Assembly (NCBI GenBank): GCA_026983955.1
Contig: JALSTB010000142.1
Span: 1-38,044, forward strand
Origin: Melioribacteraceae bacterium
Lineage (GTDB): Bacteria; Bacteroidota; Ignavibacteria; Ignavibacteriales; Melioribacteraceae
Direction: 5' to 3'
DNA: 38,044 bases
Position 1 is the first letter of the stretch, and each line of letters opens with the position of its first letter. Below, piece by piece: positions 1-38,044 of the stretch. The position numbers were made by a program, and so were the translations under genes. The notes below the pieces were generated by a model. It had not been told where the DNA came from. It ran no database searches and worked only from the letters and a program-made list of their open reading frames with translations.

Positions 1-3000
1 TCTTTCCGCCCCGAAAAAGACGGACTTTTCTGTGAAAAGATTTTCGGTCCGGTAAAAGACTGGGAGTGCGCTTGCGGAAAGTACAAAGGAATTCGTTACA
101 AAGGAATTGTTTGCGATAGATGCGGTGTTGAAGTAACGCTGAAAAGTGTTAGAAGGGAAAGAATGGGGCATATTTCGCTTGCAGTGCCTATCGTTCATAT
201 TTGGTTTTTCAAAGCTCTTCCGTCGAAAATCGGTAACATTATCGGGATGACTACAAAAGAGCTGGAAAAAATTATCTATTACGAATCTTACGTTGTTATT
301 AATCCCGGTACCACAGGGTTAAATAAGAAAGACCTTATTTCAGAAGACCAATATTTTGAAATTCTCAGCTCTCTTCCTTTCGAAAACGATTCGCTTGACG
401 ACGACGATCCGAAAAAATTTATTGCTAAAATTGGTGGCGACGGCGTAAGGGAATTACTGAAACAAATTGATATCGAAGCAACATTCAAAGAATTGAAAGC
501 AAGACTGAAACACGAAAACTCCCAACAAAAAAGAAACGATTTGCTGAAACGCCTGAGAGTTCTCGAAGCATTCCGCCCGCGCGAAGGTAAAGTTGAAAAC
601 AGACCCGAATGGATGGTGATGAGCATTATTCCCGTTATTCCGCCCGAATTGAGACCGCTTGTTCCGTTGGAAGGCGGCAGATTTGCCACCAGCGACTTGA
701 ATGATTTGTATAGACGTGTAATTATCAGAAATAACCGTTTAAGAAGATTGATCGATATTAAAGCTCCGGAAGTGATTCTTAGAAACGAAAAAAGAATGCT
801 TCAAGAAGCTGTAGATGCGTTATTCGATAATTCGAGACGGACAACCGCCGTAAGAAGCGATGGAAACAGACCTTTGAAATCATTGAGCGATATGCTGAAA
901 GGTAAACAAGGACGTTTCCGACAAAATCTTCTCGGTAAAAGAGTCGATTACTCCGGCCGTTCGGTGATTGTGGTTGGACCGGAACTCAAACTTCATGAAT
1001 GCGGTCTGCCGAAAGATATGGCGGTGGAATTGTTTAAACCTTTTATAGTTAGAAAATTAATCGACCGTGGATACTATAAAACGGTAAAAAGTGCAAGAAA
1101 AGCTGTTGATAGAAAAGAACCGGTTATTTGGGACATTCTTGAAAAATTGATTGACAGCCATCCGGTACTGCTGAACCGTGCGCCTACGCTGCACCGTTTG
1201 GGTATTCAGGCATTCCAACCGAAATTGATTGACGGAAAAGCAATACAACTTCACCCGATGGTTTGTACCGCATTCAATGCGGATTTTGACGGTGACCAAA
1301 TGGCTGTACATGTTCCGTTGTCTTACGAAGCACAACTCGAAGCCGCTTTGTTAATGCTTTCGAGCCATAACATTTTATCACCGCAAAACGGTAGCCCCAT
1401 TGTTGTGCCAACCCAAGATATCATTTTGGGTTGCTACTATTTAACGAAAGTATTGCCCGGCGCAAAAGGCGAAGGCATGGTATTTAATGATCAAGAAGAA
1501 GTTTTGATTGCTTATGATGCTAAAGTGGTGGATTTGCATGCAAAAATAAAAGTTAAAATTGACGGTAAGATGATTGAAACCACCACAGGCCGTGTTATCT
1601 TCAACAGAATTGTTCCAAAAGAAATGGGCTTTTATAATGAATTGTTGATTAAAAAAGTCTTTAGCGGATTCATCTATAAGATGTTTATCAAATTGGGCAA
1701 TGAAGTAACCGCGAAATTTTTGGATGACCTCAAAGCTTTGGGTTACCGCTATGCAACGGCAGCCGGTATTTCAATTAGCTTCAGCGATATGCTCGTTCCC
1801 GATGAAAAAACCAAATTGATAGAAGAATCGAATAAAAAAGTTGCACAAATTCTAAACGAACACGAGCAAGGCTTAATTACCGATGCCGAACGTTATAACA
1901 AAATTATAGACGTTTGGACGCATACAACCAATAACGTCAGTAAATCGTTAATGGAAAAATTGAAAAAAGACAAAAACGGTTTTAATTCACTTCACATGAT
2001 GGTGGACTCCGGCGCTAGAGGCTCTCAAGAGCAGGTAAGACAATTGGCGGGTATGCGTGGATTGATGATGAAACCGCAAAAAAGCTTGAGCGGACAGTCC
2101 GGTGAAATTATTGAAAACCCGATTGTTGCAAACTTCAAAGAAGGACTTTCCGTACTTGAATATTTTATCTCCACTCACGGTGCCCGTAAAGGTTTGGCGG
2201 ATACGGCATTGAAAACAGCTGATGCCGGATATTTAACAAGAAGATTGACAGACGTGGCACAAGATGTTATCATTACAGAAAAAGATTGCGGTACAATCAG
2301 AGGTGTTTATGTTTCCGCATTGAAAGACGTTGAGCTTGAAAGGGAACCGTTGGCGGAAAGAATTACCGGACGCGTAGCCCAAGACGACGTTTACGATCCG
2401 AGAACAGATGAATTGATTATTGGAGCCGGTGAGCTCATTTCCGAAGAAATTGCCGATAGAATTGATGAAGCGAACATAGATTCTGTTTATATCCGCACGG
2501 TTCTGACTTGCGAAGCCGAACGCGGTGTATGTGCAAAATGTTACGGACGGAACCTTACAACCGGTAAATTGGTGGAAATCGGTGAAGCGGTTGGAATTAT
2601 TGCCGCCCAGTCGATTGGTGAACCCGGTACCCAGCTTACACTCCGTACTTTCCACCTTGGTGGTACTTCCTCGCGTATTGCAAGTCAATCGCAAGTTGAA
2701 ACCAATGTTGATGGAACCGTGAAATACGATAAAATCAATTTTGTTGAAAAAGAAGATTTCAGAGGAAAAATAAAAGTTGTAACCGGCAGAAGGGGTTCCA
2801 TAGGTATTTTCGATGAGGATAACAGACAAATTAAAAAATATGAAATTCCTTACGGCGCCGAATTGTTGGTGGAAGATGGACAAAAAATCAAAAAAGGTCA
2901 ACCTTTGTACAACCACGATCCGTACAATGCAATTATCCTTACCGAAGTTGGCGGACGAGTTTATTTTAAAGACTTTATCGATAACGTTACCATAAAACAA

Positions 3001-4119
3001 GAAGCCGATGAACAAACGGGCCACGTACAAAAAGTGGTAATTGAATCAAAGGATAAAAATCTTACACCAAGCATCGTAATCCGCAGTGAAGACGGAGAGG
3101 AAAAAGTATTTCCTTTACCGATTGGCGCATATTTGGCGGTGGAAGAAGGTGAAGTGATTTCCGCCGGTACCACTTTAGCCAAAATTTCCAAACAAACAAG
3201 TAAATCGAGGGATATCACCGGCGGTTTGCCCAGAGTAACTGAATTGTTTGAAGCAAGAGCTCCTCACGATCCCGCAATTGTTTCTGAAATTGACGGTACG
3301 GTTAAATTTGGTGCCCGTAAAAAAGGCTCGAGGGAAATTATAGTCGAATCGGAAGACGGTGAATTTAAAAAAGTCTACAATGTACCTTACGGAAAACACG
3401 TCCTCGTACAAGAAGGAGACGAAATTCCAGCCGGTGAGAAAATTACCGACGGTCCGATTAATCCTCACGATATATTGAAAATTAAAGGAACCAATGCGGT
3501 GCAAGAATATCTTGTTAATGAAATCCAGGATGTTTACAGGTTGCAAGGTGTGAAAATTAATGATAAGCACATTGAAATAATCGTAAAACAAATGTTACAG
3601 AAATTACGAATAATTTCTTCGGGCGATACCAACTTTATTGAAGAAGATTACGTTGACAGAAACAAATTGTTCCAGGAAAACGCAAGATTGAGAAATATGG
3701 TGGTTATCGAAGAACCCGGTGATTCCAAATTCAAAGAAGGTGAAATGATTTCCAAATCCAAATACCGTGAAATCAAATCCGAATTTGAGAAAGTTGGGAA
3801 AACCGTTCCGGTGGTTAGAAATGCCGAACCGGCTACATTCGGGAACGTATTGTTGGGTATCACTCAAGCCGCTCTTTCAACCGAAAGCTTTATTTCGGCT
3901 GCATCCTTCCAGGAAACAACGAAAGTATTGGCAAATGCGGCTATTGCAGCTAAAGTTGATAACTTGACCGGCTTGAAAGAAAATGTGGTTATGGGTCACC
4001 TTATTCCGGCTGGAACCGGGTTGCGCAAGTACGAAAAAATCATTTTGGAAGTGGAAGAACAAAAAGAAGAAGAAGCTCAATCGGATGAAGAGGTAAAAGA
4101 AGAAAATAAAGCTGTTTAA
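1..4119 (+). CDS. rpoC: RNA polymerase beta' subunit, 5' end cut by window
   Basis: Catalytic subunit of RNA polymerase. The frame is open from base 1. By comparison with E. coli RpoC about 50 N-terminal residues lie upstream, so the first ATG inside the window (163) is not the start. The first zinc site is at fragment residues 23, 25, 38 and 41 (CAC and CDRC). The magnesium-binding NADFDGD motif is encoded at 1276-1296, the bridge helix ([11 protein letters not shown]) near 2010, and the second zinc site ([11 protein letters not shown]) near 2509. The C-terminus is acidic and K/E-rich. It lies 97 bp upstream of rpsL, as in the usual rpoBC-str arrangement. Confidence 0.98.
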
Positions 4120-4216
4120 TTGTCAAAAATTGTTTTGAATAGCTTGCTTTTATTTATATATCTTTCTAAATTTTGAGTCTGAATTTTAATTTAAATAGTT
4201 TTTTGGAGGAGAATAA
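4120..4216 (+). other. rpoC-rpsL intergenic region, possible promoter
   Basis: A 97-bp AT-rich gap holding the only sizeable break between rpoC and the str genes. A weak candidate promoter is TTGTTT at 4130-4135 with TATATA at 4155-4160, a 19-nt spacer that is longer than ideal. The strong Shine-Dalgarno GGAGGA at 4205-4210 serves rpsL. No terminator hairpin was seen. Promoter assignment is inference only. Confidence 0.3.
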
Positions 4217-4591
4217 TTGCCAACAATAAACCAGTTGGTCAGGAAAGGACGCAAGCAAATTAAAGCTAAAAATAAAGCTCCGGCTTTAGAAGCTTGTCCG
4301 CAAAAAAGAGGGGTATGCACACGTGTTTACACAACTACACCTAAAAAACCTAATTCGGCACTTAGAAAGGTTGCCAGAGTTAGGTTAACTAACGGTATAG
4401 AAGTAACAGCTTATATCCCGGGCGAAGGACACAATTTGCAGGAGCACTCAATCGTCCTTATCCGTGGCGGCAGAATTAAAGATTTGCCGGGTGTTCGCTA
4501 CCACATAATCAGAGGTACGTTGGATACCAGCGGCGTTGAAGACAGAAAAAAGGCAAGATCTAAATACGGTACTAAAAGACCTAAAAAATAA
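4217..4591 (+). CDS. rpsL: 30S ribosomal protein S12
   Basis: Decoding-centre protein of the small subunit. It is 124 aa, the family's normal length, and the product reads [12 protein letters not shown]. The TTG start at 4217 is chosen because GGAGGA lies 6 nt upstream and the protein then aligns end to end with S12. The streptomycin-determining lysines are wild type: K43 in TPKKPNS and K88 in the KDLPGVRYH loop, so no streptomycin resistance is expected from this gene. It is the first gene of the str cluster. Confidence 0.98.
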
Positions 4592-4601
4592 GAATTAAAT
4601 T

Positions 4602-5069
4602 ATGAGAAAACGAAGAGCAGAAAAAAGGTATATCAAACCCGATCCCAAATACAATGACGTTTTGGTGGCAAAATTCATTAATTATATAATGTGGGACGGT
4701 AAAAAATCGATTGCACGAAAAGCACTTTACGAAGCTTTCGACATAATTGAAAAAAGAACTAAAAAACCGGCTTTGGAAGTTTTTAACAAAGCAGTGCAAA
4801 ATGTTCAACCGTTGGTGGAAGTGCGTAGTAGAAGAGTTGGAGGTGCTACTTATCAAGTCCCGATGGAAGTTAGAGCGGAAAGAAGAATAGCTCTGGCACT
4901 GAGATGGTTAAGAAATTATGCAAGGGAACGGAAAGATAAATCGATGGCTTTAAGATTGGCGGCTGAAATTACGGCAGCTGCAAACGGTGAAGGTCCTTCC
5001 GTTAAGAAAAAGGACGATGTTCATAGAATGGCTGAAGCCAATAAAGCTTTTGCTCACTTTAAATGGTAA
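4602..5069 (+). CDS. rpsG: 30S ribosomal protein S7
   Basis: Small-subunit head protein that nucleates assembly of the 3' domain of 16S rRNA and contacts the E site. It is 155 aa, standard bacterial length, with the basic N-terminus MRKRRAEKR and a conserved [11 protein letters not shown] stretch. The ATG lies 10 nt after rpsL with only a weak ribosome binding site, which suggests translational coupling. Confidence 0.98.
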
Positions 5070-5085
5070 GGAAATAAAATTATAA

Positions 5086-7188
5086 ATGGCTAAAAAAAGA
5101 GTTGACATAAGTAAAGTCCGGAATATCGGTATAATGGCGCACATTGATGCCGGTAAAACCACTACGACCGAAAGGATTTTGTATTACACCGGCAGAGTGC
5201 ACAGATTGGGTGAAGTTCATGACGGTGCGGCTACGATGGACTGGATGGAACAAGAAAAGGAACGCGGTATAACAATTACAAGTGCCGCTACAACTGCTTT
5301 CTGGAAAGATCACTTGATAAATATTATCGACACACCCGGACACGTGGATTTTACGGTTGAGGTTGAAAGATCACTTCGTGTACTGGATGGCGCTATCGCT
5401 TTGTTCTGTGCCGTTGGCGGCGTTGAACCGCAATCAGAAACGGTCTGGAGACAAGCCGATAAATATAAAGTGCCGAGAATTGCTTTCGTAAACAAAATGG
5501 ATAGGGTTGGAGCCGATTTCTTTAATGCCGTGCAGATGATGAAAGATAGATTGGGCGCTAATGCAATTCCTATTACGTTGCCTATTGGCGAAGGGGATAT
5601 GTTTGCAGGCGTTATAGATTTGATAACAATGAAAGCCCGGATGTATCACGATGAAACCCTTGGCGCTACCTACGAAGATATCGAAATTCCGGCCGATTTG
5701 CTTCCTTTGGCTGAAAAGCACCGCACAATTATGCTGGAAGCGGTCTCCGATGTAGACGACACCCTGCTTGAAAAATATCTTGAGGGTGAAGAAATTACCG
5801 AAGAAGAAATTAAAAATGTTTTGCGCGAAGCAACAATTCAGCTCAAAATTGTGCCGGTTATTTGTGGCTCTGCATTTAAGAACAAAGGCGTGCAAAAATT
5901 GTTGGACGGAGTGGTCGAGTTTTTGCCTTCTCCGTTGGATATGGGCGATCTTGTTGCTCACCATGCGCATAAAAACGATACCGTTACCAGGAAAATTGAT
6001 CCGGCTGAAAAATTCACAGCTTTGGCATTTAAAATTATGACCGATCCGTTTGTTGGAAGATTGACCTATGTTAGAGTTTACAGCGGTACATTAAAAGCAG
6101 GTTCGTACGTATACAATTCGGTCTCGAATAAAAAAGAAAGAGTTGGGCGCGTTTTATTGATGCATGCCAATCACCGTGAAGAAATGGAAGAAGTAAGAGC
6201 AGGCGACATTTGTGCAATTGTTGGATTGAAACATACGAGAACCGGAGATACACTATGTACGGAAGATGATCCGATAGTGCTTGAAAGAATGGCTTTCCCG
6301 GAACCGGTGATTCAAATTGCAATTGAGCCCAAAACCAAAGCCGATCAAGATAAATTATCGGAAGCGCTGCAAAAATTATCCGATGAAGATCCGACGTTCA
6401 AAGTAAAAGTGGATGAAGAGACAAACCAAACGCTCATTTCCGGTATGGGTGAATTGCATCTGGAAATTTTGGTCGATAGAATGAAAAGGGAATTCAAGGT
6501 TGATGCAAATATAGGTAAGCCTCAAGTAGCTTATCGCGAAACGATAACCAAAACCGTGCAAGCGGAAGGCAAATTCGTTAAACAATCCGGAGGCCGTGGT
6601 AAATACGGACACGTTTGGTTGGAGATTTCACCGAATGAACCCGGCAAAGGTTACGAATTTGAAAATGCTATCGTCGGAGGTGCAATCCCGAAAGAATATA
6701 TCCCGGCGGTATCTAACGGAGTTCAAGAAGCGATGAGAAACGGCGTGATTGCCGGTTATCAAGTTGTTGACGTTAAAGTGAAATTGTACGACGGTTCGTA
6801 TCATGATGTTGATTCCGATGAACTCTCGTTTAAAGTTGCAGGCTCAATGGCATTCAGAAACGGCGCATTAAAAGCCAATCCCGTTCTTCTTGAGCCGATT
6901 ATGGATATTGAAGTTACAACCCCCGAAGAATACATGGGCGATGTAATGGGCGACTTGAATTCAAGAAGAGGAAAAATTTTAGGATTTAATGCAAGGAAAG
7001 ACGCACAAGTAATAAAAGCGCAAGTGCCGCTTTCCGAAATGTTTGGGTATGCGACCACAATCCGGTCGATGACTCAAGGTAGAGCAATATATACAATGCA
7101 GTTTTCTCATTATGCACAAGTACCAAAAAATGTTGCGGATGAAATTATAGAGAAAACGCAAAATAAAAAATCTCTTGAATCCGTATAG
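5086..7188 (+). CDS. fusA: Elongation factor G
   Basis: Translocation GTPase, 700 aa. The G1 loop AHIDAGKTT is at residues 18-26, followed by the switch II DTPGH and the guanine-specificity NKMD. Domains II to V follow in normal order, including the domain IV sequence [10 protein letters not shown] and the domain V start near [14 protein letters not shown]. The ATG is 16 nt after rpsG, with AAGGA at 5068-5072 overlapping the rpsG stop. The typical rpsG-fusA-tuf order supports the housekeeping EF-G1 rather than a paralog. Confidence 0.98.
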
Positions 7189-7228
7189 TTTGAAATAACA
7201 TTTAAGTAATAATAATAAGGAGAAATCG

Positions 7229-8437
7229 ATGGCAAAAGAAAAATTTGATAGGAGTAAGCCTCACGTAAATATTGGTACTATTGGGCACGTTGATCATGGC
7301 AAAACTACTCTTACCGCCGCAATTACGATGGCTTTGGCTAAAAGAGGTTTGTCTGAAAAGAGAACCTTTGATAGTATTGACAATGCTCCTGAAGAAAGAG
7401 AACGTGGTATTACCATTGCTACGGCTCACGTGGAGTACTCAACAGAAAAAAGACATTATGCACACGTTGACTGTCCGGGTCACGCCGACTATGTTAAAAA
7501 CATGATTACCGGCGCTGCTCAAATGGACGGTGCGATTTTGGTTGTGGCAGCAACCGATGGTCCTATGCCGCAAACAAGGGAACATATATTGTTGGCGCGT
7601 CAAGTTGGCGTTCCTAGAATTGTTGTTTATATGAATAAAGTTGATATGGTTGACGACGAAGAGTTGTTGGATTTGGTTGAAATGGAATTGAGGGAATTGT
7701 TGAACGAATATGAATTCCCGGGTGACGAAATCCCGATTATCCGTGGTTCCGCCCTCCAAGCTTTGGAAGCAGCTTCGGATGACAGTGTTGGACCCGATGA
7801 TCCGAGATTGAATTCAATTTGGGAACTTATGGATGCTGTTGACGAATATATCCCTGTTCCCGAAAGGGATGTTGATAAACCTTTCTTGATGCCGGTGGAA
7901 GACGTATTCTCAATCACCGGTAGAGGAACCGTTGCAACCGGTAGAGTTGAACGCGGCGAAATCAAATTGAATGAAGAAGTCGAATTGATTGGTCTGGGCG
8001 TTCATAAGAAAACCGTTGTTACCGGAATCGAAATGTTCAGAAAAGAATTGGATTCGGCAATGGCGGGTGATAATGCCGGTTTGTTGTTGAGAGGTATCGA
8101 TAAAAATGAAATTCAAAGAGGTATGGTTTTGGCAAAACCTGGTTCAATTACACCTCACAAAGTGTTTGAAGGCGAAGTTTACATCTTGTCGAAAGAAGAA
8201 GGTGGACGTCACACTCCGTTCTTCAACGGTTACAGACCGCAGTTTTACTTCAGAACTACCGATGTAACCGGTGTGGCAACTTTGCCCGAAGGAACCGAAA
8301 TGGTTATGCCTGGTGACAACGTAAAATTGAGAGTGGAACTTATTTCCGAGATCGCTATGGATGAAGGTTTGAGATTCGCTATCCGTGAAGGCGGTAGAAC
8401 AGTTGGCGCAGGTGTTGTTACCAAAATTATTGAATAA
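7229..8437 (+). CDS. tuf: Elongation factor Tu
   Basis: GTPase that delivers aminoacyl-tRNA to the ribosomal A site. It is 402 aa, slightly longer than E. coli EF-Tu. G1 GHVDHGKT is at residues 19-26, followed by DCPGHADY and NKVD. Domains 2 and 3 are complete. An AAGGAG Shine-Dalgarno lies just before the ATG. It ends the str transcription unit, since an intrinsic terminator follows 17 nt after the stop. Confidence 0.98.
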
Positions 8438-8454
8438 TTGTAAATTTATTTCAC

Positions 8455-8484
8455 GGGAGGTGGAAACGCCTCCCATTTTTTATT
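8455..8484 (+). terminator. Intrinsic terminator between tuf and rpsJ
   Basis: GGGAGG at 8455-8460 pairs with CCTCCC at 8469-8474. Two further pairs (T-G wobble, G-C) close on a GAAA tetraloop at 8463-8466, giving an 8-bp stem. A run of six T follows at 8476-8481. This separates the str genes from the S10 genes. As no clear promoter was seen before rpsJ, it may be only partly efficient. Confidence 0.8.
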
Positions 8485-8500
8485 AAAATGAGGAGTTAAA

Positions 8501-8809
8501 GTGCCGGGACAAAAAATTAGAATAAGATTAAAATCGTACGATCATATTTTAATTGATAAATCAACTGAAAAAATTATCAAAACGGTGAAAAGTACCGGGG
8601 CAATTGTATCGGGACCGATACCATTGCCGACGAAAAGAACCGTATACACAGTTTTGCGGTCGCCTCATGTTGATAAAAAATCGAGAGAACAATTTGAAAT
8701 CCGTTCTCACAAAAGAATTATTGATATTCATAATTCAAATAATAAAACTGTTGACGCTCTTAGCAAGTTGGAAATTCAAGCGGGCGTTGATATTGAGATT
8801 AAGTTATAG
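8501..8809 (+). CDS. rpsJ: 30S ribosomal protein S10
   Basis: Head protein of the small subunit and NusE transcription factor in antitermination. It is 102 aa with the expected [14 protein letters not shown] start and the [11 protein letters not shown] loop. The GTG start at 8501 is supported by GAGGAG at 8490-8495, which begins 15 nt downstream of the terminator stem. It is the first gene of the S10 operon. Confidence 0.97.
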
Positions 8810-8818
8810 GAAATAAAA

Positions 8819-9439
8819 ATGCCAGGATTGTTAGGAAAAAAAATCGGAATGACTAGTATCTTCTCTGAAGACGGGCAACTTATTCCCGTTACGGTTGTTG
8901 AAGCCGGACCGTGCACCGTTTATGGTGTTAGAACAAAAGAAAAAGACGGTTACGATGCTTTGCAACTCGGTTTCGGAGAGAAAAAAGAAAAACATGTAAA
9001 TAAAGCACAGCTTAAAAATTGTAAAGATAAAGGGTTGAACTATCCCCGGATTTTGAAAGAATTCAAAAATTTCGACGTTTCTCAATATAACGTTGGAGAT
9101 AAAATTACAGTCGAGTTGTTTTCCGCCGGTGATGTTGTGAAAGTAACAGGCAAAAGTAAAGGAAAAGGTTTTCAAGGTGTGATGAAACGTCACGGTTTCG
9201 GTGGTGTTGGTGGTACTACACACGGACAAAAAGACAGATTGCGTGCACCGGGTTCAATCGGTCAAAGTTCATATCCTTCGAGGGTTCTGAAAGGAACCAG
9301 AATGGCCGGAAGAACGGGGAATGTACAAATCACAACCCGCGGGCTTAAAGTTGTTAAAGTTGATGCGGATAAAAATATAATTTTTATAAAAGGGGCGGTA
9401 CCCGGAGCAATTAATTCAATAGTGGAAATTAAAAAGTAG
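8819..9439 (+). CDS. rplC: 50S ribosomal protein L3
   Basis: Early-assembly large-subunit protein, 206 aa, starting MPGLLGKKIGMT. The long central extension that reaches toward the peptidyl transferase centre is present (KRHGFGGVGGTTHGQKD). The ATG is 9 nt after rpsJ with AGGAAAT upstream. Standard S10 operon position. Confidence 0.98.
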   Translation: MPGLLGKKIGMTSIFSEDGQLIPVTVVEAGPCTVYGVRTKEKDGYDALQLGFGEKKEKHVNKAQLKNCKDKGLNYPRILKEFKNFDVSQYNVGDKITVELFSAGDVVKVTGKSKGKGFQGVMKRHGFGGVGGTTHGQKDRLRAPGSIGQSSYPSRVLKGTRMAGRTGNVQITTRGLKVVKVDADKNIIFIKGAVPGAINSIVEIKK

Positions 9440-9448
9440 TGGATTATT

Positions 9449-10078
9449 ATGAAGGTTGATGTATTAAAAATAGATGGTTCCAAGTCGGGTGAAACCGTTG
9501 AACTTGAAAAAGACATTTTTGAAATCGAACCGAACGATCATGTGATTTATCTTGCCGTTAAAGCTTATTTGGCTAATCAACGACAAGGTACACACAAAAC
9601 GAAAGAGCGAAACGAAGTAAGAGGCGGTGGTAGAAAACCATGGCGTCAAAAAGGCAGAGGTACGGCGAGAGCGGGAACAATCAGATCGCCTTTGTGGGTA
9701 GGAGGCGGCAGGGTTTTCGGACCTAAACCGCACAAGTATACCCAAAAGCTGAATAAAAAAGTGAAACAATTGGCAAGGAAATCGGCTTTGTCAATAAAAA
9801 CTAAAAACAACCAATTGCTTGTAGTTGAAGATTTCGATTTCGATACACCGAAAACAAAACAAATGATTGAGTTGCTTAAATCTCTGAATGTTGCAGGTAA
9901 GAAAACTTTGATTCTAACAAACGGAACTAAAAATAATGTGTACCGTTCGAGCAACAATATTGAAAAAGTTAAAGTTCTGGAAGCGTATAAAGCATCTGCA
10001 TATGACTTGTTGAATAATCAAATTTTAATTCTTCAAAAAAGTGCAGTGGAAGATATTAAAAACACTTTTACAAATTAA
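9449..10078 (+). CDS. rplD: 50S ribosomal protein L4
   Basis: Large-subunit protein lining the exit tunnel, 209 aa. The tunnel loop is recognisable (GGGRKPWRQKGRGTARAG). In E. coli L4 also represses its own operon through the S10 leader. No comparable leader could be recognised here, because the space before rpsJ is occupied by a terminator. Starts at ATG 9449, 9 nt after rplC. Confidence 0.97.
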   Translation: MKVDVLKIDGSKSGETVELEKDIFEIEPNDHVIYLAVKAYLANQRQGTHKTKERNEVRGGGRKPWRQKGRGTARAGTIRSPLWVGGGRVFGPKPHKYTQKLNKKVKQLARKSALSIKTKNNQLLVVEDFDFDTPKTKQMIELLKSLNVAGKKTLILTNGTKNNVYRSSNNIEKVKVLEAYKASAYDLLNNQILILQKSAVEDIKNTFTN

Positions 10079-10092
10079 CCGAGCAGTAGGAA

Positions 10093-10386
10093 ATGAGAAA
10101 AGTATTAATCAGACCTTTGATTACAGAAAAGATGACGGATTTAACCGAAAAAGAAAATAAATACGGATTTATCGTTTCGGTTAATGCCAATAAAATAGAA
10201 ATCGCAAAAGCAATTAAAAAGAAATTTGATGTTGACGTTGTTGCGGTAAATACAATAAGAAACAAAGGTAAATCGAAAACTCAATTCACAAGAAAAGGAC
10301 GGTTTACCGGTAGAACACCGCAATACAAGAAAGCAATAGTAACCTTGAAAGAAGGTCAAACAATAGATTTATTTGGTGAAGTTTAA
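10093..10386 (+). CDS. rplW: 50S ribosomal protein L23
   Basis: Exit-tunnel rim protein that docks trigger factor and SRP. It is 97 aa with the conserved [11 protein letters not shown] start and [12 protein letters not shown] strand. The ATG follows AGTAGGAA, 14 nt after rplD. Ordinary S10 operon member. Confidence 0.97.
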
Positions 10387-10415
10387 TAAAGCTGAAGAGA
10401 GCTGGAGATTTATAG

Positions 10416-11243
10416 ATGGCAATTAGAAAATTAAAACCGATTACACCTGGAACAAGATTTATGTCGGTGCCCACTTTCGAAGAAATTACGAAAACGGCAC
10501 CCGAAAAATCTTTGACCGTAAGTTTGAAGAAAAGCGGTGGTAGAAACAATCTCGGGCGTATTACAAGCCGTCATCGTGGTGGCGGACACAAAAGAAAATA
10601 CAGAATTATCGATTTCAAAAGGGATAAATTTAACATTCCGGCGAAAGTATTTTCTATTGAATACGATCCGAACCGTTCCGCTAGAATTGCACTGTTGCAT
10701 TACGCAGACGGCGAAAAAAGATATATAATTGCACCGGACGGTTTGAAAGTTGGTGATACCGTTATGTCCGGTGATAATGCGGAAGTGAAAGTGGGTAATG
10801 CATTTAAATTGAAAAATATGCCTTTGGGAAGTGTGATTCATAATGTTGAATTGAAACCGGGTAAAGGTGCCCAATTAGGCCGCTCTGCCGGAACGGCAAT
10901 TCAACTGATGGCTAAGGAAGGGAAATACGCTCAATTGAAGTTGCCCAGCGGTGAAATCAGAATGGTGAATTTGGAGTGTATGGCGACATTCGGAGCAGTT
11001 GGAAATTCGGATCACGAAAATGTGAGCCTCGGTAAAGCAGGAAGGAGCCGTTGGTTGGGAAGAAGACCGCATGTTCGCGGTGTTGCAATGAACCCGGTCG
11101 ATCATCCTATGGGTGGTGGCGAAGGTAAATCTTCCGGTGGTGGTCATCCGGTTTCGCCCTGGGGACAAAAAGCAAAAGGTTTGAAAACCAGAAAAGTTAA
11201 AAAAGAATCGAACAAATACATTGTTAAAAGAAGAAAAGGTTAA
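10416..11243 (+). CDS. rplB: 50S ribosomal protein L2
   Basis: Large-subunit protein needed for subunit association and peptidyl transferase centre structure, 275 aa. The basic N-terminal domain ([16 protein letters not shown]) and the C-terminal signature [17 protein letters not shown], which holds the histidine implicated in activity, are intact. GAGAGCTGGAG precedes the ATG. Confidence 0.98.
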
Positions 11244-11250
11244 GTAAAAT

Positions 11251-11541
11251 ATGCCAAGATCAATTAAAAAAGGTCCATACATCGATTACAAACTTTTGAT
11301 GAAAATCAGAAAGTTAAATGAGACCGGTCAGAAAAAAATTATCAAAACATGGTCGCGTGCCAGCACGATTTCTCCTGAATTTGTCGGTCACACTATAGCC
11401 GTGCATAATGGAAATAAAATGATTCCGGTCTACATTTCCGAAAATATGGTCGGGCATAAATTGGGTGAATTTGCCCCAACAAGAATTTTCAGGGGTCATC
11501 CCGGAACCAAAGCTGAAAAAGCATCAAGAATGAAGAAATAG
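11251..11541 (+). CDS. rpsS: 30S ribosomal protein S19
   Basis: Head protein that contacts S13 and the intersubunit bridge, 96 aa. It starts [12 protein letters not shown] and contains the conserved [11 protein letters not shown] and [11 protein letters not shown] segments. It starts 7 nt after rplB and no Shine-Dalgarno is obvious, so coupling to rplB is likely. Confidence 0.97.
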
Positions 11542-11559
11542 ATTTTGGAGAAATTAATA

Positions 11560-11904
11560 ATGGAAGCTAAAGCTACGCATAAATATATCGGTTCTTCCCC
11601 GCGAAAAATGAGATTGGTTGTGGATTTAATAAGAGGGGAATCCGTTGATAAAGCGCTTGAAATATTGCACTTTAGCACAAAACATGCTGCTAGGGATGCC
11701 GAAAAAGTTTTAAGGTCGGCGGTTGCCAACCTTTTTAACAAAGACGAAGACAACAAACATGAAATTTCCGAATTGTATATTAAGGAAGCGTATGTTAATC
11801 AAGGTCCGATGCTGAAAAGAATTTTGCCTGCTCCGATGGGCAGAGCTTACAGAATCAGAAAAAGATCGAACCATTTAACCATTGTAGTAGCTACTAAAAA
11901 TTGA
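11560..11904 (+). CDS. rplV: 50S ribosomal protein L22
   Basis: Exit-tunnel protein with an extended beta-hairpin, 114 aa. The ATG at 11560 is preferred over an in-frame TTG at 11545: the TTGGAG there serves as the Shine-Dalgarno 9 nt before the ATG, and MEAKATHKYIGSSPRKMR matches the family N-terminus. The hairpin region GPMLKRILPAPMGRAYR is intact. Confidence 0.96.
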   Translation: MEAKATHKYIGSSPRKMRLVVDLIRGESVDKALEILHFSTKHAARDAEKVLRSAVANLFNKDEDNKHEISELYIKEAYVNQGPMLKRILPAPMGRAYRIRKRSNHLTIVVATKN

Positions 11905-11921
11905 TTTAGGAGGATAATTAG

Positions 11922-12563
11922 TTGGGTCAAAAAACAAATCCGATAGGTTTAAGAGTTGGAATTATCAGAGGATGGGAATCTAACTGGTACGAAGGCAAAA
12001 GCTATGCCGAAAAATTAAAAGAAGATAACCAGATAAGATCCTATATCAGAAAAAGACTTACCAAAGCGGGAGTATCGAGAATAGTTATCGACAGAACATC
12101 TAAAAACATTATTCTTACTTTACATACGTCCCGGCCAGGTGTGGTAATTGGAAAAAGCGGTAAGGAAATAACCCAACTTGAACAAGAATTGAAAAAACTT
12201 ACAAACAAGGAAGTAAAAGTTCAAATAAACGAAATTAAAAGACCCGAACTGGATGCTTATTTGGTTGCTGAAAACATAGCTTCGCAATTGAAAGGAAGAA
12301 TATCATTCAGAAGGGCAATGAAACAAGCGATAACCGCCGCAATGAGAATGGGTGCGGAAGGAATTAAGGTTATGTGTTCGGGAAGATTGGGCGGAGCGGA
12401 AATGGCAAGATCGGAACAGTATAAAGACGGAAGAATCCCGCTTCATACTTTACGCGCGGATATCGATTACGCTTCGGTACCGGCTCACACCATCTACGGA
12501 ACCATCGGTGTGAAAGTTTGGATTTGCAGAGGCGAAATTTTAGGCAAAAGATTATCGGATTAA
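11922..12563 (+). CDS. rpsC: 30S ribosomal protein S3
   Basis: mRNA-entry protein with helicase contribution, 213 aa. The N-terminal KH domain carries the GKSG loop ([10 protein letters not shown]). The C-terminal domain has [21 protein letters not shown]. The TTG start at 11922 has a perfect AGGAGG at 11908-11913 and gives [13 protein letters not shown], the canonical N-terminus. Confidence 0.98.
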
Positions 12564-12585
12564 AGTTTATTAGGAGCACAAAATT

Positions 12586-13002
12586 ATGTTAATGCCCAAA
12601 AGAGTTAAATACAGAAAACAACAACGCGGAAAAATGAAAGGCAAAGCCGGCCGCGGAAGCAGAGTCAGTTTCGGTGACTTCGGCTTGAAAGCCATGGAAC
12701 CGGCGTGGATTACTAGCCGGCAAATAGAAGCTTGCAGGGTTGCAATTACCCGTAAAATGAAAAGGGACGGTAAAGTTTGGATCAGAATTTTCCCCGATAA
12801 ACCGGTATCCAAAAAACCCTTGGAAACAAGAATGGGTAAAGGTAAAGGCGCACCGGAATTTTGGGTGGCTCCGGTTAAACCGGGCAGAATTATGTTCGAA
12901 GTTGCCGGTGTATCTAAAGAATTGGCAATGGAAGCTTTACAACTCGCAGCTCACAAATTACCCATTAAGGCTAAAGTTGTGGTTCGCCCCGATTACGAAT
13001 AA
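12586..13002 (+). CDS. rplP: 50S ribosomal protein L16
   Basis: Large-subunit protein near the A-site tRNA elbow, 138 aa. The first ATG (12586, [11 protein letters not shown]) matches the family pattern MLxPKR better than the ATG at 12592, and AGGAG lies 10 nt upstream. The conserved [18 protein letters not shown] loop near the peptidyl transferase centre is present. Confidence 0.97.
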
Positions 13003-13019
13003 ATATTGAGGATGCTAAA

Positions 13020-13232
13020 ATGAAAATGTATGAAATAAGAGAAATGAATAACGAAGAAATAATTAAAAGAATTGCCGAAGAAGAAGCAAATTTGGTCGAT
13101 TTGAGATTTCAACATGCTCTTAAAAATTTAACAAATACTGCAAAATTGAAATTGTTGAAAAAAGATATTGCGAGAATGAAAACCGTGCTGAAAGAACGGG
13201 AGCTTCAAGAAAAAAATAAAACCGAAAATTAA
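13020..13232 (+). CDS. rpmC: 50S ribosomal protein L29
   Basis: Small helical protein beside L23 at the tunnel exit, 70 aa. Two helices are predicted around residues 8-35 and 42-62, with the conserved LRFQHAL-LTNTAKLK pattern. The ATG at 13020 has TGAGGATG upstream. Confidence 0.95.
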   Translation: MKMYEIREMNNEEIIKRIAEEEANLVDLRFQHALKNLTNTAKLKLLKKDIARMKTVLKERELQEKNKTEN

Positions 13233-13252
13233 CGTAGGAGTTTTTCCGAAGA

Positions 13253-13507
13253 ATGGAAAGAGGTTTAAGAAAAACCAGAATAGGTACTGTAATTAAAAAT
13301 AAAATGGATAAAAGCATTACCGTTGCTATTGAAAGACGTGTTGCGCATCCCATTTATAAAAAATATTATAAGAAAACAACTAAACTGATGGCTCACGATG
13401 AAAAAAACGAATGTAACGTTGGCGATGTTGTGAAAATTATGGAAACAAGACCGTTAAGTAAAAATAAAAAATGGCGTTTAGTTGAAATTGTAGAAAAAGT
13501 CAAGTAA
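13253..13507 (+). CDS. rpsQ: 30S ribosomal protein S17
   Basis: Primary 16S rRNA-binding protein with an OB fold, 84 aa. It has the conserved [33 protein letters not shown] and [14 protein letters not shown] segments. GTAGGAG lies upstream of the ATG at 13253. Confidence 0.97.
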
Positions 13508-13534
13508 TCGATTGATAAGGAGTAAGTTCTAAAA

Positions 13535-13903
13535 ATGGTACAACAAGAAACGAATTTAGTGGTTGCTGATAACTCGGGCGCAAAAAAAATACGATGTATA
13601 AAAGTTTTGGGCGGAAGCGGTAGAAGATATGCCAGTGTTGGCGACTTGATAGTGGTTTCCGTTAAAGCGGCTTTGCCCAATGCAGGTGTTAAAAAAGGTG
13701 ATGTGTCCAGAGCCGTTGTTGTCCGTACAAAAAAAGAAATAAGACGAAAAGACGGTTCGTACATCAGGTTTGATGAAAACGCAGCAGTTCTGCTAAACCA
13801 GCAAAACGAACCGAGAGGAACAAGAATATTCGGACCGGTAGCAAGAGAATTGCGGGACAAAAAATTTATGAAAATTATTTCTTTGGCACCGGAAGTATTA
13901 TAA
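13535..13903 (+). CDS. rplN: 50S ribosomal protein L14
   Basis: Subunit-interface protein and site of RsfS silencing-factor binding, 122 aa, the normal length. [18 protein letters not shown] is the standard start and [13 protein letters not shown] the standard C-terminal signature. AAGGAG lies upstream of the ATG. Confidence 0.98.
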
Positions 13904-13918
13904 AAGATAGGGAAGTAA

Positions 13919-14245
13919 ATGAAAATTAAAAAAGACGATACGGTTGTTGTTATTGCCGGAAATTACAAAGGAAAAACCGGCAAAGTATTAAAGGTTTTCC
14001 CCAAAAAACAAAGGGTTATTGTTGAAGGCGTTAACTTGAGAAAAAGGCATACCAAGCCGAATCAACAAAATCCGCAAGGGGGAATAATTGAAAAAGAAGC
14101 ACCTATTCATGTGTCGAATGTTATGATACTCGATCCTAAAACCAACGAACCGACCAGAATAGGCAAGAAAATTATAATTGATGAAAAAACTGGCAAAAAA
14201 AGAAGTGCCAGAGTAAGTAAAATTACTGGAGAAATGTTACCATAA
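13919..14245 (+). CDS. rplX: 50S ribosomal protein L24
   Basis: Assembly initiator of the large subunit, with an N-terminal KOW motif ([20 protein letters not shown]). It is 108 aa. The segment [19 protein letters not shown] is family-typical. It starts 15 nt after rplN with AGGGAAG upstream. Confidence 0.97.
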
Positions 14246-14271
14246 CGAAATAATTGGTTGTTGAGATAAAA

Positions 14272-14916
14272 ATGGCAAAGAAAACAAAAAAAGAATCGGA
14301 AAAGAAACAGAAAACTGAAGCTAACGTTGCTTCTGCCGAAGTAAAACCGGAAGAAAAAATTACACCGAGATTGTTTGAAAAGTATAATAACGAAATTATA
14401 CCTAAATTATCCAAGCAGTTTTCGTACAAAAGTGTAATGCAAGTTCCGCGTTTGGAAAAAATAGTTATAAATATGGGACTCGGTGCTGCTATTCAAGATC
14501 CGAAAATACTCGATGAGGCAATGAACGATCTTGCTGCAATTACCGGCCAAAAACCGGCTATCAGAACTGCGAAAAAATCGGTTTCTAATTTTAAGCTCAG
14601 GGCGGGAATGAAAATAGGTGCGAAAGTTACACTGAGAAAAGCACGTATGTACGAATTTTTGGATAGACTGATTTCAATGGCTCTGCCCCGTGTAAGGGAT
14701 TTCAGAGGTGTATCAGATAAATCGTTCGACGGTAGAGGCAATTATACGCTTGGTGTGAAAGAACAAACAATATTCCCTGAAATAAACGTTGATAAAGTCA
14801 ACAGGGTTTTGGGAATGGATATTACGTTTGTAACAACTGCGGAAACCGATAAAGAAGCATACGAATTGCTTGCTGCTTTCGGATTCCCGTTTAGAAAAAA
14901 AGAAATTCAACAATAA
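14272..14916 (+). CDS. rplE: 50S ribosomal protein L5 with charged N-terminal extension
   Basis: Central-protuberance protein that contacts 5S rRNA and P-site tRNA. The canonical domain begins at [10 protein letters not shown], about residue 30, and is complete ([25 protein letters not shown]). The 29 residues before it are K/E-rich and look unstructured, making the protein 214 aa against about 180 for typical L5. ATG 14272 (MAKKTKKES) is preferred to the TTG at 14254, but the extension is present with either. The upstream Shine-Dalgarno is weak. Confidence 0.95.
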
Positions 14917-14935
14917 AATTAGCAGGAATTAATTA

Positions 14936-15205
14936 ATGGCTAGAAAAAGTTTAGTTGCCAGAGAAGCTAAAAGAAGAAAATTAGTTGAAAAATATGCAGC
15001 TATTAGAAAAGAACTAAAAGAAAAAGGCGATTATGAAGGACTTCAAAAATTGCCTAAAAATTCTTCGCCCGTGCGCTTGAGAAACAGATGTATGCTTACC
15101 GGGCGACCGAGAGGATATTACAGAAAATTTGGGGTTTCAAGATTGGTTCTCAGGGAAATGGCTCTGAGAGGGGAAATCCCCGGTATTAAAAAATCTAGTT
15201 GGTAA
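14936..15205 (+). CDS. rpsN: 30S ribosomal protein S14, zinc-independent form
   Basis: Small-subunit head protein, 89 aa. This is the long form that lacks the CxxC-CxxC zinc ribbon: the only cysteine is in [12 protein letters not shown]. The C-terminus [11 protein letters not shown] is canonical. AGCAGGAA lies upstream of the ATG. In contrast, S4 and L36 of this cluster keep zinc ligands. Confidence 0.97.
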
Positions 15206-15219
15206 AAAGGAGAGAGAAT

Positions 15220-15615
15220 ATGCCAGTTACGGATCCGATAGCGGATTTTTTAACGAGAATTAGAAATGCTGTTAAAGCTCAAAAAAGATTTGTTGAAATG
15301 CCTTCTTCCAATATGAAAGTTAAGATGGCTGAAATTTTGAAAAACAATCATTTCATAAGAGATTTTAATGTAATCGAAGATAACAAACAAAACGTTATCC
15401 GGATTTATCTTAAATATGTTGACGGAGAATCTTCAATTTCGGGATTAAAAAGAATTAGCAAACCCGGATTGAGGGTCTATGTTGGTAAAGATGAAATACC
15501 GAGGGTACTGAATGGTTTGGGTTTGGCAATAATTTCCACGTCCAGAGGATTATTGTCGGACAAAGAAGCAAGAAAACAAGCGGTCGGCGGAGAAGTAGTC
15601 TGCCATATTTGGTAA
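15220..15615 (+). CDS. rpsH: 30S ribosomal protein S8
   Basis: Primary 16S rRNA-binding protein, 131 aa. The ATG at 15220 is chosen over the in-frame TTG at 15199, which overlaps the end of rpsN, because AAGGAG at 15207-15212 is well placed and [17 protein letters not shown] is the family start. The C-terminal signature [12 protein letters not shown] is present. Confidence 0.97.
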
Positions 15616-15639
15616 AACTTTATTCACGGAGTTTGAAAA

Positions 15640-16173
15640 GTGTCACGAGTAGGTAAAAAACCGATAAATATTAAAGATGTTCAAGTTACTTTGAGCGGTG
15701 ATACGCTTAAAGTAAAAGGTAAACTGGGCGAATTGGAAATGAAAGTTCATCCGAATATGACCGTTGAAATTAACGGGGACGAACTGACCGTAAAACGCCC
15801 GAACGATTTGAAAGAAAACAGAGCGTTGCACGGATTAACCAGGGCATTGATTCAAAATATGGTTCAAGGTGTAACGGAAGGATTTACAAAGGTACTGGAT
15901 ATTGTTGGAGTTGGGTACAGAGCCGAACTTAAAGGTAAAAACCTGTTGTTGAACGTTGGTTATTCGCATCCCATTTATTTCGTCCCTCCGGATGAAATTA
16001 AATTGGAAGTACCCACGCAAACCCAAATTAAGGTGAGCGGAATCGATAAGGAACTGGTTGGATTGGTAGCAGCCAAAATCAGATCGTTCAGAAAACCTGA
16101 ACCGTATAAAGGTAAAGGAATCAAGTATTCAGATGAAATTATCGTTAGGAAAGCCGGAAAAACTGCCGGGTAA
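15640..16173 (+). CDS. rplF: 50S ribosomal protein L6
   Basis: Large-subunit protein near the factor-binding site, 177 aa, with two repeated domains. The GTG start at 15640 follows ACGGAG and gives MSRVGKKPI, the canonical start. The C-terminal PEPYKGKGIKYSDE signature is intact. Confidence 0.97.
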   Translation: MSRVGKKPINIKDVQVTLSGDTLKVKGKLGELEMKVHPNMTVEINGDELTVKRPNDLKENRALHGLTRALIQNMVQGVTEGFTKVLDIVGVGYRAELKGKNLLLNVGYSHPIYFVPPDEIKLEVPTQTQIKVSGIDKELVGLVAAKIRSFRKPEPYKGKGIKYSDEIIVRKAGKTAG

Positions 16174-16198
16174 TTAAGAGTAGGAGATTAAGTTTATA

Positions 16199-16564
16199 AT
16201 GAAGCTTAAAAAAGAAGACATAAGAAGAAAAAAGAAAAACAGAGTACGTAAAAAAGTAAACGGTACACCGGAAAGACCGCGTCTTTCCGTCTATAGAAGT
16301 TTGAATCACATGTACGCACAACTGATTGACGATACAACCGGAACAACTTTGGTTGCCGCTTCTACAAAATCGAAAGAAATAGCTGAAGATGTGAAAAATG
16401 CAGGCTCCAAAATAGAAAGAAGCCGGTTGGTCGGTAAACTCTTGGCGCAAAAAGCCAAAGATAAAGGAATTGAAAACGCGGTTTTCGACAGAAACGGATT
16501 CAGATATCACGGAAGGGTAAAAGCCGTTGCGGAAGGCGCGCGCGAAGGTGGAATTAATATTTAA
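16199..16564 (+). CDS. rplR: 50S ribosomal protein L18
   Basis: 5S rRNA-binding protein of the central protuberance, 121 aa, with a basic N-terminal tail, the conserved [20 protein letters not shown] segment and [14 protein letters not shown] near the end. GTAGGAG lies upstream. Its stop is only 4 nt from the 5' end of the following tRNA, so tRNA processing would trim its mRNA right behind the stop codon. Confidence 0.97.
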
Positions 16565-16568
16565 TTTT

Positions 16569-16639
16569 TGCCGGGTCGTCTAATGGTAGGACAGCGGTCT
16601 TTGACGCCGTACGTAGAGGTTCGAGTCCTCTCCCGGCAG
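16569..16639 (+). tRNA. tRNA-Gln (anticodon UUG)
   Basis: A complete cloverleaf can be folded by eye. The acceptor is TGCCGGG (16569-16575) with CCCGGCA (16632-16638), keeping the U1-A72 pair typical of tRNA-Gln. The D arm is GTCT with GGAC. The anticodon stem is GCGGT with GCCGT around loop CTTTGAC, anticodon TTG at 16601-16603. The T arm is AGAGG-TTCGAGT-CCTCT. The discriminator is G16639 and CCA is not encoded. It sits inside the spc operon between rplR and rpsE, in the same orientation. Confidence 0.95.
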
Positions 16640-16665
16640 CACAAAAGTTTATAAAGGAGTTGAAA

Positions 16666-17175
16666 TTGAGACATAAAAAAGTATCTGGATTAGAAGGATT
16701 AAAAGAAAAAGTAGTTCACATCAACCGTGTGGCAAAAGTGGTTAAGGGCGGTAGAAGATTCAGTTTTAACGCCATTGTTGTTGTGGGAGACGGTAACGGT
16801 CATGTTGGTGTTGGGCTTGGAAAAGCCAACGAAGTTACCGACGCAATATCGAAAGGCATTGACGATGCAAAGAAAAATGTATATAAAGTGCCAATAATTA
16901 AAGGAACTATCCCACACGAAATTATCGGCAAATACGGTGCGGGTAAAGTATTGTTGAAACCCGCTTCCCCCGGTACGGGTCTTATAGCCGGTGGCGGCGT
17001 TAGAGCGGTTTTGGAAGCAGCCGGAGTGCAAGACGTTTTGACAAAATCGCTCGGTTCAAGTAATCCGCATAACCAAGTTAAAGCAACATTGAAAGGTTTG
17101 CTCGATCTTATCGACGCAAGATATATGGCTAAAAAACGCGGTATTGGAATTCAAGATTTATTTAATGCGAATTAG
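16666..17175 (+). CDS. rpsE: 30S ribosomal protein S5
   Basis: Small-subunit protein at the mRNA entry channel, important for accuracy, 169 aa. There are TTG codons at 16660 and 16666. The Shine-Dalgarno AGGAG at 16655-16659 abuts the first and lies 6 nt before the second, so 16666 (MRHKKVSG) is the better start. The double-stranded RNA-binding-like N-terminal domain ([21 protein letters not shown]) and the GSSNPHN motif are intact. The binding site lies 15 nt past the tRNA 3' end and would survive tRNA excision. Confidence 0.96.
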
Positions 17176-17183
17176 GTAAAATT

Positions 17184-17372
17184 ATGGCTAAAAAATTAAA
17201 AATTAAACAAATAAGAAGTATAATAGACCGGCCCAAAAAACAAAAGCTTACAATCGAAGCCCTTGGTCTCGGCCGGCCCAATTACGTTAAAATTCATAAC
17301 GATACACCTCAAATAAGGGGAATGATAAAAAAAGTTTCACATTTAGTAACCGTTGAAGAAATTGAAGAATAG
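17184..17372 (+). CDS. rpmD: 50S ribosomal protein L30
   Basis: Small large-subunit protein, 62 aa, with the conserved [19 protein letters not shown] stretch and the [15 protein letters not shown] end. It starts 8 nt after rpsE. Normal spc operon member. Confidence 0.96.
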
Positions 17373-17380
17373 GAAAACCA

Positions 17381-17845
17381 ATGGATATTCTAAGCAATCT
17401 AAAATATGCTAAAGGTTCCCGCAAGCCGAGAAAAAGAGTTGGCAGGGGCGAAGGCTCAGGTCATGGCGGAACCGCTACAAGAGGAATGAACGGACAAAAA
17501 TCCCGGTCGGGTTTTAAATACAGAGCATGGTTCGAAGGCGGACAAATGCCCTTGCAACGCCGTGTACCCAAAAGAGGATTTAACAACCACAACAGAATTA
17601 CGTATCAAGTGGTAAACGTAGCCGATTTACAACGCTTGGTAGATGCAAAAAAAATAACCGGAGATGCGGTAAATGCAGCAGCGCTTTATAAAGCAGGCGC
17701 TATTTCGAAAGCTGCCGCACCCTATAAAATTTTGGGGAACGGCGAATTAAAAGCCAAGTTGAATGTTGAAGCTCACGCTTTTAGCAAAAGCGCAATTGAA
17801 AAAATAGAAGCAGCTGGTGGATCAACTAAAACAGTTAAAGTTTAA
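17381..17845 (+). CDS. rplO: 50S ribosomal protein L15
   Basis: Late-assembly large-subunit protein, 154 aa. The glycine/arginine-rich N-terminus ([18 protein letters not shown]) and the [17 protein letters not shown] motif are typical. Its TAA stop shares a base with the ATG of secY, an overlap that suggests translational coupling of L15 and SecY. Confidence 0.97.
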
Positions 17846-19179
17846 TGGGAAAATTACAAGATACTTTCAGAAATATTTTTAAAATTCACGAGTTACGGCA
17901 AAGAATACTTTATACACTCGGATTGTTGGTAATTGTGCGGATCGGTTCTCACATAACATTGCCGGGAATCGATTCATATTTGTTGAGCGAAGTGATGGCA
18001 AACCGTACTTCGAACAATTTGTTCGGATTGTACGATTTGTTTGTTGGAGGGGCATTTAAAAATGCGGCAATATTCGCACTCGGTATAATGCCGTATATTA
18101 GTTCTTCTATTGTTATTCAATTGGCCGGTGCGGTTGTTCCCTATTTCCAAAAACTTCAGAAAGAAGGGGAAGAGGGAAGAAAGAAAATTACGCAGTTAAC
18201 ACGTTACGGTACGGTTTTGATTTCTGCATTTCAAGCAATTGGTGTTGTAACATATTTGCTTAGTATGGATTATAACGGTGCACCAATTGTTCCGGCTGAA
18301 GTTCAAGGATTCGGATTCTATTTCTCATCCGTGGTTTTCCTTGTTGCCGGTACCATCTTTATGATGTGGATGGGCGAGCAAATTACCGAAAAAGGAATTG
18401 GGAACGGAATTTCTTTGATAATCTTTATCGGAATTATTAACAGATTGCCGTTTGCAATTCTTGATGAATTCAGATTGATCAATGCCGGTACCAGAAATAT
18501 TGTTATAGAAATTGTTATTGTTGCATTGCAAATTATGATTGTTGCCGGAATCGTTTTGGTTACACAAGGTACAAGAAGAATTCCGGTTCAGTACGCAAAG
18601 CGGGTTGTAGGAAGAAAAGTTTACGGCGGTGTAACCCAATATATTCCGCTCCGTGTGAATACTGCCGGCGTTATGCCGATTATTTTCGCACAAGCGATAA
18701 TGTTTTTACCGAATACGGTATTATCCTTTTTTCCGGATAATGAGTTCTTACAATCTTTGGCGCCGTATTTCCAATTTACATCGTTTACGTATTCGTTTAT
18801 TTATGCATTGATGATTGTGTTCTTTACATATTTTTATACGGCAATTGCATTTAATCCGCAAGAAGTTGCCGATACAATGAAAAAACAAGGCGGATTTATT
18901 CCGGGAATTCGCCCCGGAAAACAAACTGCGGAATTTATTGACAATATATTAACGAAAATAACTTTACCCGGTTCCATATTCTTGGCAATTGTTGCAATAC
19001 TGCCGGCGTTTGTAATCAGATTTGGTGTATCACCGACTTACGGCTCGTTTTTCGGTGGTACCAGTTTGCTGATTATCGTTGGTGTCGCACTCGATACGTT
19101 GCAACAAATAGAATCGCATTTGCTTATGAGACATTACGACGGTTTCATGAAGTCCGGTAAAGTAAAAGGAAGAAGATAG
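17845..19179 (+). CDS. secY: Protein translocase subunit SecY
   Basis: Channel-forming subunit of the inner-membrane Sec translocon, 444 aa, with ten hydrophobic segments. Recognisable elements are the plug-region sequence GLYDLFVGGAFKNAAIFALGI, the TM4-5 region with the GNGISLIIF motif, and the cytoplasmic loops QGTRRIPVQYAKR and GGFIPGIRPGKQT that contact SecA and ribosomes. It starts with a 1-nt overlap with rplO and is followed by map, not adk. Confidence 0.98.
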   Translation: MGKLQDTFRNIFKIHELRQRILYTLGLLVIVRIGSHITLPGIDSYLLSEVMANRTSNNLFGLYDLFVGGAFKNAAIFALGIMPYISSSIVIQLAGAVVPYFQKLQKEGEEGRKKITQLTRYGTVLISAFQAIGVVTYLLSMDYNGAPIVPAEVQGFGFYFSSVVFLVAGTIFMMWMGEQITEKGIGNGISLIIFIGIINRLPFAILDEFRLINAGTRNIVIEIVIVALQIMIVAGIVLVTQGTRRIPVQYAKRVVGRKVYGGVTQYIPLRVNTAGVMPIIFAQAIMFLPNTVLSFFPDNEFLQSLAPYFQFTSFTYSFIYALMIVFFTYFYTAIAFNPQEVADTMKKQGGFIPGIRPGKQTAEFIDNILTKITLPGSIFLAIVAILPAFVIRFGVSPTYGSFFGGTSLLIIVGVALDTLQQIESHLLMRHYDGFMKSGKVKGRR

Positions 19180-19190
19180 TTGGTTCTTTT

Positions 19191-19952
19191 GTGATTTTAA
19201 TTAAAACTAAAAAAGAAATTGACAAGATACGAAGAAGTAATGAAATTGTTGCCGAAACTTTGCAGTTGGTGAAAAGCTACGTTAAGGAAGGAATAACGAC
19301 AAAAGAACTTGATAAAATTGCTGAAGATTATATTTTGAGTAACGATGCAACCCCGGCGTTCAAAGGTTATTCGCAAGGTGGTTCGCTGGTTTTCCCGGGT
19401 ACAATTTGTGCTTCGGTTAATGAAGAAGTTGTTCACGGTATCCCGGGCGAGAGAGTTCTTTCAAATGGTGATATTATTTCGATAGATGTAGGTGTTATTA
19501 AGGACAGATATTATGGTGACGCAGCAATTACGGTGGCTGTGGGTGAAATTTCCGAAGAGAAAAAAAAATTGATGGAAGTTACGGAAAAATCGCTTTATCT
19601 TGGAATTGAACAAGCAAAGGTGGGAAATTCAATCGGAGATATTTCAGCCGCAATTCAAGAATATGTTGAAAGTAACGGATTTTCTATCGTAAGAGCATTG
19701 TGCGGACACGGAGTGGGCAAAAAATTGCACGAAGATCCGCAGATACCGAATTACGGTAAAAAGGGAACTGGACCTAGAATTAAAAATGGAATGACACTGG
19801 CTATCGAACCGATGGTTAATGCCGGAACTTACGAAGTGACCGTTGCAGGCGACGGCTGGACGGTCTTAACAAAAGACGGTTTACCCTCGGCTCATTTTGA
19901 ACATACGATAGCAATAATTAACGGAAAACCGGAAATATTATCGAAGAGTTAA
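19191..19952 (+). CDS. map: Methionine aminopeptidase, type I
   Basis: Removes the initiator methionine from nascent proteins, 253 aa, short type Ia without N-terminal extension. Metal ligands are visible in [16 protein letters not shown] (two Asp), [10 protein letters not shown] (His), AIEPMVN (Glu) and HFEHTIAI (Glu). The GTG start at 19191 lies 11 nt after secY and no clear Shine-Dalgarno is visible. The stop is 1 nt before the infA start. Confidence 0.96.
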
Positions 19953-19953
19953 A

Positions 19954-20172
19954 TTGGCTAAACAAGAACCTATAAAAGTTGACGGTGTTGTAACCGAGAC
20001 GTTACCCAATGCTCATTTCAGAGTTAAGTTGGATAACGGACACGAAATATTGGCACATATCTCGGGTAAAATGCGTATGCATTTTATTAAAATTTTAGTT
20101 GGCGATAAAGTTGCCGTCGAACTTTCGCCATACGATTTAAATAAGGGCAGAATTACTTATAGATATAAATAA
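19954..20172 (+). CDS. infA: Translation initiation factor IF-1
   Basis: A-site-binding initiation factor with an S1-like OB fold, 72 aa, the standard length. Key sequences are [19 protein letters not shown] and [18 protein letters not shown]. The start is TTG at 19954, 1 nt after the map stop, so it is probably translated by coupling. Confidence 0.97.
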
Positions 20173-20183
20173 ATGAGGTCAGA

Positions 20184-20297
20184 ATGAAGGTTAGAGCTTC
20201 AGTTAAAAAAATATGCGACCATTGTAAAATTATCAAAAGGCATGGTAGAGTAATGGTTATCTGTAAAAACCCAAAACATAAACAAAGACAAGGTTAA
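20184..20297 (+). CDS. rpmJ: 50S ribosomal protein L36, zinc-binding form
   Basis: Smallest large-subunit protein, 37 aa. It reads [15 protein letters not shown] with zinc ligands C11, C14, C27 and H32 (CKNPKH), followed by the usual basic tail KQRQG. ATG 20184 is preceded by TGAGGTC. The position between infA and rpsM is canonical. Confidence 0.96.
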
Positions 20298-20314
20298 ATT
20301 TAGGAGGTTTTCTT

Positions 20315-20698
20315 TTGGCTCGTATCGCAGGAATTGATTTACCGAAGAATAAAAAAGCTTACATAGGTCTTACTTACATTTACGGAATCGGCAAAACCAC
20401 CGCTTTTGAAATTTTGAAAAAAGCTAATGTCGATCCCGATAAAAAAGTAATGGATCTTAATGAAGAAGAAATTGCCAAAATACGGTCTGTTATTACGGCC
20501 GATTACAAGGTTGAAGGTGCGTTGAGAAGTGAAGTTCATCAAAATATTAAACGCCTTATGGATATTGGCTCGTACAGAGGGTTGCGCCATAGAAGAGGAC
20601 TTCCGGTAAGAGGACAACGTACTAAAACCAATGCAAGAACAAGAAAAGGTAAAAAGAGAACGGTTGCCGGTAAAAAGAAAGCGCCCGGCAAAAAATAG
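20315..20698 (+). CDS. rpsM: 30S ribosomal protein S13
   Basis: Head protein forming intersubunit bridges and contacting P-site tRNA, 127 aa. [20 protein letters not shown] is the conserved start, [22 protein letters not shown] the rRNA-binding segment, and the C-terminus is a lysine-rich tail. TTG start at 20315 with TAGGAGG at 20301-20307. Confidence 0.97.
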
Positions 20699-20721
20699 TT
20701 ATTAAAAGAGGAGTAATATAA

Positions 20722-21108
20722 TTGGCTAAGAGTTCACGAAAAACCAAAAAGAAAGTTCACGTAGATTCAATAGGTGTTGCGCATATTAAAGCTTCGTTTA
20801 ACAATATTATTGTAACCATTACCGATGTTTACGGAAACACGGTTTCATGGTCGTCGGCAGGTAAAATGGGCTTTAAAGGTTCAAGAAAAAACACACCTTT
20901 TGCCGCTCAAGTTACAGCCGAAGCTGCAGCAAAAGAAGCTTACGACCTTGGTATGCGCAAAGTCGATGTTTTAATTAAAGGACCCGGCGCCGGAAGAGAC
21001 GCCGCTATAAGAGCGTTGAATACAGCCGGATTGCAAATTATGTCTATTAAAGATATAACACCCATTCCGCATAATGGGTGCAGACCACCAAAACGTAGAA
21101 GAGTATAA
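20722..21108 (+). CDS. rpsK: 30S ribosomal protein S11
   Basis: Platform protein lining the mRNA exit, 128 aa. Conserved pieces are [28 protein letters not shown] and the C-terminal [16 protein letters not shown]. The start is TTG at 20722 with AGAGGAG upstream. Confidence 0.97.
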
Positions 21109-21125
21109 ATAAAGGAATTTAGTAA

Positions 21126-21752
21126 ATGGCAAGATATACCGGAGCAAGTTGCAAACTTTGTAGAAGAGAAAGACAAAAACTATTTCTGAAAGGCTCAAAA
21201 TGCCATTCACCGGCATGCCCTTTGGAAAAAAGAAACTATCCTCCAGGTGAACACGGATTGAACAGGAGGATGAAATATTCCGAATACGGAATTCAGTTGC
21301 GTGAAAAACAAAAAGTTAAAAGAATTTACGGAATCCTTGAAAATCAATTCCGTATTTATTTCGCCAAAGCAAACAGGCAAAAAGGCGTTACCGGTGAAAA
21401 CCTTATTGCCCTGCTGGAAAGACGATTGGATAACGTTGTTTTCCGGTTGGGGTTTGCCCCTTCGAGAAAAGCGGCAAGGCAGTTGGTAACACACAGGCAT
21501 GTATTGGTTAACGGAAAAATAGTTAACGTGCCTTCTTATTTGTTGTCGCCAGGGGATGTAATCTCAATTAAAGAAAAAAGTAAAAAACTGGATATAATTC
21601 ACAATACGTTAAGAAGAACTAAAGACGGCATGTATGGATGGTTGGCGCTCGATAAAGCCAACCTGAGCGGAACATTTTTGCAAATTCCGCAGCGTGAAGA
21701 TGTTCCTCTTAACGCAAACGAACAGCTTATTGTTGAGTTGTATTCAAAATAA
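21126..21752 (+). CDS. rpsD: 30S ribosomal protein S4, zinc-binding form
   Basis: Primary 16S-binding protein, 208 aa. In E. coli it represses the alpha operon. The N-terminus carries a zinc-finger pattern with C9, C12, C26 and C31 (CKLC and CHSPAC), the same positions as in Thermus S4 and absent in E. coli S4. The S4 RNA-binding domain [20 protein letters not shown] and the C-terminal [11 protein letters not shown] are intact. Confidence 0.97.
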
Positions 21753-21778
21753 TTAATATTTAAAGATGGGGATAATTT

Positions 21779-22780
21779 ATGAGTTTTCCTTTTATTAAAA
21801 TGCCAGATGGTGTAATATTAGACGATAAAGTTTCTACAGATGTGTATGGGAAATTTACGGTTCAACCGCTGGAAAGGGGATTCGGTGTTACTTTAGGTAA
21901 TGCTTTCCGGAGAGTTTTGCTCTCATCCTTGCCCGGCGCTGCAATTACGGCTATTAAAATCGACGGAATTTTGCACGAATTTACCACCATTCCGGGCGTA
22001 GTTGAAGATGTGTTGGAATTGATTTTGAATTTGAAAAAAATTAGAATGAAAATAACCAATAAAAAAGCTTACAAACTCGAAGTTTCTTTAACCGGTCCTT
22101 ACGAATTTACCGGAAAAGACCTTCAGGAAGCTTCACCGGATATTGAAATATTGAATCCGGATGAACACATTGCAACTTTGAATGAAGGTGCAAAATTAAA
22201 TATGGAATTACGCTTCGGCATGGGCAAAGGTTATGTTCCGGCCGACCAACAAAATATAGTTGACCAAACGATCGGTATAATTCCGATAGATTCGATTTTT
22301 ACTCCGATCAGAAATGTACGTTACGATGTTGAAAATGTTAGAATTGGCGAAAGTAACGAATTTGAAAAATTAACTTTGGAAATAACCACCGACGGTTCGA
22401 TGACCCCGGAAGAAGCGCTTTCCAACGCCGGAATTATTTTGCGCGACCATGTAAACATGTTCGTCAATTTTGAAGTTGAACCGGAAGAAGAAAAGGTTGA
22501 AAGTGAAAAAGACGCCGAGTTCGAAAGGATAAAGAAAGTTCTGAAAACTAATGTGGACGATTTGGAATTGAGCGTACGCTCGCATAATTGCCTTAAAGCT
22601 GCGAATATTAAAACTTTAGGCGATTTAGTCCGCAGAGATGAAAGCGAATTGCTTAAATTCAGAAACTTCGGAAGAAAATCACTATCCGAATTGGTTGAAT
22701 TGGTAGAAAATTATAATTTGGAATTCGGAATGGATGTGGATAAATACCTCAAAGACGATTCCGATTCCACTCAAAACTAG
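21779..22780 (+). CDS. rpoA: RNA polymerase alpha subunit
   Basis: Assembly platform of RNA polymerase, 333 aa. The N-terminal domain has QPLERGFGVTLGNAFRRVLL, the dimerisation motif. A glutamate-rich linker lies near residues 235-250, and the C-terminal domain has LELSVRSHNCLKAANIKTLGD with the two HhH helices that bind UP elements and activators. Standard position between rpsD and rplQ. A GATGGGGATAA stretch precedes the ATG. Confidence 0.98.
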   Translation: MSFPFIKMPDGVILDDKVSTDVYGKFTVQPLERGFGVTLGNAFRRVLLSSLPGAAITAIKIDGILHEFTTIPGVVEDVLELILNLKKIRMKITNKKAYKLEVSLTGPYEFTGKDLQEASPDIEILNPDEHIATLNEGAKLNMELRFGMGKGYVPADQQNIVDQTIGIIPIDSIFTPIRNVRYDVENVRIGESNEFEKLTLEITTDGSMTPEEALSNAGIILRDHVNMFVNFEVEPEEEKVESEKDAEFERIKKVLKTNVDDLELSVRSHNCLKAANIKTLGDLVRRDESELLKFRNFGRKSLSELVELVENYNLEFGMDVDKYLKDDSDSTQN

Positions 22781-22798
22781 ATATTAAGGGTAATTGTA

Positions 22799-23590
22799 AT
22801 GAGACACAGAGTTAAAGGTAAAAAATTAGGAAGAACTGCTGCACATAGAAAAGCCACTTTGCGGGCTTTGTCTACTGCATTAATAAAACACAAAAGAATT
22901 AAAACTACCGTTGCAAAGGCAAAAGCGTTAAGAACTTTTGTTGAACCTTTAATAACCAAAGCTAAAAAAGATACGGTTCACTCAAGAAGATTAATTGCCC
23001 GTGAAATTCACGATAAAACGGTTGTACAAGAACTTTTTAACGAAGTTATTCCCAAAATCGGTGACAGACCCGGCGGTTACACCAGAATAGTTAGATTGGG
23101 CAACCGCGTAGGTGATGCGGCGGAAATGGCAATAATCGAATTGGTAGATTACAATGATGTTAACGTGAAGAAACCGAAAAAATCAAAAAAGAAAGCGGAA
23201 AAAGTAGAAGAAAAAACCGTAGAAACCAAGACTGAAACCAAAGAAGAAACGAAAGCCACTGCAGAAGAACCGCAAGAAAGTAAGAAGGAAGAAGCTGCAG
23301 AAGAAAAAAGTGCGGAAGCTGATGACTTAACCAAAATTGAAGGTATTGGTCCTAAAATTGCCGAATTAATGAAAGCAGAAAATATCAACACCTTTGCCGA
23401 TCTCGCAAGTACCGGTGTTGATAAACTCAAAGAAATTCTTGCTGCAGCCGGCGGCAGATATAAATCGCACGACCCTTCCACTTGGCCGCAACAAGCTAAA
23501 TTGGCTGCAGACGGAAAGTGGGACGAATTGAAAAAATTACAAGATGAATTGGACGGCGGAAGAGTAAAGAAAGACGATTCCGGAAAATAA
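22799..23590 (+). CDS. rplQ: 50S ribosomal protein L17 fused to a C-terminal helix-hairpin-helix domain
   Basis: Large-subunit protein near the tunnel exit. Residues 1 to about 118 are a complete L17 ([37 protein letters not shown]). They are followed by a low-complexity K/E/A/T linker at about 123-174 and a folded-looking tail at about 175-255. The tail has a helix-hairpin-helix motif ([15 protein letters not shown], 177-191) and a tryptophan-containing segment ([13 protein letters not shown]). The total of 263 aa is about twice the usual length. Similar HhH tails are known on ribosomal proteins of some FCB bacteria. Their role is unknown; binding to rRNA or DNA is inference. Confidence 0.93.
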
Positions 23591-23603
23591 TTCTATTCAA
23601 ATT

Positions 23604-23701
23604 AAGAGATTATCCGGTACCTTTTTGAGTTTAACTTAAATAAAATTTTACTATTATTACAACTCAAATTCAGGTAAAATTTAAGGATAATCTCTTTTTT
23701 T
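23604..23701 (+). promoter_or_regulatory. Long-range inverted repeat and T-run between rplQ and engB
   Basis: AAGAGATTATCC (23604-23615) is perfectly complementary to GGATAATCTCTT (23685-23696), 12 bp with 69 nt between. A second complementary pair nests inside: TTGAGTT (about 23624-23630) with AACTCAA (about 23661-23667). A T-run covers 23695-23701 and the engB ATG follows directly at 23702. The outer 3' arm plus T-run could act as the rplQ-operon terminator. The same arm covers part of the only Shine-Dalgarno-like AAGGA (23683-23687), so it could also restrict engB translation. Confidence 0.55.
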
Positions 23702-24292
23702 ATGCCCTCAATAAAATTTTACAAATCTATTGGTAATATTCAGAATTTACCGAAGGGAAAAATACCCGAAGTGGTGCTTTGCGGGCGTGCTAACGTTGGT
23801 AAATCTTCATTCATCAATTCCTTTTTCAACCGGAAAAATATTGCCAAAACCAGTTCAACGCCGGGTAAAACCAAATCGATAAATTATTTTTCGATAAACG
23901 GTCAATTCTATTTGGTCGATTTGCCAGGATACGGTTTTTCCAAAGTTTCAAAAAAAGAACAGGAAAAATGGTCGGTATTAATTGAAGAATATTTCAGCAA
24001 AAGTAAAAACATAAAATTAATACTTCACTTAATCGATAGCAGACACGAGCCTACCAAATTGGATAGATTACTTAATGAATATATAAATAAATTAAGATTA
24101 AACTACATCGTGGTGTTTACCAAAGTTGATAAACTTAAACAATCGGAAATGGCAAAATTGAAAAATGGAATGCAAAAAATGCTTCCCGGATTGGTATTCG
24201 GTAAAAATGCATTTTTATATTCTTCGGTATCCAAAACCGGGAAAAAAGAAATTAAAGACTTTCTAACCAAGTCGCTAAACATAAAATTATAA
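23702..24292 (+). CDS. engB: Ribosome biogenesis GTPase EngB (YihA/YsxC)
   Basis: GTPase needed for late assembly of the 50S subunit, 196 aa, normal length. G1 is GRANVGKS at residues 28-35, G2 lies in SSTPGKT, G3 is DLPG at about 73-76, G4 TKVD and G5 SSVS. The start ATG at 23702 directly follows a T-run and has no well-placed Shine-Dalgarno. It lies just after the ribosomal cluster, matching its role, but appears to be a separate or attenuated unit. Confidence 0.95.
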   Translation: MPSIKFYKSIGNIQNLPKGKIPEVVLCGRANVGKSSFINSFFNRKNIAKTSSTPGKTKSINYFSINGQFYLVDLPGYGFSKVSKKEQEKWSVLIEEYFSKSKNIKLILHLIDSRHEPTKLDRLLNEYINKLRLNYIVVFTKVDKLKQSEMAKLKNGMQKMLPGLVFGKNAFLYSSVSKTGKKEIKDFLTKSLNIKL

Positions 24293-24423
24293 TAATTAAA
24301 CTAATAAATTTTGTGGAAATTGTTGAATTTATTCAAATATCCCGCTCATCAAACAAAATATTTTTATAAATTTGTATTAATTTGAAAGAAAAATGATTGG
24401 AATAAAATAATTTAACGGGACCG
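24293..24423 (+). other. Intergenic region before the GAF gene, possible promoter
   Basis: A 131-bp, very AT-rich gap. It contains the small palindrome TTGAAT-TT-ATTCAA (24323-24336) and an exact match to the Bacteroidota-type -7 element TAnnTTTG (TAAATTTG, 24367-24374). No matching -33 TTG is at the expected distance, so the promoter call is weak. Confidence 0.25.
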
Positions 24424-26304
24424 ATGGGATTAAGCACAAGAGACAAAAAAAGAATACTTATTTTCCTTATAATTCCTCTTTTGTTATTGGTGCCGATTTT
24501 CTCCGATAATTTAACTTTAAAGATTATTGCAGGAATCGTACTGGTAATTTACGTGGGATTCATCATATTTTTACGCGATTCCATCCGCATAAAGGAAATC
24601 TTTGAGAACGATGACGACTTGTTTATTGCCGTTGACGATGACGAAGGCAGTGGTGGCAGTAAACCTTACGATACGGATGCCGGGGAAGATTTTCAAATTA
24701 TTTCCGGTAAACCGGAAGTTGAAACCATGAAAATAGAAACTTACCCACAACCGGTCCGTTCAGGAAAGAAAATACTTGTTAAGCCTGAAAACCTTAAAGA
24801 ATCTTTCGAGAAAATTGTTTTTGAAAAAGTGCCGGAAGGTATTAATTTCGATGAGCAGTTTGAGTTTGTACTCGAAAAACTTTTGAGCGTCATTAAAGAA
24901 ACGTTTTTAGCACATTCGGTGGTTTTTTACTGGTATAACAAACGTAAAAACAAATTGTCGCTCGAAAAATTCGTAACCGATTCAACCTCATTCCGTGAAG
25001 AGGATTTGGAATTGGAAAACGATATACTCAGCAAAATCGTTTTGAAAGAAGAACCGGAACTCCTGACCGATATCCTTGCTTCCGCAGAATTGGACGTAAT
25101 ACGTTACTACGACGGCTCTCAAGGAATTAAAAGCTTTGTAGGTGTTCCGCTTTTTTACAATAAAAAGTTAACCGGAGTACTTGCGCTCGATTCAAAAGCA
25201 AAAGATAATTTCGGAATTGAAACGATTTACCATCTCGGAAGGTTCGTAAGGGTTATTGCAATTATTATTTCGTTGTTCGAAGAACGGTTTACCGATTCTC
25301 AATCGCAACAAAGATTAAATGCTTTGTTAACTGTAATTGAAGGCAGCAAAAAATTTGATGATGAAAATGATTTATACGAAATTATTGTTGGAACGGTTGA
25401 GGATTTGATCCCTTGGGATGTTTTTTCATTTGTCTATTTCGATCCGGTTGAACAAAAATTCAAAATATTGAAATCGAAAAACAACAAACCGCTCAAGTAC
25501 GTGGGGGAAAACCTTGAAGTTCAACTGGAAAGAACGCTTGTTGGCAAGGCAATTCTTTCCGGCGCTCCCGTTTATGTGGAAGATACGGGCAATAAAAAAT
25601 ACATTAGATTTTCGGAAAACGAAGACATTCATTTCGACGGGTCTTTCCTCGCAGTTCCTTTAATTTACGATAATCAGAATTATGGCGTTTTATGTTTTGA
25701 AAGTTTGAAGAAACATATTTATACCAATTCCGACGTTCAATTCATGAAAACGGTTTCCAAACTTTTTTCATTTATGGTTTATTCGTTTTCGACCAATTCC
25801 ATACTTAAAAAACTTCTCTCCGTTGATGTGGAAACAAGAACATTAAATGCCGATACGTTTTTCGAGCGAATGGAAAACGATTTGATTAAAGCAAATGATG
25901 TGAAGGTACCGAGCGCAATTGCACTTATCCAAATAGATGAATTTTTGGATGAAGGAACACTTTTCGAAGAAGATCCGTTTCCGAAAGTTTTAATGGAAAT
26001 TACGGAAATGATTAAAAATGAAATCACAAAACTTGAACTTCTGGGAAGATTACAGGAAAGGATTTTCGGTGTTTACTTTTTTAATAAAACAACCAAGGAT
26101 GTTTTCCTTTGGGCTGAAAAACTCAGGATCAAAATTGCACGGAAACCGATTGCCGTACTTTCCAAACAAACCACTTTTACCGTTTCAATCGGTGTTGCAT
26201 CGGCGCAAGGGAAGACCGATGTAAGCGAAGTTTTGCATAATGCCGAATTGGCGCTCAATAAAGCATTGGAAAAAGGCGGAAATTCAGTAAAGAGTATAAA
26301 CTAG
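24424..26304 (+). CDS. Membrane-anchored tandem-GAF protein with degenerate GGDEF domain
   Basis: A 626-aa protein. Two transmembrane helices (about 11-25 and 33-50) are followed by an acidic linker, a first GAF-like domain (about 140-285, FVGVPLFYNKKLTGVLALDS), a second GAF-like domain (about 300-455, FLAVPLIYDNQNYGVLCFES) and a C-terminal GGDEF-like fold (about 467-626). The catalytic GGDEF position reads QERIF (GRLQERIFGVYF, from 541), so diguanylate cyclase activity is unlikely, although the later SIGVAS strand is kept. It is probably a signal sensor or scaffold with unknown ligand. Its stop overlaps the deoB start by 1 nt. The specific function is not known to me. Confidence 0.85.
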   Translation: MGLSTRDKKRILIFLIIPLLLLVPIFSDNLTLKIIAGIVLVIYVGFIIFLRDSIRIKEIFENDDDLFIAVDDDEGSGGSKPYDTDAGEDFQIISGKPEVETMKIETYPQPVRSGKKILVKPENLKESFEKIVFEKVPEGINFDEQFEFVLEKLLSVIKETFLAHSVVFYWYNKRKNKLSLEKFVTDSTSFREEDLELENDILSKIVLKEEPELLTDILASAELDVIRYYDGSQGIKSFVGVPLFYNKKLTGVLALDSKAKDNFGIETIYHLGRFVRVIAIIISLFEERFTDSQSQQRLNALLTVIEGSKKFDDENDLYEIIVGTVEDLIPWDVFSFVYFDPVEQKFKILKSKNNKPLKYVGENLEVQLERTLVGKAILSGAPVYVEDTGNKKYIRFSENEDIHFDGSFLAVPLIYDNQNYGVLCFESLKKHIYTNSDVQFMKTVSKLFSFMVYSFSTNSILKKLLSVDVETRTLNADTFFERMENDLIKANDVKVPSAIALIQIDEFLDEGTLFEEDPFPKVLMEITEMIKNEITKLELLGRLQERIFGVYFFNKTTKDVFLWAEKLRIKIARKPIAVLSKQTTFTVSIGVASAQGKTDVSEVLHNAELALNKALEKGGNSVKSIN

Positions 26305-27467
26305 TGAAAAATTTTTTAGTAATTGTTTTGGACGGGGTGGGAATCGGGGAATTACCCGATGCAACTGATTACAACGATGTTGGCAGCAATACCTTAAAGA
26401 ATATTTCCGAAGTTGTGGGTGGATTGAATTTACCAAATTTGGAGAAATTCGGATTGGGAAATATTGAGAACCTGAAAGGCGTAGCCCGGGTGCAAAACCC
26501 TCTCGCTTCTTTCGGGAAAATGCAAGAAGTATCAATTGGGAAAGATTCCACTTCGGGTCATTGGGAAATAGGAGGACTAAAAGTCGATTTTAAATTTCCC
26601 GTTTACCCCGATGGATTTCCGGAAGATATAATCAATAAATTTATGCAGGAAACCGGCGTTAAAGGTGTTCTTGGCAACAAACCTGCATCGGGCACACAAA
26701 TAATTCAAGAATTGGGTGACGAACATGTGAAAACCGGATATCCGATTGTTTACACTTCTGCCGATTCGGTTTTTCAAATTGCTGCACACGAAGAGGTTAT
26801 TCCCTTGCAGCGTTTATACGAAATCTGTGAAATCACACGCAACAAAGTAATGATTGGCGAACATACCGTGGGAAGGATTATTGCAAGACCGTTCGTCGGC
26901 ACTAGCGGGAATTACACCAGAACTACCAACAGAAAAGATTTTTCGGTCGATCCGGTGGGAAAAACAATTTTGGATTACTGCAGTGAAAACGGAATTCAAA
27001 CGGTTGGGATCGGGAAAGTAAACGATTTATTTAATTATAAAGGCATTAACGTTAGTGTGAAAACGAAATCGAATGCCGAAGGGATAGAGAAAATAATTGA
27101 ATTTGCCGGTAAATCGGAGCAAAGTTTTATTTTTGCAAATCTGGTTGATTTCGATGTTTATTTCGGTCACCGTAACGATCCGGAAGGTTTTCATAAGGCA
27201 TTAATCGAGTTCGACAATGCTGTGCCGGAAATAGTTGAGAAATTGGATGAATCCGACGCTTTGATAATTACCGCCGATCACGGTAATGATCCCACAACGC
27301 CAAGTACGGATCACAGCAGGGAATATGTTCCGTTGCTTTTTTACAGGAAAAATAAACCTGCTAAAAATTTGGGAATCCGCCAAACATTTTCGGACGTTGC
27401 GCAAACTGTTGCCGATTTTTACGGAATAAAAAACGGTTTGAGAGGGGAGAGTTTTTTATTTGCTTAA
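26304..27467 (+). CDS. deoB: Phosphopentomutase
   Basis: Interconverts ribose 1-phosphate and ribose 5-phosphate (and the deoxy forms) in nucleoside salvage, 387 aa, alkaline-phosphatase superfamily. Metal and active-site motifs are visible: LDGVGIGELPDA near the N-terminus, GKDSTSGHWE with the phosphorylated Thr, VDFDVYFGHRND, and ITADHGNDPTTPSTDHSREY. The start is GTG at 26304 within the TAGTG overlap with the upstream GAF gene, so it is likely cotranscribed and coupled. The restriction island begins 32 bp after its stop. Confidence 0.96.
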   Translation: MKNFLVIVLDGVGIGELPDATDYNDVGSNTLKNISEVVGGLNLPNLEKFGLGNIENLKGVARVQNPLASFGKMQEVSIGKDSTSGHWEIGGLKVDFKFPVYPDGFPEDIINKFMQETGVKGVLGNKPASGTQIIQELGDEHVKTGYPIVYTSADSVFQIAAHEEVIPLQRLYEICEITRNKVMIGEHTVGRIIARPFVGTSGNYTRTTNRKDFSVDPVGKTILDYCSENGIQTVGIGKVNDLFNYKGINVSVKTKSNAEGIEKIIEFAGKSEQSFIFANLVDFDVYFGHRNDPEGFHKALIEFDNAVPEIVEKLDESDALIITADHGNDPTTPSTDHSREYVPLLFYRKNKPAKNLGIRQTFSDVAQTVADFYGIKNGLRGESFLFA

Positions 27468-27499
27468 ATTGTTTTAATAAAAAATTATTAAACTGAATC

Positions 27500-28423
27500 A
27501 TGGAAATTAAATTCAAGGCAAAACCATTTGTTAAATGGGCAGGTGGGAAAAACCAACTATTAAATGAAATTGAAAATGTTATACCAGCTCAATTAAAAAC
27601 AAATGAGTTTATTTACATAGAACCTTTCGTAGGAGGTGGTGCGGTTCTGTTTTGGATTTTACAAAAATATCCAAATATAAGAACTGCTGTAATCAACGAT
27701 ATTAATTCAGATTTAATAAATTCTTATATCACAATAAAAGAAAATGTGGAAGAACTCATTGTAATTCTTAAAAAACTAGAAGACATGTATTACTCTTTTT
27801 TGAATAACTTAGAAAAGAAGAAGAAATTTTATTATTCCAAAAGGGAACTGTTTAATAAAAGGATATCCGACAAAGTAACTCAAACGGCATTATTCATTTT
27901 TCTTAATAGAACATGTTTTAATGGTTTATATCGGGTAAATCGTAAAAATGAATTTAATGTGCCAATAGGCAGCTATAAAAAACCAATGATTTGCGATGAA
28001 GCTAATTTGCGGGCTGTAAGTAAACTGTTGCAAAAAGTCATTATTTTAAACGGTGATTTTGAACAAACATTGCAGTATGCTAAAAACACTACATTATTTT
28101 ATTTTGATCCTCCTTATAAACCATTAAGCCAAACATCAAGTTTTAATTCATACACAAAAGATGAATTTAATGATAAAGAACAGATAAGACTTGCAAAATT
28201 TTGTATAAAAATAGATTTGCTTGGATATAAATGGATTTTAAGTAATTCTGATGTTAAAGGAAAAAATCCGAATGACAATTTTTTTGATGAATTATATGGA
28301 CAATTTAATATTAAGCGGGTTATGGCAAGAAGGAATATAAATTCAAATCCGAATAAAAGAGGTGAATTAACGGAATTATTAATTACAAATTATGGTTATG
28401 AAGAAATTATGTCAATTGCTTAA
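27500..28423 (+). CDS. Dam-like DNA adenine methyltransferase of a DpnII-type system (GATC)
   Basis: A 307-aa alpha-class N6-adenine methyltransferase related to Dam and DpnM. The SAM-binding FVKWAGGK is at residues 10-17, motif I EPFVGGGA at 41-48, the Dam-family segment RTCFNGLYRVNRKNEFNVP from 137, and catalytic DPPY at 203-206. GATC specificity is inferred from Dam family resemblance and the adjacent DpnII-type endonuclease. It is expected to protect host DNA. Only 32 bp separate it from deoB. Its codons are visibly more AT-rich than its left neighbour. It overlaps the next gene by 32 nt. Confidence 0.93.
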   Translation: MEIKFKAKPFVKWAGGKNQLLNEIENVIPAQLKTNEFIYIEPFVGGGAVLFWILQKYPNIRTAVINDINSDLINSYITIKENVEELIVILKKLEDMYYSFLNNLEKKKKFYYSKRELFNKRISDKVTQTALFIFLNRTCFNGLYRVNRKNEFNVPIGSYKKPMICDEANLRAVSKLLQKVIILNGDFEQTLQYAKNTTLFYFDPPYKPLSQTSSFNSYTKDEFNDKEQIRLAKFCIKIDLLGYKWILSNSDVKGKNPNDNFFDELYGQFNIKRVMARRNINSNPNKRGELTELLITNYGYEEIMSIA

Positions 28424-29303
28424 TAAAAAAGAAGATGAACTTTTTAATGAATTGTCTTCAACATTTAAGAAAAAAATTACTCAATGGAGTTATTTTATAA
28501 ACTGGAAAAAAGTTTTGCAAAACATTAAACCAATTGAGAAGGAGTTAAATTTATTAAATTATTTGATTGGTAAAAATAACTTACAAAAAGAGACGGTAGA
28601 TTTGTTAGTAAAATATCCTGAAACAATTAAAGCCATTCCTTTGCTTTTAGCAATTAGGGAAAATTCTTTGGAAGTATTAATTGATACCAGAAATTTTATT
28701 TATCGCGAATTTGACTTTTCTAAAAGGAAATATTCAAAAGAAGAAATAAAATCTTTTGCAGATTTCATATTAAAAAGCGGATTGGGAGAACTTTTAAAGG
28801 GCAAAAAAATAAAGAATTTAGTTGATTATGCCACTGGTGTTGAGGTTGGATTAGACAGTAATGGAAGAAAAAACAGAGGCGGCAGTCTTATGGAAAATTT
28901 GGTTGAAGATTTTATCAGAGATACCTGTAAAGAGTTAGATATTGAATATTTGCCACAAGCCACCGCAAAGAAAATAAAAGAAAAATGGAATATTAATGTG
29001 CAAGTAGACAAGTCGTCAAGAATTATTGATTTTGCCATTAACAAAAACGGAAAACTTTATTTTATTGAAGTGAATTTTTATGGTGGAGGCGGTTCTAAAC
29101 TCAAATCAACAGCAACCGAATATATTCGAATGAATGAATATTGGAATGAACAAGGTATTGAGTTTATTTGGATAACCGATGGTGCCGGTTGGCAATCCAC
29201 CTTAAAACCTTTAAGGGAGTATTTTGACAAAGCCGATTATTTGTTGAATTTAGAAATGTTAAGAACTGGAATTTTAAAAAGAATATTGAATAATGGCTAT
29301 TAG
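28392..29303 (+). CDS. DpnII-family type II restriction endonuclease (GATC)
   Basis: A 303-aa protein resembling DpnII/MboI-type enzymes, which cut unmethylated GATC. The family signature IEVNFYGGGGSKL (225-237) is clear. The likely PD-(D/E)XK-type site is D213 (RIIDF) and E226-V-N228, with N in place of the usual lysine, plus upstream E168/E172. ATG 28392 is used. A second in-frame ATG is at 28398, and neither has a clear Shine-Dalgarno. The 32-nt overlap with the methyltransferase suggests that translation of the nuclease depends on it. The 3' end overlaps the next gene by 11 nt. Confidence 0.9.
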   Translation: MVMKKLCQLLNKKEDELFNELSSTFKKKITQWSYFINWKKVLQNIKPIEKELNLLNYLIGKNNLQKETVDLLVKYPETIKAIPLLLAIRENSLEVLIDTRNFIYREFDFSKRKYSKEEIKSFADFILKSGLGELLKGKKIKNLVDYATGVEVGLDSNGRKNRGGSLMENLVEDFIRDTCKELDIEYLPQATAKKIKEKWNINVQVDKSSRIIDFAINKNGKLYFIEVNFYGGGGSKLKSTATEYIRMNEYWNEQGIEFIWITDGAGWQSTLKPLREYFDKADYLLNLEMLRTGILKRILNNGY

Positions 29304-29829
29304 GAACGATAATTCAATAAATATTGAATTATGTAATATTGAAAGCTACACAACAAGAGATGCAGTTAGAACATTTCTTTTACAACAATGGGCACAAGAA
29401 AACGTTGGCAATAAATATAGATATTTTGTTGAAACGCTTGCTGACGGTTCTAGAATATATTTAGAAAGACCAGGAAGATTAAATAAAGGTTGTGATTTTG
29501 TTATTTATGCTGAAAATAAATATTTATGGAAGAATGGAAATGACAGACCACCTGATCACGATTTTGTATTAGATGATTTAAGAAATAAAAAACAAATGTT
29601 AACCCCAACACATTGGCAAAATTTATTAAAAGGAATTCTAGTTATATATAATTGTGGAACATATAGTACAGCTTTACAACAGATGGGTAAACTACCTATT
29701 GTATCTGGTCATAGCTATGAATTATTACTAAAGCTTATACGGTGGTTTTTTAATGAACAAGACGTTACATATTGGTCCGGTCAAGGCAGAGCAATGTTTT
29801 ATAATGCTATACAAAGTATTTATTTATGA
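29293..29829 (+). CDS. Unrecognised protein in the DpnII-type operon
   Basis: A 178-aa soluble protein with no family I recognise. It is rich in aromatic residues (several W and Y), with one internal hydrophobic stretch (LLKGILVIYN, about 111-120) and no signal peptide or complete nuclease or methyltransferase motif. It overlaps the endonuclease by 11 nt and the second methyltransferase by 4 nt (ATGA), so it is a full member of the operon. Classical dpnM-dpnA-dpnB loci do not contain it. It could be an accessory specificity or regulatory factor, or a separate defence function. No helix-turn-helix is obvious, which argues against a simple controller protein. Confidence 0.8.
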   Translation: MAIRNDNSINIELCNIESYTTRDAVRTFLLQQWAQENVGNKYRYFVETLADGSRIYLERPGRLNKGCDFVIYAENKYLWKNGNDRPPDHDFVLDDLRNKKQMLTPTHWQNLLKGILVIYNCGTYSTALQQMGKLPIVSGHSYELLLKLIRWFFNEQDVTYWSGQGRAMFYNAIQSIYL

Positions 29830-30710
29830 TTATACCTTATTTCAAATCAAAAGATAAGAATTTTACTCTTTTACAAGGCGATGTTTTTGAATTGTTACCA
29901 CAATTCGATTTTAAATTTGATATGGTTTTTGCCGATCCGCCCTATTTTTTGTCAAATGACGGACTTACGATTAAAAATGGAAAAATCACAAGTGTAAATA
30001 AAGGCAATTGGGATAAATCAAAAGGTTTTGAATATATTAATGACTTCAACCGTAGATGGCTGAAACTTATTCGTGATAAAATGAAAGAAGAGGCGACAAT
30101 TTGGATAAGTGGTACTATGCACAATATTTTTAGTATAGGTCAAATATTAACTGAATTAGATTTTAAGATTTTAAATATTATCACTTGGCAAAAAACAAAT
30201 CCACCCCCAAACTTTTCCAGAAAATATTTTACTCATTCGACCGAGCAAATAATTTGGGCAAGAAAAAACGCCAAGGTTCCACACTATTTCAATTACGAAT
30301 TAATGAAAGAATTAAATGACGGTAAACAAATGAAAGACGTTTGGACTTTGCCAGCAATCGCATCATGGGAAAAATTGTGTGGAAAGCATCCTACACAAAA
30401 GCCGCTGTCTGTTTTAGCAAGAATAATTCTTGCTTCAACAAGAAAAGGAGCGTGGATAATTGATCCGTTTACAGGAAGTAGCACTACGGGCATTGCAGCA
30501 AATTTATTGGAAAGAAAATTTTTAGGTATAGATATAGAAAGTGAATATCTTGAAATAAGTAAGTGTAGAAAATTCGAAATAGAAAACCAGATTGTTTTTA
30601 ACAAATACCGTCGTAAAATACAAGGATTTAAAGAACCGGAACAGCTAGAATTATATTTAGCGAAAGAAAATGTAGTAAATTATGACAATAATATAGATTT
30701 TAATAATTGA
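29826..30710 (+). CDS. DpnA-like DNA methyltransferase (second methylase of the island)
   Basis: A 294-aa beta-class methyltransferase. Motif order is catalytic DPPY (37-40) first, then HPTQKP (188-193) and the SAM-binding DPFTGSSTTG (from 213). In Streptococcus, DpnA methylates GATC also on single-stranded DNA and protects incoming transforming DNA. The same role here is inference. The start overlaps the preceding gene (ATGA, 29826-29829). It closes the restriction-modification operon. Base composition stays AT-rich to its end. Confidence 0.92.
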   Translation: MIIPYFKSKDKNFTLLQGDVFELLPQFDFKFDMVFADPPYFLSNDGLTIKNGKITSVNKGNWDKSKGFEYINDFNRRWLKLIRDKMKEEATIWISGTMHNIFSIGQILTELDFKILNIITWQKTNPPPNFSRKYFTHSTEQIIWARKNAKVPHYFNYELMKELNDGKQMKDVWTLPAIASWEKLCGKHPTQKPLSVLARIILASTRKGAWIIDPFTGSSTTGIAANLLERKFLGIDIESEYLEISKCRKFEIENQIVFNKYRRKIQGFKEPEQLELYLAKENVVNYDNNIDFNN

Positions 30711-30785
30711 AAAAAACTGTTACCGAAAATAAGAGTATTAAAAAATTTGTTAATTGATATTAGAATGATTAGGAAAATTTGATAT
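30711..30785 (+). other. Right edge of the restriction island
   Basis: A 75-bp AT-rich spacer between the last methyltransferase and the 49-aa ORF. No hairpin terminator, direct repeat shared with the left edge, or integrase-type site could be seen. AGGA at 30771-30774 can serve the next small ORF. Confidence 0.3.
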
Positions 30786-30935
30786 ATGAATAAAACAAAT
30801 CAATCACATGATGTAAATAAAAAACTTCTGAAGAAAATCATTAAAATGCAGTCCATTCCCAGAGAAGTTGCAATTGGGTTTCTATTGACCAAAGGTAAAT
30901 TCAAGAAAATTAAAATTAGGAACGGTTTTTGTTGA
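30786..30935 (+). CDS. 49-aa basic protein, possible antitoxin or leader of the PIN gene
   Basis: ATG at 30786, preceded in frame by a stop at 30780 and by AGGA 11 nt upstream. The product is 49 aa and strongly basic (MNKTNQSHDVNKK..., ending KKIKIRNGFC). Its TGA at 30933-30935 overlaps the TTG start of the PIN gene, the arrangement typical of antitoxin-toxin pairs. No known antitoxin DNA-binding fold is recognisable and it is shorter than most VapB proteins. It may be a minimal antitoxin, a remnant or a translational leader. Confidence 0.5.
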   Translation: MNKTNQSHDVNKKLLKKIIKMQSIPREVAIGFLLTKGKFKKIKIRNGFC

Positions 30936-31318
30936 AAAATAAAGAGTATTTGATAGAAACCGATATTTTCGTTAAACATCTGAAACACAGGGGTAAAGGT
31001 AACTCGGCGCTGGAACTGGCAATGAGTTCCGGACTCTGTTTTACAACCGTATTGAATGCGGCGGAATTGATTGATGCGGCGAAAACGGAGAGTGAAAGAG
31101 ATATTGTAATATCTTTACTTAGTGCAGTAAAAATTTTAGGTTTGCATCACCGTTACAGTTTGTATGTAAATGAATTTTCCGGAAAAGTTGTCTCAATTCG
31201 AGATTCTTTATTTTGTGTTGTGGCAAAAATAAATAAATTGGTTATATTAACCGATGATATTCGCAGATTTAAGCGAACCGGACTAAAAATTATTTCATCA
31301 AGAGATTTGAGAGGATAA
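30932..31318 (+). CDS. PIN-domain protein, VapC-like
   Basis: A 128-aa single-domain PIN protein, probable Mg-dependent ribonuclease. Acidic residues sit where VapC toxins have them: D in ETDIFV near residue 11, E in LNAAEL near 45, D in IRDSLFC near 91, D in LTDDIRRF near 108-109. TTG codons at 30929 and 30932 are both possible starts. AGGA lies at 30918-30921, and 30932 gives a TTGA overlap with the upstream stop. Its own TAA directly abuts the ATG of the first vertex-protein gene, with GAGAGGA as ribosome binding site inside its 3' end. Base composition is like the host, not like the island. Confidence 0.82.
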   Translation: MKNKEYLIETDIFVKHLKHRGKGNSALELAMSSGLCFTTVLNAAELIDAAKTESERDIVISLLSAVKILGLHHRYSLYVNEFSGKVVSIRDSLFCVVAKINKLVILTDDIRRFKRTGLKIISSRDLRG

Positions 31319-31618
31319 ATGCATCTCGGAAAAGTAATTGGTACTGTTTGGTCGACCAGAAAAGATGAAAAACTGGTAGGCGCAAAATTTTTGATTGTCC
31401 GCCAGTTGAATTTGGATTACACTCCGAAAGACAATTTCGTAGTTGCGGTGGATTCCGTTGGTGCCGGAGTTGGTGAAATTGTGCTTTATGCGCAAGGAAG
31501 TTCGGCAAGGCAAACCACATTTACAAAAAACAAACCCGTGGATGCCGTGATTATGGCAATTGTCGATAAGCTTGATATTCCGGTGAAGGAAAAACTAAAC
31601 GAAATGGTGAAAAATTAA
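31319..31618 (+). CDS. EutN/CcmL-family microcompartment vertex protein 1
   Basis: 99 aa, with the EutN/CcmL fold signature: N-terminal GKVIGTVWSTRKDEKLVGAK and the central VGAGVGEIVLYAQGSSAR. In bacterial microcompartments such proteins form pentamers that cap the vertices of the shell. The ATG abuts the stop of the PIN gene and the gene is followed after 1 nt by a second homologue. No hexameric shell gene or encapsulated enzyme is in the window. It has a charged C-terminal tail after about residue 85. Confidence 0.9.
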   Translation: MHLGKVIGTVWSTRKDEKLVGAKFLIVRQLNLDYTPKDNFVVAVDSVGAGVGEIVLYAQGSSARQTTFTKNKPVDAVIMAIVDKLDIPVKEKLNEMVKN

Positions 31619-31619
31619 A

Positions 31620-31889
31620 ATGATTTTAGCCCGGGTAATAGGAACAATATGGGCTACGCGCAAGTATGAAACCGTAAAAGGTTATAAGTTGCAATTTATT
31701 CAACCGGTAGATGCAAAACTGAATGAGGTTGGCGATCCGGTTGTTGCCGTCGATACGATTGGTGCGGGTCCGGGCGAAATTGTTTTTTACGCAACGTCGA
31801 GCGAATCGGTAATTGCAATGGATGTTGATATGGCTCCGGTCGATGCTTCAATTGTGGGAATTGTTGATTCAATTAATTCTAAAAATTAA
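31620..31889 (+). CDS. EutN/CcmL-family microcompartment vertex protein 2
   Basis: 89 aa, homologous to the preceding protein but clearly diverged: ARVIGTIWATRKYETVKGYK at the N-terminus and IGAGPGEIVFYATSSESV in the centre, where the usual GSSAR is replaced. Two vertex paralogs with different surfaces may cap distinct shells or form mixed assemblies; this is inference. It starts 1 nt after the first gene and ends 15 nt before the sigma factor start. Confidence 0.9.
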   Translation: MILARVIGTIWATRKYETVKGYKLQFIQPVDAKLNEVGDPVVAVDTIGAGPGEIVFYATSSESVIAMDVDMAPVDASIVGIVDSINSKN

Positions 31890-31904
31890 TCAAGGGTAGC
31901 AGAA

Positions 31905-32759
31905 TTGAAAATAACAAAACAATTCACAAACCGGGAAAATCAATCACTCGATAAATACTTGCAAGAAATAGGCAAGGTCGATCTTCTTACGCCCGAAGAG
32001 GAAATAGATCTTGCAATCCGTATAAAAAAAGGCGATCAAAAAGCACTCGAAAAACTGGTTAAATCGAATTTACGCTTTGTAGTTAGCGTTGCAAAACAAT
32101 ATCAAAATCAAGGACTCTCTTTGGGCGATCTGATTAATGAAGGAAATCTCGGATTGATAAAAGCGGCTAAGAGGTTTGACGAAACACGCGGATTCAAATT
32201 CATATCTTATGCCGTCTGGTGGATTCGTCAATCTATTTTACAAGCCCTTGCAGAGCAATCCAGAATTGTCCGCCTGCCGCTGAACAGGGTGGGAACTTTG
32301 AACAAAATCGGAAGGGCATACAGCAATCTTGAACAAGAATACGAACGGGAACCGAGCGCAACGGAATTAGCACAGGAATTGGATATGGATTTGGATGAAA
32401 TCTCCGATACGCTGAAAATTGCCAGCAGAAGCGTTTCCATGGATGCCCCTTTTTCTCAAGGTGAGGACAACAGGCTGATTGATGTCCTTTCCGATGAAGA
32501 CGATCCTTCGCCCGATACGTTGTTGATGTCGGCTTCACTAAAAAATGAAATTGAACGCGCGCTTTCCACATTAACCGAAAGGGAAGCGGAAGTAATTAAA
32601 TTGTATTTCGGTATCGATGTTGAACACCCGCTTACACTCGAAGAAATCGGTGAGAAGTTTAATTTAACACGAGAAAGAGTACGACAAATAAAAGAAAAAG
32701 CAATCCGGAGACTACGCCACACATCCAGAAGCAGGCATTTGCGCGCTTATTTGGGATAA
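31905..32759 (+). CDS. rpoD: Primary RNA polymerase sigma factor, short Bacteroidota/Chlorobiota type
   Basis: 284 aa. It begins directly at region 1.2 ([21 protein letters not shown]) and lacks region 1.1 and the long non-conserved insertion of proteobacterial RpoD. Region 2 ([31 protein letters not shown]), region 3 and region 4 ([20 protein letters not shown]) are intact. The start is TTG at 31905 with a weak ribosome binding site; no in-frame ATG lies nearby upstream. It follows the vertex genes by 15 nt and is followed after 5 nt by the lipoprotein gene, so it may be cotranscribed with them. Confidence 0.93.
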
Positions 32760-32764
32760 GCAAA

Positions 32765-33409
32765 ATGAAATTCGGAATATTTTTAACAGCGGTTGTTTTC
32801 ATATCGGCGAATCTTTTTATTTCATGTTCATCCACCACATCTTATTCAAGATATAAAACCGCCAAGAAAAAAACGGAGACGGAAAGTTATTCCGTACGAT
32901 ACGGAAATAAGAAAAAGCCCAAGAAAAATGTTTATAAAAATCCGGTCTCAAAAGAATCGAAAGATGTTGTTGCCGTAAAAGATTTTCAAAAAAAATTAGG
33001 AAAGATTAAAAAATTAAACGGGGCTTTAACGAACAGGGAAAAACTTCTTTTTGAAATAGTTAAATATCTCGATACACCATACAAATACGGCGGACAATCC
33101 AAAAAGGGAATTGATTGCTCGGCTTTCACTCAACAGGTTTACAAAAAATCACTCGGAGTTGAACTTCCCCGCACAGCGCGTGAGCAATACAAGGTAGGAA
33201 AGAAAGTATCGGAACTGAAATTCGGCGATTTGGTTTATTTCGATACTCAAAAAGGAGTATTTCCGGGTCACGTTGGAATTTATCTGGGCGATTCGCTATT
33301 TGCGCATGCCAGCTCCGTTCAAGGAGTTACAATAACACCTCTGAACAACAAATACTTCAAAAAACGTTTCGTCGGTGCCAGAAGAATTACTTCTATCGAC
33401 AATCATTAA
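32765..33409 (+). CDS. NlpC/P60-family lipoprotein, probable peptidoglycan endopeptidase
   Basis: 214 aa. An N-terminal hydrophobic signal ends in a lipobox-like FISC with C21 as the lipidated residue, followed by a basic, low-complexity linker to about residue 85. The NlpC/P60 cysteine-peptidase domain carries the catalytic triad candidates C118 (IDCSAF), H169 (GHVGIYLG) and H181 (HASS). Family enzymes cleave D-Glu-diamino-acid bonds in the cell wall. It starts 5 nt after the sigma factor gene. Confidence 0.92.
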   Translation: MKFGIFLTAVVFISANLFISCSSTTSYSRYKTAKKKTETESYSVRYGNKKKPKKNVYKNPVSKESKDVVAVKDFQKKLGKIKKLNGALTNREKLLFEIVKYLDTPYKYGGQSKKGIDCSAFTQQVYKKSLGVELPRTAREQYKVGKKVSELKFGDLVYFDTQKGVFPGHVGIYLGDSLFAHASSVQGVTITPLNNKYFKKRFVGARRITSIDNH

Positions 33410-33484
33410 GACCTTTTTATTTAAATAATTTCATATCGAAGTAATTTTCCGGAAAAATTTTAGAGTGTAAAAAAACATTATAAA

Positions 33485-33513
33485 TTGATATTCGTATATG
33501 ATTAACTTATTTT
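33485..33513 (+). promoter_or_regulatory. Candidate fumC promoter
   Basis: TTGATA (33485-33490) and TATTTT (33508-33513) with a 17-nt spacer lie in the 140-bp gap before fumC. The downstream box continues into TTG, so it also approximates the Bacteroidota TAnnTTTG element. Upstream in the same gap is a perfect 12-nt palindrome TTTTCCGGAAAA (33445-33456), a possible operator. Assignment is by pattern only. Confidence 0.3.
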
Positions 33514-33549
33514 TTGAATAATAATTTCAAAAAATTTCCGGAGGGCAAA

Positions 33550-34941
33550 ATGGAATACAGAATTGAAACCGACACCATGGGGGAAGTTAAAGTTCCGGCT
33601 GATAAATATTACGGAGCTCAAACGGCACGTTCGTTAATGAATTTCAAAATTGGTGGCGAACGCTTTCCTCGTGAAATGATAAGGGCATTGGGAATTTTAA
33701 AGAAAGCAGCAGCGCTGGCAAATAAAGAGCTGGGTGTTTTGCCTGCGGAGAAAGCCGATTTAATTGTAAAAGCCGCCGAAGAAGTAATCGAAGGAAAGCT
33801 CGACGAGCATTTCCCGCTGGTGGTTTGGCAAACCGGAAGCGGAACACAAACTAATATGAACACCAACGAAGTAATTGCTAACCGTGCAATTGAAATGGCC
33901 GGCGGAAAACTCGGAAGCAAAAATCCAATTCACCCGAACGACGATGTGAACAAAGCCCAATCTTCCAACGATACTTTCCCGACTGCGATGCACATTGCAG
34001 CGGTTGAGGAAATTAACAGAAGATTGATTCCGATGGTTACAAAATTACGCGATGCACTTGAGGAAAAGGCAAAGGAATTTAAAGACATTGTTAAAATAGG
34101 CAGAACGCATCTCATGGATGCCGTCCCTTTAACGTTGGGACAAGAGTTTTCCGGTTATGTTCAACAATTAACAAACGGACTGGCACGAATCCAAGGCTGC
34201 TTGCCGAGACTATCGGAATTGGCTTTGGGTGGAACGGCTGTGGGAACGGGATTGAATACACATCCCGGTTTTGCCGAGTTGGCTGCAAAGAAAATTTCGG
34301 AGATTACCGGACTTGAATTCAAATCCGCACCGAATAAATTCGAAGCTCTTGCAGCTCACGACGCAATTGTTGAAACAAGCGGAGTCTTGAAAACAATTGC
34401 CGCTTCATTAATGAAAATTGCAAACGATATACGCTGGCTTGCTTCGGGACCGCGCTGCGGAATAGGTGAAATTACTCTGCCCGCAAACGAACCCGGCAGT
34501 TCCATTATGCCCGGTAAAGTTAATCCCACTCAAGCCGAAGCAATGACTATGGTCTGTACCCAAGTTATGGGCAATGATGCAACAATCAATTTTGCCGGTG
34601 CAAGCGGAAACTTTGAGCTTAACGTTTACAAACCCGTTATGATTTATAATTTGCTGCAATCAATAAGATTAATTTCCGATGCTTGCGAAAGCTTCACAGA
34701 TAAAGCTGTTGTTGGAATTAAACCGAACAGGGAAAACATAGAAAAACACCTTGAAAATTCTTTAATGCTTGTTACTGCTTTGAATCCTTACATAGGTTAT
34801 GATAATGCGGCGAAAATTGCTAAAAAGGCTTATGCCGAAAATAAAACATTGAAGGAAGCCGCCGTGGAATTGGGAATTCTTACAGCCGAACAGTTTGATG
34901 AATATGTTAGACCCGAAAAAATGATAGGCCCGAATTTGTAA
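33550..34941 (+). CDS. fumC: Fumarate hydratase, class II
   Basis: Converts fumarate and L-malate in the TCA cycle, 463 aa, iron-free homotetrameric class. The ATG at 33550 has CGGAGGG just upstream and gives [13 protein letters not shown]. The in-frame TTG at 33514 would only add a non-conserved tail. Motifs are [10 protein letters not shown] (95-104), GRTHLMDA around H187, and the superfamily signature [10 protein letters not shown] (316-325). An aspartase is less likely given the fumarase-type N-terminus and THLMDA. It is monocistronic by its own terminator. Confidence 0.95.
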
Positions 34942-34949
34942 TTATCATT

Positions 34950-34980
34950 GAGCCGCTCCGTGCGGCTCTTTCTTTTTTTT
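34950..34980 (+). terminator. Intrinsic terminator after fumC
   Basis: GAGCCGC (34950-34956) pairs with GCGGCTC (34962-34968), a perfect 7-bp GC-rich stem with loop TCCGT, followed by TTTCTTTTTTTT. It starts 8 nt after the fumC stop. Confidence 0.9.
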
Positions 34981-34997
34981 ATCCAATCCCGGAACGT

Positions 34998-35648
34998 ATG
35001 AACGGAATAGTCTCATTTATTTTTGCACTTGTCGAATTTTCGTTAATTATTTATGTAAACCGGAACCGCACAAAAAACAAAACCAATAATCTGTTATTTA
35101 TTTTACTAATTTTATTATCTATATATCAATTTTTTGAATTTTTAATTTGTGGATTGGACTTACGGTTTCCGTGGATAACATATCTTGCATTTGTAACGAT
35201 TACATTTATGCCTCCGCTTGGTTTGTACGCCGTTCTTAACTTTGCCGGTTATAAAAACAAATGGCTGGCTCTGTTATTTTTACCCGCCTTGTTTTTTACC
35301 GTTTATTATCTCATTGTGCTGAATGAATTTGAAGTTTTGAAGTGCACACCGGTTTATGCGGCTTATAACTATCCGCTCGGTTTTTTGTATGGATTTTTTT
35401 ACTATCTTCCGATTTTAGCAGTAATTATAATTACGTTAGTTAAATATAAAACTGTTAAAGTTAATAACATAAGAAGTTTGTGGAAAATATTGTTTGCCGG
35501 CTATTCGGTAACATTCATTCCGGGTTTTATTTTTACCAGATTATTTGATGAAATGCTCTTCGCAGTTGAAAGTATTTTATGTAAATTTGCATTTATTCTT
35601 GTGTGGTTTCTAGTTTATTTTATTAAATCGAATAATTCAACAAATTAA
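34998..35648 (+). CDS. Stand-alone seven-helix membrane protein
   Basis: 216 aa with seven hydrophobic segments at about 3-20, 32-52, 60-81, 89-108, 127-150, 163-183 and 192-212. There is no recognisable catalytic or output domain. The architecture resembles the seven-helix sensing modules found at the N-termini of some histidine kinases, but no kinase follows. The ATG at 34998 lacks a clear Shine-Dalgarno and sits just after the fumC terminator. Function unknown. Its stop is 8 nt before transketolase, so it may be cotranscribed with it. Confidence 0.75.
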   Translation: MNGIVSFIFALVEFSLIIYVNRNRTKNKTNNLLFILLILLSIYQFFEFLICGLDLRFPWITYLAFVTITFMPPLGLYAVLNFAGYKNKWLALLFLPALFFTVYYLIVLNEFEVLKCTPVYAAYNYPLGFLYGFFYYLPILAVIIITLVKYKTVKVNNIRSLWKILFAGYSVTFIPGFIFTRLFDEMLFAVESILCKFAFILVWFLVYFIKSNNSTN

Positions 35649-35656
35649 GGAAGAAA

Positions 35657-37669
35657 ATGGAATTTGAAAATCAGAGTATTCAGGAAAAAAGTATAAACAC
35701 AATTAGGTTTTTGGCAGTCGATGCAATACAAAAAGCGAACTCGGGTCATCCTGGCATGCCTATGGGTTGCGCGCCCGTTGCATATTTGCTTTATACAAAA
35801 ATTATGAAACACAACCCGGCAAATCCCAAATGGATAAACAGGGACCGGTTTGTTCTTTCTGCAGGTCACGGTAGTATGTTGCTTTACGCTTCACTTTATC
35901 TTTCCGGTTACGGACTAACTTTGGAAGATTTAAAAAATTTCCGGCAATGGGGAAGTATAACTCCAGGGCATCCGGAATACGGTTTGACGCCTGGAGTGGA
36001 AACAACAACGGGACCTTTGGGGCAAGGCTTCGCAAATGCAGTTGGTATGGCGCTTGCATATTCATTCCTTTCCGAAAAATTCAATAAGGAAGATTTCAAA
36101 ATTCTTAAAAACAGAATTTATGTTATTGCCGGAGACGGCGATATGATGGAAGGAATTTCACATGAAGCCGCTTCTTTTGCCGGGCACAATAAATTGAATA
36201 ACCTTATTGTTTTTTACGATAACAATAATATAACAATTGACGGGAAATTGGATTTGGCAATGTCCGAAAATGTTGCTCAAAGATTTGAGGCTTACGGTTG
36301 GGAAGTACTTAAAGTTTTAGATGTTAATAATTTGAGTGAATTGGAAAGCGCCGTTCTGAAAGCACAAAATTCGGATAGACCCGTTATAATAATCACAAAT
36401 ACGCACATAGGTTACGGGAGTCCGAATAAACAAGATACCGCAGGCGTGCATGGTTCTCCTTTGGGTGAGGAGGAAGTGAAATTGACAAAGAGAAATTTAG
36501 GGTGGCCCGAAGACGAAACGTTTTACGTTCCGGAAGAGGTGAAAGAACATTTTGCAATCGTAAAAGAAAATGGCGGGCGTTTGGAACAAGAGTGGAATGA
36601 AATGTTTGAAGAATATAAAGCAAAATATCCGGAAGAAGCGGAATTGTTTGAAAATATATTCAGTGGAAAGTTCGGAAATGATTGGGAAAAGAAACTGCCG
36701 GTCTTCAACGATTACACTGAAAAACTGGCAACCCGTGCAGCTTCGGGAAAAGTGTTAAATTCAATTGCAGCCGGTTTGCCGACGCTTTTCGGCGGTTCGG
36801 CGGATTTGGCTCCTTCCAACAATACTTACTTGAAAGAATATCCCGATTTTTCGGCAAATAACCGGCAGGGCAGAAATCTTCATTTCGGTATCCGTGAGCA
36901 TGCGATGGCGGGAATCTTAAACGGAATGGCTTTGTACGGCGGAGTAATTCCGTACGGAGGTACGTTTTTGGTCTTCTCCGATTATCTGCGTCCTTCAATA
37001 AGAATTGCCGCGCTCTCCAAGATAAAGCCGGTTTACGTTTTTACACACGATAGCATCGGTTTGGGTGAGGACGGTCCGACCCATCAACCGGTGGAACATC
37101 TTGCTTCGTTGCGTGCAATTCCGAACTTTGTGGTTATACGTCCAGCAGATGCAAATGAAACCGTTGCCGCTTGGAAGTACGCAATTAATCACAAAGGCGG
37201 ACCGGTTGCACTAGTTTTAACCCGGCAGAAATTACCGGTATTGGATAGAACTAAATTTGCTCCGGCTGAAAATTTGGAAAAGGGTGCGTATGTTATAAAA
37301 GACACGGAAGGGAAACCGGAAGTAATTTTGATTGCCACCGGTTCCGAAGTGCAATTGGCACTAAGTGCAGCCGAAGAAATTGAGAATAAAAAGCAGACCG
37401 GTGTACGTGTGGTCAGTATGCCGAGCTGGGAATTGTTCGAGCAACAAACGGAGGAATATAAAAGTTCCGTTTTACCGGACGATGTTAAAGTTAAAATTTC
37501 GGTGGAAGCCGGAACCGGTTTGGGTTGGGAAAAATACACCGGTAATTCCGCCGCAGTAATAAGCATTGAAAAATACGGAGCTTCCGCACCGGCAAATGTT
37601 CTTTTTGAAAAATACGGATTTACGGTGGAAAAAATAGTTGAGAAAGTAGAGGAATTATTGGGTATTTGA
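35657..37669 (+). CDS. tkt: Transketolase
   Basis: Thiamine-diphosphate enzyme of the pentose phosphate pathway, 670 aa, full length in a single chain. N-terminal ANSGHPGMPMGCAP, the ThDP/Mg motif GDGDMMEG (159-166), the central FGIREHAMAGI with the catalytic glutamate, and GLGEDGPTHQPVEHLASLR are all intact. AAGGAAG lies 6 nt before the ATG at 35657. Together with deoB it supplies or consumes pentose phosphates, though the two are not adjacent. Confidence 0.97.
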   Translation: MEFENQSIQEKSINTIRFLAVDAIQKANSGHPGMPMGCAPVAYLLYTKIMKHNPANPKWINRDRFVLSAGHGSMLLYASLYLSGYGLTLEDLKNFRQWGSITPGHPEYGLTPGVETTTGPLGQGFANAVGMALAYSFLSEKFNKEDFKILKNRIYVIAGDGDMMEGISHEAASFAGHNKLNNLIVFYDNNNITIDGKLDLAMSENVAQRFEAYGWEVLKVLDVNNLSELESAVLKAQNSDRPVIIITNTHIGYGSPNKQDTAGVHGSPLGEEEVKLTKRNLGWPEDETFYVPEEVKEHFAIVKENGGRLEQEWNEMFEEYKAKYPEEAELFENIFSGKFGNDWEKKLPVFNDYTEKLATRAASGKVLNSIAAGLPTLFGGSADLAPSNNTYLKEYPDFSANNRQGRNLHFGIREHAMAGILNGMALYGGVIPYGGTFLVFSDYLRPSIRIAALSKIKPVYVFTHDSIGLGEDGPTHQPVEHLASLRAIPNFVVIRPADANETVAAWKYAINHKGGPVALVLTRQKLPVLDRTKFAPAENLEKGAYVIKDTEGKPEVILIATGSEVQLALSAAEEIENKKQTGVRVVSMPSWELFEQQTEEYKSSVLPDDVKVKISVEAGTGLGWEKYTGNSAAVISIEKYGASAPANVLFEKYGFTVEKIVEKVEELLGI

Positions 37670-37903
37670 GGGGGTTGAGGATGAGGGGTAAGTTTGTGAA
37701 AATTATTAATTGAGCATTTTACTTGTATTACTTGCTGAGCCTATGGAATTTAAAAGCATAAAAAAGCGTTGAACTGAGGCAAACAGAATCGTCCCTCCCC
37801 CTCCTTGTAATTATTATACAAGCGCTAATTAAGCTTTATTGATTTTTTCCCCTTTAAAAAGTAGCTAATGATAAATTTGAGAATGGAAGACTCATGATTT
37901 TTT
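37670..37903. other. Non-coding region after tkt with short repeats
   Basis: No convincing gene was seen. GAGGGGG at the tkt stop (37668-37674) can pair with CCCCCTC (37797-37803), part of a purine/pyrimidine tract CCCTCCCCCTCC (37793-37804). A small inverted repeat CTTGTA-TACAAG follows (about 37803-37820). None of these is followed by a good T-run on the + strand. Confidence 0.35.
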
Positions 37904-38044
37904 TTATAACCAATCATTCCAAACTATGGAATCATTTAAATCGATATCCAAGAATAATTTCTTATTTCTTTTTTTATCAAAAGCTAACATCAAATACTTT
38001 CTGTTATTTATGGCTGAGTATCGTTTAGTTCTATTTTTAATTTC
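37904..38044 (-). CDS. Possible 3' end of a minus-strand gene, cut by window
   Basis: On the minus strand one frame is open from the window edge for 46 codons and ends at TAA (37904-37906); the other two minus-strand frames stop within the first 12 codons. The C-terminal reading ends in LDIDLNDSIVWNDWL and is rich in K and R. It would be convergent with tkt. In such AT-rich DNA an open stretch of this size can be chance, and no family is recognised. Confidence 0.3.
   Translation of the reverse strand, partial: EIKNRTKRYSAINNRKYLMLAFDKKRNKKLFLDIDLNDSIVWNDWL

Follow-up and report, generated by a model that had tools for sequence, protein, structure and literature searches.

A fourth gene in a DpnII-type operon

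Four genes, each overlapping the next, follow one another on the plus strand of the 38,044-nt stretch of DNA analysed here (the window). The first (27500..28423) encodes a Dam-type N6-adenine DNA methyltransferase (PF02086, 1e-66; TIGR00571, 1.1e-89), the sole PF02086 match in the whole genome, and overlaps by 32 nt the gene of a DpnII-type restriction endonuclease (28392..29303; PF04556, 2.7e-97). An ORF with an ATG start and a 178-aa product (29293..29829) overlaps the endonuclease gene by 11 nt and, at its 3´ end, overlaps by 4 nt the gene of a DpnA-like N6/N4 DNA methyltransferase (29826..30710; PF01555, 6.8e-57; PADLOC MTase_II, 1.7e-94). With a PF04556 nuclease and methyltransferases of Dam and DpnA type, the operon is that of a DpnII-type Type II restriction-modification (R-M) system; the ORF coordinates and domain matches bear out the gene, both of its overlaps and the type of operon as described in a first, sequence-only reading. 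All three classical genes of the DpnII/MboI-type operon (two m6A methyltransferases and a PF04556 nuclease) are present, and the window differs in having a fourth gene between the nuclease and the second methyltransferase. Our searches of CC-licensed papers recognised no described accessory gene in DpnII-type operons.

The 178-aa ORF, seen in the ORF list, the family alignment and an AF2 model, is more than a chance ORF, because it has relatives in other taxa and because dN is far below dS in comparison with the copy at locus L006 (79% amino acid identity, dN 0.134, dS 1.03, NG86). Judged from these rates, the gene is under purifying selection relative to that copy. L006 has the same four-gene order as the window, with identities of 86% for DpnII, 80% for DpnA and 73% for Dam; in this comparison Dam and DpnII have a high dS, and for DpnA none could be estimated. 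Relatives support the ATG as the start: L006, L004 (= L002, L007) and L008 align from that position with MAIR(N/Q)D. No strong ribosome-binding site was seen by eye before the ORF, and its translation may be coupled to that of its neighbours within the operon. GATC occurs 65 times in the window against 127 expected, a crude estimate from base composition alone.

The site occupied by the operon is empty in all five relatives examined (two congeneric, three from elsewhere in the family), where the phosphopentomutase gene is followed directly by a PIN-EutN-EutN-sigma factor-NlpC run and tblastn found no match to the four R-M proteins. In blastn, DNA matching the relative G500 stops at about 27455 and starts again at about 30786; the 3.3-kb segment between these flanks (27456..30785, plus strand, edges good to a few bases) holds exactly the four R-M genes, and GC at 27500-30710 is 0.292 compared with 0.383 for the whole window. 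The 178-aa gene therefore entered the site as one of the unit's inner genes. The names phosphopentomutase, rpoD and NlpC, like smg and MTaseW below, were given by eye or by similarity to reference proteins. Downstream, at 30786-31318, a short ORF that by eye looks conserved with G500 lies just upstream of a PIN-domain gene (PF01850), and may encode the antitoxin of a VapBC-like pair. Two tandem EutN/CcmL-type genes (31319-31889; the first a Pfam match) lie directly upstream of the sigma-factor gene, and the PIN-EutN-EutN-sigma-NlpC order, with its EutN/CcmL shell-vertex genes, is kept in 5/5 relatives examined.

A superfamily absent from the family libraries searched

Up to E 1, Pfam, NCBIfam and PHROGs contain no match to the 178-aa protein; PDB sequences give none up to E 10, and PADLOC (2023) gives nothing significant, one type IV Cas7 model reaching E 0.011. 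S100-A9, the single PDB match of the family profile (E 1.1), was taken as chance, as were four Pfam families matched by one member each among 19 members (best E 0.025). No helix-turn-helix (HTH) family of Pfam is matched by the window protein or the 19 members, and the HTH_3-type feature of controller (C) proteins is absent. Among the invariant and near-invariant columns of two alignments (A2, A4) there is no conserved (D/E)-x-K triplet and no other recognised nuclease motif. The first reading had likewise recognised no family and no HTH or nuclease signature, and had called for profile and structure searches; those made here matched no characterised family and no significant PDB fold.

The family was reached via alignments, genome-set searches and one search with the L017 protein. 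Used as a single query, the window protein retrieved no relative from genome contigs, viral contigs, plasmids or phages, nor did the L003 protein from plasmids or the L022 protein from phages. A three-row alignment found nine loci in genome contigs and 11 in viral contigs, and a repeat viral scan with the larger alignment A2 returned the same 11 contigs. The superfamily that emerged has branches for which we coined the labels FAM1 (with the window protein), FAM1´, FAM2 and FAM4. FAM1 is present in 3/296 genomes of the phylum (single-protein search), in 9/391 of the class (alignment search), in 3/54 of one family and in 7/200 of the family of genome G636, two of these being of the FAM1´ branch; two weak matches of the class draw (L033/L034) were dropped, their wider loci (L039/L040) giving no family ORF. 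One Leuconostoc plasmid carries a broken FAM1 copy. By record title, the taxa include Bacteroidetes, Deferribacteraceae, Gamma- and Alphaproteobacteria, Ruminococcaceae, Lachnospiraceae and Clostridiaceae. FAM2 was found in three plasmid records, in no phage record and, among viral contigs, only in two already found; FAM4 occurs in five of the 391 class genomes.

In profile comparisons FAM1 is linked to FAM1´ with a score of 64 and to FAM2 with 63-70, the best of 150 control ORFs scoring 29.5; the direct comparison of FAM2 with FAM1´ was not significant. FAM4 alone shows no link to FAM1 or FAM2 (13-21). It joins the superfamily solely, and with moderate support from profile scores, through the L147 protein as an intermediate (FAM4-L147 81-82, L147-FAM2 34-41, L147-FAM1 33-34, L147 against a FAM1+FAM1´ profile 28.5-28.8); controls for the FAM4 comparisons were at most 21.5 among 120, and L147 itself was scored without controls. 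The proteins are mostly 175-250 aa long. Invariant in a 19-row alignment are Y44, R59-P60, G66, D68-F69, P87, W151 and F153 and, in the C-terminal part, E155-Q156-D157, Y160-W161 and G165-R166; H89-x5-D95-x3-K99 is often conserved. The signature H-x5-D-x3-[KR] is found in 28/36 family sequences (a set other than the 36 loci tabulated below) compared with 8/212 other ORFs of 140-300 aa, and, being derived from those same alignments, describes rather than tests the family. Streptomyces phage BillNye gp155 (L059 39221-39817; phrog_11668, of unknown function), outside any recognised R-M context, resembles the window model (BFVD TMq 0.57, prob 0.92) with a collinear hhalign match, the scores against FAM1 (29.1 and 31.3) being about those of the best of 150 controls (29.5); it is possibly a distant relative of FAM1 and was left out of family counts.

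AF2 models of the window protein (pLDDT 88.8, pTM 0.86) and the L022 protein (86.8, 0.84) agree in the order of their elements and, sharing nearly all alignment rows, are not independent. In both, a first helix is predicted to be followed by four short strands and five helices, in the window model in the order H22-33, E42-48, E54-58, E70-73, H89-102, then helices. No PDB fold is matched significantly, the best Foldseek E being 0.22 (window) and 0.089 (L022). The best VIA Z values, within noise at this level according to the tool's own notes, are 3.2 for the window model (an arenavirus polymerase) and 4.6 for the L022 model (SufU/IscU-type, about 70 residues, 4.3-4.6). The best BFVD row by E-value is an unnamed 290-aa protein (E 4.4e-3, prob 0.75, TMq 0.28). 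No clear match to a PD-(D/E)XK core (alpha-beta-beta-beta-alpha-beta) stands among the Foldseek and VIA matches listed, which excludes nothing. Foldseek rows for YTH-domain proteins and CcbJ at TM of about 0.2 lend no support to a role as an m6A reader.

Among the weak matches to the L022 model, ribosome-inactivating protein (RIP)-type N-glycosidases are the commonest group: in VIA they reach Z 3.0-3.9 at rmsd of about 5, aligned over most of the chain (about 114-132 residues), and in Foldseek they take the first four rows (E 0.089-0.12, prob 0.21-0.30, TMq 0.29-0.34); for the window model they reach VIA Z 2.0-2.8. Unlike the RIP family, which has a Glu-x-x-Arg pair on the active-site helix, the superfamily has no such Pfam match and no such pair: none of 19 rows has Arg at +3 from E155, the residue there being I, V, L or C. 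Another adenine glycosylase, PabI, gives weak partial VIA matches to the window model (Z 2.8, rmsd 3.4, 83 aligned) and the L022 model (Z 4.5, rmsd 2.9, 67 aligned). There is no sequence match to R.PabI, and whereas its half-pipe shape is a long curved sheet, the FAM models have short strands and helices. The predicted resemblance to adenine N-glycosidases is faint and only a lead.

One slot, several nucleases

Thirty-six loci were tabulated by HMM and reference-protein annotation with a neighbourhood of 5 kb. Thirty-four were found via a family member; L113 and L114 were found via their DpnII gene, and their company is no evidence. Duplicates were collapsed (L002/L004/L007, L003/L005/L013, L017/L018, L029/L035, L030/L036, L031/L037, L032/L038, and L041-L051 = L015-L025); L023/L024 (95% amino acid identity) and L012/L022 (85%) were kept apart, and the 36 are not fully independent. 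An N6/N4 methyltransferase lies within 5 kb in 32 of them (30/34 without L113 and L114). Of the remaining four, L014 and L108 border on or lie close to a contig end, L111 is next to a C5-type methyltransferase ORF (named by eye), and L052 has a gene whose damage precluded scoring, together with an annotated DNA adenine methylase.

The nucleases are of several types: DpnII (18), MutH/Sau3AI-like (12, counting a truncated 91-aa ORF in L004), PDDEXK_11-like (5), PDDEXK-255 (2) and Mrr (1), one locus being able to count repeatedly, as 10/36 have more than one type. A recognised nuclease is present within 5 kb in 27/36 loci and absent in nine, among them L052, scored as nuclease-less although a PDDEXK_11-like neighbour sits just under the Pfam cut-off. 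Since the nuclease varies, the shared factor is the methyltransferase or its target rather than one nuclease. In ten GATC-type islands (L012, L015, L017, L020, L021, L022, L023, L024, L106, L110), two or three nuclease types lie near one methyltransferase set. SsuDAT1I of S. suis, reported to have two isoschizomeric GATC endonucleases and likened here by description, is a precedent for more than one nuclease per GATC system. DUF7004 (PF22539) and a PDDEXK_11-like nuclease adjoin the family gene in L005 (6074-7111) and L021 (1121-2132); DUF7004 also occurs with FAM1 in L020 and L022, there without such a nuclease.

Branches of the superfamily replace each other in the same arrangements. Dam-DpnII-FAM1-DpnA (window, L006) is paralleled by Dam-DpnII-FAM4-DpnA (L113), Dam-FAM1-MutH (L038) by Dam-FAM4-MutH-MTaseW (L145), and DpnA-PDDEXK255-FAM1 (L008) by DpnA-FAM4-PDDEXK255 (L146); L109 has Dam-FAM2-DpnA-DpnII, and L110 the same plus an Mrr gene. 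We rate this replacement as the strongest evidence for one shared role. Three FAM2-only plasmid loci stand outside the 36 and have no annotated methyltransferase within 5 kb: in Exiguobacterium, FAM2 adjoins McrC and AAA-ATPase genes, and in two Priestia plasmids a cytosine methyltransferase and a nuclease of the MutH/Sau3AI family lie at a distance of about 7-9 kb from it.

The sequence-only reading had suggested that the protein could be an accessory of the restriction system or an additional defence component. It stands as to a component, since the gene is built into a four-gene unit in the window and keeps company with R-M genes elsewhere, and fails as to DpnII: half of the loci (18/36) have no recognised DpnII nearby, presence in DpnII operons is not constant, and an accessory specific to DpnII was rejected. 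Co-occurrence with DpnII-like nucleases, proposed there as a check, holds in part. L006, L011 and others have both genes, so that the family is not confined to the window's operon. PF04556 matches occur in 34/391 class genomes and are full-length in only six (G000, G422, G444, G459, G488, G524). FAM1 is present in one of the six, FAM4 in two (with an in-frame stop in G524) and neither in three; conversely, 6/7 strong FAM1 genomes of the class draw are without a full-length DpnII match. The DpnII operons L112, L115 and L116, of the same class, gave no FAM1, FAM2 or FAM4 profile match even at E 10; L115 has a 123-aa ORF between Dam and DpnII. In many class genomes (L069-L092) the match is confined to the C-terminal part of PF04556; the proteins concerned, most of them about 290-375 aa long, are possibly a different nuclease family. 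The slot protein is an optional component of GATC-type R-M systems, whichever nuclease is present; the earlier interpretation was right in kind and too narrow.

Restriction side or modification side

Three sets of observations bear on the side of the system to which the slot protein belongs. First, in L107, L109 and L110 a controller-like HTH gene stands directly upstream of the FAM gene on the same strand, with a methyltransferase gene divergent and no other nuclease within the run; in L106 the run is C-PDDEXK_11-FAM1. The FAM copy behind the controller-like gene is broken in L107, and FAM1´ is intact in L109. In typical Type II loci, according to a passage of PMC12707154, C proteins boost the co-transcribed endonuclease gene. 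A simple C-R-M reading is counted against by the divergent methyltransferase gene itself, which in L109 (6640-7467) has an in-frame stop (the L110 homolog is open) and in L106 and L107 has an open frame with no ATG, GTG or TTG near the conserved start. As FAM1´ is intact beside the interrupted gene in L109, that methyltransferase is not protecting there; each of the four loci has Dam and DpnA nearby.

Second, the family gene decays beside intact methyltransferases (L009, where DpnA is also broken, L037, L052, L107). Third, it is co-mobile with methyltransferases. L035 and L036 are two-gene FAM1+methyltransferase pairs at different sites in two congeneric genomes, and at each site the pair is absent from the other genome (L129, L133); for these reciprocal empty sites only G433/G403 are informative (plus G444 for the smg site), 5/8 stretches showing one flank only and 0/8 holding FAM or its methyltransferase. 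No nuclease of the reference set lies within 5 kb of either pair, and L147 is a methyltransferase+FAM4´ pair likewise without a recognised nuclease. The best NCBIfam match of the L036 methyltransferase is PRK11524, an adenine-specific methyltransferase. Its gene (6706-7581) and that of L035 (6651-7532) both encode DPDY in place of DPPY, the usual motif; the enzyme need not be GATC-specific.

Because of the C-gene placement, the decay beside methyltransferases and the co-mobile pairs combined, a restriction effector acting on unmethylated sites fits best. We favour this reading over the others discussed here, at a probability of roughly 0.4. Small superfamily proteins would fill one slot in GATC-type (DpnII/MboI/Sau3AI-like) systems, where the slot protein, presumably a DNA-acting enzyme with, judging from its neighbours, GATC as its target, would recognise the system's unmethylated target and then damage or mark that DNA, the accompanying methyltransferases protecting the host. 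Beside DpnII, MutH-like or other PD-(D/E)XK nucleases it would be a further means of attacking the site that they target. By analogy, the same co-mobility logic favours this reading: what is reported of R.PabI in a part of PMC10273834 is that it was found through the co-mobility of an unknown gene with a methyltransferase, and that R.PabI and the HALFPIPE glycosylases are, like FAM, small, dissimilar to known endonucleases, co-mobile with methyltransferases and often inactivated. Counting against a restriction effector are the lack of a visible nuclease motif or significant PDB fold match, the other nuclease near 27/36 loci, which would be enough for restriction, the interrupted methyltransferase of L109, the DpnII operons without a slot protein and the FAM2-only plasmid loci. 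In its most specific form, this reading would make the superfamily adenine N-glycosylases that remove adenine from GATC where it is unmethylated, forming a second and independent class of restriction enzymes that work by base excision, with immunity by Dam/DpnA m6A, as an extra weapon beside phosphodiester-cutting enzymes with the same specificity; we regard this as a long shot.

A cleavage cofactor is the next possibility, tentative in our estimate: a non-catalytic GATC-binding or nuclease-activating partner that would raise the activity or fidelity of the operon's nuclease, as MutL activates MutH. In its favour are the recognised nuclease in 27/36 loci, often adjacent, the recurrence of DUF7004-PDDEXK_11-FAM runs (L005, L021), the MutH-like genes that adjoin FAM (L012, L017, L020, L022, L038, L145) and the lack of a catalytic signature. 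Its difficulties are that the partner nucleases are of different types, that enzymes of DpnII and Sau3AI type cut without such a partner, that L035, L036 and L147 have no recognised nuclease, and that the C-FAM1´ runs of L109 and L110 are nuclease-free, though with DpnII in a neighbouring run.

Less probable, and in our view unlikely, is a specificity or stability subunit of one of the system's methyltransferases. The co-mobile pairs alone, L147 included, fit such a partner equally well, and the 4-nt overlap with DpnA in the window agrees with it. Against this, the family is found with Dam, DpnA, MTaseW or YhdJ-like methyltransferases interchangeably, and Dam and DpnA are active alone. In L005, L010, L023 and L024 the gene shares its strand with no recognised Dam or DpnA gene; it is broken beside intact methyltransferases and sits behind C-like genes with the methyltransferase divergent (L107, L109, L110). 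A precedent, likened to FAM by description only, is Pin25611IV of Prevotella, for which a section of PMC5608340 reports that the gene of a hypothetical specificity protein in an R-M locus has a 4-bp overlap with a methyltransferase gene and is needed for methylation of a bipartite motif. A regulator of operon expression, or a safety factor shielding unmethylated host sites from the nuclease, agrees with the small size and the constant presence with variable nucleases and is improbable given the lack of an HTH match in the window protein and 19 members, the separate HTH controller-like genes in L106, L107, L109 and L110, and the nuclease genes kept despite a broken copy in L052 and L108, which would be unexpected for a safety factor.

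In conclusion, GATC R-M systems have a recurring extra component, absent from the family libraries searched, whose action is most likely on the restriction side. Although GATC restriction enzymes are familiar from textbooks and in daily use as reagents, this mobile component recurs in many of their operons and is missing from those libraries. If it is a restriction effector or a cleavage cofactor, it would explain how one methylation scheme can serve different nucleases, and the two-gene units of a FAM protein and a methyltransferase are well suited to testing for a restriction chemistry that may be new.
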